Part shown: positions 1-43,466 of the stretch, piece after piece | Layout: each line of letters begins with the position of its first letter | How positions within the stretch are numbered: the first letter of the stretch is position 1 | From: a virus | Virus record (IMG/VR): IMGVR_UViG_3300017593_002040 | Coordinates: 1 to 43,466 of that record | DNA length: 43,466 bases | Direction: 5' to 3' (one strand) | Program-made: the position numbers and the translations under genes | The notes under the pieces: generated by a model | What the model saw: only the letters and a program-made list of their open reading frames with translations | Told to the model about the DNA's origin: nothing | The model's database searches: none

Positions 1-1251
1 ATGGAAGCCAAGTTAACCACTGCCAAAATTGAAAAACTAGAACCACAGGACAAACAATACTTCGTCTGGGATGCAAGGTTTGCAGGCTTAGGCGTGCGCG
101 TATCACCTGGCGGCAGTAAAGCGTTTGTTTATCAAGGTAGGATTGGCGGCACCGGCACACCTAAGCGTATCACTTTGGGTAAATTCCCCATTATGAGTCT
201 GCAAGATGCTATCGATGCGGCATCAGAGGTTAGTAAGCAGTTAGCGTCTGGCATTGATCCAAGACGTACCAAAGCTGACAACTTGGCAAAAAACAAAGCT
301 TTTGCTCGAGATCAAGTACGTAAAAAATTGACGTTTGGTGATCTCTTTACACACTATATCAATACGCACAAATCTGAATGGTCAGACAATTATAAGCTTG
401 ACCACTATGTAGCAGCGCGTCCTTATTTAACAGACAAGCCTTATTCTGCACAGCCAATCGGTAATATTTGGGAAGTCTCGCTTGCTGACCTCACGCCCGA
501 TTTTGTAGAGTCTTGGATTCGTAAAGAGAATGAGACGCGCGCTACTACGATGGCCAAGAACTTTCGTATGTTTAAAGCCTGTGCGAATTGGGCAGAGGAC
601 ACAGACAAGTATGCTGGCTTAATACCCAATAAGACGTATAACAGTCGCAAAGTTAATAAGTCAGTGCAAAATGTGCGGGCCCATAAAGGCTCTTTGCAGA
701 AACAGCAGCTTAAAACATGGTTTAGTGTAGTCGACCAGATTGATGACGTTCAAAGAGCAGCTTTGATTTGTATGCTGATGAATGGTTCTCGCCCGGGCGA
801 AATGCTACAGCTAAAATGGACTGACATAGATTTTGAATGGAATACTATTAAGATTGTCGATAAGGTTGATCAGTGGGAGCGAATTATTCCGCTGACACCT
901 TATACCAAGCAGACTATCCAAGCTTTGCCGCGTGTGAATGAATTTGTTTTTGGGAGTAAGGTAAGACAAGAAGGGTATATTGATATCACTAAGAAGTACC
1001 GCACGTTGCTTGTAGAGAGTGGGTTACCAAGCTTACCGCCTAAAGCCATGCGCAAATCATTCAGGACATTGTCTGAGTGGGTAGATGTACCGCGGGGAGT
1101 TGTCAATCAGGTTATGGGCCATCGTCCAAGTGCAATTGATGAGAAGCACTACGTTGACCGTCCGATTGATTTGTTGAGAATGTGGCATGGTAGGATTGAG
1201 CAATTCATACTAAAAGAGGCCGGTATAAATACCGACCATCTTTATGATTAA
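1..1251 (+). CDS. int: Phage tyrosine-recombinase integrase (P4-like, DUF4102 N-terminus)
   Basis: Site-specific recombinase that would insert and excise the prophage at an attachment site. Residues 1-90 look like the DUF4102 arm-binding domain, residues 105-210 like the core-binding SAM-like domain, and residues 230-400 like the catalytic domain. Catalytic residues visible are R264 (NGSRPGE), K348-x-x-R351 in place of the usual H-x-x-R, H374 (VMGHRP) and nucleophile Y384 (EKHY). Length (416 aa) is normal for the family. The ATG is the first base of the window, so its promoter, ribosome site and the nearest att site lie outside. It converges with the excisionase-like gene and overlaps its end by 4 bp. 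Identification is firm; target site is not visible. Confidence 0.95.
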   Translation: MEAKLTTAKIEKLEPQDKQYFVWDARFAGLGVRVSPGGSKAFVYQGRIGGTGTPKRITLGKFPIMSLQDAIDAASEVSKQLASGIDPRRTKADNLAKNKAFARDQVRKKLTFGDLFTHYINTHKSEWSDNYKLDHYVAARPYLTDKPYSAQPIGNIWEVSLADLTPDFVESWIRKENETRATTMAKNFRMFKACANWAEDTDKYAGLIPNKTYNSRKVNKSVQNVRAHKGSLQKQQLKTWFSVVDQIDDVQRAALICMLMNGSRPGEMLQLKWTDIDFEWNTIKIVDKVDQWERIIPLTPYTKQTIQALPRVNEFVFGSKVRQEGYIDITKKYRTLLVESGLPSLPPKAMRKSFRTLSEWVDVPRGVVNQVMGHRPSAIDEKHYVDRPIDLLRMWHGRIEQFILKEAGINTDHLYD

Positions 1252-1547
1252 AGGTCCAATAAGTTGCGTATGTCACGCATGCGCCAGTAGGGTGTGCCGT
1301 TAATGCGCTTTGGCTGTATAGGCCCATTGCTTTGACTGGACCAGTTGCGCAGTGTGGCAGGGCTATAACCAAGCATGCTAGCAGCATAGATATGATTCAC
1401 ATGCGGCGCACCTGCATAGATGGCAGTATGCAAAAGCTTCTCACCGTCATAATTTAGCTCTTTAAAAGCAAAGGTAACGAGCTCACGACCACGTTTACCA
1501 GATTTTTTGAGTGCTTCGACATCGATGTCAGTTTCAATTGTGGCCAT
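1248..1547 (-). CDS. Excisionase-like MerR-type winged-helix protein
   Basis: A 99-aa protein whose C-terminal half (about residues 52-99) reads as a helix-turn-helix of the MerR/excisionase type: AASMLGYSPATLRNW, then a GTPYWR wing and a terminal helix. This is the usual arrangement in small phage directionality factors that bend DNA at attR. A good ribosome site (GAGGTGA) lies before the ATG. It is the last gene of the leftward early operon and converges with the integrase, a typical place for a recombination directionality factor. The N-terminal half is not recognised. It could instead be a plain transcription regulator; the excisionase role is inferred from position and fold. Confidence 0.6.
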   Translation of the reverse strand: MATIETDIDVEALKKSGKRGRELVTFAFKELNYDGEKLLHTAIYAGAPHVNHIYAASMLGYSPATLRNWSSQSNGPIQPKRINGTPYWRMRDIRNLLDL

Positions 1548-1806
1548 TAGCTGTCACCTCGCTTAATGGGTAAGAGTTTATCAAGTAGTCACGTAAACGA
1601 ATTGCTTCATCTTTCGGTAGCTTGAGTTCAGCATTATCACAACGTAGCACCGCTTGGCTTTCCGTATGTAGAGTTGCGTTCCCTAGCGTTACGCTTAATG
1701 AGTCGTCCATCCATCGCCATGCTGACATTTGCTCTTTACGCTCGTGAATACCTAGCGCTTTATTGCGTTGGTAGATGAATGGCGGTAGTTCAGAATTATT
1801 ACTCAC
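1534..1806 (-). CDS. Hypothetical phage protein
   Basis: Unrecognised small protein of about 90 aa. Its C-terminus overlaps the start of the excisionase-like gene and its N-terminus overlaps the end of the clamp-like gene, so it is translationally linked in the operon. I prefer the GTG at 1806: the AAGGAGA ribosome site is 7 bases upstream of it and too close to the ATG at 1812. The sequence is rich in polar residues, with a WRWMDDS segment and a helical KLPKDEAIRLRDYL segment near the C-terminus. No membrane segment or known motif is seen. Confidence 0.6.
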   Translation of the reverse strand: MSNNSELPPFIYQRNKALGIHERKEQMSAWRWMDDSLSVTLGNATLHTESQAVLRCDNAELKLPKDEAIRLRDYLINSYPLSEVTANGHN

Positions 1807-2353
1807 AACCATTCTCCTTATCTAACTTCATGCCCATCACTACAAACGAACGTTCACCATCATTGGCATACATAAAGTTTTCGCCATCGTCTTTGGTATG
1901 GACATGCAAGATGGTTTGACCTTTAGTAGTCAAGCCAAACAGCGCCTCAAGCACATATATGCGCTGAAATCTGCTGCTGCCATCTTTCGGCATCAATTGA
2001 CCATAAAAACCATTCTGTACATAAAAATCTGATGCTGTTGTTTCATTAGCTGGATTAAAGGCTTTTCGGGCGCGGTTAATAAATTCAACTTTTGCATTAA
2101 AGCCTTTTGGAATCATCACTTCTTTTTCGTCTGTCGGTATACTGTTCAACTCCAAACTCTTTTCCAATTCATAGTGACAGTAGACACCATCATTCAACTT
2201 GCAAGGCGCTGCATGCATACGATGACCATCTGTGGCATAAGCATTGTCACTAACAACGTGTAGATACTTCATGCAATGCTGTTCACCCATATTTCCTTTA
2301 GCTAGCGCCAACTCCAACCAAGCTAAATCATTCTCTTTGATAAACTTATCCAT
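1799..2353 (-). CDS. DnaN (beta clamp)-like domain protein
   Basis: Unassigned 184-aa protein with local resemblance to the DNA polymerase III beta clamp. Near residue 40 it has ATDGHRMH, which resembles the clamp's DGHRLA signature, and near the C-terminus FVVMGMKL resembles the clamp's terminal VMPMRL strand, preceded by a YVLEALFGL helix. If the likeness is real it would be a reduced clamp, about half the length of bacterial DnaN, encoded with the phage's own polymerase. The start at 2353 is chosen because AAGGAGAG lies just upstream; the longer reading frame adds 19 unlikely residues. Assignment rests on short motifs only. Confidence 0.5.
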   Translation of the reverse strand: MDKFIKENDLAWLELALAKGNMGEQHCMKYLHVVSDNAYATDGHRMHAAPCKLNDGVYCHYELEKSLELNSIPTDEKEVMIPKGFNAKVEFINRARKAFNPANETTASDFYVQNGFYGQLMPKDGSSRFQRIYVLEALFGLTTKGQTILHVHTKDDGENFMYANDGERSFVVMGMKLDKENGCE

Positions 2354-2465
2354 GCTTACTCTCCTTCTCAGCGCCGCACGTCTCACACACGCTTGGCAAT
2401 CCCAAATCAATTTCTAGCAGCTCAGCGGCTAGGGCTTTCATTTCTTCTTCTGTAGGTGTTGTCAT
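2346..2465 (-). CDS. Small 39-aa protein with a CxxC pair
   Basis: Short gene starting with MTTPTEEEMKALAAELLEID and ending CETCGAEKESKHG. A clear ribosome site (GAGGAA) sits 7 bases before the ATG. Its last codons overlap the start of the clamp-like gene, whose own ribosome site lies inside this gene, so the two are probably translated together. An amphipathic acidic helix is followed by a CxxC pair that could hold a metal or be redox active. Function unknown. It is supported by start signal and overlap rather than by homology. Confidence 0.5.
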   Translation of the reverse strand: MTTPTEEEMKALAAELLEIDLGLPSVCETCGAEKESKHG

Positions 2466-2474
2466 ATAAATTCC

Positions 2475-2885
2475 TCACGCATAAATGCGTATATAAGAGT
2501 TATCAAAGTCAACGTCGTCGTGGCCACCTGCCATTTCGTCTGCCATTCTTGCAGCAAGGTCAACGATGTCCTCTTTTGCTATTTCAGTTTCTGTGGCCCA
2601 CTCGAGTTCAGCAGGCTCAATGCTTTTATCAAACTTAAAGAGCTTGACGCCTACCAAGTAGCGGCGCGGGTTCTTAAATATCTGATAGCTATTCTTTAGC
2701 CAGTCACCACATCGGATCACGTTCTTGCGAATAGTCTCATCGTCTGTCTCACGCTTGAATGTGAGCTGCATATAACCAGTGAATGACCTGACGAACTCGC
2801 CATCATCGCGCTTCTGTTGGACGGCTTGGTTGCGCTTACGCTGTGCTAGCTTCTTGCGTTTATCGCGGTTCTTAGGTTTTGGCAT
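2475..2885 (-). CDS. Hypothetical basic N-terminus phage protein
   Basis: Unrecognised protein of 136 aa. The first 30 residues are strongly basic (MPKPKNRDKRKKLAQRKRNQ), which suggests nucleic-acid contact. The C-terminal third is acidic and ends in a DDVDFDNSYIRIYA tail. I prefer the ATG at 2885; a GTG at 2897 is also possible, and neither has a strong ribosome site. The start overlaps the end of the HNH gene, consistent with coupled translation in the early operon. No catalytic motif is seen. Confidence 0.6.
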   Translation of the reverse strand: MPKPKNRDKRKKLAQRKRNQAVQQKRDDGEFVRSFTGYMQLTFKRETDDETIRKNVIRCGDWLKNSYQIFKNPRRYLVGVKLFKFDKSIEPAELEWATETEIAKEDIVDLAARMADEMAGGHDDVDFDNSYIRIYA

Positions 2886-3591
2886 GGTAGGTCTCACTAT
2901 TTCTTTTGACGACGGTGCTTAATGCGGCGGTCAACATGGTCGCTTTGTTAAGCTCAGTGTTTTCAGTCTTATATGTTTTAGTCGCGTTGATAGCGCCTTG
3001 CGCTGATCGCGGTACGGCTAGTAAATTAGACACTTCGCAATTAAAACTATCCCCATCTAAAAATCGAATAGTATGGTCTTGCGGTAGCGGACCGTATTCT
3101 TTTTCATAGTTGTGCCGATGTAGTGGTACCCATTCATCTTTAGCGATTTTGATGTGCAACTGCTGCTTACCGCCTTTGTGCACTGAACCAATCGGCACTT
3201 CGCTACCGGGGTTCGCGTTGTTGTACCGCTTTAATTTATGTACTAGACAATACCAAACGATCTGATTTTTGGATAAGTTAGTACCAAAGCGGGTATTAAA
3301 CATCTTGACCAATGCTTTGCGAGTATTAAAAGCTTGGTGCTTCTTGATAAACGCGCGTTGCTCGGTGGTGTAGGTATGTGCGCCTTTACGACTATACCCG
3401 CCAATATCAAACCGTCCCGTACTATTACTTTTGAGCTTTCTAGTACGGCAATAGGCGTTCATCATCGACGTGGTAGCTTCAGTACCAAACTCAGCGTTGA
3501 ACAGCTCCGCCAATTCCTTGCGCGGTATATCAGCTTGGTGCTTAACGATAAAAGCGTGCTGCTCATCGGTGTATCTATGATATTTAGCCAT
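2872..3591 (-). CDS. HNH endonuclease with two tandem N-terminal modules
   Basis: Likely DNA endonuclease of the HNH_3/homing type. The nuclease part is around residues 150-200: WVPLHRHNYEKEYGPLP, then HTIRFLDGD, then NCEVSNLLAV, which matches the H-N-N layout. The first 110 residues carry two copies of a 50-residue module with the pattern Y-T-x-E-Q-x-AFI-x-KHQ ... RKxL-x-x-x-FN-x-x-FGT, probably helical DNA-binding repeats. The ATG at 3591 is preferred over in-frame TTG or ATG codons further upstream. It overlaps the preceding gene by 8 bp. It might be a free-standing homing-type nuclease that moved into the operon, or a working phage nuclease. Confidence 0.75.
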   Translation of the reverse strand: MAKYHRYTDEQHAFIVKHQADIPRKELAELFNAEFGTEATTSMMNAYCRTRKLKSNSTGRFDIGGYSRKGAHTYTTEQRAFIKKHQAFNTRKALVKMFNTRFGTNLSKNQIVWYCLVHKLKRYNNANPGSEVPIGSVHKGGKQQLHIKIAKDEWVPLHRHNYEKEYGPLPQDHTIRFLDGDSFNCEVSNLLAVPRSAQGAINATKTYKTENTELNKATMLTAALSTVVKRNSETYHAKT

Positions 3592-3841
3592 CTTTAGGTC
3601 CCCCCAAACCGCCATACCCAACGCTTAATAAAGATTTGTCAAAGTCGACTTCTTGCTGCATTTTCTCGAAGGCGAATTTGGTCGCGTCAAGTACGATCCG
3701 GTGACCGTCTAAAATCTGCTTTGAAATATCGGTTACCGCTTTAGTGCGTTTGATTTCTTCCTCTAGCTCTTCGCCGTCAGATTCCATAACGTTAGCGAGC
3801 TGCAGAGATAGTGAGCGGTTTAACTGTTCTAACATACTCAT
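3584..3841 (-). CDS. Hypothetical helical phage protein
   Basis: 85-aa protein, mainly helical, with an acidic/basic segment EELEEEIKRTKAVTDISKQIL that could form a coiled coil, and a glycine-rich tail (GYGGLGGPKDG). A strong ribosome site (AAGGAATTAATT) precedes the ATG. It lies between the helicase and HNH genes in the early operon with a 2-bp gap on one side and an overlap on the other. Similar short helical proteins accompany phage helicase genes, but I do not recognise a function. Confidence 0.65.
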   Translation of the reverse strand: MSMLEQLNRSLSLQLANVMESDGEELEEEIKRTKAVTDISKQILDGHRIVLDATKFAFEKMQQEVDFDKSLLSVGYGGLGGPKDG

Positions 3842-3843
3842 AA

Positions 3844-5220
3844 TTAATTCCTTTTCATTGCGTTAAGTAAAATGTCTTGAACGCTACGCTTGGTGTCGCG
3901 GCGCTCCATAATGAGTTCATCGACGGTATCTTTTGCGATGATGTGGTAGATAAATACGGGGCGCTTGTGTCCGGCTTGCGCTTGGCGCGTGGGTCCGATA
4001 CGCTCCGCAATCTGCTGGTACTCTTCTAAGTTCCACCAATGGCCGAAGACGACTAAGATATTGCCGCCGTCTTGGAGGTTTAGGCCATGGCCTGCGCTCG
4101 CAGGATGGGCGAAAAGTATCGGAATTTTACCGGCGTTCCAATCGCGTATCGTTTGCGGATCACTGTCCAAAACTTTGCCTTGCTTAAAAGCGGCTTGCAG
4201 TCGCGCCAAGTCACTTTTGAAGTGGTAAGCGACTAGCACAGGCATACCTGCGGATTCCTCAACGATGGATTCGACCGCTTGTAACTTCGCGTCGTGCAAC
4301 GGTTGCCAGTTGCCACCTTCGGTATAAATCGCGCCGTTTGCCAACTGCAGGCACTTGATGGTTTTAGACGCGGCGTTCATCGCTTCGACTTCAACGTTGC
4401 CAAGCTCAAAGAACATCTCTTTTTGCATCTTGTCGTAGAGCGTTCGCGCTTTGCTTGGCAGCTCAACGTAAACGTCTGTGACGATAGGCTTTGCGATATC
4501 GAAGTAGTCGTGTGCGTCGAGTGTTAAGCAGATATCGCTTAAGCGTTCTTGGATTTGCTCTTGTGCGAAGTCGTGCGGCTCTAAGCGCACGGCAAAGCGC
4601 TGGGCACCGACTTGGATACTCTTAAACCATCTATCTTTGAACGCGGTAAACGAGTAGCCTAAGCGTTCGCCGCCATCTAGGAAGTAAGCCTGTCCCCATA
4701 AATCGATTAAACCGTTTGGGCTTGGCGTACCTGTTAACTCAATAAAGCGGTCAACATGGCTGTGGCATATTTTTGCTAACGCCCTTGCGCGTTTAGATCC
4801 GCCGCGTGAGCGGTAGGATTTCAAGCGTGTGGATTCATCGGCAATGATGGTTTTAAACGGCCAGTTTTTACCGTAGTGCTCTATGAGCCATGGTAGGTTT
4901 TCATAGTTCATCGTATAGACGGGACTATCGGTTTGCAGTGCGGCTTTACGATCTGCAGCGCTACCCAATATCGGCGTAACATCTAAGCCTTGCAGGTGTG
5001 ACCATTTAGCCGCTTCATCTGGCCATGTGGTCGCAGCGACTCGCTTCGGAGCTAATACTAAGACCGGCTCCGGCTCTACCAGTTGCAGGTTGTTGATGGC
5101 GGTTAAGCAGGTGACACTCTTGCCCATACCCATAGACGCCCAGAGTGCGTTACGCTTGGTGCTTAGGATATGGTCAAGCGCTATTTGCTGATAAGGGCGT
5201 GGTATGTAATCCTTGCGCAT
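3844..5220 (-). CDS. SNF2-type DEAD/H helicase (phage replication/recombination)
   Basis: ATP-dependent DNA translocase of superfamily 2. Walker A is GMGKS at residues 31-35, motif Ia APKR near 57-60, motif II ADES at 127-130 in the place of DEAH, motif III LTGTPSPNG near 165, and motif VI QQIAERIGPTRQ near residue 415. The C-terminal RecA domain carries SAGHGLNLQDGG. At 458 aa it is the compact phage form without extra domains. The start overlaps the VRR-NUC gene by 47 bp. Helicase next to VRR-NUC and a family A polymerase is a recurring phage replication module, so a role in replication or recombination-dependent restart is likely. Confidence 0.9.
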   Translation of the reverse strand: MRKDYIPRPYQQIALDHILSTKRNALWASMGMGKSVTCLTAINNLQLVEPEPVLVLAPKRVAATTWPDEAAKWSHLQGLDVTPILGSAADRKAALQTDSPVYTMNYENLPWLIEHYGKNWPFKTIIADESTRLKSYRSRGGSKRARALAKICHSHVDRFIELTGTPSPNGLIDLWGQAYFLDGGERLGYSFTAFKDRWFKSIQVGAQRFAVRLEPHDFAQEQIQERLSDICLTLDAHDYFDIAKPIVTDVYVELPSKARTLYDKMQKEMFFELGNVEVEAMNAASKTIKCLQLANGAIYTEGGNWQPLHDAKLQAVESIVEESAGMPVLVAYHFKSDLARLQAAFKQGKVLDSDPQTIRDWNAGKIPILFAHPASAGHGLNLQDGGNILVVFGHWWNLEEYQQIAERIGPTRQAQAGHKRPVFIYHIIAKDTVDELIMERRDTKRSVQDILLNAMKRN

Positions 5221-5497
5221 CTTTCATCTCACTTATAAGTTGGTCGACTTCGCCTTTGGTGCTGACGCTGACAACAATTTGCCCTGCGCGGCGCATTCGA
5301 GTATGTTCGCGTTCTTGTCCCGCTCTCGGCACTTTGCCAGGTGCTTTGACTTCTACCCAAACAGTGATATCGGGCGTCATGATTAAGCGGTCAGGGCAGT
5401 GGTTGTGTCCTACCCATTGCGCTTTGCGTATCTGCCAGTCCGTACCTTTTTGCGCTTGCTTGACAAGATATTGCTCAATGTCTTTTTCAGTGATCAC
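5174..5497 (-). CDS. VRR-NUC domain nuclease
   Basis: Small stand-alone PD-(D/E)xK-fold nuclease of the VRR-NUC family (107 aa, normal for phage versions). The core reads GHNHCPDRLIMTPDITVWVEVKAPG, with the catalytic D and E-x-K plus the following Q-x-x-x-H-x-x-M-R-x-AGQ helix typical of Holliday-junction-type nucleases. A GTG start is chosen, overlapping the upstream stop codon (AAGTGA), with AGGA about 10 bases upstream. Its end overlaps the helicase start, implying coupled synthesis. Structure-specific cleavage during phage replication is inferred from the family. Confidence 0.88.
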   Translation of the reverse strand: MITEKDIEQYLVKQAQKGTDWQIRKAQWVGHNHCPDRLIMTPDITVWVEVKAPGKVPRAGQEREHTRMRRAGQIVVSVSTKGEVDQLISEMKDAQGLHTTPLSANSA

Positions 5498-5901
5498 TTC
5501 GCCATATCCTTTTCAAAAACTTCAGTCGCCCACTTAATAGCTTTTTGTGCCAGCTCTGGGATACTGTCCGCGTAAATCCAGTGCATACGGTAGTAGCCCC
5601 ATGAGCTTGAATAACTATCATTGGTGCCAAAGGGCATAGCTATTGGTTTTGCAAATTTCGCTAGAAAACCATATAGACCAGCTTCGTAAAACAATTCCTC
5701 TAGGTCGTCGCGCGTCTGTATGTCGTCGCGTCTCTCTACTGGTATGCCCATCGCGTCGAGCGTTTCATCAAAATCATCTTCTAAAATGATTTCAGCCAAA
5801 CGTCCGGTCAGAGCGGTAAGCGGCGTCATGAATAGCGGGTGCATTTCTTCGCACCGCATATCATGTTCACAAAACAATTCTGCAATTTCTCTATTATTCA
5901 T
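5494..5901 (-). CDS. Hypothetical acidic phage protein
   Basis: Unrecognised 135-aa acidic protein located between the polymerase and VRR-NUC genes. The ATG at 5901 is chosen because GGAAGG lies 8 bases upstream, overlapping the end of the polymerase gene. Features are an acidic helix (EIILEDDFDETLDAMGI), several aromatic residues (SSSWGYYRMHWIYAD), and a C-terminal helix. There is no signal peptide or known motif. Its placement in the replication block suggests an accessory to polymerase or nuclease, but this is only context. Confidence 0.65.
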   Translation of the reverse strand: MNNREIAELFCEHDMRCEEMHPLFMTPLTALTGRLAEIILEDDFDETLDAMGIPVERRDDIQTRDDLEELFYEAGLYGFLAKFAKPIAMPFGTNDSYSSSWGYYRMHWIYADSIPELAQKAIKWATEVFEKDMAK

Positions 5902-5903
5902 AA

Positions 5904-7958
5904 TCAATCCTTCCTATATCGGTAGTCTTCAAAGCCACCTGCAGCAAGCGGCATGTCTTTGGCCCAAGGCGGGTTAGCGGCTAACAGTTCGCTTAAGTGT
6001 TCGTGATTAAAGTCGGCGGTATCAGGCGCTTCACATATCACTTCGTCGTGGACGGTTAAAACAATCTTATAACCGGCTTTGTCGATGGTGTGCATGTTGT
6101 GCGCTAAGATATCGCGGCTCATGGCTTGGCAGATATTCTCAAAAAGCTTACCGCTGTAAGTGCTGAGATATTGCCATTTGCGGGTATATTGGTTCATACC
6201 CTGATACTGGATCGTATCGTCTTTGATGCGGATATTTGGGTAACACAGATAACGACCGCTTGGCAGCCTGATGCGTAACCAGGTGCCGTCACGACGTATG
6301 GCTAATTTACCCGCTCGGAACGTTTGGCCTTCAGCGTTAATCGCATTGCGACAAGCGTTCTCTAGGTCATACCAAAGCTGATTGATATTACTGTGAGCGG
6401 TCCGCCACATGCGTTTGAGCGTGTCGCAGGTGATAAATGCTTTATCGCCCATGGTGTGCTCGTATTCTTTGTCCTTTTTGCGGACTGCAAGCCATGAGCG
6501 TGACGCTTCGACTTCTTGCGCGGGTAGTGTGTCCCATGCGTCATCGGCTAACTGATCAAGGTCAATACCGTAAGCCGTAGCGAACGTAGTAAACGCGCCA
6601 ACGCCGCCGCCGTAACCTAGTGCTAATTCCTGCACCTTACCGATTTGCCGTTGGTCTTTAGTGACCGCTTTAGGCGATACGCCAAACGATTTAGCGTAAG
6701 CCAGTTTATAAAGGTCGTAGCCTTCTCCTTTGTCAAAATCGGCAAAGGCTTTTAGCTTCCACGTTTCACCGGCAAGCCATGCTTGAGCGCGTCCTTCGAT
6801 GTTCGATAAGTCACTGACGACTAGCTTTTTGCCTTTAGGCGCGATGATGCAGCCGCGTAGCGCTGAGCTTGTCAGCTCCATGATGTTATCGGTGATAAAC
6901 TCGGCGCAGTCTGCTTTGAGCGCTTCGATACCGGCATTGATAGCCGCGTCGCTCATACTTGGGCGTGGTAGGTTTTGCGGTTGGAATGTGCGACCCGCCC
7001 AGCGTCCGGTGCGTGCGGCTCCGGCAAATTGCAATGTGCCACGAAGTCGCCCATCGCTATTGGTAGAACGTGCAAGCGCTTGGTATTTACTGGTACTGGT
7101 CGTGCTCGCTTGCAGTCGGTTATTGAGTAGGTCTTTGACTGCGCTTGGTAAGTCCGGATCATTGATGCGGCGCTCAAGCGTAGACTTTTGCATATCCGGT
7201 AAATCGATACCGTATTCGCTCAAGATAAATTCGAGAAGCGCGGCGCGTTGTGTTGCCGATTCAACGGCTCCATCGGTCATCATCTGCGCTTGTTCTGCTA
7301 AGCGTATTTTTTCAATATCAATAGCGATAAGCGCAGCGTCTACCAGTTCGGTGTCTACCTTAAAGCCGCGGTCATTGATAACCTGGTCAAGATGCCAGTG
7401 CGGTATCTCGCAAGCCATGTTCCAATCGGGCATTGCCTTATCTACTGCGCGCATTGCCTCAACGTCTAGCCGTGCGTATTCGACAAACTTACCCCATTCT
7501 TCAGGGTGAGTGTCTTTGGTAGCGCGTTCGAGCGTTCTGTTTTTGCCTAAAGGCTTGCAGAATAATTGAATGAGCTTTTTACCGTCTTTGTCTTTGGCTT
7601 GGTCAGCTTCTACGCCTAAGATTTCGCACAAGTTGCCGAGGCTGCCGACTAAGCTGTGGCTGTACGCTTTGATCATCGTGTCGCGCCATTTGCTTATATC
7701 TGCATTGAAGCCGTTAGCGTTTAGCACGTTACGGTCAAACATTGAGTTATGCGCGACGATGATGTCAGCTCTACTTAACAAGTCCTTAATGATGATGTTG
7801 TAATCTTTGCCGCTTGTCATATCAATAACTTTTGCGGGTTCATCGTTCCAAGCGTAAGCGAAAAGCAGTATCTCAGCGTCAGCGGCGTATTTATAGGTGC
7901 CGTGCTTGATAGGCGTTCCGCTGAAGGTTTCTAAATCTAAAAATAATGTATTAGCCAT
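5904..7958 (-). CDS. Family A DNA polymerase with 3'-5' exonuclease
   Basis: Replicative phage DNA polymerase of the Pol I type, 684 aa. The N-terminus carries exonuclease motif FLDLETF (D8, E10) of the DEDD family. Polymerase motif A is VVSDLSNIEGR near residue 383, motif B is the RQIGKVQELALGYGG helix near 439-452, and motif C is VLTVHDEV near 635. No 5'-nuclease domain is present, as expected for phage enzymes. The ribosome site is AGGAG. A 274-bp gap with palindromic repeats lies upstream. Together with the SSB, helicase, nucleases and the primase at 13025 it supplies a nearly self-sufficient replisome. Confidence 0.95.
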   Translation of the reverse strand: MANTLFLDLETFSGTPIKHGTYKYAADAEILLFAYAWNDEPAKVIDMTSGKDYNIIIKDLLSRADIIVAHNSMFDRNVLNANGFNADISKWRDTMIKAYSHSLVGSLGNLCEILGVEADQAKDKDGKKLIQLFCKPLGKNRTLERATKDTHPEEWGKFVEYARLDVEAMRAVDKAMPDWNMACEIPHWHLDQVINDRGFKVDTELVDAALIAIDIEKIRLAEQAQMMTDGAVESATQRAALLEFILSEYGIDLPDMQKSTLERRINDPDLPSAVKDLLNNRLQASTTSTSKYQALARSTNSDGRLRGTLQFAGAARTGRWAGRTFQPQNLPRPSMSDAAINAGIEALKADCAEFITDNIMELTSSALRGCIIAPKGKKLVVSDLSNIEGRAQAWLAGETWKLKAFADFDKGEGYDLYKLAYAKSFGVSPKAVTKDQRQIGKVQELALGYGGGVGAFTTFATAYGIDLDQLADDAWDTLPAQEVEASRSWLAVRKKDKEYEHTMGDKAFITCDTLKRMWRTAHSNINQLWYDLENACRNAINAEGQTFRAGKLAIRRDGTWLRIRLPSGRYLCYPNIRIKDDTIQYQGMNQYTRKWQYLSTYSGKLFENICQAMSRDILAHNMHTIDKAGYKIVLTVHDEVICEAPDTADFNHEHLSELLAANPPWAKDMPLAAGGFEDYRYRKD

Positions 7959-7993
7959 CTATCGCGGCTCCTATTAGTGGGGTTTTTGAAGGT

Positions 7994-8118
7994 GTGTCCT
8001 AGGACGGCTTTTCAAGGCTGAAAGCGTTGCGCTATGGGGCTTGGTTTTTCATGACGTAGCCGTAAACAGTGCGTTTTAGCTGAAAAGAGGTGTTTTGCTT
8101 GAAAACGTGTCCTAGGAC
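7994..8118. promoter_or_regulatory. Pair of TGTCCTAGGAC palindromes upstream of the polymerase gene
   Basis: GTGTCCTAGGAC occurs at 7994-8005 and again at 8107-8118. The second copy lies in a perfect 12-bp palindrome, TGTCCTAGGACA (8108-8119); the first matches 11 of 12. They are 113 bp apart in the only sizeable gap (7959-8232) of the early operon. The spacing of nearly 11 helical turns would suit a dimeric DNA-binding protein making a loop. They may be operators for the polymerase gene or replication signals. No function is proven and no clear sigma-70 promoter was found between them. Confidence 0.45.
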
Positions 8119-8123
8119 AGCTA

Positions 8124-8180
8124 TTTAGTTGAGCCAACTGGTCGACTGTGTGAGGGTTAACACCCAATTGGCTCACTAAA
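8124..8180. repeat. Imperfect inverted repeat (GAGCCAA / TTGGCTC) in the polymerase leader
   Basis: The left arm TTTAGTTGAGCCAACTGG (8124-8141) and right arm CCAATTGGCTCACTAAA (8164-8180) pair over about 16 positions around a 22-base loop that itself holds GTTAAC. There is no run of T on either side, so it is not an ordinary intrinsic terminator. It follows the second TGTCCTAGGACA site and would form a hairpin in the leftward transcript between the SSB-like and polymerase genes. Confidence 0.4.
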
Positions 8181-8232
8181 TAAAACTGCTTACGGCAGTT
8201 AATCGATTTTTAAGACTTGTTTGTCTATGCGC

Positions 8233-8772
8233 TTATACGAAGTCTTCGGCGTCTGAGCCTTCGCTTAAGTCTTCAAAGTCATCGGTAGACGCTACGCCGC
8301 CGCCGGTGAACGAATCGCCATCTGCGAAGAACTGAATGCCTTTAAGACTTGCGTTAATGCGCTTGCCCCATTGGTTGTCTTGTGGCCAGATATCTACCAC
8401 GGCGTTGACATAACAGCCGGCATAGATAACACCGTCAGCTTCAGTCAAGGGGCTTCGGTCTTTACCGACTACGGTAGGGCGCTGACGGTTGGTAGCTGAT
8501 AGCGCCATGTTGCCTTCAAAGCCTTCGTACTCAGCTTTAGAATCACCATCTGTAAAGCAGATTTTGTTACCCGCTTTTAGCTGTTTGATGGTGCTTTCAG
8601 CTTTAGCCGTCCATTTGGTAGTAGCTGCTTCAGCGATGGCGGCGTTGATTTTCTTTTCGTTTTCGCTGCCTTTCTCGATGATCAACTGGGCACCGAAGTT
8701 ATCGAACTGCTCAGATGGGCGGAAGATGTTAGGGAAGGCAAGGCGTACGTTTTGTAAGATTACTTTTGACAT
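8233..8772 (-). CDS. Enc34-type ssDNA-binding protein (DUF2815)
   Basis: Phage single-stranded DNA-binding protein of the DUF2815 / Enc34 family, 179 aa. The N-terminus VILQNVRLAFPNIFRPSE and the central AGCYVNAVVDIWPQDN with GKRINASLKGIQFF are typical of the family's OB-fold. It ends in an acidic tail (DDFEDLSEGSDAEDFV) with a terminal hydrophobic residue, like the partner-binding tails of SSBs. The ribosome site is weak (AGGA, about 10 bases before ATG). It lies between the DUF2800 gene and the polymerase, an order that recurs in phages carrying this replication module. Confidence 0.85.
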   Translation of the reverse strand: MSKVILQNVRLAFPNIFRPSEQFDNFGAQLIIEKGSENEKKINAAIAEAATTKWTAKAESTIKQLKAGNKICFTDGDSKAEYEGFEGNMALSATNRQRPTVVGKDRSPLTEADGVIYAGCYVNAVVDIWPQDNQWGKRINASLKGIQFFADGDSFTGGGVASTDDFEDLSEGSDAEDFV

Positions 8773-8783
8773 TTTATTTAGTC

Positions 8784-10049
8784 CTATACGTTGGTTATAT
8801 CGTCGAAGTCTTCGACAGTGTTGAAAGAAAGGGCGGGGCGTGGATCACTTCCTGCGGCAATACTTGGCTTACCTTCAGGTCTTACAATTAAGGCTTGTAT
8901 TTTTTCCCACTGTGTATCGCCTAATGTGCCAGCCTTGGCGAGCTTTTCGGCGGTAGTGGGGCTTATGATTTTTTTATCGTACATTTCATCGACTTTTAAG
9001 CGCATGGCTTTGAGCGTGGTTTCTGCCTCGTTTGCGTCCGACCATTTGCGAGCACCGCCGCGACCTTCTACCAGTTTTAAATCTCCGACCGCCTCACCGT
9101 TCATCAGTTTGGCGTACGTGCCTTGCTCAACGGCTTTTATCCAGTCTTTGAGTAAATCGATTTGCCCGTAAACCTTGGCGAGTGTGTCGCTGTCGTACTT
9201 GGCATCGCTAACCGTAAAGGCGACGTCTAAACTCTCGAAGTCGTCACTGACTAATTTGATGTTGTACTCAGCAAGCGCTTTACATTCCGTATTGGCTTTG
9301 CAGTAGCGGCAAGCGTTCACACTAGGTGCGAATAGCTCTGTTAAGTCGCTGCTAACATCTAGACTATTGATCAGCTTTGCCGTATTGGCCACGCGCTTGG
9401 CAAAAGCGGTAAGCGTGTCGATATCGGCGGTCCACTCACTGACATGGTGTAAACGAGGTTGGCTGATGATTAACCGCACTTGCTTGAAGTCACCAATCAA
9501 ACTGTATTCTTCCAATGCTGCAAGGCCATAAATCATGAGCTGGGTATTATTCTCAGCGTCTACCTTTAAGCCTTGCCCGTACTTCAAATCAACAATGATG
9601 ATTTCATCATCCGTCAGTATCACCGCGTCTGCCGTACCACCTGCGCCTTCTTCACCAGTTAAAGGCGTGAGGCTTAAGCGTTGCTCAATACGCAGTTCGC
9701 CGCCAGTGGTTCGCACGATGTCTCGTACTAGGTCAACGTAGGTCTGTACGTGGTCGCACATATCTTGGTTAACATCGAACTGAAATTCTAAGGCGGCGGT
9801 GCTCGGTGATTCTTTGGCGTTTTCTATAAAGAAGTGCGTATCGCCGTTCGCGTAAACATCGATTAGCTCACCTAAATAGCTGATAGCGTCGCGCTCAGCG
9901 GCTAAACAACATTCCCCTAAGAAGTGGGCGGCAGTTCCTTCAGCGGCGAAGCTGTTGGTCGTGTTCGGTTTACCAGCTTCCATCAAGGGCGAAGCGGGGC
10001 AGGTTAGCCACCGTCCGCTCGATGATGGGCTAAGTTTGGCGTGTGCCAT
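8784..10049 (-). CDS. DUF2800 family protein, RecB/Cas4-like nuclease
   Basis: 421-aa protein of the DUF2800 family, related to PD-(D/E)xK exonucleases of the RecB/Cas4 type. Motifs seen are the N-terminal LSPSSSGRWLTCPAS (with Cys), AAEGTAAHFLGE, then GTADAVILTDDEIIIVDLKYG, which contains the D-x-x-x-(E/D)-x-K active site pattern (IVDLKYG), and a QLMIYGLAAL helix. A cysteine cluster follows (CRYCKANTEC) that could bind an iron-sulphur cluster as in Cas4/AddB. The ATG at 10049 is preferred because AAGGAGCTAACC precedes it. Probably processes DNA ends with the SSB-like protein and polymerase encoded downstream. Confidence 0.82.
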   Translation of the reverse strand: MAHAKLSPSSSGRWLTCPASPLMEAGKPNTTNSFAAEGTAAHFLGECCLAAERDAISYLGELIDVYANGDTHFFIENAKESPSTAALEFQFDVNQDMCDHVQTYVDLVRDIVRTTGGELRIEQRLSLTPLTGEEGAGGTADAVILTDDEIIIVDLKYGQGLKVDAENNTQLMIYGLAALEEYSLIGDFKQVRLIISQPRLHHVSEWTADIDTLTAFAKRVANTAKLINSLDVSSDLTELFAPSVNACRYCKANTECKALAEYNIKLVSDDFESLDVAFTVSDAKYDSDTLAKVYGQIDLLKDWIKAVEQGTYAKLMNGEAVGDLKLVEGRGGARKWSDANEAETTLKAMRLKVDEMYDKKIISPTTAEKLAKAGTLGDTQWEKIQALIVRPEGKPSIAAGSDPRPALSFNTVEDFDDITNV

Positions 10050-10059
10050 GGTTAGCTCC

Positions 10060-10518
10060 TTATGCTGCTTTGCACAGTGCGACAAGCTCACCGTACTGAC
10101 TTGGTTCAAGACCAGGTAGGTTCTTAGCGCCTAACTGCTTGAAGATTGCGGCGACTGCCGGTTTGCCTTTGGTAGATACGGCATCGATGACGACGCTTTT
10201 GGCTTCTTCAAAAGATATCGGCTTGTCGCTTTGTTCTTCTGCTACTTCTTCAACTACCGGCTCAACGGCTTCGGCGACTTCTTCAACTACCGGCTCGGCT
10301 TCTTCTTCAGCTTTTGCCTTATGCTCTTCGTGCTCTGCTTCAAACTCAGCGACCGCTTTGCCGATGACTTCTTTCATTTCAGCGTCGTCACCAGTGCTGA
10401 CCGCTTGGTCTTGAGACAAATCACAGTAGCGGTCGATACCTGATGCGATTGCGAATCCGGCTTGTGCCAGTGTGCCGATGGCGTCTGCCAGTTTGGTAAT
10501 GCCGTTCTCGATACTCAT
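10060..10518 (-). CDS. Hypothetical protein with a Glu/Val/Pro repeat linker
   Basis: 152-aa acidic protein in three parts: a helical N-terminus (MSIENGITKLADAIGTLAQAGFAI), a charged linker with the repeat EPVVEEVAEA / EPVVEEVAEE (two copies, also visible as a 30-bp direct DNA repeat near 10240-10300), and a C-terminal 50-residue domain ending LGAKNLPGLEPSQYGELVALCKAA. That last domain resembles small C-terminal domains of other phage early proteins of unknown role. A good ribosome site (AAAGGATAAGACC) precedes the ATG. The linker repeat may vary in copy number between related phages. Confidence 0.65.
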   Translation of the reverse strand: MSIENGITKLADAIGTLAQAGFAIASGIDRYCDLSQDQAVSTGDDAEMKEVIGKAVAEFEAEHEEHKAKAEEEAEPVVEEVAEAVEPVVEEVAEEQSDKPISFEEAKSVVIDAVSTKGKPAVAAIFKQLGAKNLPGLEPSQYGELVALCKAA

Positions 10519-10522
10519 GGTC

Positions 10523-10936
10523 TTATCCTTTTTGGGTTAATTTGGCAGCGTCAGGCTGCGTTAGTTTCAAAATTTCATGACAGGCGTACTCGGTAGCGCC
10601 TTGCTGTTCGTCTTGGATGGCTTGTAGCAGGTTCGATAATCTTAGGCCTTCCGCTTTCAACTCATCTTTGCGCATTTTGCCTTTGGCGATTTCGTTTGCG
10701 ATATCGATGGCATGCCCTAAGAAGTCATCTTCAGGTAGCTGGGCGCTGACTTCGTTTAAAACGTCTTCTACTTCATGCGGACAAAGCATGTCGTCGTTTA
10801 AATCAAACACTTCATTAAGATGGTAGATAAGCGCTTGCTCGGTATTTGATGTGCTGAACTCACAAACGCCATGTTCTGCTATTGTTAGAAGTTCACGGGC
10901 GTCCAACGCTTTTAACTGGTTAACCGTATAGCTCAC
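10523..10936 (-). CDS. Hypothetical acidic phage protein
   Basis: 137-aa unrecognised soluble protein starting at GTG (10936), supported by the strong AGGGAGGATAAGCC ribosome site. It is acidic and largely helical, with HEVEDVLNEVSAQLPEDDF and a basic KGKMRKDELKAEGLRLSNLLQ helix towards the end. It overlaps the membrane-protein gene before it by 4 bp. It is second in the leftward operon after the operator region, where phages usually keep early regulators or host-takeover proteins; no specific function can be read from it. Confidence 0.6.
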   Translation of the reverse strand: MSYTVNQLKALDARELLTIAEHGVCEFSTSNTEQALIYHLNEVFDLNDDMLCPHEVEDVLNEVSAQLPEDDFLGHAIDIANEIAKGKMRKDELKAEGLRLSNLLQAIQDEQQGATEYACHEILKLTQPDAAKLTQKG

Positions 10937-11166
10937 GGCTTATCCTCCCTATTTGCGTGTTGATTGGCTTTCTTAAAATCGTCGCTGGCAAAATCGATAA
11001 CGACTTGATCAGCGGGGCTTATATAGGTAGTGCGGATGCTATCTTTGTGTAGCTCGATAGCGGCTTGCTCGTTGGCGGCTTGTGTAGCGCACGCTTTTGG
11101 CAAGATTGTTAAAAATAGGGCGGCTAAAAGAACAGCGAGACACCCCACTAATATTGAACGTTCCAT
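10933..11166 (-). CDS. Small membrane-anchored protein, first gene of the leftward early operon
   Basis: 77-aa protein with an N-terminal hydrophobic stretch (ILVGCLAVLLAALFLTIL, residues 5-22) followed by PKACA, which could be a signal anchor or a cleaved signal ending ACA. The rest is polar and predicted to be outside the cytoplasm. AAGGA lies about 10 bases before the ATG. It is the first gene downstream of the left operator and so should be expressed earliest on the left. Early membrane proteins of phages can block superinfection or alter the host envelope, but nothing specific is visible. Confidence 0.6.
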   Translation of the reverse strand: MERSILVGCLAVLLAALFLTILPKACATQAANEQAAIELHKDSIRTTYISPADQVVIDFASDDFKKANQHANREDKP

Positions 11167-11304
11167 AACTTGGTCCTTGTTAGTTGCTTACTTGATACGA
11201 CTGGCTGACCAATCGCATCTGTAAATAACTAAATTTGAATAATCATGTTTTTAAATAGCTAATCGCGGTCTCGTCGACTCGGTGTATCTCGTTGCGATGT
11301 GTAT

Positions 11305-11357
11305 AAGGTAACTTAACTTACCTTGAGTGTCAAGAAAGAAAGTAAGAAAAGTTACCT
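11305..11357. promoter_or_regulatory. Left operator pair and leftward early promoter region
   Basis: AAGGTAACTTAACTTACCTT at 11305-11324 is a palindrome matching at 18 of 20 positions. A related inverted copy, AGTAAGAAAAGTTACCT, lies at 11341-11357. Minus-strand hexamers TTGACA (11333-11328) and TATACA (11305-11300) flank the first site, but their 22-bp spacing is too long for a normal promoter, so the exact promoter is unclear. The shared sequence with the sites at 12209-12262 marks these as binding sites for the CI/Cro-like proteins. They would control the leftward replication operon beginning at 11166. Confidence 0.7.
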
Positions 11358-11376
11358 ATTATTTTGCGGGCAATAA

Positions 11377-11399
11377 AAAACCCCATCAATGACGGGGCT
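11377..11399 (-). terminator. Intrinsic terminator after the repressor operon
   Basis: Read on the minus strand: GCCCCGTCATTGATGGGGT followed by TTTTTATT, a 4-5 bp GC stem with T-run. It ends the repressor plus 37-aa gene transcript before the left operators, keeping lysogenic transcription out of the early operon. Confidence 0.75.
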
Positions 11400-11422
11400 T
11401 GTAGTGTTAAATTATTTTTTAA

Positions 11423-11536
11423 TTAATCGTAAAAATCGACTGGTTCGCGATAGACACACCAACCAAAGGGTAAATTATTTACTTGTTTAGAATTTTTTAT
11501 AAAGTGACATATCCAATAATATTCGTAAGGTTTCAT
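11423..11536 (-). CDS. 37-aa protein translationally coupled to the repressor
   Basis: Short gene beginning MKPYEYYWICHFIKNSKQVN and ending WCVYREPVDFYD. Its ATG shares one base with the repressor stop codon (TAATG), and GAGGAA inside the last repressor codons serves as the ribosome site. A terminator follows 24 bp downstream. This makes a two-gene repressor operon that would be expressed in the lysogen. The protein is aromatic-rich with two Cys and has no membrane segment. Function unknown; the position suggests an immunity, superinfection-exclusion or repressor-modulating role. Support is the start signal, the coupling and the terminator, not homology. Confidence 0.55.
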   Translation of the reverse strand: MKPYEYYWICHFIKNSKQVNNLPFGWCVYREPVDFYD

Positions 11537-12180
11537 TATTTCCTCAATACTTGATTGCGCTGGACTGCCACGCCGCAAATTGAAAAAGGGATGAATCGAC
11601 TATCGATAACAGGGAAGTCTGGGTTGGATGGAATTAGCTGCGAATACTCTTCTCCGGTTGACTCATCAAAACCACGAGGGCGCCACTTCTTGAAGGTTAC
11701 CGCCTTCTCTCCCTTACGTAGTGCGATAACATAGTCGGCGGGATTGGGCTGCATATCTGGATCTATAAGGACTAGCTCCCCTGATTCAAAATCAGGCTCC
11801 ATACTATTGCCTTCTAATTTTATCCAGTATACGTTAGGGCCGCAGTCGCCGATAACTGGCTCAGACTCATCTGATATTGCATCATCATGGTATTCACAGA
11901 ACTCACCTGCCTGAACGAAATTTAAAACTGGCGCGAGTCTGATTGGTTTTTTTTGTACCCTCTTGAAGTTATCGCCGTCAGATATACCGTCAGTTAGGTA
12001 TTCGATACTGCATTTAAAATAATCAGAAAGCAGTTGCAAGTATTCAAGTTTGGGTGCGTTTTCACCGTCCTCCCAATTTTTTATAGCTGTTTTTGATACG
12101 CCTATCTTGGCGCCCAATGTTTCTCGTGAAAGCTTCTTATCTTTCCGTAGCCCTAGTAATCTTTGACCTAAAGTATTCAT
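11536..12180 (-). CDS. CI/LexA-like phage repressor (HTH + S24 peptidase)
   Basis: Lysogeny repressor of 214 aa. The N-terminus (residues 5-65) is an HTH_3 domain: LGLRKDKKLSRETLGAKIGV then SKTAIKNWEDG. The C-terminus (about 85-210) is an S24 self-cleaving domain with nucleophile S126 (GNSMEP) and general base K164 (TFKKW); the A91-G92 bond in VQAGEF matches the cleavage site. It should therefore fall to RecA-stimulated self-cleavage after DNA damage. The ribosome site is GGAGG. It is divergent from the Cro-like gene across a 106-bp control region with two operator-like palindromes. Confidence 0.95.
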   Translation of the reverse strand: MNTLGQRLLGLRKDKKLSRETLGAKIGVSKTAIKNWEDGENAPKLEYLQLLSDYFKCSIEYLTDGISDGDNFKRVQKKPIRLAPVLNFVQAGEFCEYHDDAISDESEPVIGDCGPNVYWIKLEGNSMEPDFESGELVLIDPDMQPNPADYVIALRKGEKAVTFKKWRPRGFDESTGEEYSQLIPSNPDFPVIDSRFIPFSICGVAVQRNQVLRK

Positions 12181-12208
12181 AAATCCTCCGTAGCAAGCCG
12201 TAACTTAT

Positions 12209-12262
12209 CTTACCAGTTGATAAGGTAAGTTTTCTGTGCTTTAATAGGTAACTTAACTTACT
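12209..12262. promoter_or_regulatory. Right operators between the repressor and Cro-like genes
   Basis: Two sites match the left operators: CTTACC-(9 bp)-GGTAAG at 12209-12229 and AGGTAACTTAACTTACT at 12246-12262. The second is nearly identical to the left site at 11305. It lies immediately upstream of a TATAAA (12264-12269) that is a candidate -10 for the rightward transcript, so binding there would block the Cro/primase operon. The -35 element is weak. Repressor and Cro presumably compete for these sites; the order of occupancy cannot be read from sequence. Confidence 0.7.
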
Positions 12263-12286
12263 TTATAAACAAACGAGGTTACTTTT

Positions 12287-12475
12287 ATGACTAAGAATGA
12301 GGCGCTTGAAATCGCTGGCGGTTCTCCTACTGAGCTTGGTCGAATGCTCAATATTTCTCACAACGCTATCTCCCAGTGGAACGATGAAAAAATACCAGAA
12401 TTGCGTGAGTACCAAATTAACGAAATCAAAGCTGAACTAATGACAGTAAATCAAAAGGAACTTGAACATGGTTAG
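12287..12475 (+). CDS. Cro-like transcriptional regulator
   Basis: 62-aa single-domain helix-turn-helix protein: EALEIAGGSPTELGRMLNIS then HNAISQWNDEKIPELREYQINEI. This is the length and motif order of phage Cro/YdaS-type regulators. A GAGGTTACTTTT ribosome site precedes the ATG. It is the first rightward gene, divergent from the repressor, and overlaps the next gene's start. It should bind the shared GGTAAC-type operators and shut off repressor synthesis during lytic growth. Confidence 0.85.
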   Translation: MTKNEALEIAGGSPTELGRMLNISHNAISQWNDEKIPELREYQINEIKAELMTVNQKELEHG

Positions 12476-12695
12476 TAAATCCAAACTCACCGACTGCATA
12501 CCAACCCATTTGACTAGCGATAGCGCGAATGCGGTTAAAAACTTTGCATTTGATGAAGATGCAACGCCTAGTCAGTGGGTTAGACGCTTGATTGATGATG
12601 AAATCAACCGTCGTCGCCTACAAGCTCAGGCTACTTTACGTGCGCTTGGTAATCTAGCGAACGATGAGAACGGAGAGAACGATTGTGAATTGTGA
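12468..12695 (+). CDS. Small ribbon-helix-helix-like protein
   Basis: 75-aa protein whose middle (SANAVKNFAFDEDATPSQWVRRLIDDEINRR) resembles the strand-helix-helix pattern of Arc/CopG DNA-binding proteins, though the basic second helix is only a likeness. The ATG at 12468 is used, with AAGGAA 9 bases upstream; a TTG at 12462 is less likely. It overlaps the Cro-like stop codon by 8 bp. Probably a second early regulator (CII-like in position, not in sequence). Function is inferred. Confidence 0.55.
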   Translation: MVSKSKLTDCIPTHLTSDSANAVKNFAFDEDATPSQWVRRLIDDEINRRRLQAQATLRALGNLANDENGENDCEL

Positions 12696-12861
12696 AGACT
12701 GTCCGAATGCCACTGACGGCAAATGCTGTCACCAATCGATTGCACCGTTGCCTGCGCTGTTTATGACCGAAGCGGTATTGGCCAATCTAAAAAATCAATG
12801 GAATAGACATTATCAACAGCAAGGGGTTTGGGATGTGCTCGAAAAACATAATCTCGTCTGA
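12685..12861 (+). CDS. Small Cys-rich hypothetical protein
   Basis: 58-aa protein from a GTG start, preceded by GGAG at 9 bases and overlapping the end of the previous gene. The N-terminus CEDCPNATDGKCCHQ holds four Cys and a His within 15 residues, suggesting a zinc or other metal site. The rest is a helix (EAVLANLKNQWNRHYQQQ). An ATG at 12664 would add seven residues but has no ribosome site. Similar short metal-binding proteins occur in phage early regions. No function is known to me. Confidence 0.5.
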   Translation: MNCEDCPNATDGKCCHQSIAPLPALFMTEAVLANLKNQWNRHYQQQGVWDVLEKHNLV

Positions 12862-12979
12862 GGAAGAATATGCCAATCAACGTGCAGATGATCACAAACG
12901 ATTGATGGGTGCGCAGCGTGAAGGGCGTGAAATTAAAAAACCTACGCGCAAAGAAAAACCCCAGTCAGATGTGAACTGA
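12833..12979 (+). CDS. Small basic 48-aa hypothetical protein
   Basis: Short gene starting MCSKNIISSEEEYANQRADD and ending in a basic tail (REIKKPTRKEKPQSDVN). GGGG lies about 7 bases before the ATG and the start overlaps the preceding gene by 29 bp. The last codons form the left arm of a hairpin at 12957-12988. It closes the short operon that begins with the Cro-like gene. It could be a non-coding tail, so support is moderate. Confidence 0.4.
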   Translation: MCSKNIISSEEEYANQRADDHKRLMGAQREGREIKKPTRKEKPQSDVN

Positions 12980-12988
12980 TTGGGGTTT
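12957..12988. terminator. Hairpin at the end of the Cro-like operon
   Basis: AAACCCCAGTCAG and CTGATTGGGGTTT pair over 13 positions (one G-T) with a 7-base loop. On the plus strand it is followed by CTTAAC, a weak tail. On the minus strand the stem runs into TTTTTCTTT. It may therefore stop transcripts arriving from the right better than those from the left, or act as an attenuator before the primase gene. Confidence 0.55.
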
Positions 12989-13024
12989 CTTAACTAAAAC
13001 ATACTAAAGGGTAATTAAAACATT

Positions 13025-15577
13025 ATGGACCATACTATGCAAGCAAAAAGACTATGTGACGGGGCTTATAGCATCGTGCCAATTAATATGGGGCAAAAAG
13101 GGCCCCTGATTAAAGAGTGGCAAAAGAAGACGTTTACCGCTGAAGATATTGACGCCGGTATCGGTGTGAAGTGTGGCATTGGTGAATATCCGGTATGCGC
13201 TATCGATATCGATGTGCTCAATCCGGAACTGACTGCGGCTTTGGCGAGTTGGTGCCATGAGCATTTAGGTATGACCGTTGAGCGTGTCGGACAAGCGCCG
13301 AAAACCATGCTTATCTATCGTGCCGCTGAGAGTGGTTGGTCAAAGGCGGCGAGCCGTTGGTTTACCAGCGCCGATAGTGAAGTGAAGCAGCGCGTTGAGA
13401 TACTGGGGAAAGGGCAGCAGTTCGTAGCATACCATATTCACCCCGACACAAACGAGCCGTATGAGTGGACCGATATGCTTGGCGGTCTGGAATACACGCC
13501 AGCGTCTGAGTTACCAATAGTCACCGCCGATGAAATAACGCAAGTGCTAGAAGTCTTTGAGCAAATGGCGTTAGACGCAGGTATGCAAGTTTGTAGCGGT
13601 TCATCTGCCAAAACTATCAATAGCGGTAAAGCAGATCCTGAAGACTTCACCGCCGGTGCCAAAGTAGGGGTGACGCTAAAAGAAGCGGCAAAGCTACTCA
13701 ATAACCTTGACGCTGCAGACTATGACCGCTGGTTACAAGTCGGTATGGCGCTGCATCATGAATACGACGGTAGTGATGATGCCTTTAACGTTTGGGATGA
13801 CTGGTCACAAAAAGCGGAGAACTACTCAAGCTTAGAGGACTTAGAAAAGCGCTGGTCCGGCTTTGGTCACGATGGTGGCGGTATCACCATTCGCACATTG
13901 CTCAAGTGGGGCAATGACGCCAATACGCAGCAAAAACGCGCACAGAAGCGTGACGCTATTCAAGACTATAAAGACCGCATCGAAGAGTGTAGCGATGGCT
14001 TTGAGTTTGAGGAAACGCTACGCGCTATTGGCCGTGAGCTAGATAAGAACGAAGTCATTACCTGCAATGAAGTACGCGCGACTGCCAAGACAAAATACAA
14101 AGCCATGATGAAGCAGACGATCTCGGATGCCAATATCAATACGCTTTTAGGGCTTGGACGCGACACTAGCGCTGAGAACTTAGAACGTCAGATGCAATAT
14201 ACCGAGTTCGGTAACGCACGCCGTATGCTTGAGTTGTTCGGTGAGAACATTATGTTTGCGGCAGATACCGAGACCTGGTACCGCTGGACAGGGAGTTACT
14301 GGCGCGTATCGGCACAGGCTGAGCTTGAGCAGTTATCCAAAGATACGCTGATGCAACTTATCGCTGATGGCGCTGAGCAAGGCATATTAGCCAGTGATCA
14401 ATACGACTTCGTTAAGAACAGTCTAAAAGTCGCCATGATGACCGCCATGGTAAAAATCATCCGTACTGAAAAAAGCATCTTAGTAAACACTGGTGACTTA
14501 GACGCTAACAAAATGCTGTTTGGGGTGGCCAACGGTGCCATCGATTTGACCACGGGTGATCTAATACCGTCGGACAGACTGGACCGTATCACGATTGCCA
14601 GTCACACCAAATATAAGCCTGATGCTAAATGCCCACTGTTTGAGCAAACCGTCAGTGAGTGTTTTTACGGGGATACTGAGCTGGTCGAGTTCTTTCAACG
14701 TTTGATGGGGTACACCTTACTTGCAGATCCTAAAGAAGACATTATCGTCATACCGTACGGCACCGGTAGTAATGGTAAGTCGACTGTCTTAGGCGCTATT
14801 CGTGACGCGATGGGTGCGCATGCTATTACCGCATCCAATGAGACGTTCTTAGGTAGTGGCGGCGCTAATGCTGGTGGTCCGCGTGACGATATCCTACGCC
14901 TTCGCGGTAGTCGCTTTGTCTATGTGACTGAGCCTGATGAAGACCGCGAACTAAAAGAAGGGTTGATCAAATCGATGACGGGCGGCGAGGCCATGGCAGC
15001 GCGCGCGGCATACTCACGTACGTTCGTACAGTTCACGCCCACATGGACAGTCATACTACCTACCAACCACAAGCCTATCATTAAGGGTGACGACTTCGGT
15101 ATCTGGCGCCGCATCATGCTTGTACCCTTTACCCGTAACTTCAGTACCGACCCCGATATCGTCAAAGACAATGACCGTAGCGAAAAGCTAAAGGCTGAAT
15201 ATGAAGGCATCCTGGCATGGCTTGTACGTGGTGCGATGTCTTACTTAGAGATGGGGCTTCAGCCACCGGCCATCGTTGAGGAAGCGCGTAACGAATATAA
15301 GAGCGATATGGACCTACTCGCTGAGTGGATAGAAGAGTGCTGTGAGATTGGTCGGGATAAGGTCGCTACTAACGCGGCGCTGTGGGCCAGTTGGAAACAG
15401 TTTGCTGAGGTGCGCGGTGAGCTGAGATATATCAGTAATGCTAGAACACTGAACAAAAAACTGGAAGCGCGAACATACGTGAAAAGAGTCAAGAACTCTG
15501 ATGGTATTCGCGGACGCGGTATTTTGGGTATATCCGTCAAAGATGACTTTGAGAATGTAGAGGACGGCATGGCGTAA
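13025..15577 (+). CDS. D5/P4-type primase-helicase (Prim-Pol + PriCT + SF3 helicase)
   Basis: 850-aa multidomain replication initiator. Residues 1-150 form an AEP-type primase-polymerase domain, with a DID metal motif near residue 61 and RVEILGKGQQFVAYHIHP near 124-141. A PriCT-like segment lies near 218-280 (WLQVGMALHHEYDG ... VWDDWSQKAENY). The C-terminal half is a D5_N plus superfamily 3 helicase, with Walker A GTGSNGKST near 579-587 and a Walker B-like RGSRFVYVTEPDED further on. It would prime and unwind at the phage origin; P4 alpha is the best-known relative. The ribosome site is poor, so the start might be the ATG at 13037. It follows a hairpin and precedes the repeat region at 15625. 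Confidence 0.92.
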   Translation: MDHTMQAKRLCDGAYSIVPINMGQKGPLIKEWQKKTFTAEDIDAGIGVKCGIGEYPVCAIDIDVLNPELTAALASWCHEHLGMTVERVGQAPKTMLIYRAAESGWSKAASRWFTSADSEVKQRVEILGKGQQFVAYHIHPDTNEPYEWTDMLGGLEYTPASELPIVTADEITQVLEVFEQMALDAGMQVCSGSSAKTINSGKADPEDFTAGAKVGVTLKEAAKLLNNLDAADYDRWLQVGMALHHEYDGSDDAFNVWDDWSQKAENYSSLEDLEKRWSGFGHDGGGITIRTLLKWGNDANTQQKRAQKRDAIQDYKDRIEECSDGFEFEETLRAIGRELDKNEVITCNEVRATAKTKYKAMMKQTISDANINTLLGLGRDTSAENLERQMQYTEFGNARRMLELFGENIMFAADTETWYRWTGSYWRVSAQAELEQLSKDTLMQLIADGAEQGILASDQYDFVKNSLKVAMMTAMVKIIRTEKSILVNTGDLDANKMLFGVANGAIDLTTGDLIPSDRLDRITIASHTKYKPDAKCPLFEQTVSECFYGDTELVEFFQRLMGYTLLADPKEDIIVIPYGTGSNGKSTVLGAIRDAMGAHAITASNETFLGSGGANAGGPRDDILRLRGSRFVYVTEPDEDRELKEGLIKSMTGGEAMAARAAYSRTFVQFTPTWTVILPTNHKPIIKGDDFGIWRRIMLVPFTRNFSTDPDIVKDNDRSEKLKAEYEGILAWLVRGAMSYLEMGLQPPAIVEEARNEYKSDMDLLAEWIEECCEIGRDKVATNAALWASWKQFAEVRGELRYISNARTLNKKLEARTYVKRVKNSDGIRGRGILGISVKDDFENVEDGMA

Positions 15578-15982
15578 TACTTGCGGGTAGGTCGTTAACC
15601 CGCAATCTTTGCGGATTGGCTTCTATATTTGGGACGGTGGGGGCGATAGTTTTTAACATTTTATTTTAATTAAGGGTAAAAGTTAGGTTTTTAAGATATT
15701 TGGGACGATAAGGACGATAAGTACCCCATTTTGAAAAACCTCTCTTATATAGACAACTCTTTGTTATATGCCCTTTTATCGTCCTTATCGTCCCAACTCT
15801 ATTTTTTCCCCTTATTTATTCTTTTTTGAGTTAAGAAAAAAGAATAAAGGGAAAATATAGATAGACAAAAGTTTGTTATCAGTTTTAAAGGCGCCGGAGC
15901 TGAATCCCTGCCTAGAAGGGCCGCCGGTTTAGAGTATAAAAAAGTATATCGATGTTTATAAATGCTTATTGAGGATTGAATT
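15578..15982. other. 405-bp non-coding region after the primase gene; candidate origin
   Basis: No convincing gene. In order it holds: a TTGCGGGT / ACCCGCAA hairpin (15581-15605); a degenerate GGGACGGTGGGGGCGATAG unit (15631-15649); a GGGACGATAAGGACGATAA unit (15702-15720) and its exact inverted copy (15776-15794), the match extending to 21 bp; an AT-rich ATTCTTTTTT / AAAAAAGAAT hairpin (15818-15845); and a GC-rich block (15890-15927). Repeats plus AT-rich DNA beside a P4-type primase-helicase are what a replication origin would look like, but the role is inferred. Confidence 0.5.
15700..15796. repeat. 21-bp perfect inverted repeat made of GGACGATAA units
   Basis: Arms at 15700-15720 and 15776-15796 are exact reverse complements separated by 55 bp of AT-rich sequence. 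Each arm holds two tandem GGACGATAA-like units, and a third, degenerate direct copy lies at 15628-15649. The iteron-like arrangement could bind the primase-helicase, or the stem could act in the transcript. Confidence 0.7.
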
Positions 15983-16348
15983 ATGAGTGAAGTAACAGAC
16001 ATGGTGAACCATCCGCCGCATTACAAAGACGCTTCAGGTATCGAGTGTATCGAAGTTACCAAGTACATGATGTTTTGCGGAGGCTCATGTTTTAAATACG
16101 TGTATCGCTGCGGCAACAAGTGGGACGATATTGAGGATCTGAAGAAAGCAGCCTGGTATGCAAATCAATCGTGGATGTTAGAAGAAAATGTTGGCGCGAT
16201 AATCATTCCATCTATACGGCACGTGGCGCGGTATCGTAGCGGCAATATAGCGGACGCCATGAAGTTTATCGCCCAAGATATGTGGGCGGATGCCAAGCGT
16301 GCTATTGAGCGCGAAATCGCAAGATTAGAGAGCGAGGCCAACCGATGA
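15983..16348 (+). CDS. DUF3310 family protein
   Basis: 121-aa phage protein of the DUF3310 (SaV-like) family. The N-terminus VNHPPHYKDASGIECIEVTKYM and the KYVYRCGNKWDDIEDLKKAAWY segment are the family signature. These proteins are common in phage nucleotide-metabolism and replication regions and are sometimes labelled nucleotide kinases, without good evidence. The ribosome site is GAGGATTGAATT. The C-terminal half is an extra helical extension. The stop overlaps the next ATG (ATGA). It is the first gene after the candidate origin. Confidence 0.8.
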   Translation: MSEVTDMVNHPPHYKDASGIECIEVTKYMMFCGGSCFKYVYRCGNKWDDIEDLKKAAWYANQSWMLEENVGAIIIPSIRHVARYRSGNIADAMKFIAQDMWADAKRAIEREIARLESEANR

Positions 16349-16506
16349 TTACCGAAGACAAAACATGGCTAACCAAAGAAAGCTGTGAGCCGGTACTCAT
16401 ATTGCGAGTCGACAAGATGTATGTCACGTATCAAAACGCTCAAGGTGATGTTGGCAGCAAACACCCAATGATATTTTTGCAGGACTTTGAGGAGCAGGGC
16501 GAATGA
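16345..16506 (+). CDS. Small 53-aa hypothetical protein
   Basis: Begins MITEDKTWLTKESCEPVLIL and ends MIFLQDFEEQGE. It overlaps both neighbours by ATGA, and GAGG lies 9 bases before its ATG, giving strong contextual support for translation. The predicted structure is mostly beta strand. No known motif is seen. Confidence 0.6.
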   Translation: MITEDKTWLTKESCEPVLILRVDKMYVTYQNAQGDVGSKHPMIFLQDFEEQGE

Positions 16507-16694
16507 TCGAATACCTAATGTTTTCATTTTGCATGATTGCGTACAGCTTCTTGGTTTTATTTTGGGGTTGGAGCATCGGCAAGGGATCAATGGCAAAGGA
16601 CTTCAAGCGCTATGGTAAAGCACGCTGGGAAGAGAGCATTTATCACTGTGAAAAAATAGAGCCACTATTTGAAGATAAGGATCCAAAACCATGA
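16503..16694 (+). CDS. Small single-pass membrane protein
   Basis: 63-aa protein with a hydrophobic N-terminal helix (YLMFSFCMIAYSFLVLFWGW, about residues 4-23), then a basic and polar cytoplasmic-type tail (KDFKRYGKARWEESIYHCEK). ATGA overlaps link it to both neighbours. Topology is probably N-out, C-in by the positive-inside rule. Function unknown; it lies just before the Q-like gene. Confidence 0.6.
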   Translation: MIEYLMFSFCMIAYSFLVLFWGWSIGKGSMAKDFKRYGKARWEESIYHCEKIEPLFEDKDPKP

Positions 16695-17158
16695 GCGACG
16701 TAATCGATAGGGATGTAAAAGTAAAGCTGGCAGCATGGGGCGCTTGGACTCGCGATATTGGAAACACTGGCGACTGCTCAAGTCCAGCGCAGGCACTTAT
16801 CAACTGTGCACCAGTCTGTGATAGTGAAGCAAAACGATACGCTAGATATCAGGAATTTGAGCACATAAGCGATGAGGAAGCACTAAAGGTGGAAGGTGCT
16901 ATGGCGACGCTTAAACGCTACTCAGCGCGATTAGACGTAGCATTAGGGCATATGTTAGACAATGAGCTTGATGATGATAACTTGCTTATCTCCGTGCTCA
17001 TGTACCCAGTGCTTAAAAGGCACTTCAGATACGATGAGTCATTTAGCCATATTGCAAGAGAGTTGACCAAGGCGTTAGGTAAGAAGATAACAGACGTAAA
17101 AGTTAAGGCGATTATGGAGCGTGGGGCTGGATTTATTGAGGGGGTATTAATCTCTTGA
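16691..17158 (+). CDS. Q-like antitermination protein
   Basis: 155-aa protein resembling the phage antitermination Q family of PF06530: an N-terminal VKLAAWGAWTRD segment typical of that group, followed by helical sequence and a C-terminal helix-turn-helix-like part (FSHIARELTKALGKKITDVKVKAIMERGAGFIEG). It is the last gene before the late region. Immediately downstream are a strong promoter-like sequence and a terminator, the arrangement on which Q proteins act. It would load on RNA polymerase at the late promoter and allow it to pass the many terminators downstream. Confidence 0.75.
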   Translation: MSDVIDRDVKVKLAAWGAWTRDIGNTGDCSSPAQALINCAPVCDSEAKRYARYQEFEHISDEEALKVEGAMATLKRYSARLDVALGHMLDNELDDDNLLISVLMYPVLKRHFRYDESFSHIARELTKALGKKITDVKVKAIMERGAGFIEGVLIS

Positions 17159-17184
17159 CACCTCAATGAGCTAGGTGGTAGTAT
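17155..17184 (+). promoter_or_regulatory. Candidate late promoter (pR'-like)
   Basis: TTGACA (17155-17160), an 18-bp spacer and TAGTAT (17179-17184). The -35 element overlaps the last codons of the Q-like gene, so a Q binding element could lie within or next to the spacer. Transcription would start near 17191, about 35 bp before the first terminator. Confidence 0.65.
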
Positions 17185-17225
17185 CTGTTTATGCTCCGCA
17201 TTTTATGTGATGAGCCAGTAAATTT

Positions 17226-17259
17226 AAGGCGATTAGTTAATTCTAAGCGCCTTTTTTTT
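17226..17259 (+). terminator. Leader terminator downstream of the late promoter (tR'-like)
   Basis: AAGGCG (17226-17231) pairs with CGCCTT (17248-17253), followed by eight T. It lies about 35-70 nt into the predicted late transcript and would stop unmodified polymerase, as tR' does in lambda. Confidence 0.75.
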
Positions 17260-17467
17260 GTGCCTGAATATCTATGATGAGCCTTTAATTGGGGAGCAAC
17301 CATCCAAGCCAGAGCGGATAGATAACTTAGTAAGGCGCAGCCCACCACCTAGCCCATTTAGTCACCGACTAGCACATGCCACAGCGATACACTTGCAGAT
17401 GACGACTGCTAAACATGATGAGCTATCAAAGCGTATTGGATTTGCATGTGATGACAATGCGAGTTGA
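17258..17467 (+). CDS. Doubtful 69-aa reading frame in the late leader
   Basis: Open frame from a TTG located in the T-run of the leader terminator, with no ribosome site. The translation is Pro/His-rich (RRSPPPSPFSHRLAHATAIH) and ends IGFACDDNAS. No ATG start is available near the beginning. It may be a remnant, a gene using an unusual start, or non-coding leader. Included because the stretch 17185-17543 otherwise holds only terminators. Confidence 0.25.
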   Translation: MCLNIYDEPLIGEQPSKPERIDNLVRRSPPPSPFSHRLAHATAIHLQMTTAKHDELSKRIGFACDDNAS

Positions 17468-17481
17468 TAGCTAACCTTTTT

Positions 17482-17515
17482 GCCCGATATGTGATTTTCC
17501 ATATCGGGCTTTTTT
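17482..17515 (+). terminator. Strong intrinsic terminator in the late leader
   Basis: GCCCGATATG (17482-17491) and CATATCGGGC (17500-17509) form a perfect 10-bp stem with an 8-base loop followed by six T. Confidence 0.85.
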
Positions 17516-17543
17516 ACGTCTACTTTTTGGCAGGGATGCTGAT

Positions 17544-17705
17544 ATGTGCGATCTAAGCAACGCTGAAGTCTTTAACCGTTGGAAGCAGTGTAAGAAACAG
17601 ACTGCCAAGGATTATTGGTACAACTTCCTAAAAAGCCGCGCTGATAGAAGTTATCCAGGCGCACAAAAATACGTAGATGACATGGATTCATTTTTTAATA
17701 AATAA
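17544..17705 (+). CDS. Small 53-aa basic, aromatic-rich protein
   Basis: Starts MCDLSNAEVFNRWKQCKKQT and ends YVDDMDSFFNK, with AGGG 8 bases before the ATG. It stands alone between two terminators (17482-17515 and 17713-17741). It is helical, with several Lys and aromatic residues. Could be a late regulatory or packaging-related small protein; not recognised. Confidence 0.5.
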   Translation: MCDLSNAEVFNRWKQCKKQTAKDYWYNFLKSRADRSYPGAQKYVDDMDSFFNK

Positions 17706-17712
17706 CCCCTTT

Positions 17713-17741
17713 TGCCTCCCTTGATTGGACGAGGCATTTTT
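17713..17741 (+). terminator. Intrinsic terminator before the metallopeptidase gene
   Basis: TGCCTC (17713-17718) pairs with GAGGCA (17731-17736) over a 12-base loop, followed by TTTTT. Third terminator in the 560-bp late leader. Confidence 0.7.
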
Positions 17742-17765
17742 AACACTCGCTAATTGGAGGTGAGC

Positions 17766-18329
17766 ATGTTGAAAAGACCAATGCCACCAACCAATGATCT
17801 ACGCCCATTAATGGCCGCACCAGAGATACACGAGTGGTTACACGCAACCATACTCAATCCTGATCACGAATGGTTCAACGAAGACCACAGACATCTAATG
17901 GAATACTCAGTAACTGAAATAGCCTTTATGTGGGCCCAAAGCGAATACGTCAAAGCTGGTAAGCAGATATTAGGCCAGTGCGAAAAGGTCATGATGATGG
18001 CGGGTGGTTGGAAGAAGATGCGTCAGGAAATGTGGTTTGAAGACACGTTAGGTGATGTACCTGAGTATCTGGTAACGCTTGATGCCAATTATTGCCGTGA
18101 TTGTACAGATGCTGAGTTTGCCGCACTGGTTGAGCATGAGATTTACCACATGAGACATAAACCAGATATGTTTGGTGACCCCTCATTCAAAGCAGACGGC
18201 AGACCACAGCTCGAATTGATAGCTCACGATGTTGAGGAGTTCTTTGGAGTCGTCAGACGATATGGCGGTGATGAAGCAGTCAGGCGCATGGCTGAGCTGC
18301 AAGATTGTGAGCCGCAAATAAAATACTAA
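17766..18329 (+). CDS. Putative phage zinc metallopeptidase
   Basis: 187-aa protein with the zincin motif HEIYH at residues 124-128 (ALVEHEIYHMRH). This matches the PhageMetallopep type (putative metallopeptidase found beside phage terminase genes). A D-A-N-Y-C-R-D-C segment precedes it, and HDVEEFFGV follows at the expected distance for a third metal ligand. The ATG at 17766 is used because GGAGG lies 5 bases upstream; a TTG at 17754 is unlikely. Its place directly before the small terminase suggests a role in head maturation or host protein processing, which is unproven. Confidence 0.75.
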   Translation: MLKRPMPPTNDLRPLMAAPEIHEWLHATILNPDHEWFNEDHRHLMEYSVTEIAFMWAQSEYVKAGKQILGQCEKVMMMAGGWKKMRQEMWFEDTLGDVPEYLVTLDANYCRDCTDAEFAALVEHEIYHMRHKPDMFGDPSFKADGRPQLELIAHDVEEFFGVVRRYGGDEAVRRMAELQDCEPQIKY

Positions 18330-18361
18330 CTACCTTTACTTAGCGATACGAGAGAGCATTT

Positions 18362-18847
18362 ATGGCGACCCTTAACAATAAGGTTAAGGCCTTTATTGTA
18401 CAAGGGCTTGCTACCTATATGACCCCATCCGAAGTAGTGGAAGCTGTCAATCAAGAATTTGACGGGCTGAAAGTTACAAGACAGCAGGTATCGAACTACG
18501 ACCCTGGCAAAGCAGCTGCAGTTAATTTGTCTCAGAAATGGAAGGACCTATTCAAGAAATTCCGTGATGACTTTAACAATGATATTCAGGCGATACCTAT
18601 CGCTAACAAAGCTTATCGTTTAAATATGCTTGACCGTATGGCTCGTGATGCAGAGAAGTCAAAGAACAGGCCATTGGCGGCAAGCTTACTCGAGCAAGCA
18701 GCTAAAGACGTGGGCGAGGTCTACACCAATAAACAGAAAGTTGATAACACCTCCAGTGATAAAAGCATGACTCCAGTTGTCAATAACTTCAACGGTGACG
18801 CTCAAGCGGCCAGTCAAGCCTATCAGGATATTATGGGTGGTAAATAA
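18362..18847 (+). CDS. Terminase small subunit (DUF2280)
   Basis: 161-aa protein of the DUF2280 family, which sits immediately upstream of large terminase genes and is regarded as a small subunit. Residues 5-65 look like a helix-turn-helix ([20 protein letters not shown], then [14 protein letters not shown]), followed by a helical oligomerisation part. The stop overlaps the large-subunit ATG by one base (TAATG). It would recognise the packaging site and regulate the large subunit. Confidence 0.85.
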
Positions 18848-20439
18848 TGCCTATCCCTTTTGCATTTGACTTTAACAATCCTGATTACGCTCAAGTATTT
18901 GAGTGGCGCATTGAGAGATTGCAGCGTATTAGACAAAATCCTGAGTCACTACCGGCTCTCAAGGCATTTTACAAAGACAATCCAGCTCAGTTTATTATTG
19001 ACTGGGGCGTGACTTACGACCCGCGCAACATTGAACGCGGCTTACCCTCATACATACCGTTTTTGTTGTTTCCAAAGCAAGAAGAGTGGATCCATTGGCT
19101 GATGGACGGTTGGAAGTTGCAAAAGCCGTCCATTACGGAGAAGACACGGGATATGGGTATGTCATGGCTCATGATGGGCTTGTCGTGCTCACTAGGTCTG
19201 CACAATAACGGTTTATCAGTCGGTGTCGGTAGTCGTAAAGAGGAATACGTTGATCTAATCGGCAGTCCAAAAGCTTTGTTTGAAAAAGGCCGTATGTTTT
19301 TAAGTGGATTGCCTCCTGAGTTCCGTGGCGGTTGGATTCGTGAGAAGCACAGCCCTTTTAAGCGCATTATATTCCCAGAAACTGGCAGTGTGATTACTGG
19401 TGAGGCAGGTGACGGCATTGGTCGTGGTGATAGAGCGTCATTGTATTTTGTTGATGAAGCGGCTTTCTTAGAGCGACCACACTTGGTTGATGCGTCACTA
19501 TCAGCTACCACCAACAGCCGTAATGATATATCTACACCCAATGGCATGAGCAATTCATTTGCTATACGTCGTCACGCTGGGCGCATTCGCGTTTTTACGT
19601 TTCATTGGCGTGATGATCCACGCAAAGATGATGCGTGGTATGACAAGCAAGTGGAGGAGCTTGACGAAGTAACAGTAGCTCAAGAGATTGATATTGATTA
19701 TTCAGCGTCAGTTGAAGGGGTGCTAATACCGTCGGCATGGGTCCAGTCTGCCATTGATGCTCATAAAAAGCTGGGCATAACTATTAGTGGCAGTAAGGTG
19801 ATGGCGCTTGATGTGGCAGACGAAGGTATTGATAAAAACTCTATCGCTGGTCGTCATGGCGTGTTGCTCAATCACTTGGATACATGGAGCGGTAAAGGCT
19901 CAGACATTTTTGCCACGTCTAAAAAAGCAGTCGAGGCAACCGCTGATAGTCAATCAGAGTATTTTTTGTATGACGCTGATGGATTAGGCGCGGGTGTCAA
20001 GGGTGATGCTAGGGTGGTGAACGAGCAGCGCAAAGGCATGAAGGATGTTATTAATTATCCATTCAGGGGGTCGGCTGGTATCTATAAGCCTGAAGCCGAG
20101 GATATTCTAGGTAAGAAAAACAGTGATGCTTTTGATAACTTCAAAGCTCAATCTGGATGGGCGTTACGTAAGCGTTTCTTGTTGACGCATAGGGCTGTAA
20201 AGGACGGCATGGCGTTTCATCCTGATGACATTATTAGTATTGATAGCACGTTGACTGAACTCACAACCCTGACAACAGAGCTATCGCAGCCAACCTACGC
20301 AAAAACCAATGCGGGGAAAATTTTGATTAATAAAAAACCTAAAGGTACGCCATCGCCAAACCGATTTGATGCGGTGATGATGGTGTTCGCTGACAACATG
20401 GTTAAGAAGCCAAAATCCGTATTCGATGTCGTAGGCTAA
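18847..20439 (+). CDS. Terminase large subunit
   Basis: 530-aa DNA-packaging motor. The ATPase domain has a Walker A-like TRDMGMSW near residues 99-106, Walker [10 protein letters not shown] near 199-206 and a following SATTNS coupling motif. The C-terminal RNase H-like nuclease carries [11 protein letters not shown] near 317 and [11 protein letters not shown] near 372. Length is normal. The last 53 codons or so (from 20283) lie inside the rearranged segment; an inverted copy of them is at 23276-23432. This copy is intact. Confidence 0.95.
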
Positions 20440-20449
20440 GAGACAAACT

Positions 20450-21718
20450 ATGCTAAATAAACTAATAAATATTGCCGACAGCACGCTAGTTAATCTAGTT
20501 AGTAAGCTTGGTACCAGTCGAGATAAGGCCAGTCATGATACATTTGCGTGGCATGTACCAAAGTCAGTGTTTGAGCTGGACAATCTTTACGACTCAAACG
20601 GCACAGCATCTAAGATTATTGATAAGCCTGTTCAAGATATGTTTAGACAAGGTTATTACTTTGAGGGTATCGCAGGTACAGACCTACAAAAGCTAAATGA
20701 TGAGCTTGATCGTCTAAGTATCGATGTGCATTTGAACAGAGCTATGCGTCTATCAAGACTGCACGGCAAGTCATTTATCTTGCTCGCTGCTGATAGCGTT
20801 AAGCCGCTTATAACGCCACTTGGCAACAATGATGCGCTTAGCTACATAACCACGTTGTCAGTGTCTCAGTTGGCAGCAGGTAGTGAGATGCGTCCAGCAT
20901 CAGAGGCAGGCGGATATTATGACAAGCCTGTTTATTATCGACTGCAAAAAAGTATGGGCGGTACAGCAGGTAGCATCGTTCACCACAGCCGCATCATTGA
21001 GGTCGTATGGGGCGATGGTAAAGGTGTGATGGATAAGATACATGATGAGCTATTGCGCTTTGCTAGTGTCAATGCTAACGCTGCATCACTGGTGCATGAA
21101 GCTAAGATTGACATCATTAAAACGCCTGACCTAGCCAATCAGATTCAGCAAAACTCGGAATCTATCCTAAAGCGTTTTGCCTTGGTTGGCATGCTCAAGG
21201 GCAACAATGGCACCGTCCTACTAGACACAGAGGAGGATTATCAAAGCAAGACCTATAACTTCTCCGGTCTGCCTGATTTGATGCAAGAGTTTTCTGTGCA
21301 GTTGGCATCTGTTGCCGACATACCTTATACGGTGCTGTTTGGTCGCTCACCTGCTGGTATGAACGCGACTGGTGAACATGACCTAAAGAACTACTACGAC
21401 ACAGTAGGCAGCTATCAGCGAGACTATGAGCGCCCTGTGCTTAGACGACTGATTAAAATCATAAGCAATTACTTATTACCAAAAGGCGTTGATCCTAAGC
21501 TGGTCTTTAGTCCGCTATGGCAGGTCGATGAGAAGACGCTGAGTGAGATTGAGAAAAACAATGCTGAGCGCGATGAGCGTTATATAGAATTAGGTGTCAT
21601 CACAGAGGCTCAGACTGCCAAGCAACTGGTGGAGCAAGGCACTTATACCGTAATTGATGACGCACACATCAAGCTATTAGACGGTCTTAATCTGAGTATG
21701 GGGCAAGATGATGCTTGA
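20450..21718 (+). CDS. Portal protein (DUF1073 / Phage_portal type), intact copy
   Basis: 422-aa portal of the DUF1073 family. The N-terminus LINIADSTLVNLVSKLGTSR, the segment YDSNGTASKIIDKPVQDMFR, and the C-terminal FGRSPAGMNATGEHDLKNYYD are hallmarks. Twelve copies would form the ring through which DNA is packaged and to which the neck attaches. It overlaps the head gene by 11 bp. This is the only complete copy in the rearranged region; a 3'-truncated inverted copy (22270-23265) and a 5'-truncated direct copy (23442-24134) follow. Confidence 0.92.
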   Translation: MLNKLINIADSTLVNLVSKLGTSRDKASHDTFAWHVPKSVFELDNLYDSNGTASKIIDKPVQDMFRQGYYFEGIAGTDLQKLNDELDRLSIDVHLNRAMRLSRLHGKSFILLAADSVKPLITPLGNNDALSYITTLSVSQLAAGSEMRPASEAGGYYDKPVYYRLQKSMGGTAGSIVHHSRIIEVVWGDGKGVMDKIHDELLRFASVNANAASLVHEAKIDIIKTPDLANQIQQNSESILKRFALVGMLKGNNGTVLLDTEEDYQSKTYNFSGLPDLMQEFSVQLASVADIPYTVLFGRSPAGMNATGEHDLKNYYDTVGSYQRDYERPVLRRLIKIISNYLLPKGVDPKLVFSPLWQVDEKTLSEIEKNNAERDERYIELGVITEAQTAKQLVEQGTYTVIDDAHIKLLDGLNLSMGQDDA

Positions 21719-22520
21719 CCAACTGACACCGCTAATACAGCAACAGAGTAAACGTAAACGAGGTCGTAAGGCGAAGGCGCGTCCTATCTATGTGTCTCGT
21801 AAGCTTGAGTTGGACTACACAAGAGCGCTACTAAGTCTCGTTAATGAAATGCACGCTGAGACAGTAACAGCATTGATGCCGCTGATTGAGCAAACACCCA
21901 GAGTTGGTGATAGCAGACGACGGATAGCTGACAGCTTATTCAGCGACTTTAAGAGCGCGTTTAGTAGGACAGCCAACACAGTAAAAGCCAAAGTATCAGG
22001 CATTGCAGAAACATTCGCGAAAACGGTAGTTAGCAAACAGCGTGAAGTGTCAGACGGTCAGCTTACAGACATACTGCTCAAGCAGACAGGCATAGACTTT
22101 AGCGGAGTGATGGCTGACGAGGCGCTACAAGAGGCGATTGATGAGGCGGTAGCGGCTAATGTGGCGCTTATCACGTCTATACCGCAGCAGTATCTTGATA
22201 AGGTCGAACAGGCGGTCATGGCTAGCCTACAAGCTGGTACGCTTAACGCGACTTTAGCTGATGAGTTGGCTAAGATTGAGGGCGCTCATAGTCTCGCTGA
22301 TAGCTGCCTACTGTGTCGTAGTAGTTCTTTAGGTCATGTTCACCAGTCGCGTTCATACCAGCAGGTGAGCGACCAAACAGCACCGTATAAGGTATGTCGG
22401 CAACAGATGCCAACTGCACAGAAAACTCTTGCATCAAATCAGGCAGACCGGAGAAGTTATAGGTCTTGCTTTGATAATCCTCCTCTGTGTCTAGTAGGAC
22501 GGTGCCATTGTTGCCCTTGA
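21708..22520 (+). pseudogene. Head morphogenesis gene, 5' copy broken at the inversion junction
   Basis: The first 192 codons equal those of the intact gene at 24124. At 22279-22284 the sequence switches to the inverted copy, so the frame continues for about 78 unrelated codons (starting AHSLADSCLL) to a chance stop. The Mu F signature at the C-terminus (PGQPIRCRC) is lost. Its start and ribosome context are unchanged, so a chimeric protein is probably still made and could interfere with head assembly. Confidence 0.88.
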
Positions 22521-23265
22521 GCATGCCAACCAAGGCAAAACGCTTTAGGATAGATTCCGAGTTTTGCTGAATCTGATTGGCTAGGTCAGGCGTTTTAATG
22601 ATGTCAATCTTAGCTTCATGCACCAGTGATGCAGCGTTAGCATTGACACTAGCAAAGCGCAATAGCTCATCATGTATCTTATCCATCACACCTTTACCAT
22701 CGCCCCATACGACCTCAATGATGCGGCTGTGGTGAACGATGCTACCTGCTGTACCGCCCATACTTTTTTGCAGTCGATAATAAACAGGCTTGTCATAATA
22801 TCCGCCTGCCTCTGATGCTGGACGCATCTCACTACCTGCTGCCAACTGAGACACTGACAACGTGGTTATGTAGCTAAGCGCATCATTGTTGCCAAGTGGC
22901 GTTATAAGCGGCTTAACGCTATCAGCAGCGAGCAAGATAAATGACTTGCCGTGCAGTCTTGATAGACGCATAGCTCTGTTCAAATGCACATCGATACTTA
23001 GACGATCAAGCTCATCATTTAGCTTTTGTAGGTCTGTACCTGCGATACCCTCAAAGTAATAACCTTGTCTAAACATATCTTGAACAGGCTTATCAATAAT
23101 CTTAGATGCTGTGCCGTTTGAGTCGTAAAGATTGTCCAGCTCAAACACTGACTTTGGTACATGCCACGCAAATGTATCATGACTGGCCTTATCTCGACTG
23201 GTACCAAGCTTACTAACTAGATTAACTAGCGTGCTGTCGGCAATATTTATTAGTTTATTTAGCAT
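22270..23265 (-). pseudogene. Inverted 3'-truncated copy of the portal gene
   Basis: Antisense to the late operon. Encodes the first 329 portal residues identically (from MLNKLINIADST to QRDYERP) plus two residues from beyond the junction. The ribosome site was copied too, but there is no obvious minus-strand promoter, so expression is unlikely. The last 90 or so residues of the portal are missing. Confidence 0.88.
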
Positions 23266-23432
23266 AGTTTGTCTCTTAGCCTACGACATCGAATACGGAT
23301 TTTGGCTTCTTAACCATGTTGTCAGCGAACACCATCATCACCGCATCAAATCGGTTTGGCGATGGCGTACCTTTAGGTTTTTTATTAATCAAAATTTTCC
23401 CCGCATTGGTTTTTGCGTAGGTTGGCTGCGAT
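22279..23432 (-). repeat. Inverted middle copy (copy B) of the rearrangement
   Basis: 1154 bp, reverse complement of 20283-21436. With copy A it makes long inverted arms separated by 842 bp (21437-22278). With copy C it makes 425-bp inverted arms, 22279-22703 against 23428-23852, separated by 724 bp. Confidence 0.93.
23276..23432 (-). pseudogene. Inverted fragment of the large terminase 3' end
   Basis: Reverse-complement copy of 20283-20439, coding for the last 50 or so terminase residues ([16 protein letters not shown] to FDVVG). The open frame continues upstream on the minus strand through antisense copy C sequence, which is a chance extension. It marks the end of the inverted segment at the GCGAT junction. 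Confidence 0.85.
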
Positions 23433-24700
23433 GGTAAAGGTGTGATGGATAAGATACATGATGAGCTATTGCGCTTTGCTAGTGTCAATGCTAACGCTGC
23501 ATCACTGGTGCATAAAGCTAAGATTGACATCATTAAAACGCCTGACCTAGCCAATCAGATTCAGCAAAACTCGGAATCTATCCTAAAGCGTTTTGCCTTG
23601 GTTGGCATGCTCAAGGGCAACAATGGCACCGTCCTACTAGACACAGAGGAGGATTATCAAAGCAAGACCTATAACTTCTCCGGTCTGCCTGATTTGATGC
23701 AAGAGTTTTCTGTGCAGTTGGCATCTGTTGCCGACATACCTTATACGGTGCTGTTTGGTCGCTCACCTGCTGGTATGAACGCGACTGGTGAACATGACCT
23801 AAAGAACTACTACGACACAGTAGGCAGCTATCAGCGAGACTATGAGCGCCCTGTGCTTAGACGACTGATTAAAATCATAAGCAATTACTTATTACCAAAA
23901 GGCGTTGATCCTAAGCTGGTCTTTAGTCCGCTATGGCAGGTCGATGAGAAGACGCTGAGTGAGATTGAGAAAAACAATGCTGAGCGCGATGAGCGTTATA
24001 TAGAATTAGGTGTCATCACAGAGGCTCAGACTGCCAAGCAACTGGTGGAGCAAGGCACTTATACCGTAATTGATGACGCACACATCAAGCTATTAGACGG
24101 TCTTAATCTGAGTATGGGGCAAGATGATGCTTGACCAACTGACACCGCTAATACAGCAACAGAGTAAACGTAAACGAGGTCGTAAGGCGAAGGCGCGTCC
24201 TATCTATGTGTCTCGTAAGCTTGAGTTGGACTACACAAGAGCGCTACTAAGTCTCGTTAATGAAATGCACGCTGAGACAGTAACAGCATTGATGCCGCTG
24301 ATTGAGCAAACACCCAGAGTTGGTGATAGCAGACGACGGATAGCTGACAGCTTATTCAGCGACTTTAAGAGCGCGTTTAGTAGGACAGCCAACACAGTAA
24401 AAGCCAAAGTATCAGGCATTGCAGAAACATTCGCGAAAACGGTAGTTAGCAAACAGCGTGAAGTGTCAGACGGTCAGCTTACAGACATACTGCTCAAGCA
24501 GACAGGCATAGACTTTAGCGGAGTGATGGCTGACGAGGCGCTACAAGAGGCGATTGATGAGGCGGTAGCGGCTAATGTGGCGCTTATCACGTCTATACCG
24601 CAGCAGTATCTTGATAAGGTCGAACAGGCGGTCATGGCTAGCCTACAAGCTGGTACGCTTAACGCGACTTTAGCTGATGAGTTGGCTAAGATTGAGGGCG
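23428..24700 (+). repeat. Direct copy (copy C) of 21012-22284
   Basis: 1273-bp direct repeat at a constant offset of 2416 bp. One difference was found by comparing translations and local sequence (21098 G, 23514 A). Recombination between the two direct copies would restore the simple arrangement and remove 2416 bp. Confidence 0.92.
23442..24134 (+). pseudogene. 5'-truncated direct copy of the portal gene (C-terminal 230 aa)
   Basis: Resumes the portal frame after the B/C junction; an in-frame stop lies at 23418-23420, so there is no fusion to anything upstream. GTG-ATG at 23442 after AAAGG could start translation of a C-terminal portal fragment, which would also keep coupling to the intact head gene that overlaps its end. 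Differs from the intact gene by G to A at 23514 (Glu to Lys). Confidence 0.85.
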
Positions 24701-24999
24701 TAACTCGTAATAGAGCTAAGCTGATTGCAACTGATCAGTTAGGCAAGATTAACAGCCGATTATCACAGGTTAGACAGCAATCGCTGGGCATCACTCACTA
24801 CACATGGTCAACCAGTCAAGACGAGCGCGTGAGGGCTAAGCATAATAACCGCGAAGGCGACATGATAGCGTGGAATAATCCACCACCTGATGGTCATCCC
24901 GGGCAGCCCATCCGCTGTCGATGCACTGCGATACCTTACACCGATCATTTAACAGGTGGGCCAACCGCTGAAGAAGCTATGGGGTTACAGAATGAATAG
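24124..24999 (+). CDS. Head morphogenesis protein, Mu F / SPP1 gp7 type, intact copy
   Basis: 291-aa minor head protein. The C-terminal region carries ATDQLGKINSRLSQVRQ, then YTWSTSQDERVRAKHNNREG and PGQPIRCRC, the standard Mu F-like signature. These proteins bind the portal and enter the procapsid. The N-terminus is basic (KRKRGRKAKARPIY) and helical. It overlaps the truncated portal copy before it by 11 bp and the small membrane gene after it. This is the only complete copy. Confidence 0.9.
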   Translation: MMLDQLTPLIQQQSKRKRGRKAKARPIYVSRKLELDYTRALLSLVNEMHAETVTALMPLIEQTPRVGDSRRRIADSLFSDFKSAFSRTANTVKAKVSGIAETFAKTVVSKQREVSDGQLTDILLKQTGIDFSGVMADEALQEAIDEAVAANVALITSIPQQYLDKVEQAVMASLQAGTLNATLADELAKIEGVTRNRAKLIATDQLGKINSRLSQVRQQSLGITHYTWSTSQDERVRAKHNNREGDMIAWNNPPPDGHPGQPIRCRCTAIPYTDHLTGGPTAEEAMGLQNE

Positions 25000-25093
25000 G
25001 CGATCACGACTACTCAAAGCTATCGTACTGTTGATAGACATAGCATTGGTAATACACACCAAACGCAAGAAACAAAAACAAGACCGCCGCTAA
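24992..25093 (+). CDS. 33-aa putative single-pass membrane peptide
   Basis: ATG overlaps the head gene stop (GAATGAATAG), with GGGG about 8 bases upstream. The peptide is MNRRSRLLKAIVLLIDIALV followed by a very basic tail (KRKKQKQDRR). Hydrophobic residues 8-21 are flanked by positive charges on both sides. The stop codon lies in the stem-loop of the next terminator. It may be a real micro-protein or chance; there is no homology to cite. Confidence 0.4.
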   Translation: MNRRSRLLKAIVLLIDIALVIHTKRKKQKQDRR

Positions 25094-25105
25094 GGGCGGT
25101 TTTTT
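25083..25105 (+). terminator. Intrinsic terminator after the head gene
   Basis: ACCGCC / GGCGGT stem with a GCTAAG loop followed by TTTTTT; it overlaps the end of the 33-aa gene. Confidence 0.8.
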
Positions 25106-25119
25106 AATGGGCGGAATTT

Positions 25120-26292
25120 ATGAAAATACGCATTAATCAGGTCATTGACCTAAAGCCGACAACGCGCATACGCACACCGCAAGGGTTTTTAATCTGTAAA
25201 GATGCAAGACTTGCTAAACCAGTGGTCAAAGAGTATTACGCAGGTGAGCTGGGTATAGTCGATGGGTTTGAGCCGACCGACATTATCAACATTTACACCT
25301 CTCCTGATGTGCTATTTAGTGCGCCGGTTATCGATGGCTATAACGGATCAGATACGGTAATGATGCACCCAAAGGGCAATCAACTTACCAGTGATAACTA
25401 TAAGGACCATGTGATCGGCACTGCTAAAAATGTACGCGCTGAGAACGGCTATCTGGTCGCTGACTTAACTATCAAAGACAAGTGGGCGATTGAGGCAATT
25501 GAGTTTGACGACATTAAACAAATCTCTTTAGGTTATGCCGCTGAGCTAGATATGACAGCAGGTACGACTGAGACAGGGCAAGAATACCACGGGCAATGGG
25601 TAGGTATGGTTGCTGACCACGTTGCGGTTGTGCGTGAGGGCAGGTGCGGTGATGACTGCAAAATAGGCGATAGACAAACTGTAATTAAATCAGAGGTAAA
25701 GAGCATGAAAGTTAAAATCGGAAATCTTGAGTTTGATGTGGGCGATAACAGCACACTGGCTCAAGCAATTAACGCACAAAGCCAAGAGCTTGAAGCTATC
25801 AAAGGCGGTGAGCTTAAAGTGGGCGATCAGAAGTTTAGCTTGTCTGAGTTGACAGCGACACAAGCAACCATTGATAAGTTGGTAGGTGATAACAAAGCGC
25901 TATCAGATACCAATAAAGAGCTGACCGAAAAGCAGGTTACACCTGAGCAGGTTGAAGCTTTAGTGGCTGACCGTGTGGCTACTATCAGTAGCGCCAAAAA
26001 GATAGACGATACGTTTGTCACGGACGGTAAGTCGGTCGAGCAAATCAAACGCGAAGTCGTTGCATCTAAAGCGGATAACGTACTGGTCAAGTCTATTATT
26101 GGTGACAGCGTGGCTGATGCTGAACAAGTCATGATTGATGCTACGTTCAAAGCACTGTTAGCTACCGCTGACAGCAAGCCGCCTGTAAATGCTGCTGATG
26201 CTGCGCTGAATGGACTAAACAATCCAAACGTGGGTGATTCTGATAAAGACAAGCCTTTTGATAAATCTAATATGTGGAAAGGGGATAAATAA
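25120..26292 (+). CDS. DUF2213 prohead protease/scaffold-like protein
   Basis: 390-aa protein of the DUF2213 family found between Mu F-like and capsid genes. The N-terminal 170 residues look like the conserved part (TPQGFLICKDARLAKP, then PVIDGYNGSD, QISLGYAAEL, GMVADHVAVVREGRCG), which resembles a protease fold in layout: a His in HVAVV and a small conserved loop. The C-terminal 200 residues are helical and acidic like a scaffold (ELEAIKGGEL, then TQATIDKLVGDNKALSDTNKELTEKQ). It probably acts as fused protease and scaffold. The ribosome site is within GGGCGGAATTT. The stop overlaps the next ATG (TAATG). Confidence 0.8.
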   Translation: MKIRINQVIDLKPTTRIRTPQGFLICKDARLAKPVVKEYYAGELGIVDGFEPTDIINIYTSPDVLFSAPVIDGYNGSDTVMMHPKGNQLTSDNYKDHVIGTAKNVRAENGYLVADLTIKDKWAIEAIEFDDIKQISLGYAAELDMTAGTTETGQEYHGQWVGMVADHVAVVREGRCGDDCKIGDRQTVIKSEVKSMKVKIGNLEFDVGDNSTLAQAINAQSQELEAIKGGELKVGDQKFSLSELTATQATIDKLVGDNKALSDTNKELTEKQVTPEQVEALVADRVATISSAKKIDDTFVTDGKSVEQIKREVVASKADNVLVKSIIGDSVADAEQVMIDATFKALLATADSKPPVNAADAALNGLNNPNVGDSDKDKPFDKSNMWKGDK

Positions 26293-26747
26293 TGACACCA
26301 TTACTAAAAGGCGATGATGCTATTGCGGTAGCTGGTATGCGCGTCAAGTCTGCGCCTGAAGAAGTTTTAAGTCTGCCATTAATGGTTGACCCTGCTTATC
26401 CAGTCAAAGACGGCTCAGTGATTTACCTGACCGACGACAAGAAAGGCTGCACCACCACACAAAATACGGCTGCTGGTTATGTCGGTATTGTTGTACTGCA
26501 TAACGTTGGCAAGTCTGGTCACGCAGACGGCACAGACAGCTACCTAAAAGGCGATGTGGTGCCGGTTATGGTCAAAGGTAAGCTATGGTCACCGGTTGCA
26601 ACTGCTATTACTGATCTATCGGCTGTTATCGGTGCCAATACATCAGGCGTGATTAGCACTACTGGCACAGCAATCAACGGCCTACGCTATGGCGGCACAT
26701 CAGTTGGCAGCCAAAATCTAACAATCATTGAGCTTTTGGGAGTTTAA
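26292..26747 (+). CDS. Head decoration / structural cement protein
   Basis: 151-aa beta-rich protein directly before the major capsid gene, the usual place for decoration proteins in phages with a DUF2213 / DUF2184 head module. It contains KDGSVIYLTDDKKGC, AAGYVGIVVLHNVGK, LKGDVVPVMVKGKLWSPV and a Gly/Ser/Thr-rich end. Such proteins bind the outside of the capsid and stabilise it. Assignment is mainly from position and composition. Confidence 0.6.
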   Translation: MTPLLKGDDAIAVAGMRVKSAPEEVLSLPLMVDPAYPVKDGSVIYLTDDKKGCTTTQNTAAGYVGIVVLHNVGKSGHADGTDSYLKGDVVPVMVKGKLWSPVATAITDLSAVIGANTSGVISTTGTAINGLRYGGTSVGSQNLTIIELLGV

Positions 26748-26748
26748 G

Positions 26749-27747
26749 ATGACAAAACAGCAAAAATTACAGCTAATGAAGTTGCGTTTGCAGCCAGTAG
26801 CTGACCATATCCGAGCCAGTCAGAATGTCGGTGACGCCTTCAATCTTGACGCACTAGCTCAGCTTATGGTGCAGGTCGAGAGTATTAACGGTATGACACC
26901 GCAGATGGCTGAGTTGATGGAGTATGCAAAATATATTCCAGTCAATAACAACATTAATGCAGTCATGGGTACATCACACACACTAGCCCGTAAGCAGGGG
27001 GTGGGTGAAGGTAAGGCGTATAGCGGCACTGGCATGGATATTCCGCTTGCCGAAACCTTGTACGATAAAGTCTCACTCGAAACCAAAATGGGTACAGTGG
27101 GCTATCAATACTCAATCGCTGAAATTGCAACCGCAATGGCAATGGGTATCACGCTTGAAGCCGACAAGATTGCCGCCGCACGCATGGCTTTTGAGCGTCA
27201 CATGAGTCGCGTTGCATGGAATGGTGAGGCTAGCACTGGTCTTAAAGGTTTTTATAACCAGGATGGCGTGGCTGTAACGACTCGGACAATCGACTTTGCA
27301 ACTGCATCCGTGAAAGACGTATTAGATGTTTTTAATACGATTATTTACGATGATGCTGATGCGTCAGAATTTGATAGCGACGTAGCGATTAACACTGTTA
27401 TCTTACCAACGTCAGTGGCTCGCACCTTGGCAGGTCGTACAGTGTCCAGTACCAATGAGACTCCACTAATTAAGTACATCCGCGAGAACAACGAAGCTGC
27501 GCTCGAAGGCCGTGACATCAATATCACCGCTAACCGCCGTGGTAATGGCGTGGGTGAGTCTGGCTCAGATCGTATCGCGTCGTACAACCGCGACCCGAAC
27601 AGCATTGAGATGCGTATTCCGCAAGAGCTGCAATTCTTGACCGCACAACCTAAAGGTTTGGATGTGTTTGTGCCAGGCTCTTACATCTACCAAGGCGTAT
27701 GGCTAAAACGTGTTGACAGTATGCGTTACTACGACACTGCTAAATAA
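26749..27747 (+). CDS. Major capsid protein (DUF2184-like)
   Basis: 332-aa HK97-fold capsid candidate resembling the DUF2184 family. Recognisable parts are YAKYIPVNNNINAVMGTSHT, YSIAEIATAMAMGITLEADK, VAWNGEASTGLKGFYNQDGV and the C-terminal ELQFLTAQPKGLDVFVPGSY with YQGVWLKRVDSMRYYD. The ATG at 26749 follows GGGAG by 8 bases; a TTG further upstream is unlikely. It is followed by a terminator, as is usual for a highly expressed capsid gene. Confidence 0.88.
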   Translation: MTKQQKLQLMKLRLQPVADHIRASQNVGDAFNLDALAQLMVQVESINGMTPQMAELMEYAKYIPVNNNINAVMGTSHTLARKQGVGEGKAYSGTGMDIPLAETLYDKVSLETKMGTVGYQYSIAEIATAMAMGITLEADKIAAARMAFERHMSRVAWNGEASTGLKGFYNQDGVAVTTRTIDFATASVKDVLDVFNTIIYDDADASEFDSDVAINTVILPTSVARTLAGRTVSSTNETPLIKYIRENNEAALEGRDINITANRRGNGVGESGSDRIASYNRDPNSIEMRIPQELQFLTAQPKGLDVFVPGSYIYQGVWLKRVDSMRYYDTAK

Positions 27748-27762
27748 ATAAAACCAATAATC

Positions 27763-27785
27763 AGGCGCTCAATGGGCGCTTTTTT
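27763..27785 (+). terminator. Intrinsic terminator after the capsid gene, with downstream CTAAAAT
   Basis: AGGCGC / GCGCTT stem over a short loop followed by TTTTTT (27780-27785), then ATTGCCTAAAATT, the motif shared with later terminators. Confidence 0.75.
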
Positions 27786-27814
27786 ATTGCCTAAAATTAA
27801 TCGCGGAGAAGATC

Positions 27815-28132
27815 ATGAAATACAAATATCAAGGTAAAAACAGCTCAATGCGTGTTGCAGGCATCATGTTTATTAAAGGTGCTGAGACTGAGATTACAGC
27901 CGATCAAGACAAGGTGCTTAAAGCGGACCGTTTTGGCAAAGCGTTTTTGGACAACGGCACGTTGGTCGAAACTAAGACTGATGCCGATACCGCGCCTGAT
28001 ACAAAGCCTGTCGATAAGATGACGGTCAAAGAACTTGAAGCGTACATCACTGATAATGGCGGGGAGTTTGCGGACGATGACAAAAAACCTGAGCTGTTAG
28101 CTATCGCTCAGAGCATCGAAGACAGTCAGTAA
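27815..28132 (+). CDS. Head-region protein with HeH/SAP-like C-terminus
   Basis: 105-aa protein following the capsid gene. The N-terminus (YKYQGKNSSMRVAGIMFIKG) is beta-like. The C-terminal 40 residues (DKMTVKELEAYITDNGGEFA, then KPELLAIAQSIE) resemble the small HeH/SAP helix-extended-helix domain seen in head-tail connection proteins of other phages. GGAGAAGATC is the ribosome site. The role is unclear: neck accessory or nucleic-acid contact. Confidence 0.6.
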   Translation: MKYKYQGKNSSMRVAGIMFIKGAETEITADQDKVLKADRFGKAFLDNGTLVETKTDADTAPDTKPVDKMTVKELEAYITDNGGEFADDDKKPELLAIAQSIEDSQ

Positions 28133-28133
28133 T

Positions 28134-28604
28134 ATGATTATCACATCGACTGTCACTCGTGATAACGGATTGCTTGATCGGATCAGGTCGGTAGCTCGCA
28201 AAACCACAAGTAAGATTGAGGTCGGTTATTTTGGCAACGAAATGCACCGACAATCAATTACAAGTCGGTCATCTAGTCTTATAACTATCAGTCAATTAGC
28301 TACCATCCATGAGCTAGGACTGGGCGTGCCTAAGCGTGCGTTTGTAGGGCCGTCTCTAAAGCAAAACCGTGGCAAATACGTCAAGTACATTGGGCGACAG
28401 ATTACACCCATTATCAGGCGTAGGCAGACACTTAATAACGCTTGGCAGACGCTCGGCATGATTGCTGTGGCAGACATTCAGCAATACATGGTGACAGCTA
28501 GATTTACGCCACTTGCGCCAATAACCATCAAACGCAAAGGCTCAAGCAAACCACTGATTGATACGGGGCAGATGCGTCAGTCCATAACTTACAGGGTCAA
28601 ATAA
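28134..28604 (+). CDS. Neck / tail-completion protein (HK97 gp10-like)
   Basis: 156-aa protein. The end LIDTGQMRQSITYRVK together with LATIHELGLGVPKRAFVGPS is typical of HK97 gp10-like / virion morphogenesis proteins that sit at the head-tail junction. It overlaps the next gene by one base (TAATG). In most phages this gene follows the gp36-like connector; here it comes first. Confidence 0.7.
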   Translation: MIITSTVTRDNGLLDRIRSVARKTTSKIEVGYFGNEMHRQSITSRSSSLITISQLATIHELGLGVPKRAFVGPSLKQNRGKYVKYIGRQITPIIRRRQTLNNAWQTLGMIAVADIQQYMVTARFTPLAPITIKRKGSSKPLIDTGQMRQSITYRVK

Positions 28605-28972
28605 TGTATATCACTAGAGACGACTTGGTTGATCGCTTTGGTCAGCGCGAGATTGAGCGACTGGAAACTAATATCAATGATCCGCAAGCTGTGGATACCG
28701 CCATCACAGATGCTTGTGATGTCATAGATGGTTATCTTGCTGCAGCTGAAGCATTACCGCTACCCATGATACCCGCATCAGTTAAACGTGTTTGCGCGGT
28801 GCTGGTGCGTTACTACCTTTATAAAGACAAACCCACTGAGCAGGTCCGAACTGACTATGAGGACGTACTACGTTGGCTTGAGCAAGTGTCTAGCGGAAAA
28901 ATTAAGCTGATACTTGGGTTAGAGCAAGACAAGCCAGTCACAGGTTTTGTATCAGGAGCGACAGTCGTATGA
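28604..28972 (+). CDS. Head-tail connector (DUF1320, Mu gp36-like)
   Basis: 122-aa helical protein of the DUF1320 family: MYITRDDLVDRFGQREIERL, DTAITDACDVIDGYLAAAE, VKRVCAVLVRYYLYKDK and DVLRWLEQVSSGKI. This is the standard pattern of the Mu gp36 / SPP1 gp15-like adaptor that joins the portal ring. The stop overlaps the next ATG by 4 bp. Confidence 0.85.
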   Translation: MYITRDDLVDRFGQREIERLETNINDPQAVDTAITDACDVIDGYLAAAEALPLPMIPASVKRVCAVLVRYYLYKDKPTEQVRTDYEDVLRWLEQVSSGKIKLILGLEQDKPVTGFVSGATVV

Positions 28973-29409
28973 ATATCACTGATTACTTTGCGGTTGAGCC
29001 GCTAATTGTCGAGCATATCAAAACATCAATACCTGAGCTGCTGGACGTTAATACGCCTTTTAATATTGATGACATGCTGGACCACTCCAACACGGATAAG
29101 TCGGTAAGCGTCATCTACTACGGCGACCGTATGGGGGACACGTCTGGTAAGGGCAAAATCTCTAGTCAGTACCAGCAATGGCTCATTGTGCTGACAGTGC
29201 GTGATGCAGGGGCGCAGGGTGGCACTACTAACAGCATTAGAGAGTATGCCAACCCGCTGATACTTAAGCTACTCGCAGCAATGCAGGGCTATGACCCAAA
29301 AATCAAAGCATATCGACAGTTTTTACGTGCAGATTCGCCAGTCACCGCAGGTAGTGATTCAGGGTTTGCTTTTTTCCCCTTTATGTTTGAAATACAGATG
29401 TTTGTTTAG
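28969..29409 (+). CDS. Tail terminator-like protein (Mu gp37-like)
   Basis: 146-aa protein in the Mu gp37 position with matching features: an N-terminal helix, SVSVIYYGDRMGDTSGKGK, QQWLIVLTVRDAG, and a terminal FFPFMFEIQMFV strand. Such proteins cap the tail tube at the head end. Coupled to the connector gene by a 4-bp overlap and followed 11 bp later by the tail tube gene. Confidence 0.75.
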   Translation: MNITDYFAVEPLIVEHIKTSIPELLDVNTPFNIDDMLDHSNTDKSVSVIYYGDRMGDTSGKGKISSQYQQWLIVLTVRDAGAQGGTTNSIREYANPLILKLLAAMQGYDPKIKAYRQFLRADSPVTAGSDSGFAFFPFMFEIQMFV

Positions 29410-29420
29410 AGGACAACACC

Positions 29421-30170
29421 ATGAGCTATGAGTTTTTATCACTGCAAGGCGCTACCCATCTAGCGCGCAACATCGATGGTCAGGCTAAGATTTTACGAGA
29501 GCTTGGCAACCAAACGCAGCTAAAATTATCCATCGAATCGGAAAAGATGGAGAAATACGAAACCAAAACTGGCAAGCGCCAAAAAGTCTTTGAGATGACC
29601 AAGACACGCGGAGTCAATCTCGAAATGACGCTTGATGAGCAAAAGCGTGAAGATATCGCCTTGGCATTCCAAGCGCAAATGAATACCACGCAAGCCGAAG
29701 GAGTGACTGATAGCGTTATCGCTAATACGTTAGAAGTTGGCGACAAAATTAAGTTAGATGGTTTTAATCTGACTGATATCACATTGACTGACAGCGCCGA
29801 TACTCCTGCTGTACTTGGCCAGCATTATGAGGTTGATGAAAAGTACGGCACCATCAAGATGCTGAATTTAGATACACTCGTGCAGCCGATAAAAGCCAGC
29901 TATATGACGGGAGAAACCGAAACTACGGTGCTATTTAGCCTGCCTGATGATGCTGAATACTACATGCTGTTTGAAGGTATCAACTCGACCAACGATAAGC
30001 GACTGGCGCTTGAGCTATGGCGCTTTAAGCCAGAAGTGCAAAGCGAGATGGACTTTATTAATGAAGAAACTGGCGAGATTAGTATCAATGGCTCTGCGCT
30101 TGCAGACCCTAAGAAAAATAGCGACCCGAAACTAGGCGGCTTTGGCCGTATTGTTTATTTAGACAAGTAG
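29421..30170 (+). CDS. Major tail tube protein
   Basis: 249-aa protein after the tail terminator gene. The SLQGATHLARNIDG start, KTRGVNLEMTLDEQKREDIAL, and the late LEGINSTND / LALELWRFKPEVQSEMDF segment are typical of tail tube proteins of long-tailed phages. There is no sheath gene nearby, which supports a siphovirus tail. AGAGGACAACACC is the ribosome site. Confidence 0.8.
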   Translation: MSYEFLSLQGATHLARNIDGQAKILRELGNQTQLKLSIESEKMEKYETKTGKRQKVFEMTKTRGVNLEMTLDEQKREDIALAFQAQMNTTQAEGVTDSVIANTLEVGDKIKLDGFNLTDITLTDSADTPAVLGQHYEVDEKYGTIKMLNLDTLVQPIKASYMTGETETTVLFSLPDDAEYYMLFEGINSTNDKRLALELWRFKPEVQSEMDFINEETGEISINGSALADPKKNSDPKLGGFGRIVYLDK

Positions 30171-30184
30171 ACTAAGGACAACTC

Positions 30185-30607
30185 ATGGACACCAAGCTCA
30201 CTAATACACAGACAGGCGCTATTATTGAGCTTGATGACGAGTTATACCCCACTGACGAGCATGAGTGGTCGCCAGTGGTATCAAGCACTAAGTACGCATT
30301 AGACGGTACTATGATTGTCGAGCAGTCAGTAAGGCAAGCTGGTAAGCCTTACACGATGCAAGCGCCTAGCGATATGGCGTGGCTATCGCGTAGTACGGTC
30401 AATGCGCTCAAGACTGAACGTGATAAGTTAGGCGCTACTTACTGGCTTGACTATCGCGCAGATGGCCAAGTCAAACGCGTTAAAGTTATGTTTGACACGA
30501 CAGGTGACGACGCTGTAACAGCGACCCCTGCTAAAGAGTTTATTAGTCCATCACTGGACGATCCATTCATTGTGACGCTTAGATTCTTAGAGATACCGAG
30601 CACCTAA
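30185..30607 (+). CDS. Hypothetical tail protein
   Basis: 140-aa beta-rich protein between the tail tube and the giant tail gene. It begins LTNTQTGAIIELDDELYPTD and has EWSPVVSSTKYALDGTMIVE. It occupies the place where tail assembly chaperones usually lie, but no slippery sequence or overlapping second frame is present and a terminator follows. Probably a minor tail component. A clear ribosome site (AAGGA) is present. Confidence 0.6.
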   Translation: MDTKLTNTQTGAIIELDDELYPTDEHEWSPVVSSTKYALDGTMIVEQSVRQAGKPYTMQAPSDMAWLSRSTVNALKTERDKLGATYWLDYRADGQVKRVKVMFDTTGDDAVTATPAKEFISPSLDDPFIVTLRFLEIPST

Positions 30608-30623
30608 CACTGATTATTTATTT

Positions 30624-30646
30624 AGCCCTATTTTTAGGGCTTTTTT
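30624..30646 (+). terminator. Intrinsic terminator with downstream CTAAAAT
   Basis: AGCCCTA / TAGGGCT stem with a TTTT loop followed by TTTTTT, then AATGCCTAAAATTT before the next gene. Confidence 0.85.
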
Positions 30647-30673
30647 AATGCCTAAAATTTGACGGATGACGAC

Positions 30674-33600
30674 ATGGCAATTACTCAAAACGATTTAGAG
30701 ATTTTAAAGTCTGAGATTATGGCTGATACCGACGAGGGCGGCGGCTTGCCCACGGCTGAGGCGGTTGTAGATGGCGTATCTAACAATCTATTCCCCGACG
30801 TGTCAGACATTGACCGCTTACTTGGCCGTGTGCGTCTGCGTAAAGTCTCTCTAGCAGTTAAGACGGCTAATGCTGAGCTACTGCAAGCGACTCGTATGCT
30901 GTTTACGGAGCTGCCTGACAATCCGAATATCAGCGTATTTGCATTTAAAGCCACGTCATTTGCTGATAGACGCTCGGACGCTCAAAACAAGATTGAGAGC
31001 TATCTAGCCTTTGGCACCAAGTGGGCAGGGCATTTATTAGAGACACAGCTTGCGGGTCAGCGCGTAATTCAACTATCTCTTGGTTTAAAAGATGCTGTGC
31101 CGGCAGTCGGCCAGCCTCTGGTCATTGTGCAAAACGAGGGCCAGTCTGACGAGTTTTATCAGTACCTGCGACCATTAAAAGTCGATACAGTGGTGCGTGA
31201 GTTTCAACGTACCGCTAGTGAGACAGTGACACGTAATGTGGTGACCATTGAGTTTGGCGACACGTTAAATAAGACATTTAATGGTTTAACCGTGCCTGAG
31301 TTTTATCAAAACGCATCAACGAGCAGACGTGCTATTTTGCGTGAGGCTCGTGTCGCTGATGCTGCTAAATACTACAGCGCATCAAAATTGGCTGAACCAG
31401 TTGTCGCTATGCAGTCACGCCAAGTACGCCTTAACTCTATTTATACCCAAGTCGTACCAAGCACCCAAGTTGAGACGCCCATTTTACAGCGCGACCCAGC
31501 GAATCAGATAGCCACTCAGGCGCGTGGCGATGGCGTTATTAATATCAGTCAGTCGGTCAATATTGCGACCAACACAGCGTTTAACCTGCCCAGTGGCATT
31601 TCTGTCGGCACGCTAAGCCTGACAATCAGTGGTCAAACGTACACTGATCGCGATGGCGAGCTAATAAATAGTAATAACGTAGCGTATGCGTCTATCAAAT
31701 ACGGCATTGGTCAGATCACTTGGTACAACAACGCGCCCGCCGGTCAGCAAACAATCACAGGCAGCTACAAACCCGCGAGCGAGTTTACCCGCGTGGCGCA
31801 GACTGATTATCAAGTTGTCGATGATAACGCGGGTTATAACTACGTGCGCGAGCTTGGTGCCGAGCCAGTGCCAAACAGTCTTAAAATCACTTATACAGTA
31901 GGCGGTAATAATTATCTCGTACATGACGATGGTCGTGGCAATCTGATTGATGACGACGGTAACGGGCGTGGTACGGTGCAGGGCAAGACGGTATTGCTTA
32001 CCACTGCTGCTATCCCTGATGCGGCAAGTTATATCATTTATAGCTTTGGCGTTGATCTAAATACGGTTAAATATGGAGAGCAAGCGTTACCTGCCGCTTA
32101 TCATGTTATTAGCGTTACGGATACAGTAAGTGGTCCCATCACCGTCACATGGGCAACCGACAAAACAGCGACAGTCAGCAATGGCGTTATCACAGGTGAT
32201 GCGACAGGCACATTTATTGATGGCAAGCTGAACATCGCACCCACTCAAACTGTCGCTAAAGGTACTGAGTTTGCTTTGTCATATCAGCGTATATTGAATG
32301 AAAATAGTGTTAATAGGTACTTGTGGTACAAGCCAGATAGCCGAGGTGTTTTTGGTGGCGCGCTCGACTTTGAAGCTACTATCATTGATGTTGGGGTTAG
32401 TGTTTTCCTAGGCGGTGAGCTAAAGGTGGTTCTCGGCCTCAACGAATTGGGGACGGCGTTAGTTATTGAAGATGTATTGCGACCTATTTACGCTAGCAAT
32501 ACCTACCAACAAGGCAATGCTATTTTTGCGTCATCAGAGATCGATGGGTGGCAATCAATAAAAAATGCAGCTTCAGACTCTAATACGTGGAAAGTCGTTT
32601 TGAGCGCTAGCATACTTAATAAGTCCGCGGGTACGATAGATTTTACTATAGTTGTGTCTAGATTCTCCGACGGGGTTGAGGTGATCGCTAGAGCTGGTGT
32701 GTCTCCTATCTTTGAGCGCACAAAAAAGACTGTACTTTTAAACGCCTCGGAGGTGCAGATTAATGCAACAGCGGAAACAGCCGCGACAACGGAGGCAGCA
32801 ACCACAACAGGTTTGGCAGACTTGATAAACCTTGAACTACCTCAAGATGACGCTGCGCCAGTAGTAAGCGGCTCATTATTCGTAGACGCACTAGGCGTCA
32901 GTTTAAGAGATAGTAACGGTAAGGTTAAAATTGGTGATACGGTGGTCGGTGATATTGATTATGATTTTGGCGCGGTGACACTGACGACATGGCAAACAGA
33001 TCAGCAAAACACAGTCAATCTTAAGTCAATGCTGCGTGAAAATGACCCTGTACCACTGGCCAATATTATCTTTAGAACGCCAGTAGCGCCGCTTAAAGAA
33101 GCATCATTGCAGATCAGTGCAGAGCTTGCAGATGGCACAATGCTATCACTAGCTACTGATGAGCAGGGCAACATTACTGGCCACAGCTTTGCACATGGTA
33201 CCGTTGATTTTAAAGCAGGTGTGGTGGCTCTGTATTTTTATCAAAAGTTAGGCGCAACAGCATACCCTGATATGGTCAATGAGCCATGGTATGACGCAGC
33301 TAATATCTATGACGATAGCGGCGCAAGCTACATCAATAAGCCCGTTTACGTTAAGCCTGACTCAATTCGTTATAACGCGATTGCTTACAGCTACTTACCG
33401 CTTGATAAGGAGCTAATTGGTCTTGATCCTGTACGCTTACCAAGTGATGGGCGCGTGCCATTTGTCCGCAAAGGTGACTCAATAGCGATCACTGAGCTTA
33501 AAACCATGCAGCTACCGACCAATGCGCCCAACGACACGTTTGATTTAGGGTTTGAGCGTTTGTCTGACGTATCAGTAGTGGATAGCGAGGGCGTAAAAGT

Positions 33601-34285
33601 CAGTTATGACTATCTCGATGTGGACTTGGACGCTGGTACTTTGACGCTAAACGGTATGCTCGATATGTCGTTTTATACCGCGCCATTGACTGCTAAGTAC
33701 CGCATTATGGATATTGCTCTGGTTATTGAGACAGATATATCAGGTCGCGTCACGCTATCAACGCCCATCACGCATGATTACAGCACAGCTGCAGTTTTTA
33801 GCTCAATGCTATTAGCTGGTGATATGCAAGCGCGTGCGTATAACGTGTTTAGTCAAAAGTCATGGGGTAATGGTGGTTTTAGCGATACGTTAATCGGCGA
33901 TAAGGCAACGTCACAGTTGCAAGTGACCAATAACCCTATCGTAGTGACAAATCGTGATGCGATTGAGGAGCGATGGGCGCTAGTGTTTACGAGTGCTACA
34001 GCGTTTAAAATTATTGGTGAGACAGTGGGTGAGATTGGTACAGGCTCAATCGCTAGCGATACAAAGCCTATAAACCCAATGACTGGCTACCCTTATTTTA
34101 CGATACCGTCGGCAGTATGGGGAGGTGGTTGGGCTGCTAATAACGTAGCGCGAATTAACACGGCAACCGCTAAATATCCGATATGGATCGGTAATGCTAT
34201 TCAGCAGCATCAAGGTAGAAATAAAGATAATTATGATTTTACTATTGGTTATCACGCTAATATTAACAGAGATAGGGGTGAGTAA
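30674..34285 (+). CDS. Giant multi-domain tail protein (1203 aa)
   Basis: Very large beta-rich structural protein. At least four modules share a pattern of a strand, then D-x-x-G-x-L/I, then a Gly turn, then V-x-x-x-x-G-x-V-x-L: near residues 315-360 (SLTISGQTYTDRDGEL), 405-450 (LVHDDGRGNLIDDDGNG), 735-775 (SLRDSNGKVKIGD) and 820-860 (LATDEQGNITGHSFAHG). Residues about 540-725 form a region of different character (VFLGGELKVVLGLNELG ... AETAATTEAATTTG) that interrupts the series. The start at 30674 (ATG) is preferred to the TTG at 30659. No peptidase or lectin motif is recognised. Probably a distal tail or fibre-like component. Confidence 0.65.
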   Translation: MAITQNDLEILKSEIMADTDEGGGLPTAEAVVDGVSNNLFPDVSDIDRLLGRVRLRKVSLAVKTANAELLQATRMLFTELPDNPNISVFAFKATSFADRRSDAQNKIESYLAFGTKWAGHLLETQLAGQRVIQLSLGLKDAVPAVGQPLVIVQNEGQSDEFYQYLRPLKVDTVVREFQRTASETVTRNVVTIEFGDTLNKTFNGLTVPEFYQNASTSRRAILREARVADAAKYYSASKLAEPVVAMQSRQVRLNSIYTQVVPSTQVETPILQRDPANQIATQARGDGVINISQSVNIATNTAFNLPSGISVGTLSLTISGQTYTDRDGELINSNNVAYASIKYGIGQITWYNNAPAGQQTITGSYKPASEFTRVAQTDYQVVDDNAGYNYVRELGAEPVPNSLKITYTVGGNNYLVHDDGRGNLIDDDGNGRGTVQGKTVLLTTAAIPDAASYIIYSFGVDLNTVKYGEQALPAAYHVISVTDTVSGPITVTWATDKTATVSNGVITGDATGTFIDGKLNIAPTQTVAKGTEFALSYQRILNENSVNRYLWYKPDSRGVFGGALDFEATIIDVGVSVFLGGELKVVLGLNELGTALVIEDVLRPIYASNTYQQGNAIFASSEIDGWQSIKNAASDSNTWKVVLSASILNKSAGTIDFTIVVSRFSDGVEVIARAGVSPIFERTKKTVLLNASEVQINATAETAATTEAATTTGLADLINLELPQDDAAPVVSGSLFVDALGVSLRDSNGKVKIGDTVVGDIDYDFGAVTLTTWQTDQQNTVNLKSMLRENDPVPLANIIFRTPVAPLKEASLQISAELADGTMLSLATDEQGNITGHSFAHGTVDFKAGVVALYFYQKLGATAYPDMVNEPWYDAANIYDDSGASYINKPVYVKPDSIRYNAIAYSYLPLDKELIGLDPVRLPSDGRVPFVRKGDSIAITELKTMQLPTNAPNDTFDLGFERLSDVSVVDSEGVKVSYDYLDVDLDAGTLTLNGMLDMSFYTAPLTAKYRIMDIALVIETDISGRVTLSTPITHDYSTAAVFSSMLLAGDMQARAYNVFSQKSWGNGGFSDTLIGDKATSQLQVTNNPIVVTNRDAIEERWALVFTSATAFKIIGETVGEIGTGSIASDTKPINPMTGYPYFTIPSAVWGGGWAANNVARINTATAKYPIWIGNAIQQHQGRNKDNYDFTIGYHANINRDRGE

Positions 34286-34629
34286 TGATATTAAGTGATG
34301 ATGCTAAAAACGCTATGCTACAAGGGTTGGCGTCTACATTGAACACCGGTACAAACGCCACGTTATCTATATTTATAGGCGGCACGCTAGCTGCAGAGAT
34401 TGCTATGCAAAACCCAGTTGAGACAAGCATAACAGGCGGCACGTTGGCTTTTAAAGTCCCGCCTGATGCTATTGCGGTTGCGTCAGGAGTGCCGACATCA
34501 GCACAATTAAAGAGCAGTGCCGGCACTTTAGTTGCTGAGTTTGATGTGGGTACAGAGCTAACGCTTGACAAAGAGCAGATATATATGGGTGGGTATGTCG
34601 GGCTTAGTTCATTAGTTATTAGTATTTAG
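34285..34629 (+). CDS. Hypothetical tail-region protein
   Basis: 114-aa protein coupled to the giant tail gene by a one-base overlap (TAATG), with AGGGGTGAG upstream. It has a helical start (LSDDAKNAMLQGLASTLNTG) and beta-strand remainder (ATLSIFIGGTLAAEIAM), ending in QIYMGGYVGLSSLVISI. Likely a small partner of the giant tail protein. Not recognised. Confidence 0.6.
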   Translation: MILSDDAKNAMLQGLASTLNTGTNATLSIFIGGTLAAEIAMQNPVETSITGGTLAFKVPPDAIAVASGVPTSAQLKSSAGTLVAEFDVGTELTLDKEQIYMGGYVGLSSLVISI

Positions 34630-34650
34630 TTATTAGTATATAGGTGGATT

Positions 34651-35472
34651 ATGAGTACGTTACAGGGCAATGCAAAAAAGTATAACGGCGCGGCTATTGA
34701 TTATGTGCTTATTTTCGACTGGGCAACAGGCGCGTATATTGGTACCGCCAATCCTGATGTCTCAGGCGTTTGGAGATTTGATTATTTTAATGACTTACAT
34801 TGCGGAATTACTTATGTTGCAGATGGTTGCGAGCCTATCACGCATGGCGCTTACAATTTTATTGCTGAGAACGCACTAGAAGGTTATCTGTTCATGTTGA
34901 GGGCGCAGTCGGGGGGGTATTTTGCTGGCTATGATGTAAACGCTACTAGCAACCCTAATTGGGATTTGGAGTTTGGAATCACTAAAGATATTGGTGTTTT
35001 TAATTACGTTTACTCACTTAGTAAGATTGATGTGCAAACATCAACGCCTCCAACGATAATAAACGAGTTTGACATCAACTGGGTCTTATCTATCTCGTTT
35101 AGAAATACAGCAGCAGATAGAGACACTCATACTGCCACGCTAGAGCTGCTAGATGCCGAAAACAATGTGCTTGCTGCAATAAAAAGTGAAACTGACAACG
35201 CTAGGTCGTCAGGGCTTTGGTACGGCACCAGCCTTAGCAGTATGACCAAAGCAGCCAAATCTAGTACAGCAACTTACACATCTGGCAAACTAAAATTCAA
35301 CGGAGGAAGAATTACTTACACCAACGATGCGCCAAGCGGTTTTAATCGTAGTTTTGTGCTCGATGTTGATATTAGGGCCGCCAAAAAAATACGAGTGAGT
35401 GGTAGTGCGTTATCAACATTCTCGGTGTCAGGTGGTTTTATAAAAATAGAACCTCCAGCACCTACTCAATAA
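34651..35472 (+). CDS. Hypothetical tail protein
   Basis: 273-aa protein with an N-terminal 90 residues rich in aromatic residues (YVLIFDWATGAYIGTANPD, GVWRFDYFND, YVADGCEPITHGAY), a pattern seen in tail-tip or fibre-associated domains, and a beta-rich C-terminus with Ser/Thr repeats. GGTGGATT is the ribosome site. Sits between the giant tail protein and the hub-like protein; it may take part in host recognition. Confidence 0.6.
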   Translation: MSTLQGNAKKYNGAAIDYVLIFDWATGAYIGTANPDVSGVWRFDYFNDLHCGITYVADGCEPITHGAYNFIAENALEGYLFMLRAQSGGYFAGYDVNATSNPNWDLEFGITKDIGVFNYVYSLSKIDVQTSTPPTIINEFDINWVLSISFRNTAADRDTHTATLELLDAENNVLAAIKSETDNARSSGLWYGTSLSSMTKAAKSSTATYTSGKLKFNGGRITYTNDAPSGFNRSFVLDVDIRAAKKIRVSGSALSTFSVSGGFIKIEPPAPTQ

Positions 35473-35485
35473 GGTAATAACAACT

Positions 35486-37564
35486 ATGGCTGACAGCATC
35501 CATTATTTGCCGCCAAATCTCGAAGTGGTTATCACGCTACCTGCAAAAACTGGAGCCGACCAAGCCGAAGTACAAGACGTTGTATTGTGCAGTCCAAGCG
35601 AGGTTGGCAACAATGATGTAAGCGTGTCAGTAATAGCAAAAATCAAACCAACGGCGCAAGTGTCCCTCGTTGTGAGCTTACCCGTAAAAGTAGAGGTAAG
35701 TGTTAGCGTTGCTGTGCCTATTGTCGCCTCCGCCTCAATAAGTATCACTAGGTATTCGGTGGGAGTGTCAATAAGCGCCATTGCTCAAATAAAGCCTACA
35801 GCCAGGGGCTCGGCAACTTATGATAGTAATGTCTTTAGAGGTGCACAGCTTGACGTATCTAGTAATTTACAATACTCAAAGCTACGAGGTATCAGTAAGC
35901 AAGGACAGTTTGAGTATTGCAAATCACTTGAGCGTGATATTAACGCAGATTGGCAGCAATCAAAGTCGATTAGCGCAGATGTGCAAGCGCAGTCTGAGGC
36001 TAATATCAAACTCACTACTAGCAGGAAGTTGCTATTTGAATCTGCAAAACGTGTTAGCATAAGTTCGGTTCACGATAACGAGTATAGCAAGCTAGTAGGT
36101 CAGTCAAAATCACTACTCAATGAACAATCAAGGTTAGTTGGTCAAGGTCAGTGGTACGGTTTTGAGGCAATGCTTGCGCGTCAGACACAGCGCAAAATTG
36201 AGGGCGAGTATAATTATCTTGATGCAATTATGCGTCAAACGTCTAGCGATTATAACCGCTTAGTTGGTTATCAATATCGAAATCTGATTGAGACAGCAAA
36301 GCTACCATCTTGGTTTACGGGTTATCTACCACCTCCATTATGGCAGACGGTCATATTAAGACAGCAGCTAGCAGCCCCAACGTTACCGCTTGATGTTGTT
36401 TTATGTAAGCCTACAAGCCAAGCGCCACGTGCCAAGATGTCAATAGCACAAAGTATTATTGATGTTTACGGCTATCTAATATTAACGGCTAAAGAGAGTG
36501 ACGGTGCTGAGCCGCAGCCCCAAACAGGAGTTATATTTGTGACAAACAGTGTGTCATTAACGCGCTCCGATGATGGGCGTGAGATTAAGTTATTAGGCTT
36601 TAGCGTGGGCATTGATAGCAACAGCTACACATGGTCATTTAGTGCGACTGTCCCACTGTCAGAGCTATCAAAAGTCGATACAGCACGAGAGCCGCAGATA
36701 GGTGTTGATTTCGTCTGTAATGGCAATCTATGGCGATTCATCTTAGATGGTTGCGAGGATAGCATCCAGTTTGGTGAGAGTAGCTTAACGATCAAAGGCA
36801 AGTCGCGAGCAATGCTGTTAGCCAATCCTTATGCAGCGCAGCGCGGCTTTAAGTACGACACTGCAATGTCAGCGCGTCAGATTGCAGAAGATGAGTTAAA
36901 CCGCTTTGGCGTACCGTCAGGCTTTACGCTTGATTGGCAGCTTGCAGGTGTCAACGGTTGGAATGTACCAGCCAATACTTACAGCTACTCAAACAAGACA
37001 CCTATCAACTCGCTACAGTGGATAGCCGAGGCAGCCGGTGGCTTTATCAATGCTGATATGAGTGCTGATGTGTTGCACGTACTCGCGCATTATCCTATCC
37101 CGTCATGGGAATGGGCAGCGCAAACGCCTAGCATTAACTTGCCAATGTCACTAATTACCAGTCGCAGCCGTGGCCGTGTCAATAAGCCTGCATACAATGG
37201 CGTCACGCTGTATGGTGAGAACTATAACGGCATAGGTGCATTGGTCAAACGAACGGGCACCAGCGGAGGCTATCAGCCACCAATGGTCACGAGTGATTTA
37301 ATGACCGACACAGCAGCAGCTATCAGCCGAGGTAAGATGATATTAAGTGACACGGGTGATATTGGTAACATCGGTATCTCAATGCCGCTAGTTGCTGATG
37401 TGGGCGTGTTAAAACCATCTACGCTTATCGGTGTGAATGATGGTGAGTCATGGATTGGCATGGTCAGAGGCACAACAATCACTGGTCGCCTATCGAGCAA
37501 TCGAGCATTAGAGATTGACCAAAGCATTGATGTTGAGCGTCATTTTGATAGGGAGATTGTCTAA
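35486..37564 (+). CDS. Tail hub-like protein with repetitive N-terminus
   Basis: 692-aa protein. The C-terminal 370 residues read as a baseplate hub-like region: ATVPLSELSKVDTAREPQIG, WRFILDGCEDSIQFGESSLT, MSARQIAEDELNRFGVPSGF and NSLQWIAEAAGGFINADMSA. The first 300 residues are unusual: IKPTAQ/IKPTAR occurs twice in a valine-rich stretch, and a Gln/Ser-rich helical part has four Y/Q-x-K/R-L-x-G units (YSKLRG, YSKLVG, QSRLVG, YNRLVG). This part may be an elongated spacer or substrate-binding stalk. It overlaps the next gene by one base. Confidence 0.65.
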   Translation: MADSIHYLPPNLEVVITLPAKTGADQAEVQDVVLCSPSEVGNNDVSVSVIAKIKPTAQVSLVVSLPVKVEVSVSVAVPIVASASISITRYSVGVSISAIAQIKPTARGSATYDSNVFRGAQLDVSSNLQYSKLRGISKQGQFEYCKSLERDINADWQQSKSISADVQAQSEANIKLTTSRKLLFESAKRVSISSVHDNEYSKLVGQSKSLLNEQSRLVGQGQWYGFEAMLARQTQRKIEGEYNYLDAIMRQTSSDYNRLVGYQYRNLIETAKLPSWFTGYLPPPLWQTVILRQQLAAPTLPLDVVLCKPTSQAPRAKMSIAQSIIDVYGYLILTAKESDGAEPQPQTGVIFVTNSVSLTRSDDGREIKLLGFSVGIDSNSYTWSFSATVPLSELSKVDTAREPQIGVDFVCNGNLWRFILDGCEDSIQFGESSLTIKGKSRAMLLANPYAAQRGFKYDTAMSARQIAEDELNRFGVPSGFTLDWQLAGVNGWNVPANTYSYSNKTPINSLQWIAEAAGGFINADMSADVLHVLAHYPIPSWEWAAQTPSINLPMSLITSRSRGRVNKPAYNGVTLYGENYNGIGALVKRTGTSGGYQPPMVTSDLMTDTAAAISRGKMILSDTGDIGNIGISMPLVADVGVLKPSTLIGVNDGESWIGMVRGTTITGRLSSNRALEIDQSIDVERHFDREIV

Positions 37565-37797
37565 TGGCTAGCGGCAATTTATGGGCGTTATTTAAAGGCG
37601 TTACTGAGCAAGGTGCTAAGCAATTAGCGACCGTCATTGATAGGCAAGGCTCAAACTATACCGTCACCATGCAGGGTGGCGGTAATACGGTCGTGCAATC
37701 GGATGCCGCTTACGCACTGCAATCAAAGGTGTTTATCAGAGATGGTGAGATAGTCGGCCAAGCGCCTGACCTGCCATTCGTGGAGATAGAGGTGTGA
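37564..37797 (+). CDS. Small beta-rich tail accessory protein
   Basis: 77-aa protein translated from an ATG sharing a base with the hub-like stop. Sequence pattern GSNYTVTMQGGGNTVVQSDA, then KVFIRDGEIVGQAPDLPFVE suggests a small beta barrel. Short OB-like proteins follow hub genes in related tail modules. Function is inferred only from place. Confidence 0.55.
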   Translation: MASGNLWALFKGVTEQGAKQLATVIDRQGSNYTVTMQGGGNTVVQSDAAYALQSKVFIRDGEIVGQAPDLPFVEIEV

Positions 37798-37863
37798 TGG
37801 TGTTGCTCAAGTCTCGCTAATCGGTTAAAGTTGGGTAAAATACAATTTTGTCGAGTGCTGGTG

Positions 37864-38466
37864 ATGGACATTAAAAGGATAGTAATTATTGTGGCAGTGT
37901 TGCTACTCGCTTTTATTGGTTTTAATTATTACAGTAGCGCCCAGTCCGAGAAGGCTAGGGCTGAGCGTATGGCTGAGACTGAGGTTTTGCGTGCTAAAAA
38001 TGCTCAGGCAGAAGCGCAAAAGTCAGTAGCTCCTCAAGCTGATGTTACTCCTGAGTCACCTCAGCCTGCCGTTATCCCCCAATCTCCTCAACCTGAGATT
38101 TTGACCGATGCCGTTCCACAAGCTGCGGTTGCAGTCTCTAACGATGATGATCTTTTTGGCGCTACCGCAGCCGAAAAAGTAGAGCCAAAAAATAAAGTGG
38201 ATGACTCTATCTGTGACTCAATGATAAAAGTGGCAGAAGGCATAATGCGTAACAGGCAGAATGGCGTTTCTATCGCAAGTTCTCTTGAAGTAGTTAACAG
38301 CATAAAAGATGGTACGCCAGCCAATGAAGCTGTTAGCGCTTTGACTAAACAGATGGTTATCCAAGCCTATGAAATGCCATCATTCTCAACAGAAAGTTAT
38401 AAAGATGATGCGATTAGGGAGTTTGGTGCAAAACAATACTTAGCTTGCATGAGAGCTTTTAATTAA
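37864..38466 (+). CDS. Membrane-anchored moron-type protein with Cys-pair domain
   Basis: 200-aa protein: a basic start and transmembrane helix (RIVIIVAVLLLAFIGF, about residues 5-20), a polar helical and Pro-rich linker with SPQP repeated twice (residues 30-95), then a C-terminal domain of about 85 residues with two Cys (DDSICDSM and YLACMRAF) that could form a disulphide in the periplasm. The ATG at 37864 gives a normal N-in anchor. TTGGGTAAAATAC upstream could hold a -10 element. It sits among tail genes but is not a virion-type protein, so it may be a lysogenic-conversion gene. Confidence 0.6.
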   Translation: MDIKRIVIIVAVLLLAFIGFNYYSSAQSEKARAERMAETEVLRAKNAQAEAQKSVAPQADVTPESPQPAVIPQSPQPEILTDAVPQAAVAVSNDDDLFGATAAEKVEPKNKVDDSICDSMIKVAEGIMRNRQNGVSIASSLEVVNSIKDGTPANEAVSALTKQMVIQAYEMPSFSTESYKDDAIREFGAKQYLACMRAFN

Positions 38467-38509
38467 ATAAAACCCCAACTAAAACACAATAACACAGAGG
38501 CTTATTAAG

Positions 38510-38794
38510 ATGATTGATATTAACTATCTAACGCCCGAGCAGTTTCCTGAAGCTCATAAAAATTGGGGTGATAACGGATTTAAGCGCATCAATAAATTAT
38601 TAGATGACGCTGTACACTTAATCAGCGAGCTATCAAAGCGTGACGACTTAGATTATATAGGTTTTTCCGAGGTTAAAAGTCAGGATTATAAGCCAGTTGT
38701 ATTTATAAACCTTGGTAATTTAGACCGCTATTATATTGATGAGCAAGACATCCAAGACTTTAAATTACCTAAGTTGATTAAATCAGGATTGTAG
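38510..38794 (+). CDS. Hypothetical 94-aa soluble protein
   Basis: Begins MIDINYLTPEQFPEAHKNWG and has an acidic helical middle followed by beta strands (YKPVVFINLGNLDRYYIDEQ). AGAGG is upstream and a terminator lies 22 bp after the stop. It follows the moron-type gene and may belong to the same cargo unit. No motif is recognised. Confidence 0.55.
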   Translation: MIDINYLTPEQFPEAHKNWGDNGFKRINKLLDDAVHLISELSKRDDLDYIGFSEVKSQDYKPVVFINLGNLDRYYIDEQDIQDFKLPKLIKSGL

Positions 38795-38815
38795 ATACTA
38801 CTAAACAAAACCAAG

Positions 38816-38837
38816 CCCTCTTAACCGAGGGTTTTTT
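38816..38837 (+). terminator. Intrinsic terminator with downstream CTAAAAT
   Basis: CCCTC / GAGGG stem followed by TTTTTT, then ATTGCCTAAAATA ahead of the tape measure gene. Confidence 0.8.
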
Positions 38838-38861
38838 ATTGCCTAAAATATAGAGAGCGCT

Positions 38862-41735
38862 ATGGCTGACTTAGATTACCTAATTAATTTTGACTCAAAC
38901 ACCACAGGCATTGACAAGTCTAAATTTGCCATTAGCAAACTTGGTACAGCTATGGCTGCGCTTGGCGTTGGGTTTGGCGCCAGTGAGCTTGCAAGCGTGG
39001 CTGACGAATTTAGTAATATTGCTGCATTTGTCAATATTGCCGTTGGTGAGACGGGCAATTTTGAACAAGCAATGACAGGTGTTAAAGACGTTGCGCTAGC
39101 GACTAATTCAAACCTAACTGCGACCACTCAGTTATTTTACAAAATAAACGAAGCTGGTAAGCAAATGGGGCTTACTCAGCAGGACAGCTTAGAGCTTACC
39201 GAAACCATCAACAAAGCGATGCAATTGGGCGGTGGGGCTGCTGCATCTAACGAAGCGGCTATTATACAGCTCACGCAAGCATTACAGTCGGGTGTATTAC
39301 GCGGCGAAGAATTTAACTCCATCATGGAGCAAGCGCCTGGCATCAGCAAAGCATTGGCAGCATCGCTAGGTGTGACGACTGGTGAGCTGCGAGGTATGGC
39401 AAACGAGGGTAAGTTATCCGCCCAAACCGTTATAGCTGCGCTACAAGAGCAATCTGCTGGTATTGCCACAGAGTTTGACAAGCTACCAGTCACGGTTGAA
39501 AAGGCGCTGCAAAATATCCGCACTCAGTGGATGGTGCTAATCGGTGAGTTTAACCAAGACAGCGGTGCAACAAGTAAAGTCGTCGAGTGGCTGGGCGTAC
39601 TCGAAGATAATATGTCAGTGCTTGAAACGGTGCTGGCCGATGTTGGCGAGGGTATGCAGTGGGTCGGGGACCAGATAGACGGTATCGACACTGGTACTAT
39701 CGTGGCGATGAAACAGGCGTTTGAGGCTGCTTATGATGCGCTTAAATCTATGGCCAGCGCCGCAGGTGATGTGATAGGTGTTATTGGCGATCAGCTAGAA
39801 TTTACGCTGGGCATGTTATTTAATTTCAATAGCGGCCTGACTGATACCGAGTCAAAAACAGCAGGGTTTACCAAAGCTATTCAAGCGCTAAACGTTGCTA
39901 TCGGTTTTATCAGCGATGGCTTCGCAGGAATTAGCATTGCGTCTAAGTTAATCTCAGGCGCTTTTTATGACATGTCAGCCGCTTTTCAACAGCTAAAATC
40001 TAACTTTGTTACAGGCTCGTGGAAAGACGAAGCCATAGCCAACATGCAGGCTATGAGTGCCAAAGCTCAGCAGATGTATAGCGAGGCGAGTGAAGCCGCG
40101 CTTGAGTTTGAATCAAAAGGCGTTGCAGCACTTGAAAATCTAAGAAAGACAGAGGAACAATTAAACGCTGAAACACTAGCGGATACAAAACAGACGTTTG
40201 CAGATAAAGAGCAAGCGTACAATGATTTTGTGCTCAATGAGCAGGACTATGCCGCACAGCGAATAGCACTTGAGCAACAAGTTGAGGAAGCGCGTAAAAA
40301 CGGATCATCAGCTCGCATTGCTGGACTACTAAAACAGATAGATGAAGTCACAGCCAAAGAAGAAGAGTCTGCTAAAAATCAGATAGCACTTGAACAGTCA
40401 AAACTTGAAGCAGCGCAAGCGTTCGCACAGCAAGCCGTTGATGCCAACAATGGTGTGCTAGATAGCGAAACCAAGCTGGAGCTTGCAACTCAAAACTATA
40501 TCGCGTCGGTCGATGAAGCTGGACAAGTATCGGTACAGGCATTTAGTGGTATAAAAGGAGCAGCCAACGAAGCCAACTTGTCTATCAAAGATATTGCACT
40601 CAATGCCGCTAAAGGCTTGGGTATTGATGTCACAGAGGCGCTTAACAAGGTATCAAGCGGCTTTGAGCGCAATTCTGAGGCTGTCAAGCGCGTAGCCGAT
40701 GGCTATAGCGAACTTAAACGCGAGGGCTTAAATGCCGGTGATTTACTCTCTGCGAGCCTTGCAAAACTACTCGAGGGCGCTAAATCACAAGCCGAGATTG
40801 AGGAGGTCAGAAAGCTATATGTGCAATTTGGCAAAGACGGCAAACTGGCAACGCATCAAGTCGAGATGGGTATTGATGCGATCAACGGCAAGCTCGAAAA
40901 ATCACCTGCTCTGCTTGATGAAACAGCAAGAGCATTTAAAGAGCTGGGCATCATCAGCCAAGCAGAGGCAGACAAGCAAGCAAAAGCCGCCATTGCAAAC
41001 TACGAGATAGTCAAGAAAAGCGGTCAGGCAAGTGCTGGCCAATTAAGTGAAGCGCTAGATGGTATTTACAGCAAGATTAAAACCAGTGGTGATTCAACCT
41101 TGCAGACTTGGTATAACAATCAGGATGCAGCACTTGGTTTTAAGGGGTCGTTGGATGCTGTTGAGCAATCAGCGACCAGAGCAACGACTGCTATCAGAGA
41201 AAACACCGCCGCTAGAAAAGAGCAGTCCACATCGACGTGGAACGCTAAATTTGCAACCGATGCAGCTAATGAGAGCGAAAGCGAGAGCCTTGCAATCATG
41301 CAGCGGGTGACAGAGGGTATTAAGGATAAGATTGGCGCCTTAAACCAGCTGAGTGGCACATCAGATAGCACTGATGAATCATACCAAAAGCTTATGAGGA
41401 GCATGGGTTTTGTAGATGGTTACAAATGGACGAGCATGGCAGACTACGGTAGAGATATGGAGCGTGTCCAAGCTGCTGTTGACAAACAAGCCGAGAGTTA
41501 CTCAGCTAAAAACACGAAGCGTCATCGCGGTAGTAGTGGCGGCTCTACTAGCAACACAATGCCGGACACTAAGCAGCAAGCGCCTACAAGCACAAGCGCG
41601 CCAGCCAAAACGATAGTAGTCGAGCTGAAATCTAACGCGGGTACGGTTAACGCCGAAATACCGCAGTCGCAAGAAGCAATGTTTAATGCGTTTATTAAAC
41701 AACTACAAGAGAGTAAAGCCCTAGCGGGTTACTAA
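38862..41735 (+). CDS. Tail tape measure protein
   Basis: 957-aa protein that sets tail length. The N-terminal 230 residues carry the tape measure domain: KQMGLTQQDSLELTETINKA, SNEAAIIQLTQALQSGVLRG, EEFNSIMEQAPGISKALAAS and ALQNIRTQWMVLIGEF. A hydrophobic part follows (QALNVAIGFISDGFAGISIA), then long coiled-coil sequence rich in Ala, Glu, Gln and Lys. By the rule of about 1.5 angstrom per residue a tail near 140 nm is expected. It lies downstream of the hub-like gene, whereas in most siphoviruses it comes before it. Confidence 0.9.
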   Translation: MADLDYLINFDSNTTGIDKSKFAISKLGTAMAALGVGFGASELASVADEFSNIAAFVNIAVGETGNFEQAMTGVKDVALATNSNLTATTQLFYKINEAGKQMGLTQQDSLELTETINKAMQLGGGAAASNEAAIIQLTQALQSGVLRGEEFNSIMEQAPGISKALAASLGVTTGELRGMANEGKLSAQTVIAALQEQSAGIATEFDKLPVTVEKALQNIRTQWMVLIGEFNQDSGATSKVVEWLGVLEDNMSVLETVLADVGEGMQWVGDQIDGIDTGTIVAMKQAFEAAYDALKSMASAAGDVIGVIGDQLEFTLGMLFNFNSGLTDTESKTAGFTKAIQALNVAIGFISDGFAGISIASKLISGAFYDMSAAFQQLKSNFVTGSWKDEAIANMQAMSAKAQQMYSEASEAALEFESKGVAALENLRKTEEQLNAETLADTKQTFADKEQAYNDFVLNEQDYAAQRIALEQQVEEARKNGSSARIAGLLKQIDEVTAKEEESAKNQIALEQSKLEAAQAFAQQAVDANNGVLDSETKLELATQNYIASVDEAGQVSVQAFSGIKGAANEANLSIKDIALNAAKGLGIDVTEALNKVSSGFERNSEAVKRVADGYSELKREGLNAGDLLSASLAKLLEGAKSQAEIEEVRKLYVQFGKDGKLATHQVEMGIDAINGKLEKSPALLDETARAFKELGIISQAEADKQAKAAIANYEIVKKSGQASAGQLSEALDGIYSKIKTSGDSTLQTWYNNQDAALGFKGSLDAVEQSATRATTAIRENTAARKEQSTSTWNAKFATDAANESESESLAIMQRVTEGIKDKIGALNQLSGTSDSTDESYQKLMRSMGFVDGYKWTSMADYGRDMERVQAAVDKQAESYSAKNTKRHRGSSGGSTSNTMPDTKQQAPTSTSAPAKTIVVELKSNAGTVNAEIPQSQEAMFNAFIKQLQESKALAGY

Positions 41736-41738
41736 CAG

Positions 41739-41761
41739 CCACTCACTCGAGTGGTTTTTTA
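41739..41761 (+). terminator. Intrinsic terminator after the tape measure gene, with CTAAATT variant
   Basis: CCACTC / GAGTGG stem with a 4-base loop followed by TTTTTT, then ATTATCTAAATTT before the holin gene. Confidence 0.85.
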
Positions 41762-41785
41762 TTATCTAAATTTTGAGGAAGGCGT

Positions 41786-42178
41786 ATGCCACACAATACA
41801 CCCTTTTGGGACATTATCTTATTAAAGCTCTTGGCGTTTTTACCTAAAGTCTTTGCGGCCGTCATTGGCGCGGTTTTTGGCTTGATGCTGTCAGGTGATA
41901 TTGGTAAAGACGGTAAAATTAAGATCAATATGTCGGTGATAGTCAAGTTTACCATCGCTGTCACAATCAGCTTGTTCGGCGGTGCCGCTCATATAGAGCT
42001 TATGGGGTATCAAGACTATAGCGTCATGACACAGGGCGCAATCATGCTTGTTTGGGCAGTCTTTGGCATGTTGGCTATAGGTATTGTTTACCAAGCCGTA
42101 GCCTTATGGCAGGGCAAGACGATTACTGAGGTAATCAAAGAGGTCAAAGACGCAGCCCTTGCAATCTTTGGCAAATAA
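41786..42178 (+). CDS. Probable holin (three membrane segments)
   Basis: 130-aa membrane protein with hydrophobic segments near residues 12-36 (LKLLAFLPKVFAAVIGAVFG), 49-68 (VIVKFTIAVTISLFGGAAHI) and 80-107 (GAIMLVWAVFGMLAIGIVYQ), and a charged C-terminus (TITEVIKEVKDA). Size and topology fit a class I holin, and it lies just before the endolysin. GAGGAAGGCGT is the ribosome site. It would time lysis by making lesions in the inner membrane. Assignment by topology and context. Confidence 0.7.
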   Translation: MPHNTPFWDIILLKLLAFLPKVFAAVIGAVFGLMLSGDIGKDGKIKINMSVIVKFTIAVTISLFGGAAHIELMGYQDYSVMTQGAIMLVWAVFGMLAIGIVYQAVALWQGKTITEVIKEVKDAALAIFGK

Positions 42179-42190
42179 CAGGAGCAAATC

Positions 42191-42346
42191 ATGCGATTTA
42201 ATTTAATCAAAACAGCCCGTCAGCTGACAAATATTGCTATTAAAAATAGCGAGATTGTCCAACCGTATGTCAAACCAAGCCATTACCGACATGGTCTACT
42301 CGCACTCAACGCTCTGCATTACGCGCTACGCATTGCAGATAAATAA
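42191..42346 (+). CDS. Small basic 51-aa protein between holin and endolysin
   Basis: Starts MRFNLIKTARQLTNIAIKNS and ends ALNALHYALRIADK. AGGAG lies 6 bases before the ATG, a strong start, and the gene begins 12 bp after the holin stop. Basic, amphipathic helices, no signal peptide, so it is not an obvious spanin. Possibly a lysis regulator or antiholin-like factor. Followed by a terminator. Confidence 0.55.
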   Translation: MRFNLIKTARQLTNIAIKNSEIVQPYVKPSHYRHGLLALNALHYALRIADK

Positions 42347-42363
42347 TAACTTGCATTAATTAC

Positions 42364-42386
42364 AGCCCCAAATTTGGGGCTTTTTT
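42364..42386 (+). terminator. Intrinsic terminator with downstream CTAAAAT
   Basis: AGCCCCAAATTTGGGGCT is a perfect 18-bp palindrome followed by TTTTTT, then AATTTCTAAAATA ahead of the endolysin gene. Confidence 0.85.
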
Positions 42387-42410
42387 AATTTCTAAAATAA
42401 GGTATAAGTT

Positions 42411-42992
42411 ATGAGCAAGAAGCTAACGGAGCAGCAGATCAAAGAAGCTGCCAACGAAGCTGGTATCGAGTACGCAGCGCTAAAAGCAGTTATTGAGGTT
42501 GAGGCGCGGTCCAGCGGGTTTTTCAGTACTGGCGAACCAGCTATCTTATTCGAGCGTCATAAGTTTTGGCAGCAGCTAGGCGCCATCAGATGGTTTACTT
42601 GGCGTTTGCGTATCTTGGCCAAGCATCCACGTATTTGTAATCCCATCTCAGGCGGCTACGGTCGCTTTAGTGAGCAGCATGACAAGCTACGCATTGCAAC
42701 AAGCTACAACCGTGATATTGCATTGCAATCTGCATCATGGGGCATCGGGCAAGTTATGGGTTACCACTGGGAGGCGCTGGGTTATCCCTCCCTGCAATCA
42801 TTCATCAACGACATGTATGAAAGTGAAGCCAAGCAATTAGAGGCTATGATCCGTTATATCAAGGTTAATAACTTGGTTGATGAGCTACAGCGCCATGACT
42901 GGGCTGGGTTTGCGCGGGGTTATAATGGAAAGGCGTATGCTAAAAATAATTACGATGAAAAATTAAGACAGGCTTATGGCAAGTACGCTTGA
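42411..42992 (+). CDS. Endolysin, N-acetylmuramidase type (PF11860-like)
   Basis: 193-aa peptidoglycan hydrolase. The N-terminal IEVEARSSGFFSTGEPAILF with the likely catalytic E31, FERHKFWQQL, then SASWGIGQVMGYHWEALGYP and the C-terminal HDWAGFARGYNGKAYAKNNY are hallmarks of the N-acetylmuramidase (DUF3380) family. No signal peptide is seen, so it needs the holin to reach the wall. It is the last phage gene recognised; a strong terminator follows. Confidence 0.9.
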   Translation: MSKKLTEQQIKEAANEAGIEYAALKAVIEVEARSSGFFSTGEPAILFERHKFWQQLGAIRWFTWRLRILAKHPRICNPISGGYGRFSEQHDKLRIATSYNRDIALQSASWGIGQVMGYHWEALGYPSLQSFINDMYESEAKQLEAMIRYIKVNNLVDELQRHDWAGFARGYNGKAYAKNNYDEKLRQAYGKYA

Positions 42993-43006
42993 TTAACTAT
43001 AACTAA

Positions 43007-43037
43007 AAAAGCCCTGCCTTAATCGGCGGGGCTTTTT
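43007..43037 (+). terminator. Terminator at the end of the late operon, with downstream CTAAAAT
   Basis: AAGCCCTGCC / GGCGGGGCTT stem followed by TTTTTT, then AGTGTCTAAAATTTGG. Here the CTAAAAT motif is not followed by a recognisable gene; 43038-43155 appears empty. Confidence 0.85.
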
Positions 43038-43155
43038 TAGTGTCTAAAATTTGGTTCCCTCATTCGTAAGGATAGCATGGCATTGGTTTAGATTATCCAA
43101 TACCGATTACTATCTGATTACTTTTTAGTAGCTGACACAAAACAGCAGGCAATAA

Positions 43156-43186
43156 AAAAGACCTACAATCTCTTGTAAGTCTTTAA
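43156..43186 (-). terminator. Terminator of the tRNA gene
   Basis: Read on the minus strand: AAAGACTTACAA, a GAGA loop, TTGTAGGTCTTT and then TTTATT. It lies about 20 bp beyond the tRNA 3' end. Confidence 0.75.
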
Positions 43187-43202
43187 TGGTATAGCTTTTA
43201 TA

Positions 43203-43279
43203 TGGTGGGCCCAGTAGGACTTGAACCTACGACCAAAGGATTATGAGTCCTCTGCTCTAACCAACTGAGCTATGGGCCC
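43203..43279 (-). tRNA. tRNA with CAT anticodon (Met, or Ile2 read by lysidine)
   Basis: 77-nt cloverleaf, 5' GGGCCCATAGCTCAGTTGG, anticodon loop CTCATAA, T-arm GGTTCAAGTCC, and encoded CCA. The acceptor has C4-G69 and C5-G68 with discriminator A, which in E. coli mark the TilS-modified Ile2 rather than elongator Met, so tRNA-Ile(CAT) is a real possibility. Its 3' end faces the prophage. Confidence 0.93.
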
Positions 43280-43286
43280 TTAAATA

Positions 43287-43315
43287 AATATAAATTAAAA
43301 ACTTTTAAAAATCAA
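43287..43315 (-). promoter_or_regulatory. Promoter of the tRNA gene
   Basis: On the minus strand TTGATT (43315-43310), a 17-bp spacer and TATATT (43292-43287), 8 bp before the mature 5' end. AT-rich surroundings fit a tRNA promoter. Confidence 0.65.
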
Positions 43316-43325
43316 TATTCTCTAT

Positions 43326-43347
43326 TCGGACCCTTGTCCGATTTTTT
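43326..43347 (+). terminator. Intrinsic terminator in the host flank
   Basis: TCGGAC / GTCCGA stem with a CCTT loop followed by TTTTTT on the plus strand. It separates anything arriving from the left from the reading frame that starts at 43368. Confidence 0.7.
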
Positions 43348-43367
43348 AAACAAGAGATTTTAAAATT

Positions 43368-43466
43368 ATGGAGGGATTTAATAAAAGAGTTTTAGTTCGT
43401 TCTCATGATCCTAATGCTCCTCTATTTATGTTTGAGGATAAATGTCTAACCATTTTTACCTCCTCT
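43368..43466 (+). CDS. Start of a possible host gene (partial)
   Basis: Open frame of 33 codons running off the window: MEGFNKRVLVRSHDPNAPLF then MFEDKCLTIFTSS. No strong ribosome site precedes it. Too short to recognise. Confidence 0.35.
   Translation, partial: MEGFNKRVLVRSHDPNAPLFMFEDKCLTIFTSS

What the first reader, a model, noticed from the sequence alone, without database searches (positions are those of the whole stretch)
20283..24700. Tandem inversion duplication across the portal and head genes with microhomology junctions
Seen directly: forward 20283-22284, then the reverse complement of 20283-21436 (22279-23432), then forward 21012-22284 again (23428-24700). The junctions share AGGGCG and GCGAT with the two donor sites. 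Three copies with the middle inverted is the pattern called tandem inversion duplication in enteric bacteria, thought to arise by template switching at short repeats. Copies are almost identical, so the event is recent. In an essential late operon this is striking, because the order keeps one full portal and one full head gene. Multiple displacement amplification or assembly can create the same pattern, and that must be excluded first.
Basis: partly seen in the sequence, partly recalled or inferred. Interest (0 to 1): 0.85.

Follow-up and report, generated by a model that had tools for sequence, protein, structure and literature searches.

The report
Inverted triplication across phage head genes
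A Psychrobacter prophage sequence carries a forward-inverted-forward repeat of its portal and head genes, made by two DNA-copying jumps at 5-6 matching bases; known copying accidents give this pattern, and it may well have arisen in the test tube rather than in the cell.

Summary
Window 20283-22284 is followed by an exact inverted copy of 20283-21436 (1154/1154) and then by a forward copy of 21012-22284 (1272/1273). Junction overlaps are AGGGCG (6 nt) and GCGAT (5 nt). Four relatives, 73-81% identical over this stretch, run unbroken through the simple arrangement, so 2416 bp are extra here. The geometry is that of a tandem inversion duplication (DUP-TRP/INV-DUP): two successive inverted template switches at microhomology. 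It is not a chance repeat and not a conserved phage trait.

Whether it happened in a cell or during DNA amplification cannot be told from one sequence. Both switches match published phi29 amplification chimeras (inverted, under 5 kb apart, overlap peak 6 nt). The single difference, G to A at a conserved portal Glu codon, lies 82 nt past the second junction, which weakly favours error-prone synthesis in vivo.

New here: four isomers share identical canonical k-mers up to 420, and three of them up to 1150. So the statement that the order keeps one full portal and one full head gene rests on reads longer than about 1.15 kb. Known kind either way; low interest.

The parts
20283..22284 (+). Copy 1 (segments X 20283-21011, Y 21012-21436, Z 21437-22284)
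22279..23432 (-). Copy 2, inverted copy of 20283-21436 (Y' X'), 100% identical
23428..24700 (+). Copy 3, forward copy of 21012-22284 (Y Z), one difference
22279..22284 (.). Junction 1: AGGGCG overlap; switch from + strand at 22284 to - strand at 21436 (inverted, about 0.85 kb)
23428..23432 (.). Junction 2: GCGAT overlap; switch from - strand at 20283 to + strand at 21012 (inverted, about 0.73 kb)
23514..23514 (+). Only difference between copies: A (copies 1 and 2 have G); Glu217 to Lys at a site that is Glu in three relatives; 82 nt past junction 2
18847..20439 (+). Terminase large subunit gene; its last 157 bp lie in the repeat
20450..21718 (+). Portal protein gene, full length in the deposited order
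21708..22520 (+). Head morphogenesis gene cut at junction 1 and running into antisense portal sequence (270 aa; profile match ends at residue 191)
22270..23265 (-). Inverted, C-terminally cut portal gene (331 of 422 aa), antisense to the operon
23276..23554 (-). Chimeric reading frame across junction 2 holding the terminase C-terminal end, inverted
23442..24134 (+). N-terminally cut portal gene (230 aa)
24124..24999 (+). Head morphogenesis gene, full length

Best explanation
One growing DNA strand made two successive inverted template switches. At 22284 its 3' end (AGGGCG) paired with the complement at 21431-21436 and copied back to 20283. There its end (GCGAT) paired at 21012-21016 and copied forward through 22284 into the normal continuation. 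Of the possible settings I think it slightly the most likely that this happened in vitro (phi29-type whole-genome amplification or another amplified library) and was frozen into the assembly. Shown: the three copies, the two overlaps, the simple arrangement in relatives. Inferred: the switching, and where it happened.
For: Exact copies and overlaps. Overlap lengths beyond chance. Relatives L004, L006, L009 and L005 align as one uninterrupted match across the simple order, and Psychrobacter phage pOW20-A is annotated terminase-portal-head in single copies. Published phi29 chimeras: 85% inverted, mostly <10 kb, priming at 2-21 nt, about half switching upstream (PMC1855051); distances 0-5000 nt, overlap peak 6 nt and mostly 5-8 nt (PMC4595205). 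Multi-inversion molecules and misassembly are known from amplified long-read data (PMC13265396). No other record carries either junction (near copies of this record may be hidden there).
Against: Source and sequencing method of the record are hidden, and most public records are probably not amplified. The record has only this one structure in 43 kb. Both junctions must lie on one molecule that dominated the data. Putting the copies in the deposited order needs reads or pairs over about 1.15 kb, which fits unamplified long-read or jumping-library data at least as well. The one difference, close to junction 2, fits in-vivo error-prone replication.
Confidence: 0.45

Rival explanations
1. A genuine, recent tandem inversion duplication in the prophage, formed in the cell by fold-back or microhomology-mediated template switching (the Kugelberg/Roth snap-back model, or MMBIR/FoSTeS).
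For: Geometry equals TID / DUP-TRP/INV-DUP. Both switches go back over already copied DNA, as snap-back predicts. The only difference lies 82 nt past junction 2 in the redundant cut portal copy, at a codon that is Glu in relatives; a human event of this class carries a new point mutation about 50 bp from a junction, and raised point mutation is described at junction 2 (PMC4352052). Chance of one difference falling that close is about 0.04-0.07.
Against: Spacers of 724 and 842 nt are large for fork hairpins and need long single-stranded DNA (compare PMC10164571). No notable hairpin at any breakpoint (z from -1.5 to 0). 1273-bp direct repeats should restore the simple order quickly by homologous recombination. 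No relative has it.
Confidence: 0.4
2. Assembler or read-structure artefact without any chimeric template (false join, or missing-adapter palindromic long reads).
For: The order is not determined by short reads.
Against: Overlaps of 5-6 nt are far below any assembly k-mer, so an assembler alone cannot make these joins. Missing-adapter reads turn at one point without the 842-nt and 724-nt loops.
Confidence: 0.12
3. A functional or selected arrangement (invertible segment, dosage of head genes).
For: None found beyond the structure itself.
Against: Absent from all relatives; no recombinase gene near it was noticed in the reading-frame list; extra copies are cut and partly antisense.
Confidence: 0.02

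Closest known systems
Tandem inversion duplication (TID), Salmonella enterica (Kugelberg et al. 2010, cited through PMC4689423)
   Same: Three copies with the middle inverted, short inverted repeats at both joins, flanks kept
   Different: No known selection here; located in a prophage; origin in vivo not shown; original paper not held, so its junction sizes could not be compared
DUP-TRP/INV-DUP rearrangements (human PLP1/MECP2; PMC4352052)
   Same: Copy-number pattern 2-3-2 with inverted middle; microhomology; a point change near junction 2
   Different: Kilobase scale here; both joins are microhomology and neither uses long inverted repeats
phi29 MDA inverted chimeras (PMC1855051, PMC4595205)
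   Same: Inverted, under 5 kb, 5-8 nt overlap
   Different: Two switches that return to the original order, and present in an assembled consensus
ODIRA inverted triplications in yeast (PMC4689423)
   Same: Interstitial inverted triplication at short interrupted inverted repeats
   Different: No replication origin shown inside; spacers of hundreds of nt

Membership tests
Tandem inversion duplication | Direct-inverted-direct copies with flanks retained | tested here: met
Tandem inversion duplication | Short inverted repeats or microhomology at both joins | tested here: met
   6 and 5 nt, p 0.0016 and 0.0053
Tandem inversion duplication | Present in cellular DNA | not testable with these tools
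   no reads or source metadata held
Tandem inversion duplication | Palindrome or quasi-palindrome at the starting join (expected by some models, from memory; not required of remodelled joins) | tested here: inconclusive
   breakpoint folds not better than shuffles; later remodelling could have removed it
phi29 MDA chimera | Inverted join, under 5 kb, 5-8 nt overlap | tested here: met
phi29 MDA chimera | Source DNA was amplified | not testable with these tools
   record source hidden
ODIRA | Active replication origin within the triplicated segment | not tested
   none sought; head genes, no origin expected

The most novel reading that the evidence does not exclude
A real, freshly formed tandem inversion duplication caught in a temperate phage's essential head operon, in equilibrium among four isomers by recombination between its own repeats, with a replication-linked point change next to junction 2.
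Probability: 0.35. Interest if true: 0.45.

Novelty: new member of a known kind. Interest (0 to 1): 0.22.

Why it matters
If real, it is an unselected natural example of a class of rearrangement known mostly from selection experiments and human disease, small enough to read completely. If it is an amplification chimera, it is a warning: it creates false truncated and antisense head genes in a viral catalogue and can be recognised by a 2-3-2 copy pattern with 5-8 nt overlaps.

Tried and rejected
Psychrobacter genus search (105 genomes): two genomes carry portal-region relatives over 1.8 kb, single copy, and none is near-identical. Hairpins at breakpoints: none beyond shuffles. Imperfect homology upstream of the overlaps: junction 1 p=0.011, junction 2 p=0.13, not convincing overall. 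Genome relatives of a virus record cannot be drawn. Kugelberg 2010 is not held. An attempted head-protein alignment failed on coordinates; one search covers the point at DNA level. A programmed inversion was rejected for lack of any support.

Full report
Observation. The inverted copy is identical over 1154 nt. The forward copies differ at one base in 1273 (21098 G, 23514 A). The joins share AGGGCG and GCGAT. Independent repeat searches give the same places. Copy number is 2 for 20283-21011, 3 for 21012-21436 and 2 for 21437-22284; 2416 bp are extra.

Context. The record is a virus record of 43,466 bases, one contig. It begins at the first base of an integrase gene and ends 187 bp past a tRNA-Met. 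That tRNA and its downstream stretch match Psychrobacter genomes, so I read it as a prophage cut out of a host contig. The affected genes are terminase large subunit (last 157 bp), portal and head morphogenesis.

Simple arrangement. Joining the two flanks of the insertion locally gives a stretch that aligns without interruption to L004 and L006 (81%), L009 (75%, Psychrobacter sp. ANT_WB68) and L005 (73%). None of these has internal repeats of the kind. pOW20-A has single portal and head genes. In 98 related loci (1.37 Mb) no inverted repeat of 100 bp or more was found. The structure is therefore derived and peculiar to this record.

Mechanism. Random inverted joins at comparable distance reach 6-nt overlap with p=0.0016 and 5-nt with p=0.0053, so the joins were made by microhomology pairing. 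An assembler cannot join on 5-6 nt, so molecules bearing the junctions very probably existed. Two consecutive inverted switches explain everything with no further step.

In the cell or in the tube. phi29 amplification gives 85% inverted chimeras, mostly under 10 kb, primed at 2-21 nt (PMC1855051), with overlaps peaking at 6 nt and distances 0-5 kb (PMC4595205). The joins here (6 and 5 nt; about 0.85 and 0.73 kb) sit in the middle of that. The same geometry is called TID in Salmonella and DUP-TRP/INV-DUP in human DNA. The single base difference is 82 nt past junction 2 and changes a Glu that is Glu in three relatives. Raised point mutation near junction 2 is described for human events. With one base (chance about 0.04-0.07) this is a hint only. 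Persistence is also a problem for the in-vivo reading: 1273-bp direct repeats should recombine back to the simple order (established knowledge of duplication instability, not tested here).

Isomers. Writing the parts as L X Y Z Y' X' Y Z R, flipping Z and/or X' gives three other orders with the same junctions. All four have identical canonical k-mer content at every tested k up to 420; orders 1, 2 and 4 stay identical up to k=1150 and separate at 1160 (the comparison ignored the one base difference). Sense full-length portal genes number 1, 0, 2 and 1 in the four orders, and head genes 1 in each. The same repeats would let the four orders interconvert by recombination in a cell (inference).

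Verdict. Observation confirmed. Interpretation partly supported. A known kind of copying accident, about equally likely to be laboratory-made or cellular on the evidence at hand; low interest until reads are seen.

Noticed in passing
window 43203-43466: tRNA-Met followed by 187 bp; the tRNA and up to about 180 bp on its 3' side match Psychrobacter genomes at 80-92%, the last 187 bp match none by DNA; probable host side of the integration site.
   Followed up: partly
window 1-1251: The record starts exactly at the integrase ATG, so the left host flank was probably trimmed by gene boundary and the left attachment site is missing.
   Followed up: no
window 3844-7958 versus L053-L055, L060-L062: Mosaic phage: helicase and polymerase proteins are 95-98% identical to three IMG/VR phages in which the head-gene region found no DNA match.
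   Followed up: partly
window 15693-15803: Imperfect 28-nt inverted repeat with a 55-nt loop just after the large gene that ends at 15577.
   Followed up: no
window 10236-10301: 33-nt tandem repeat inside a small gene, giving a repeated acidic EEVAE-type stretch.
   Followed up: no
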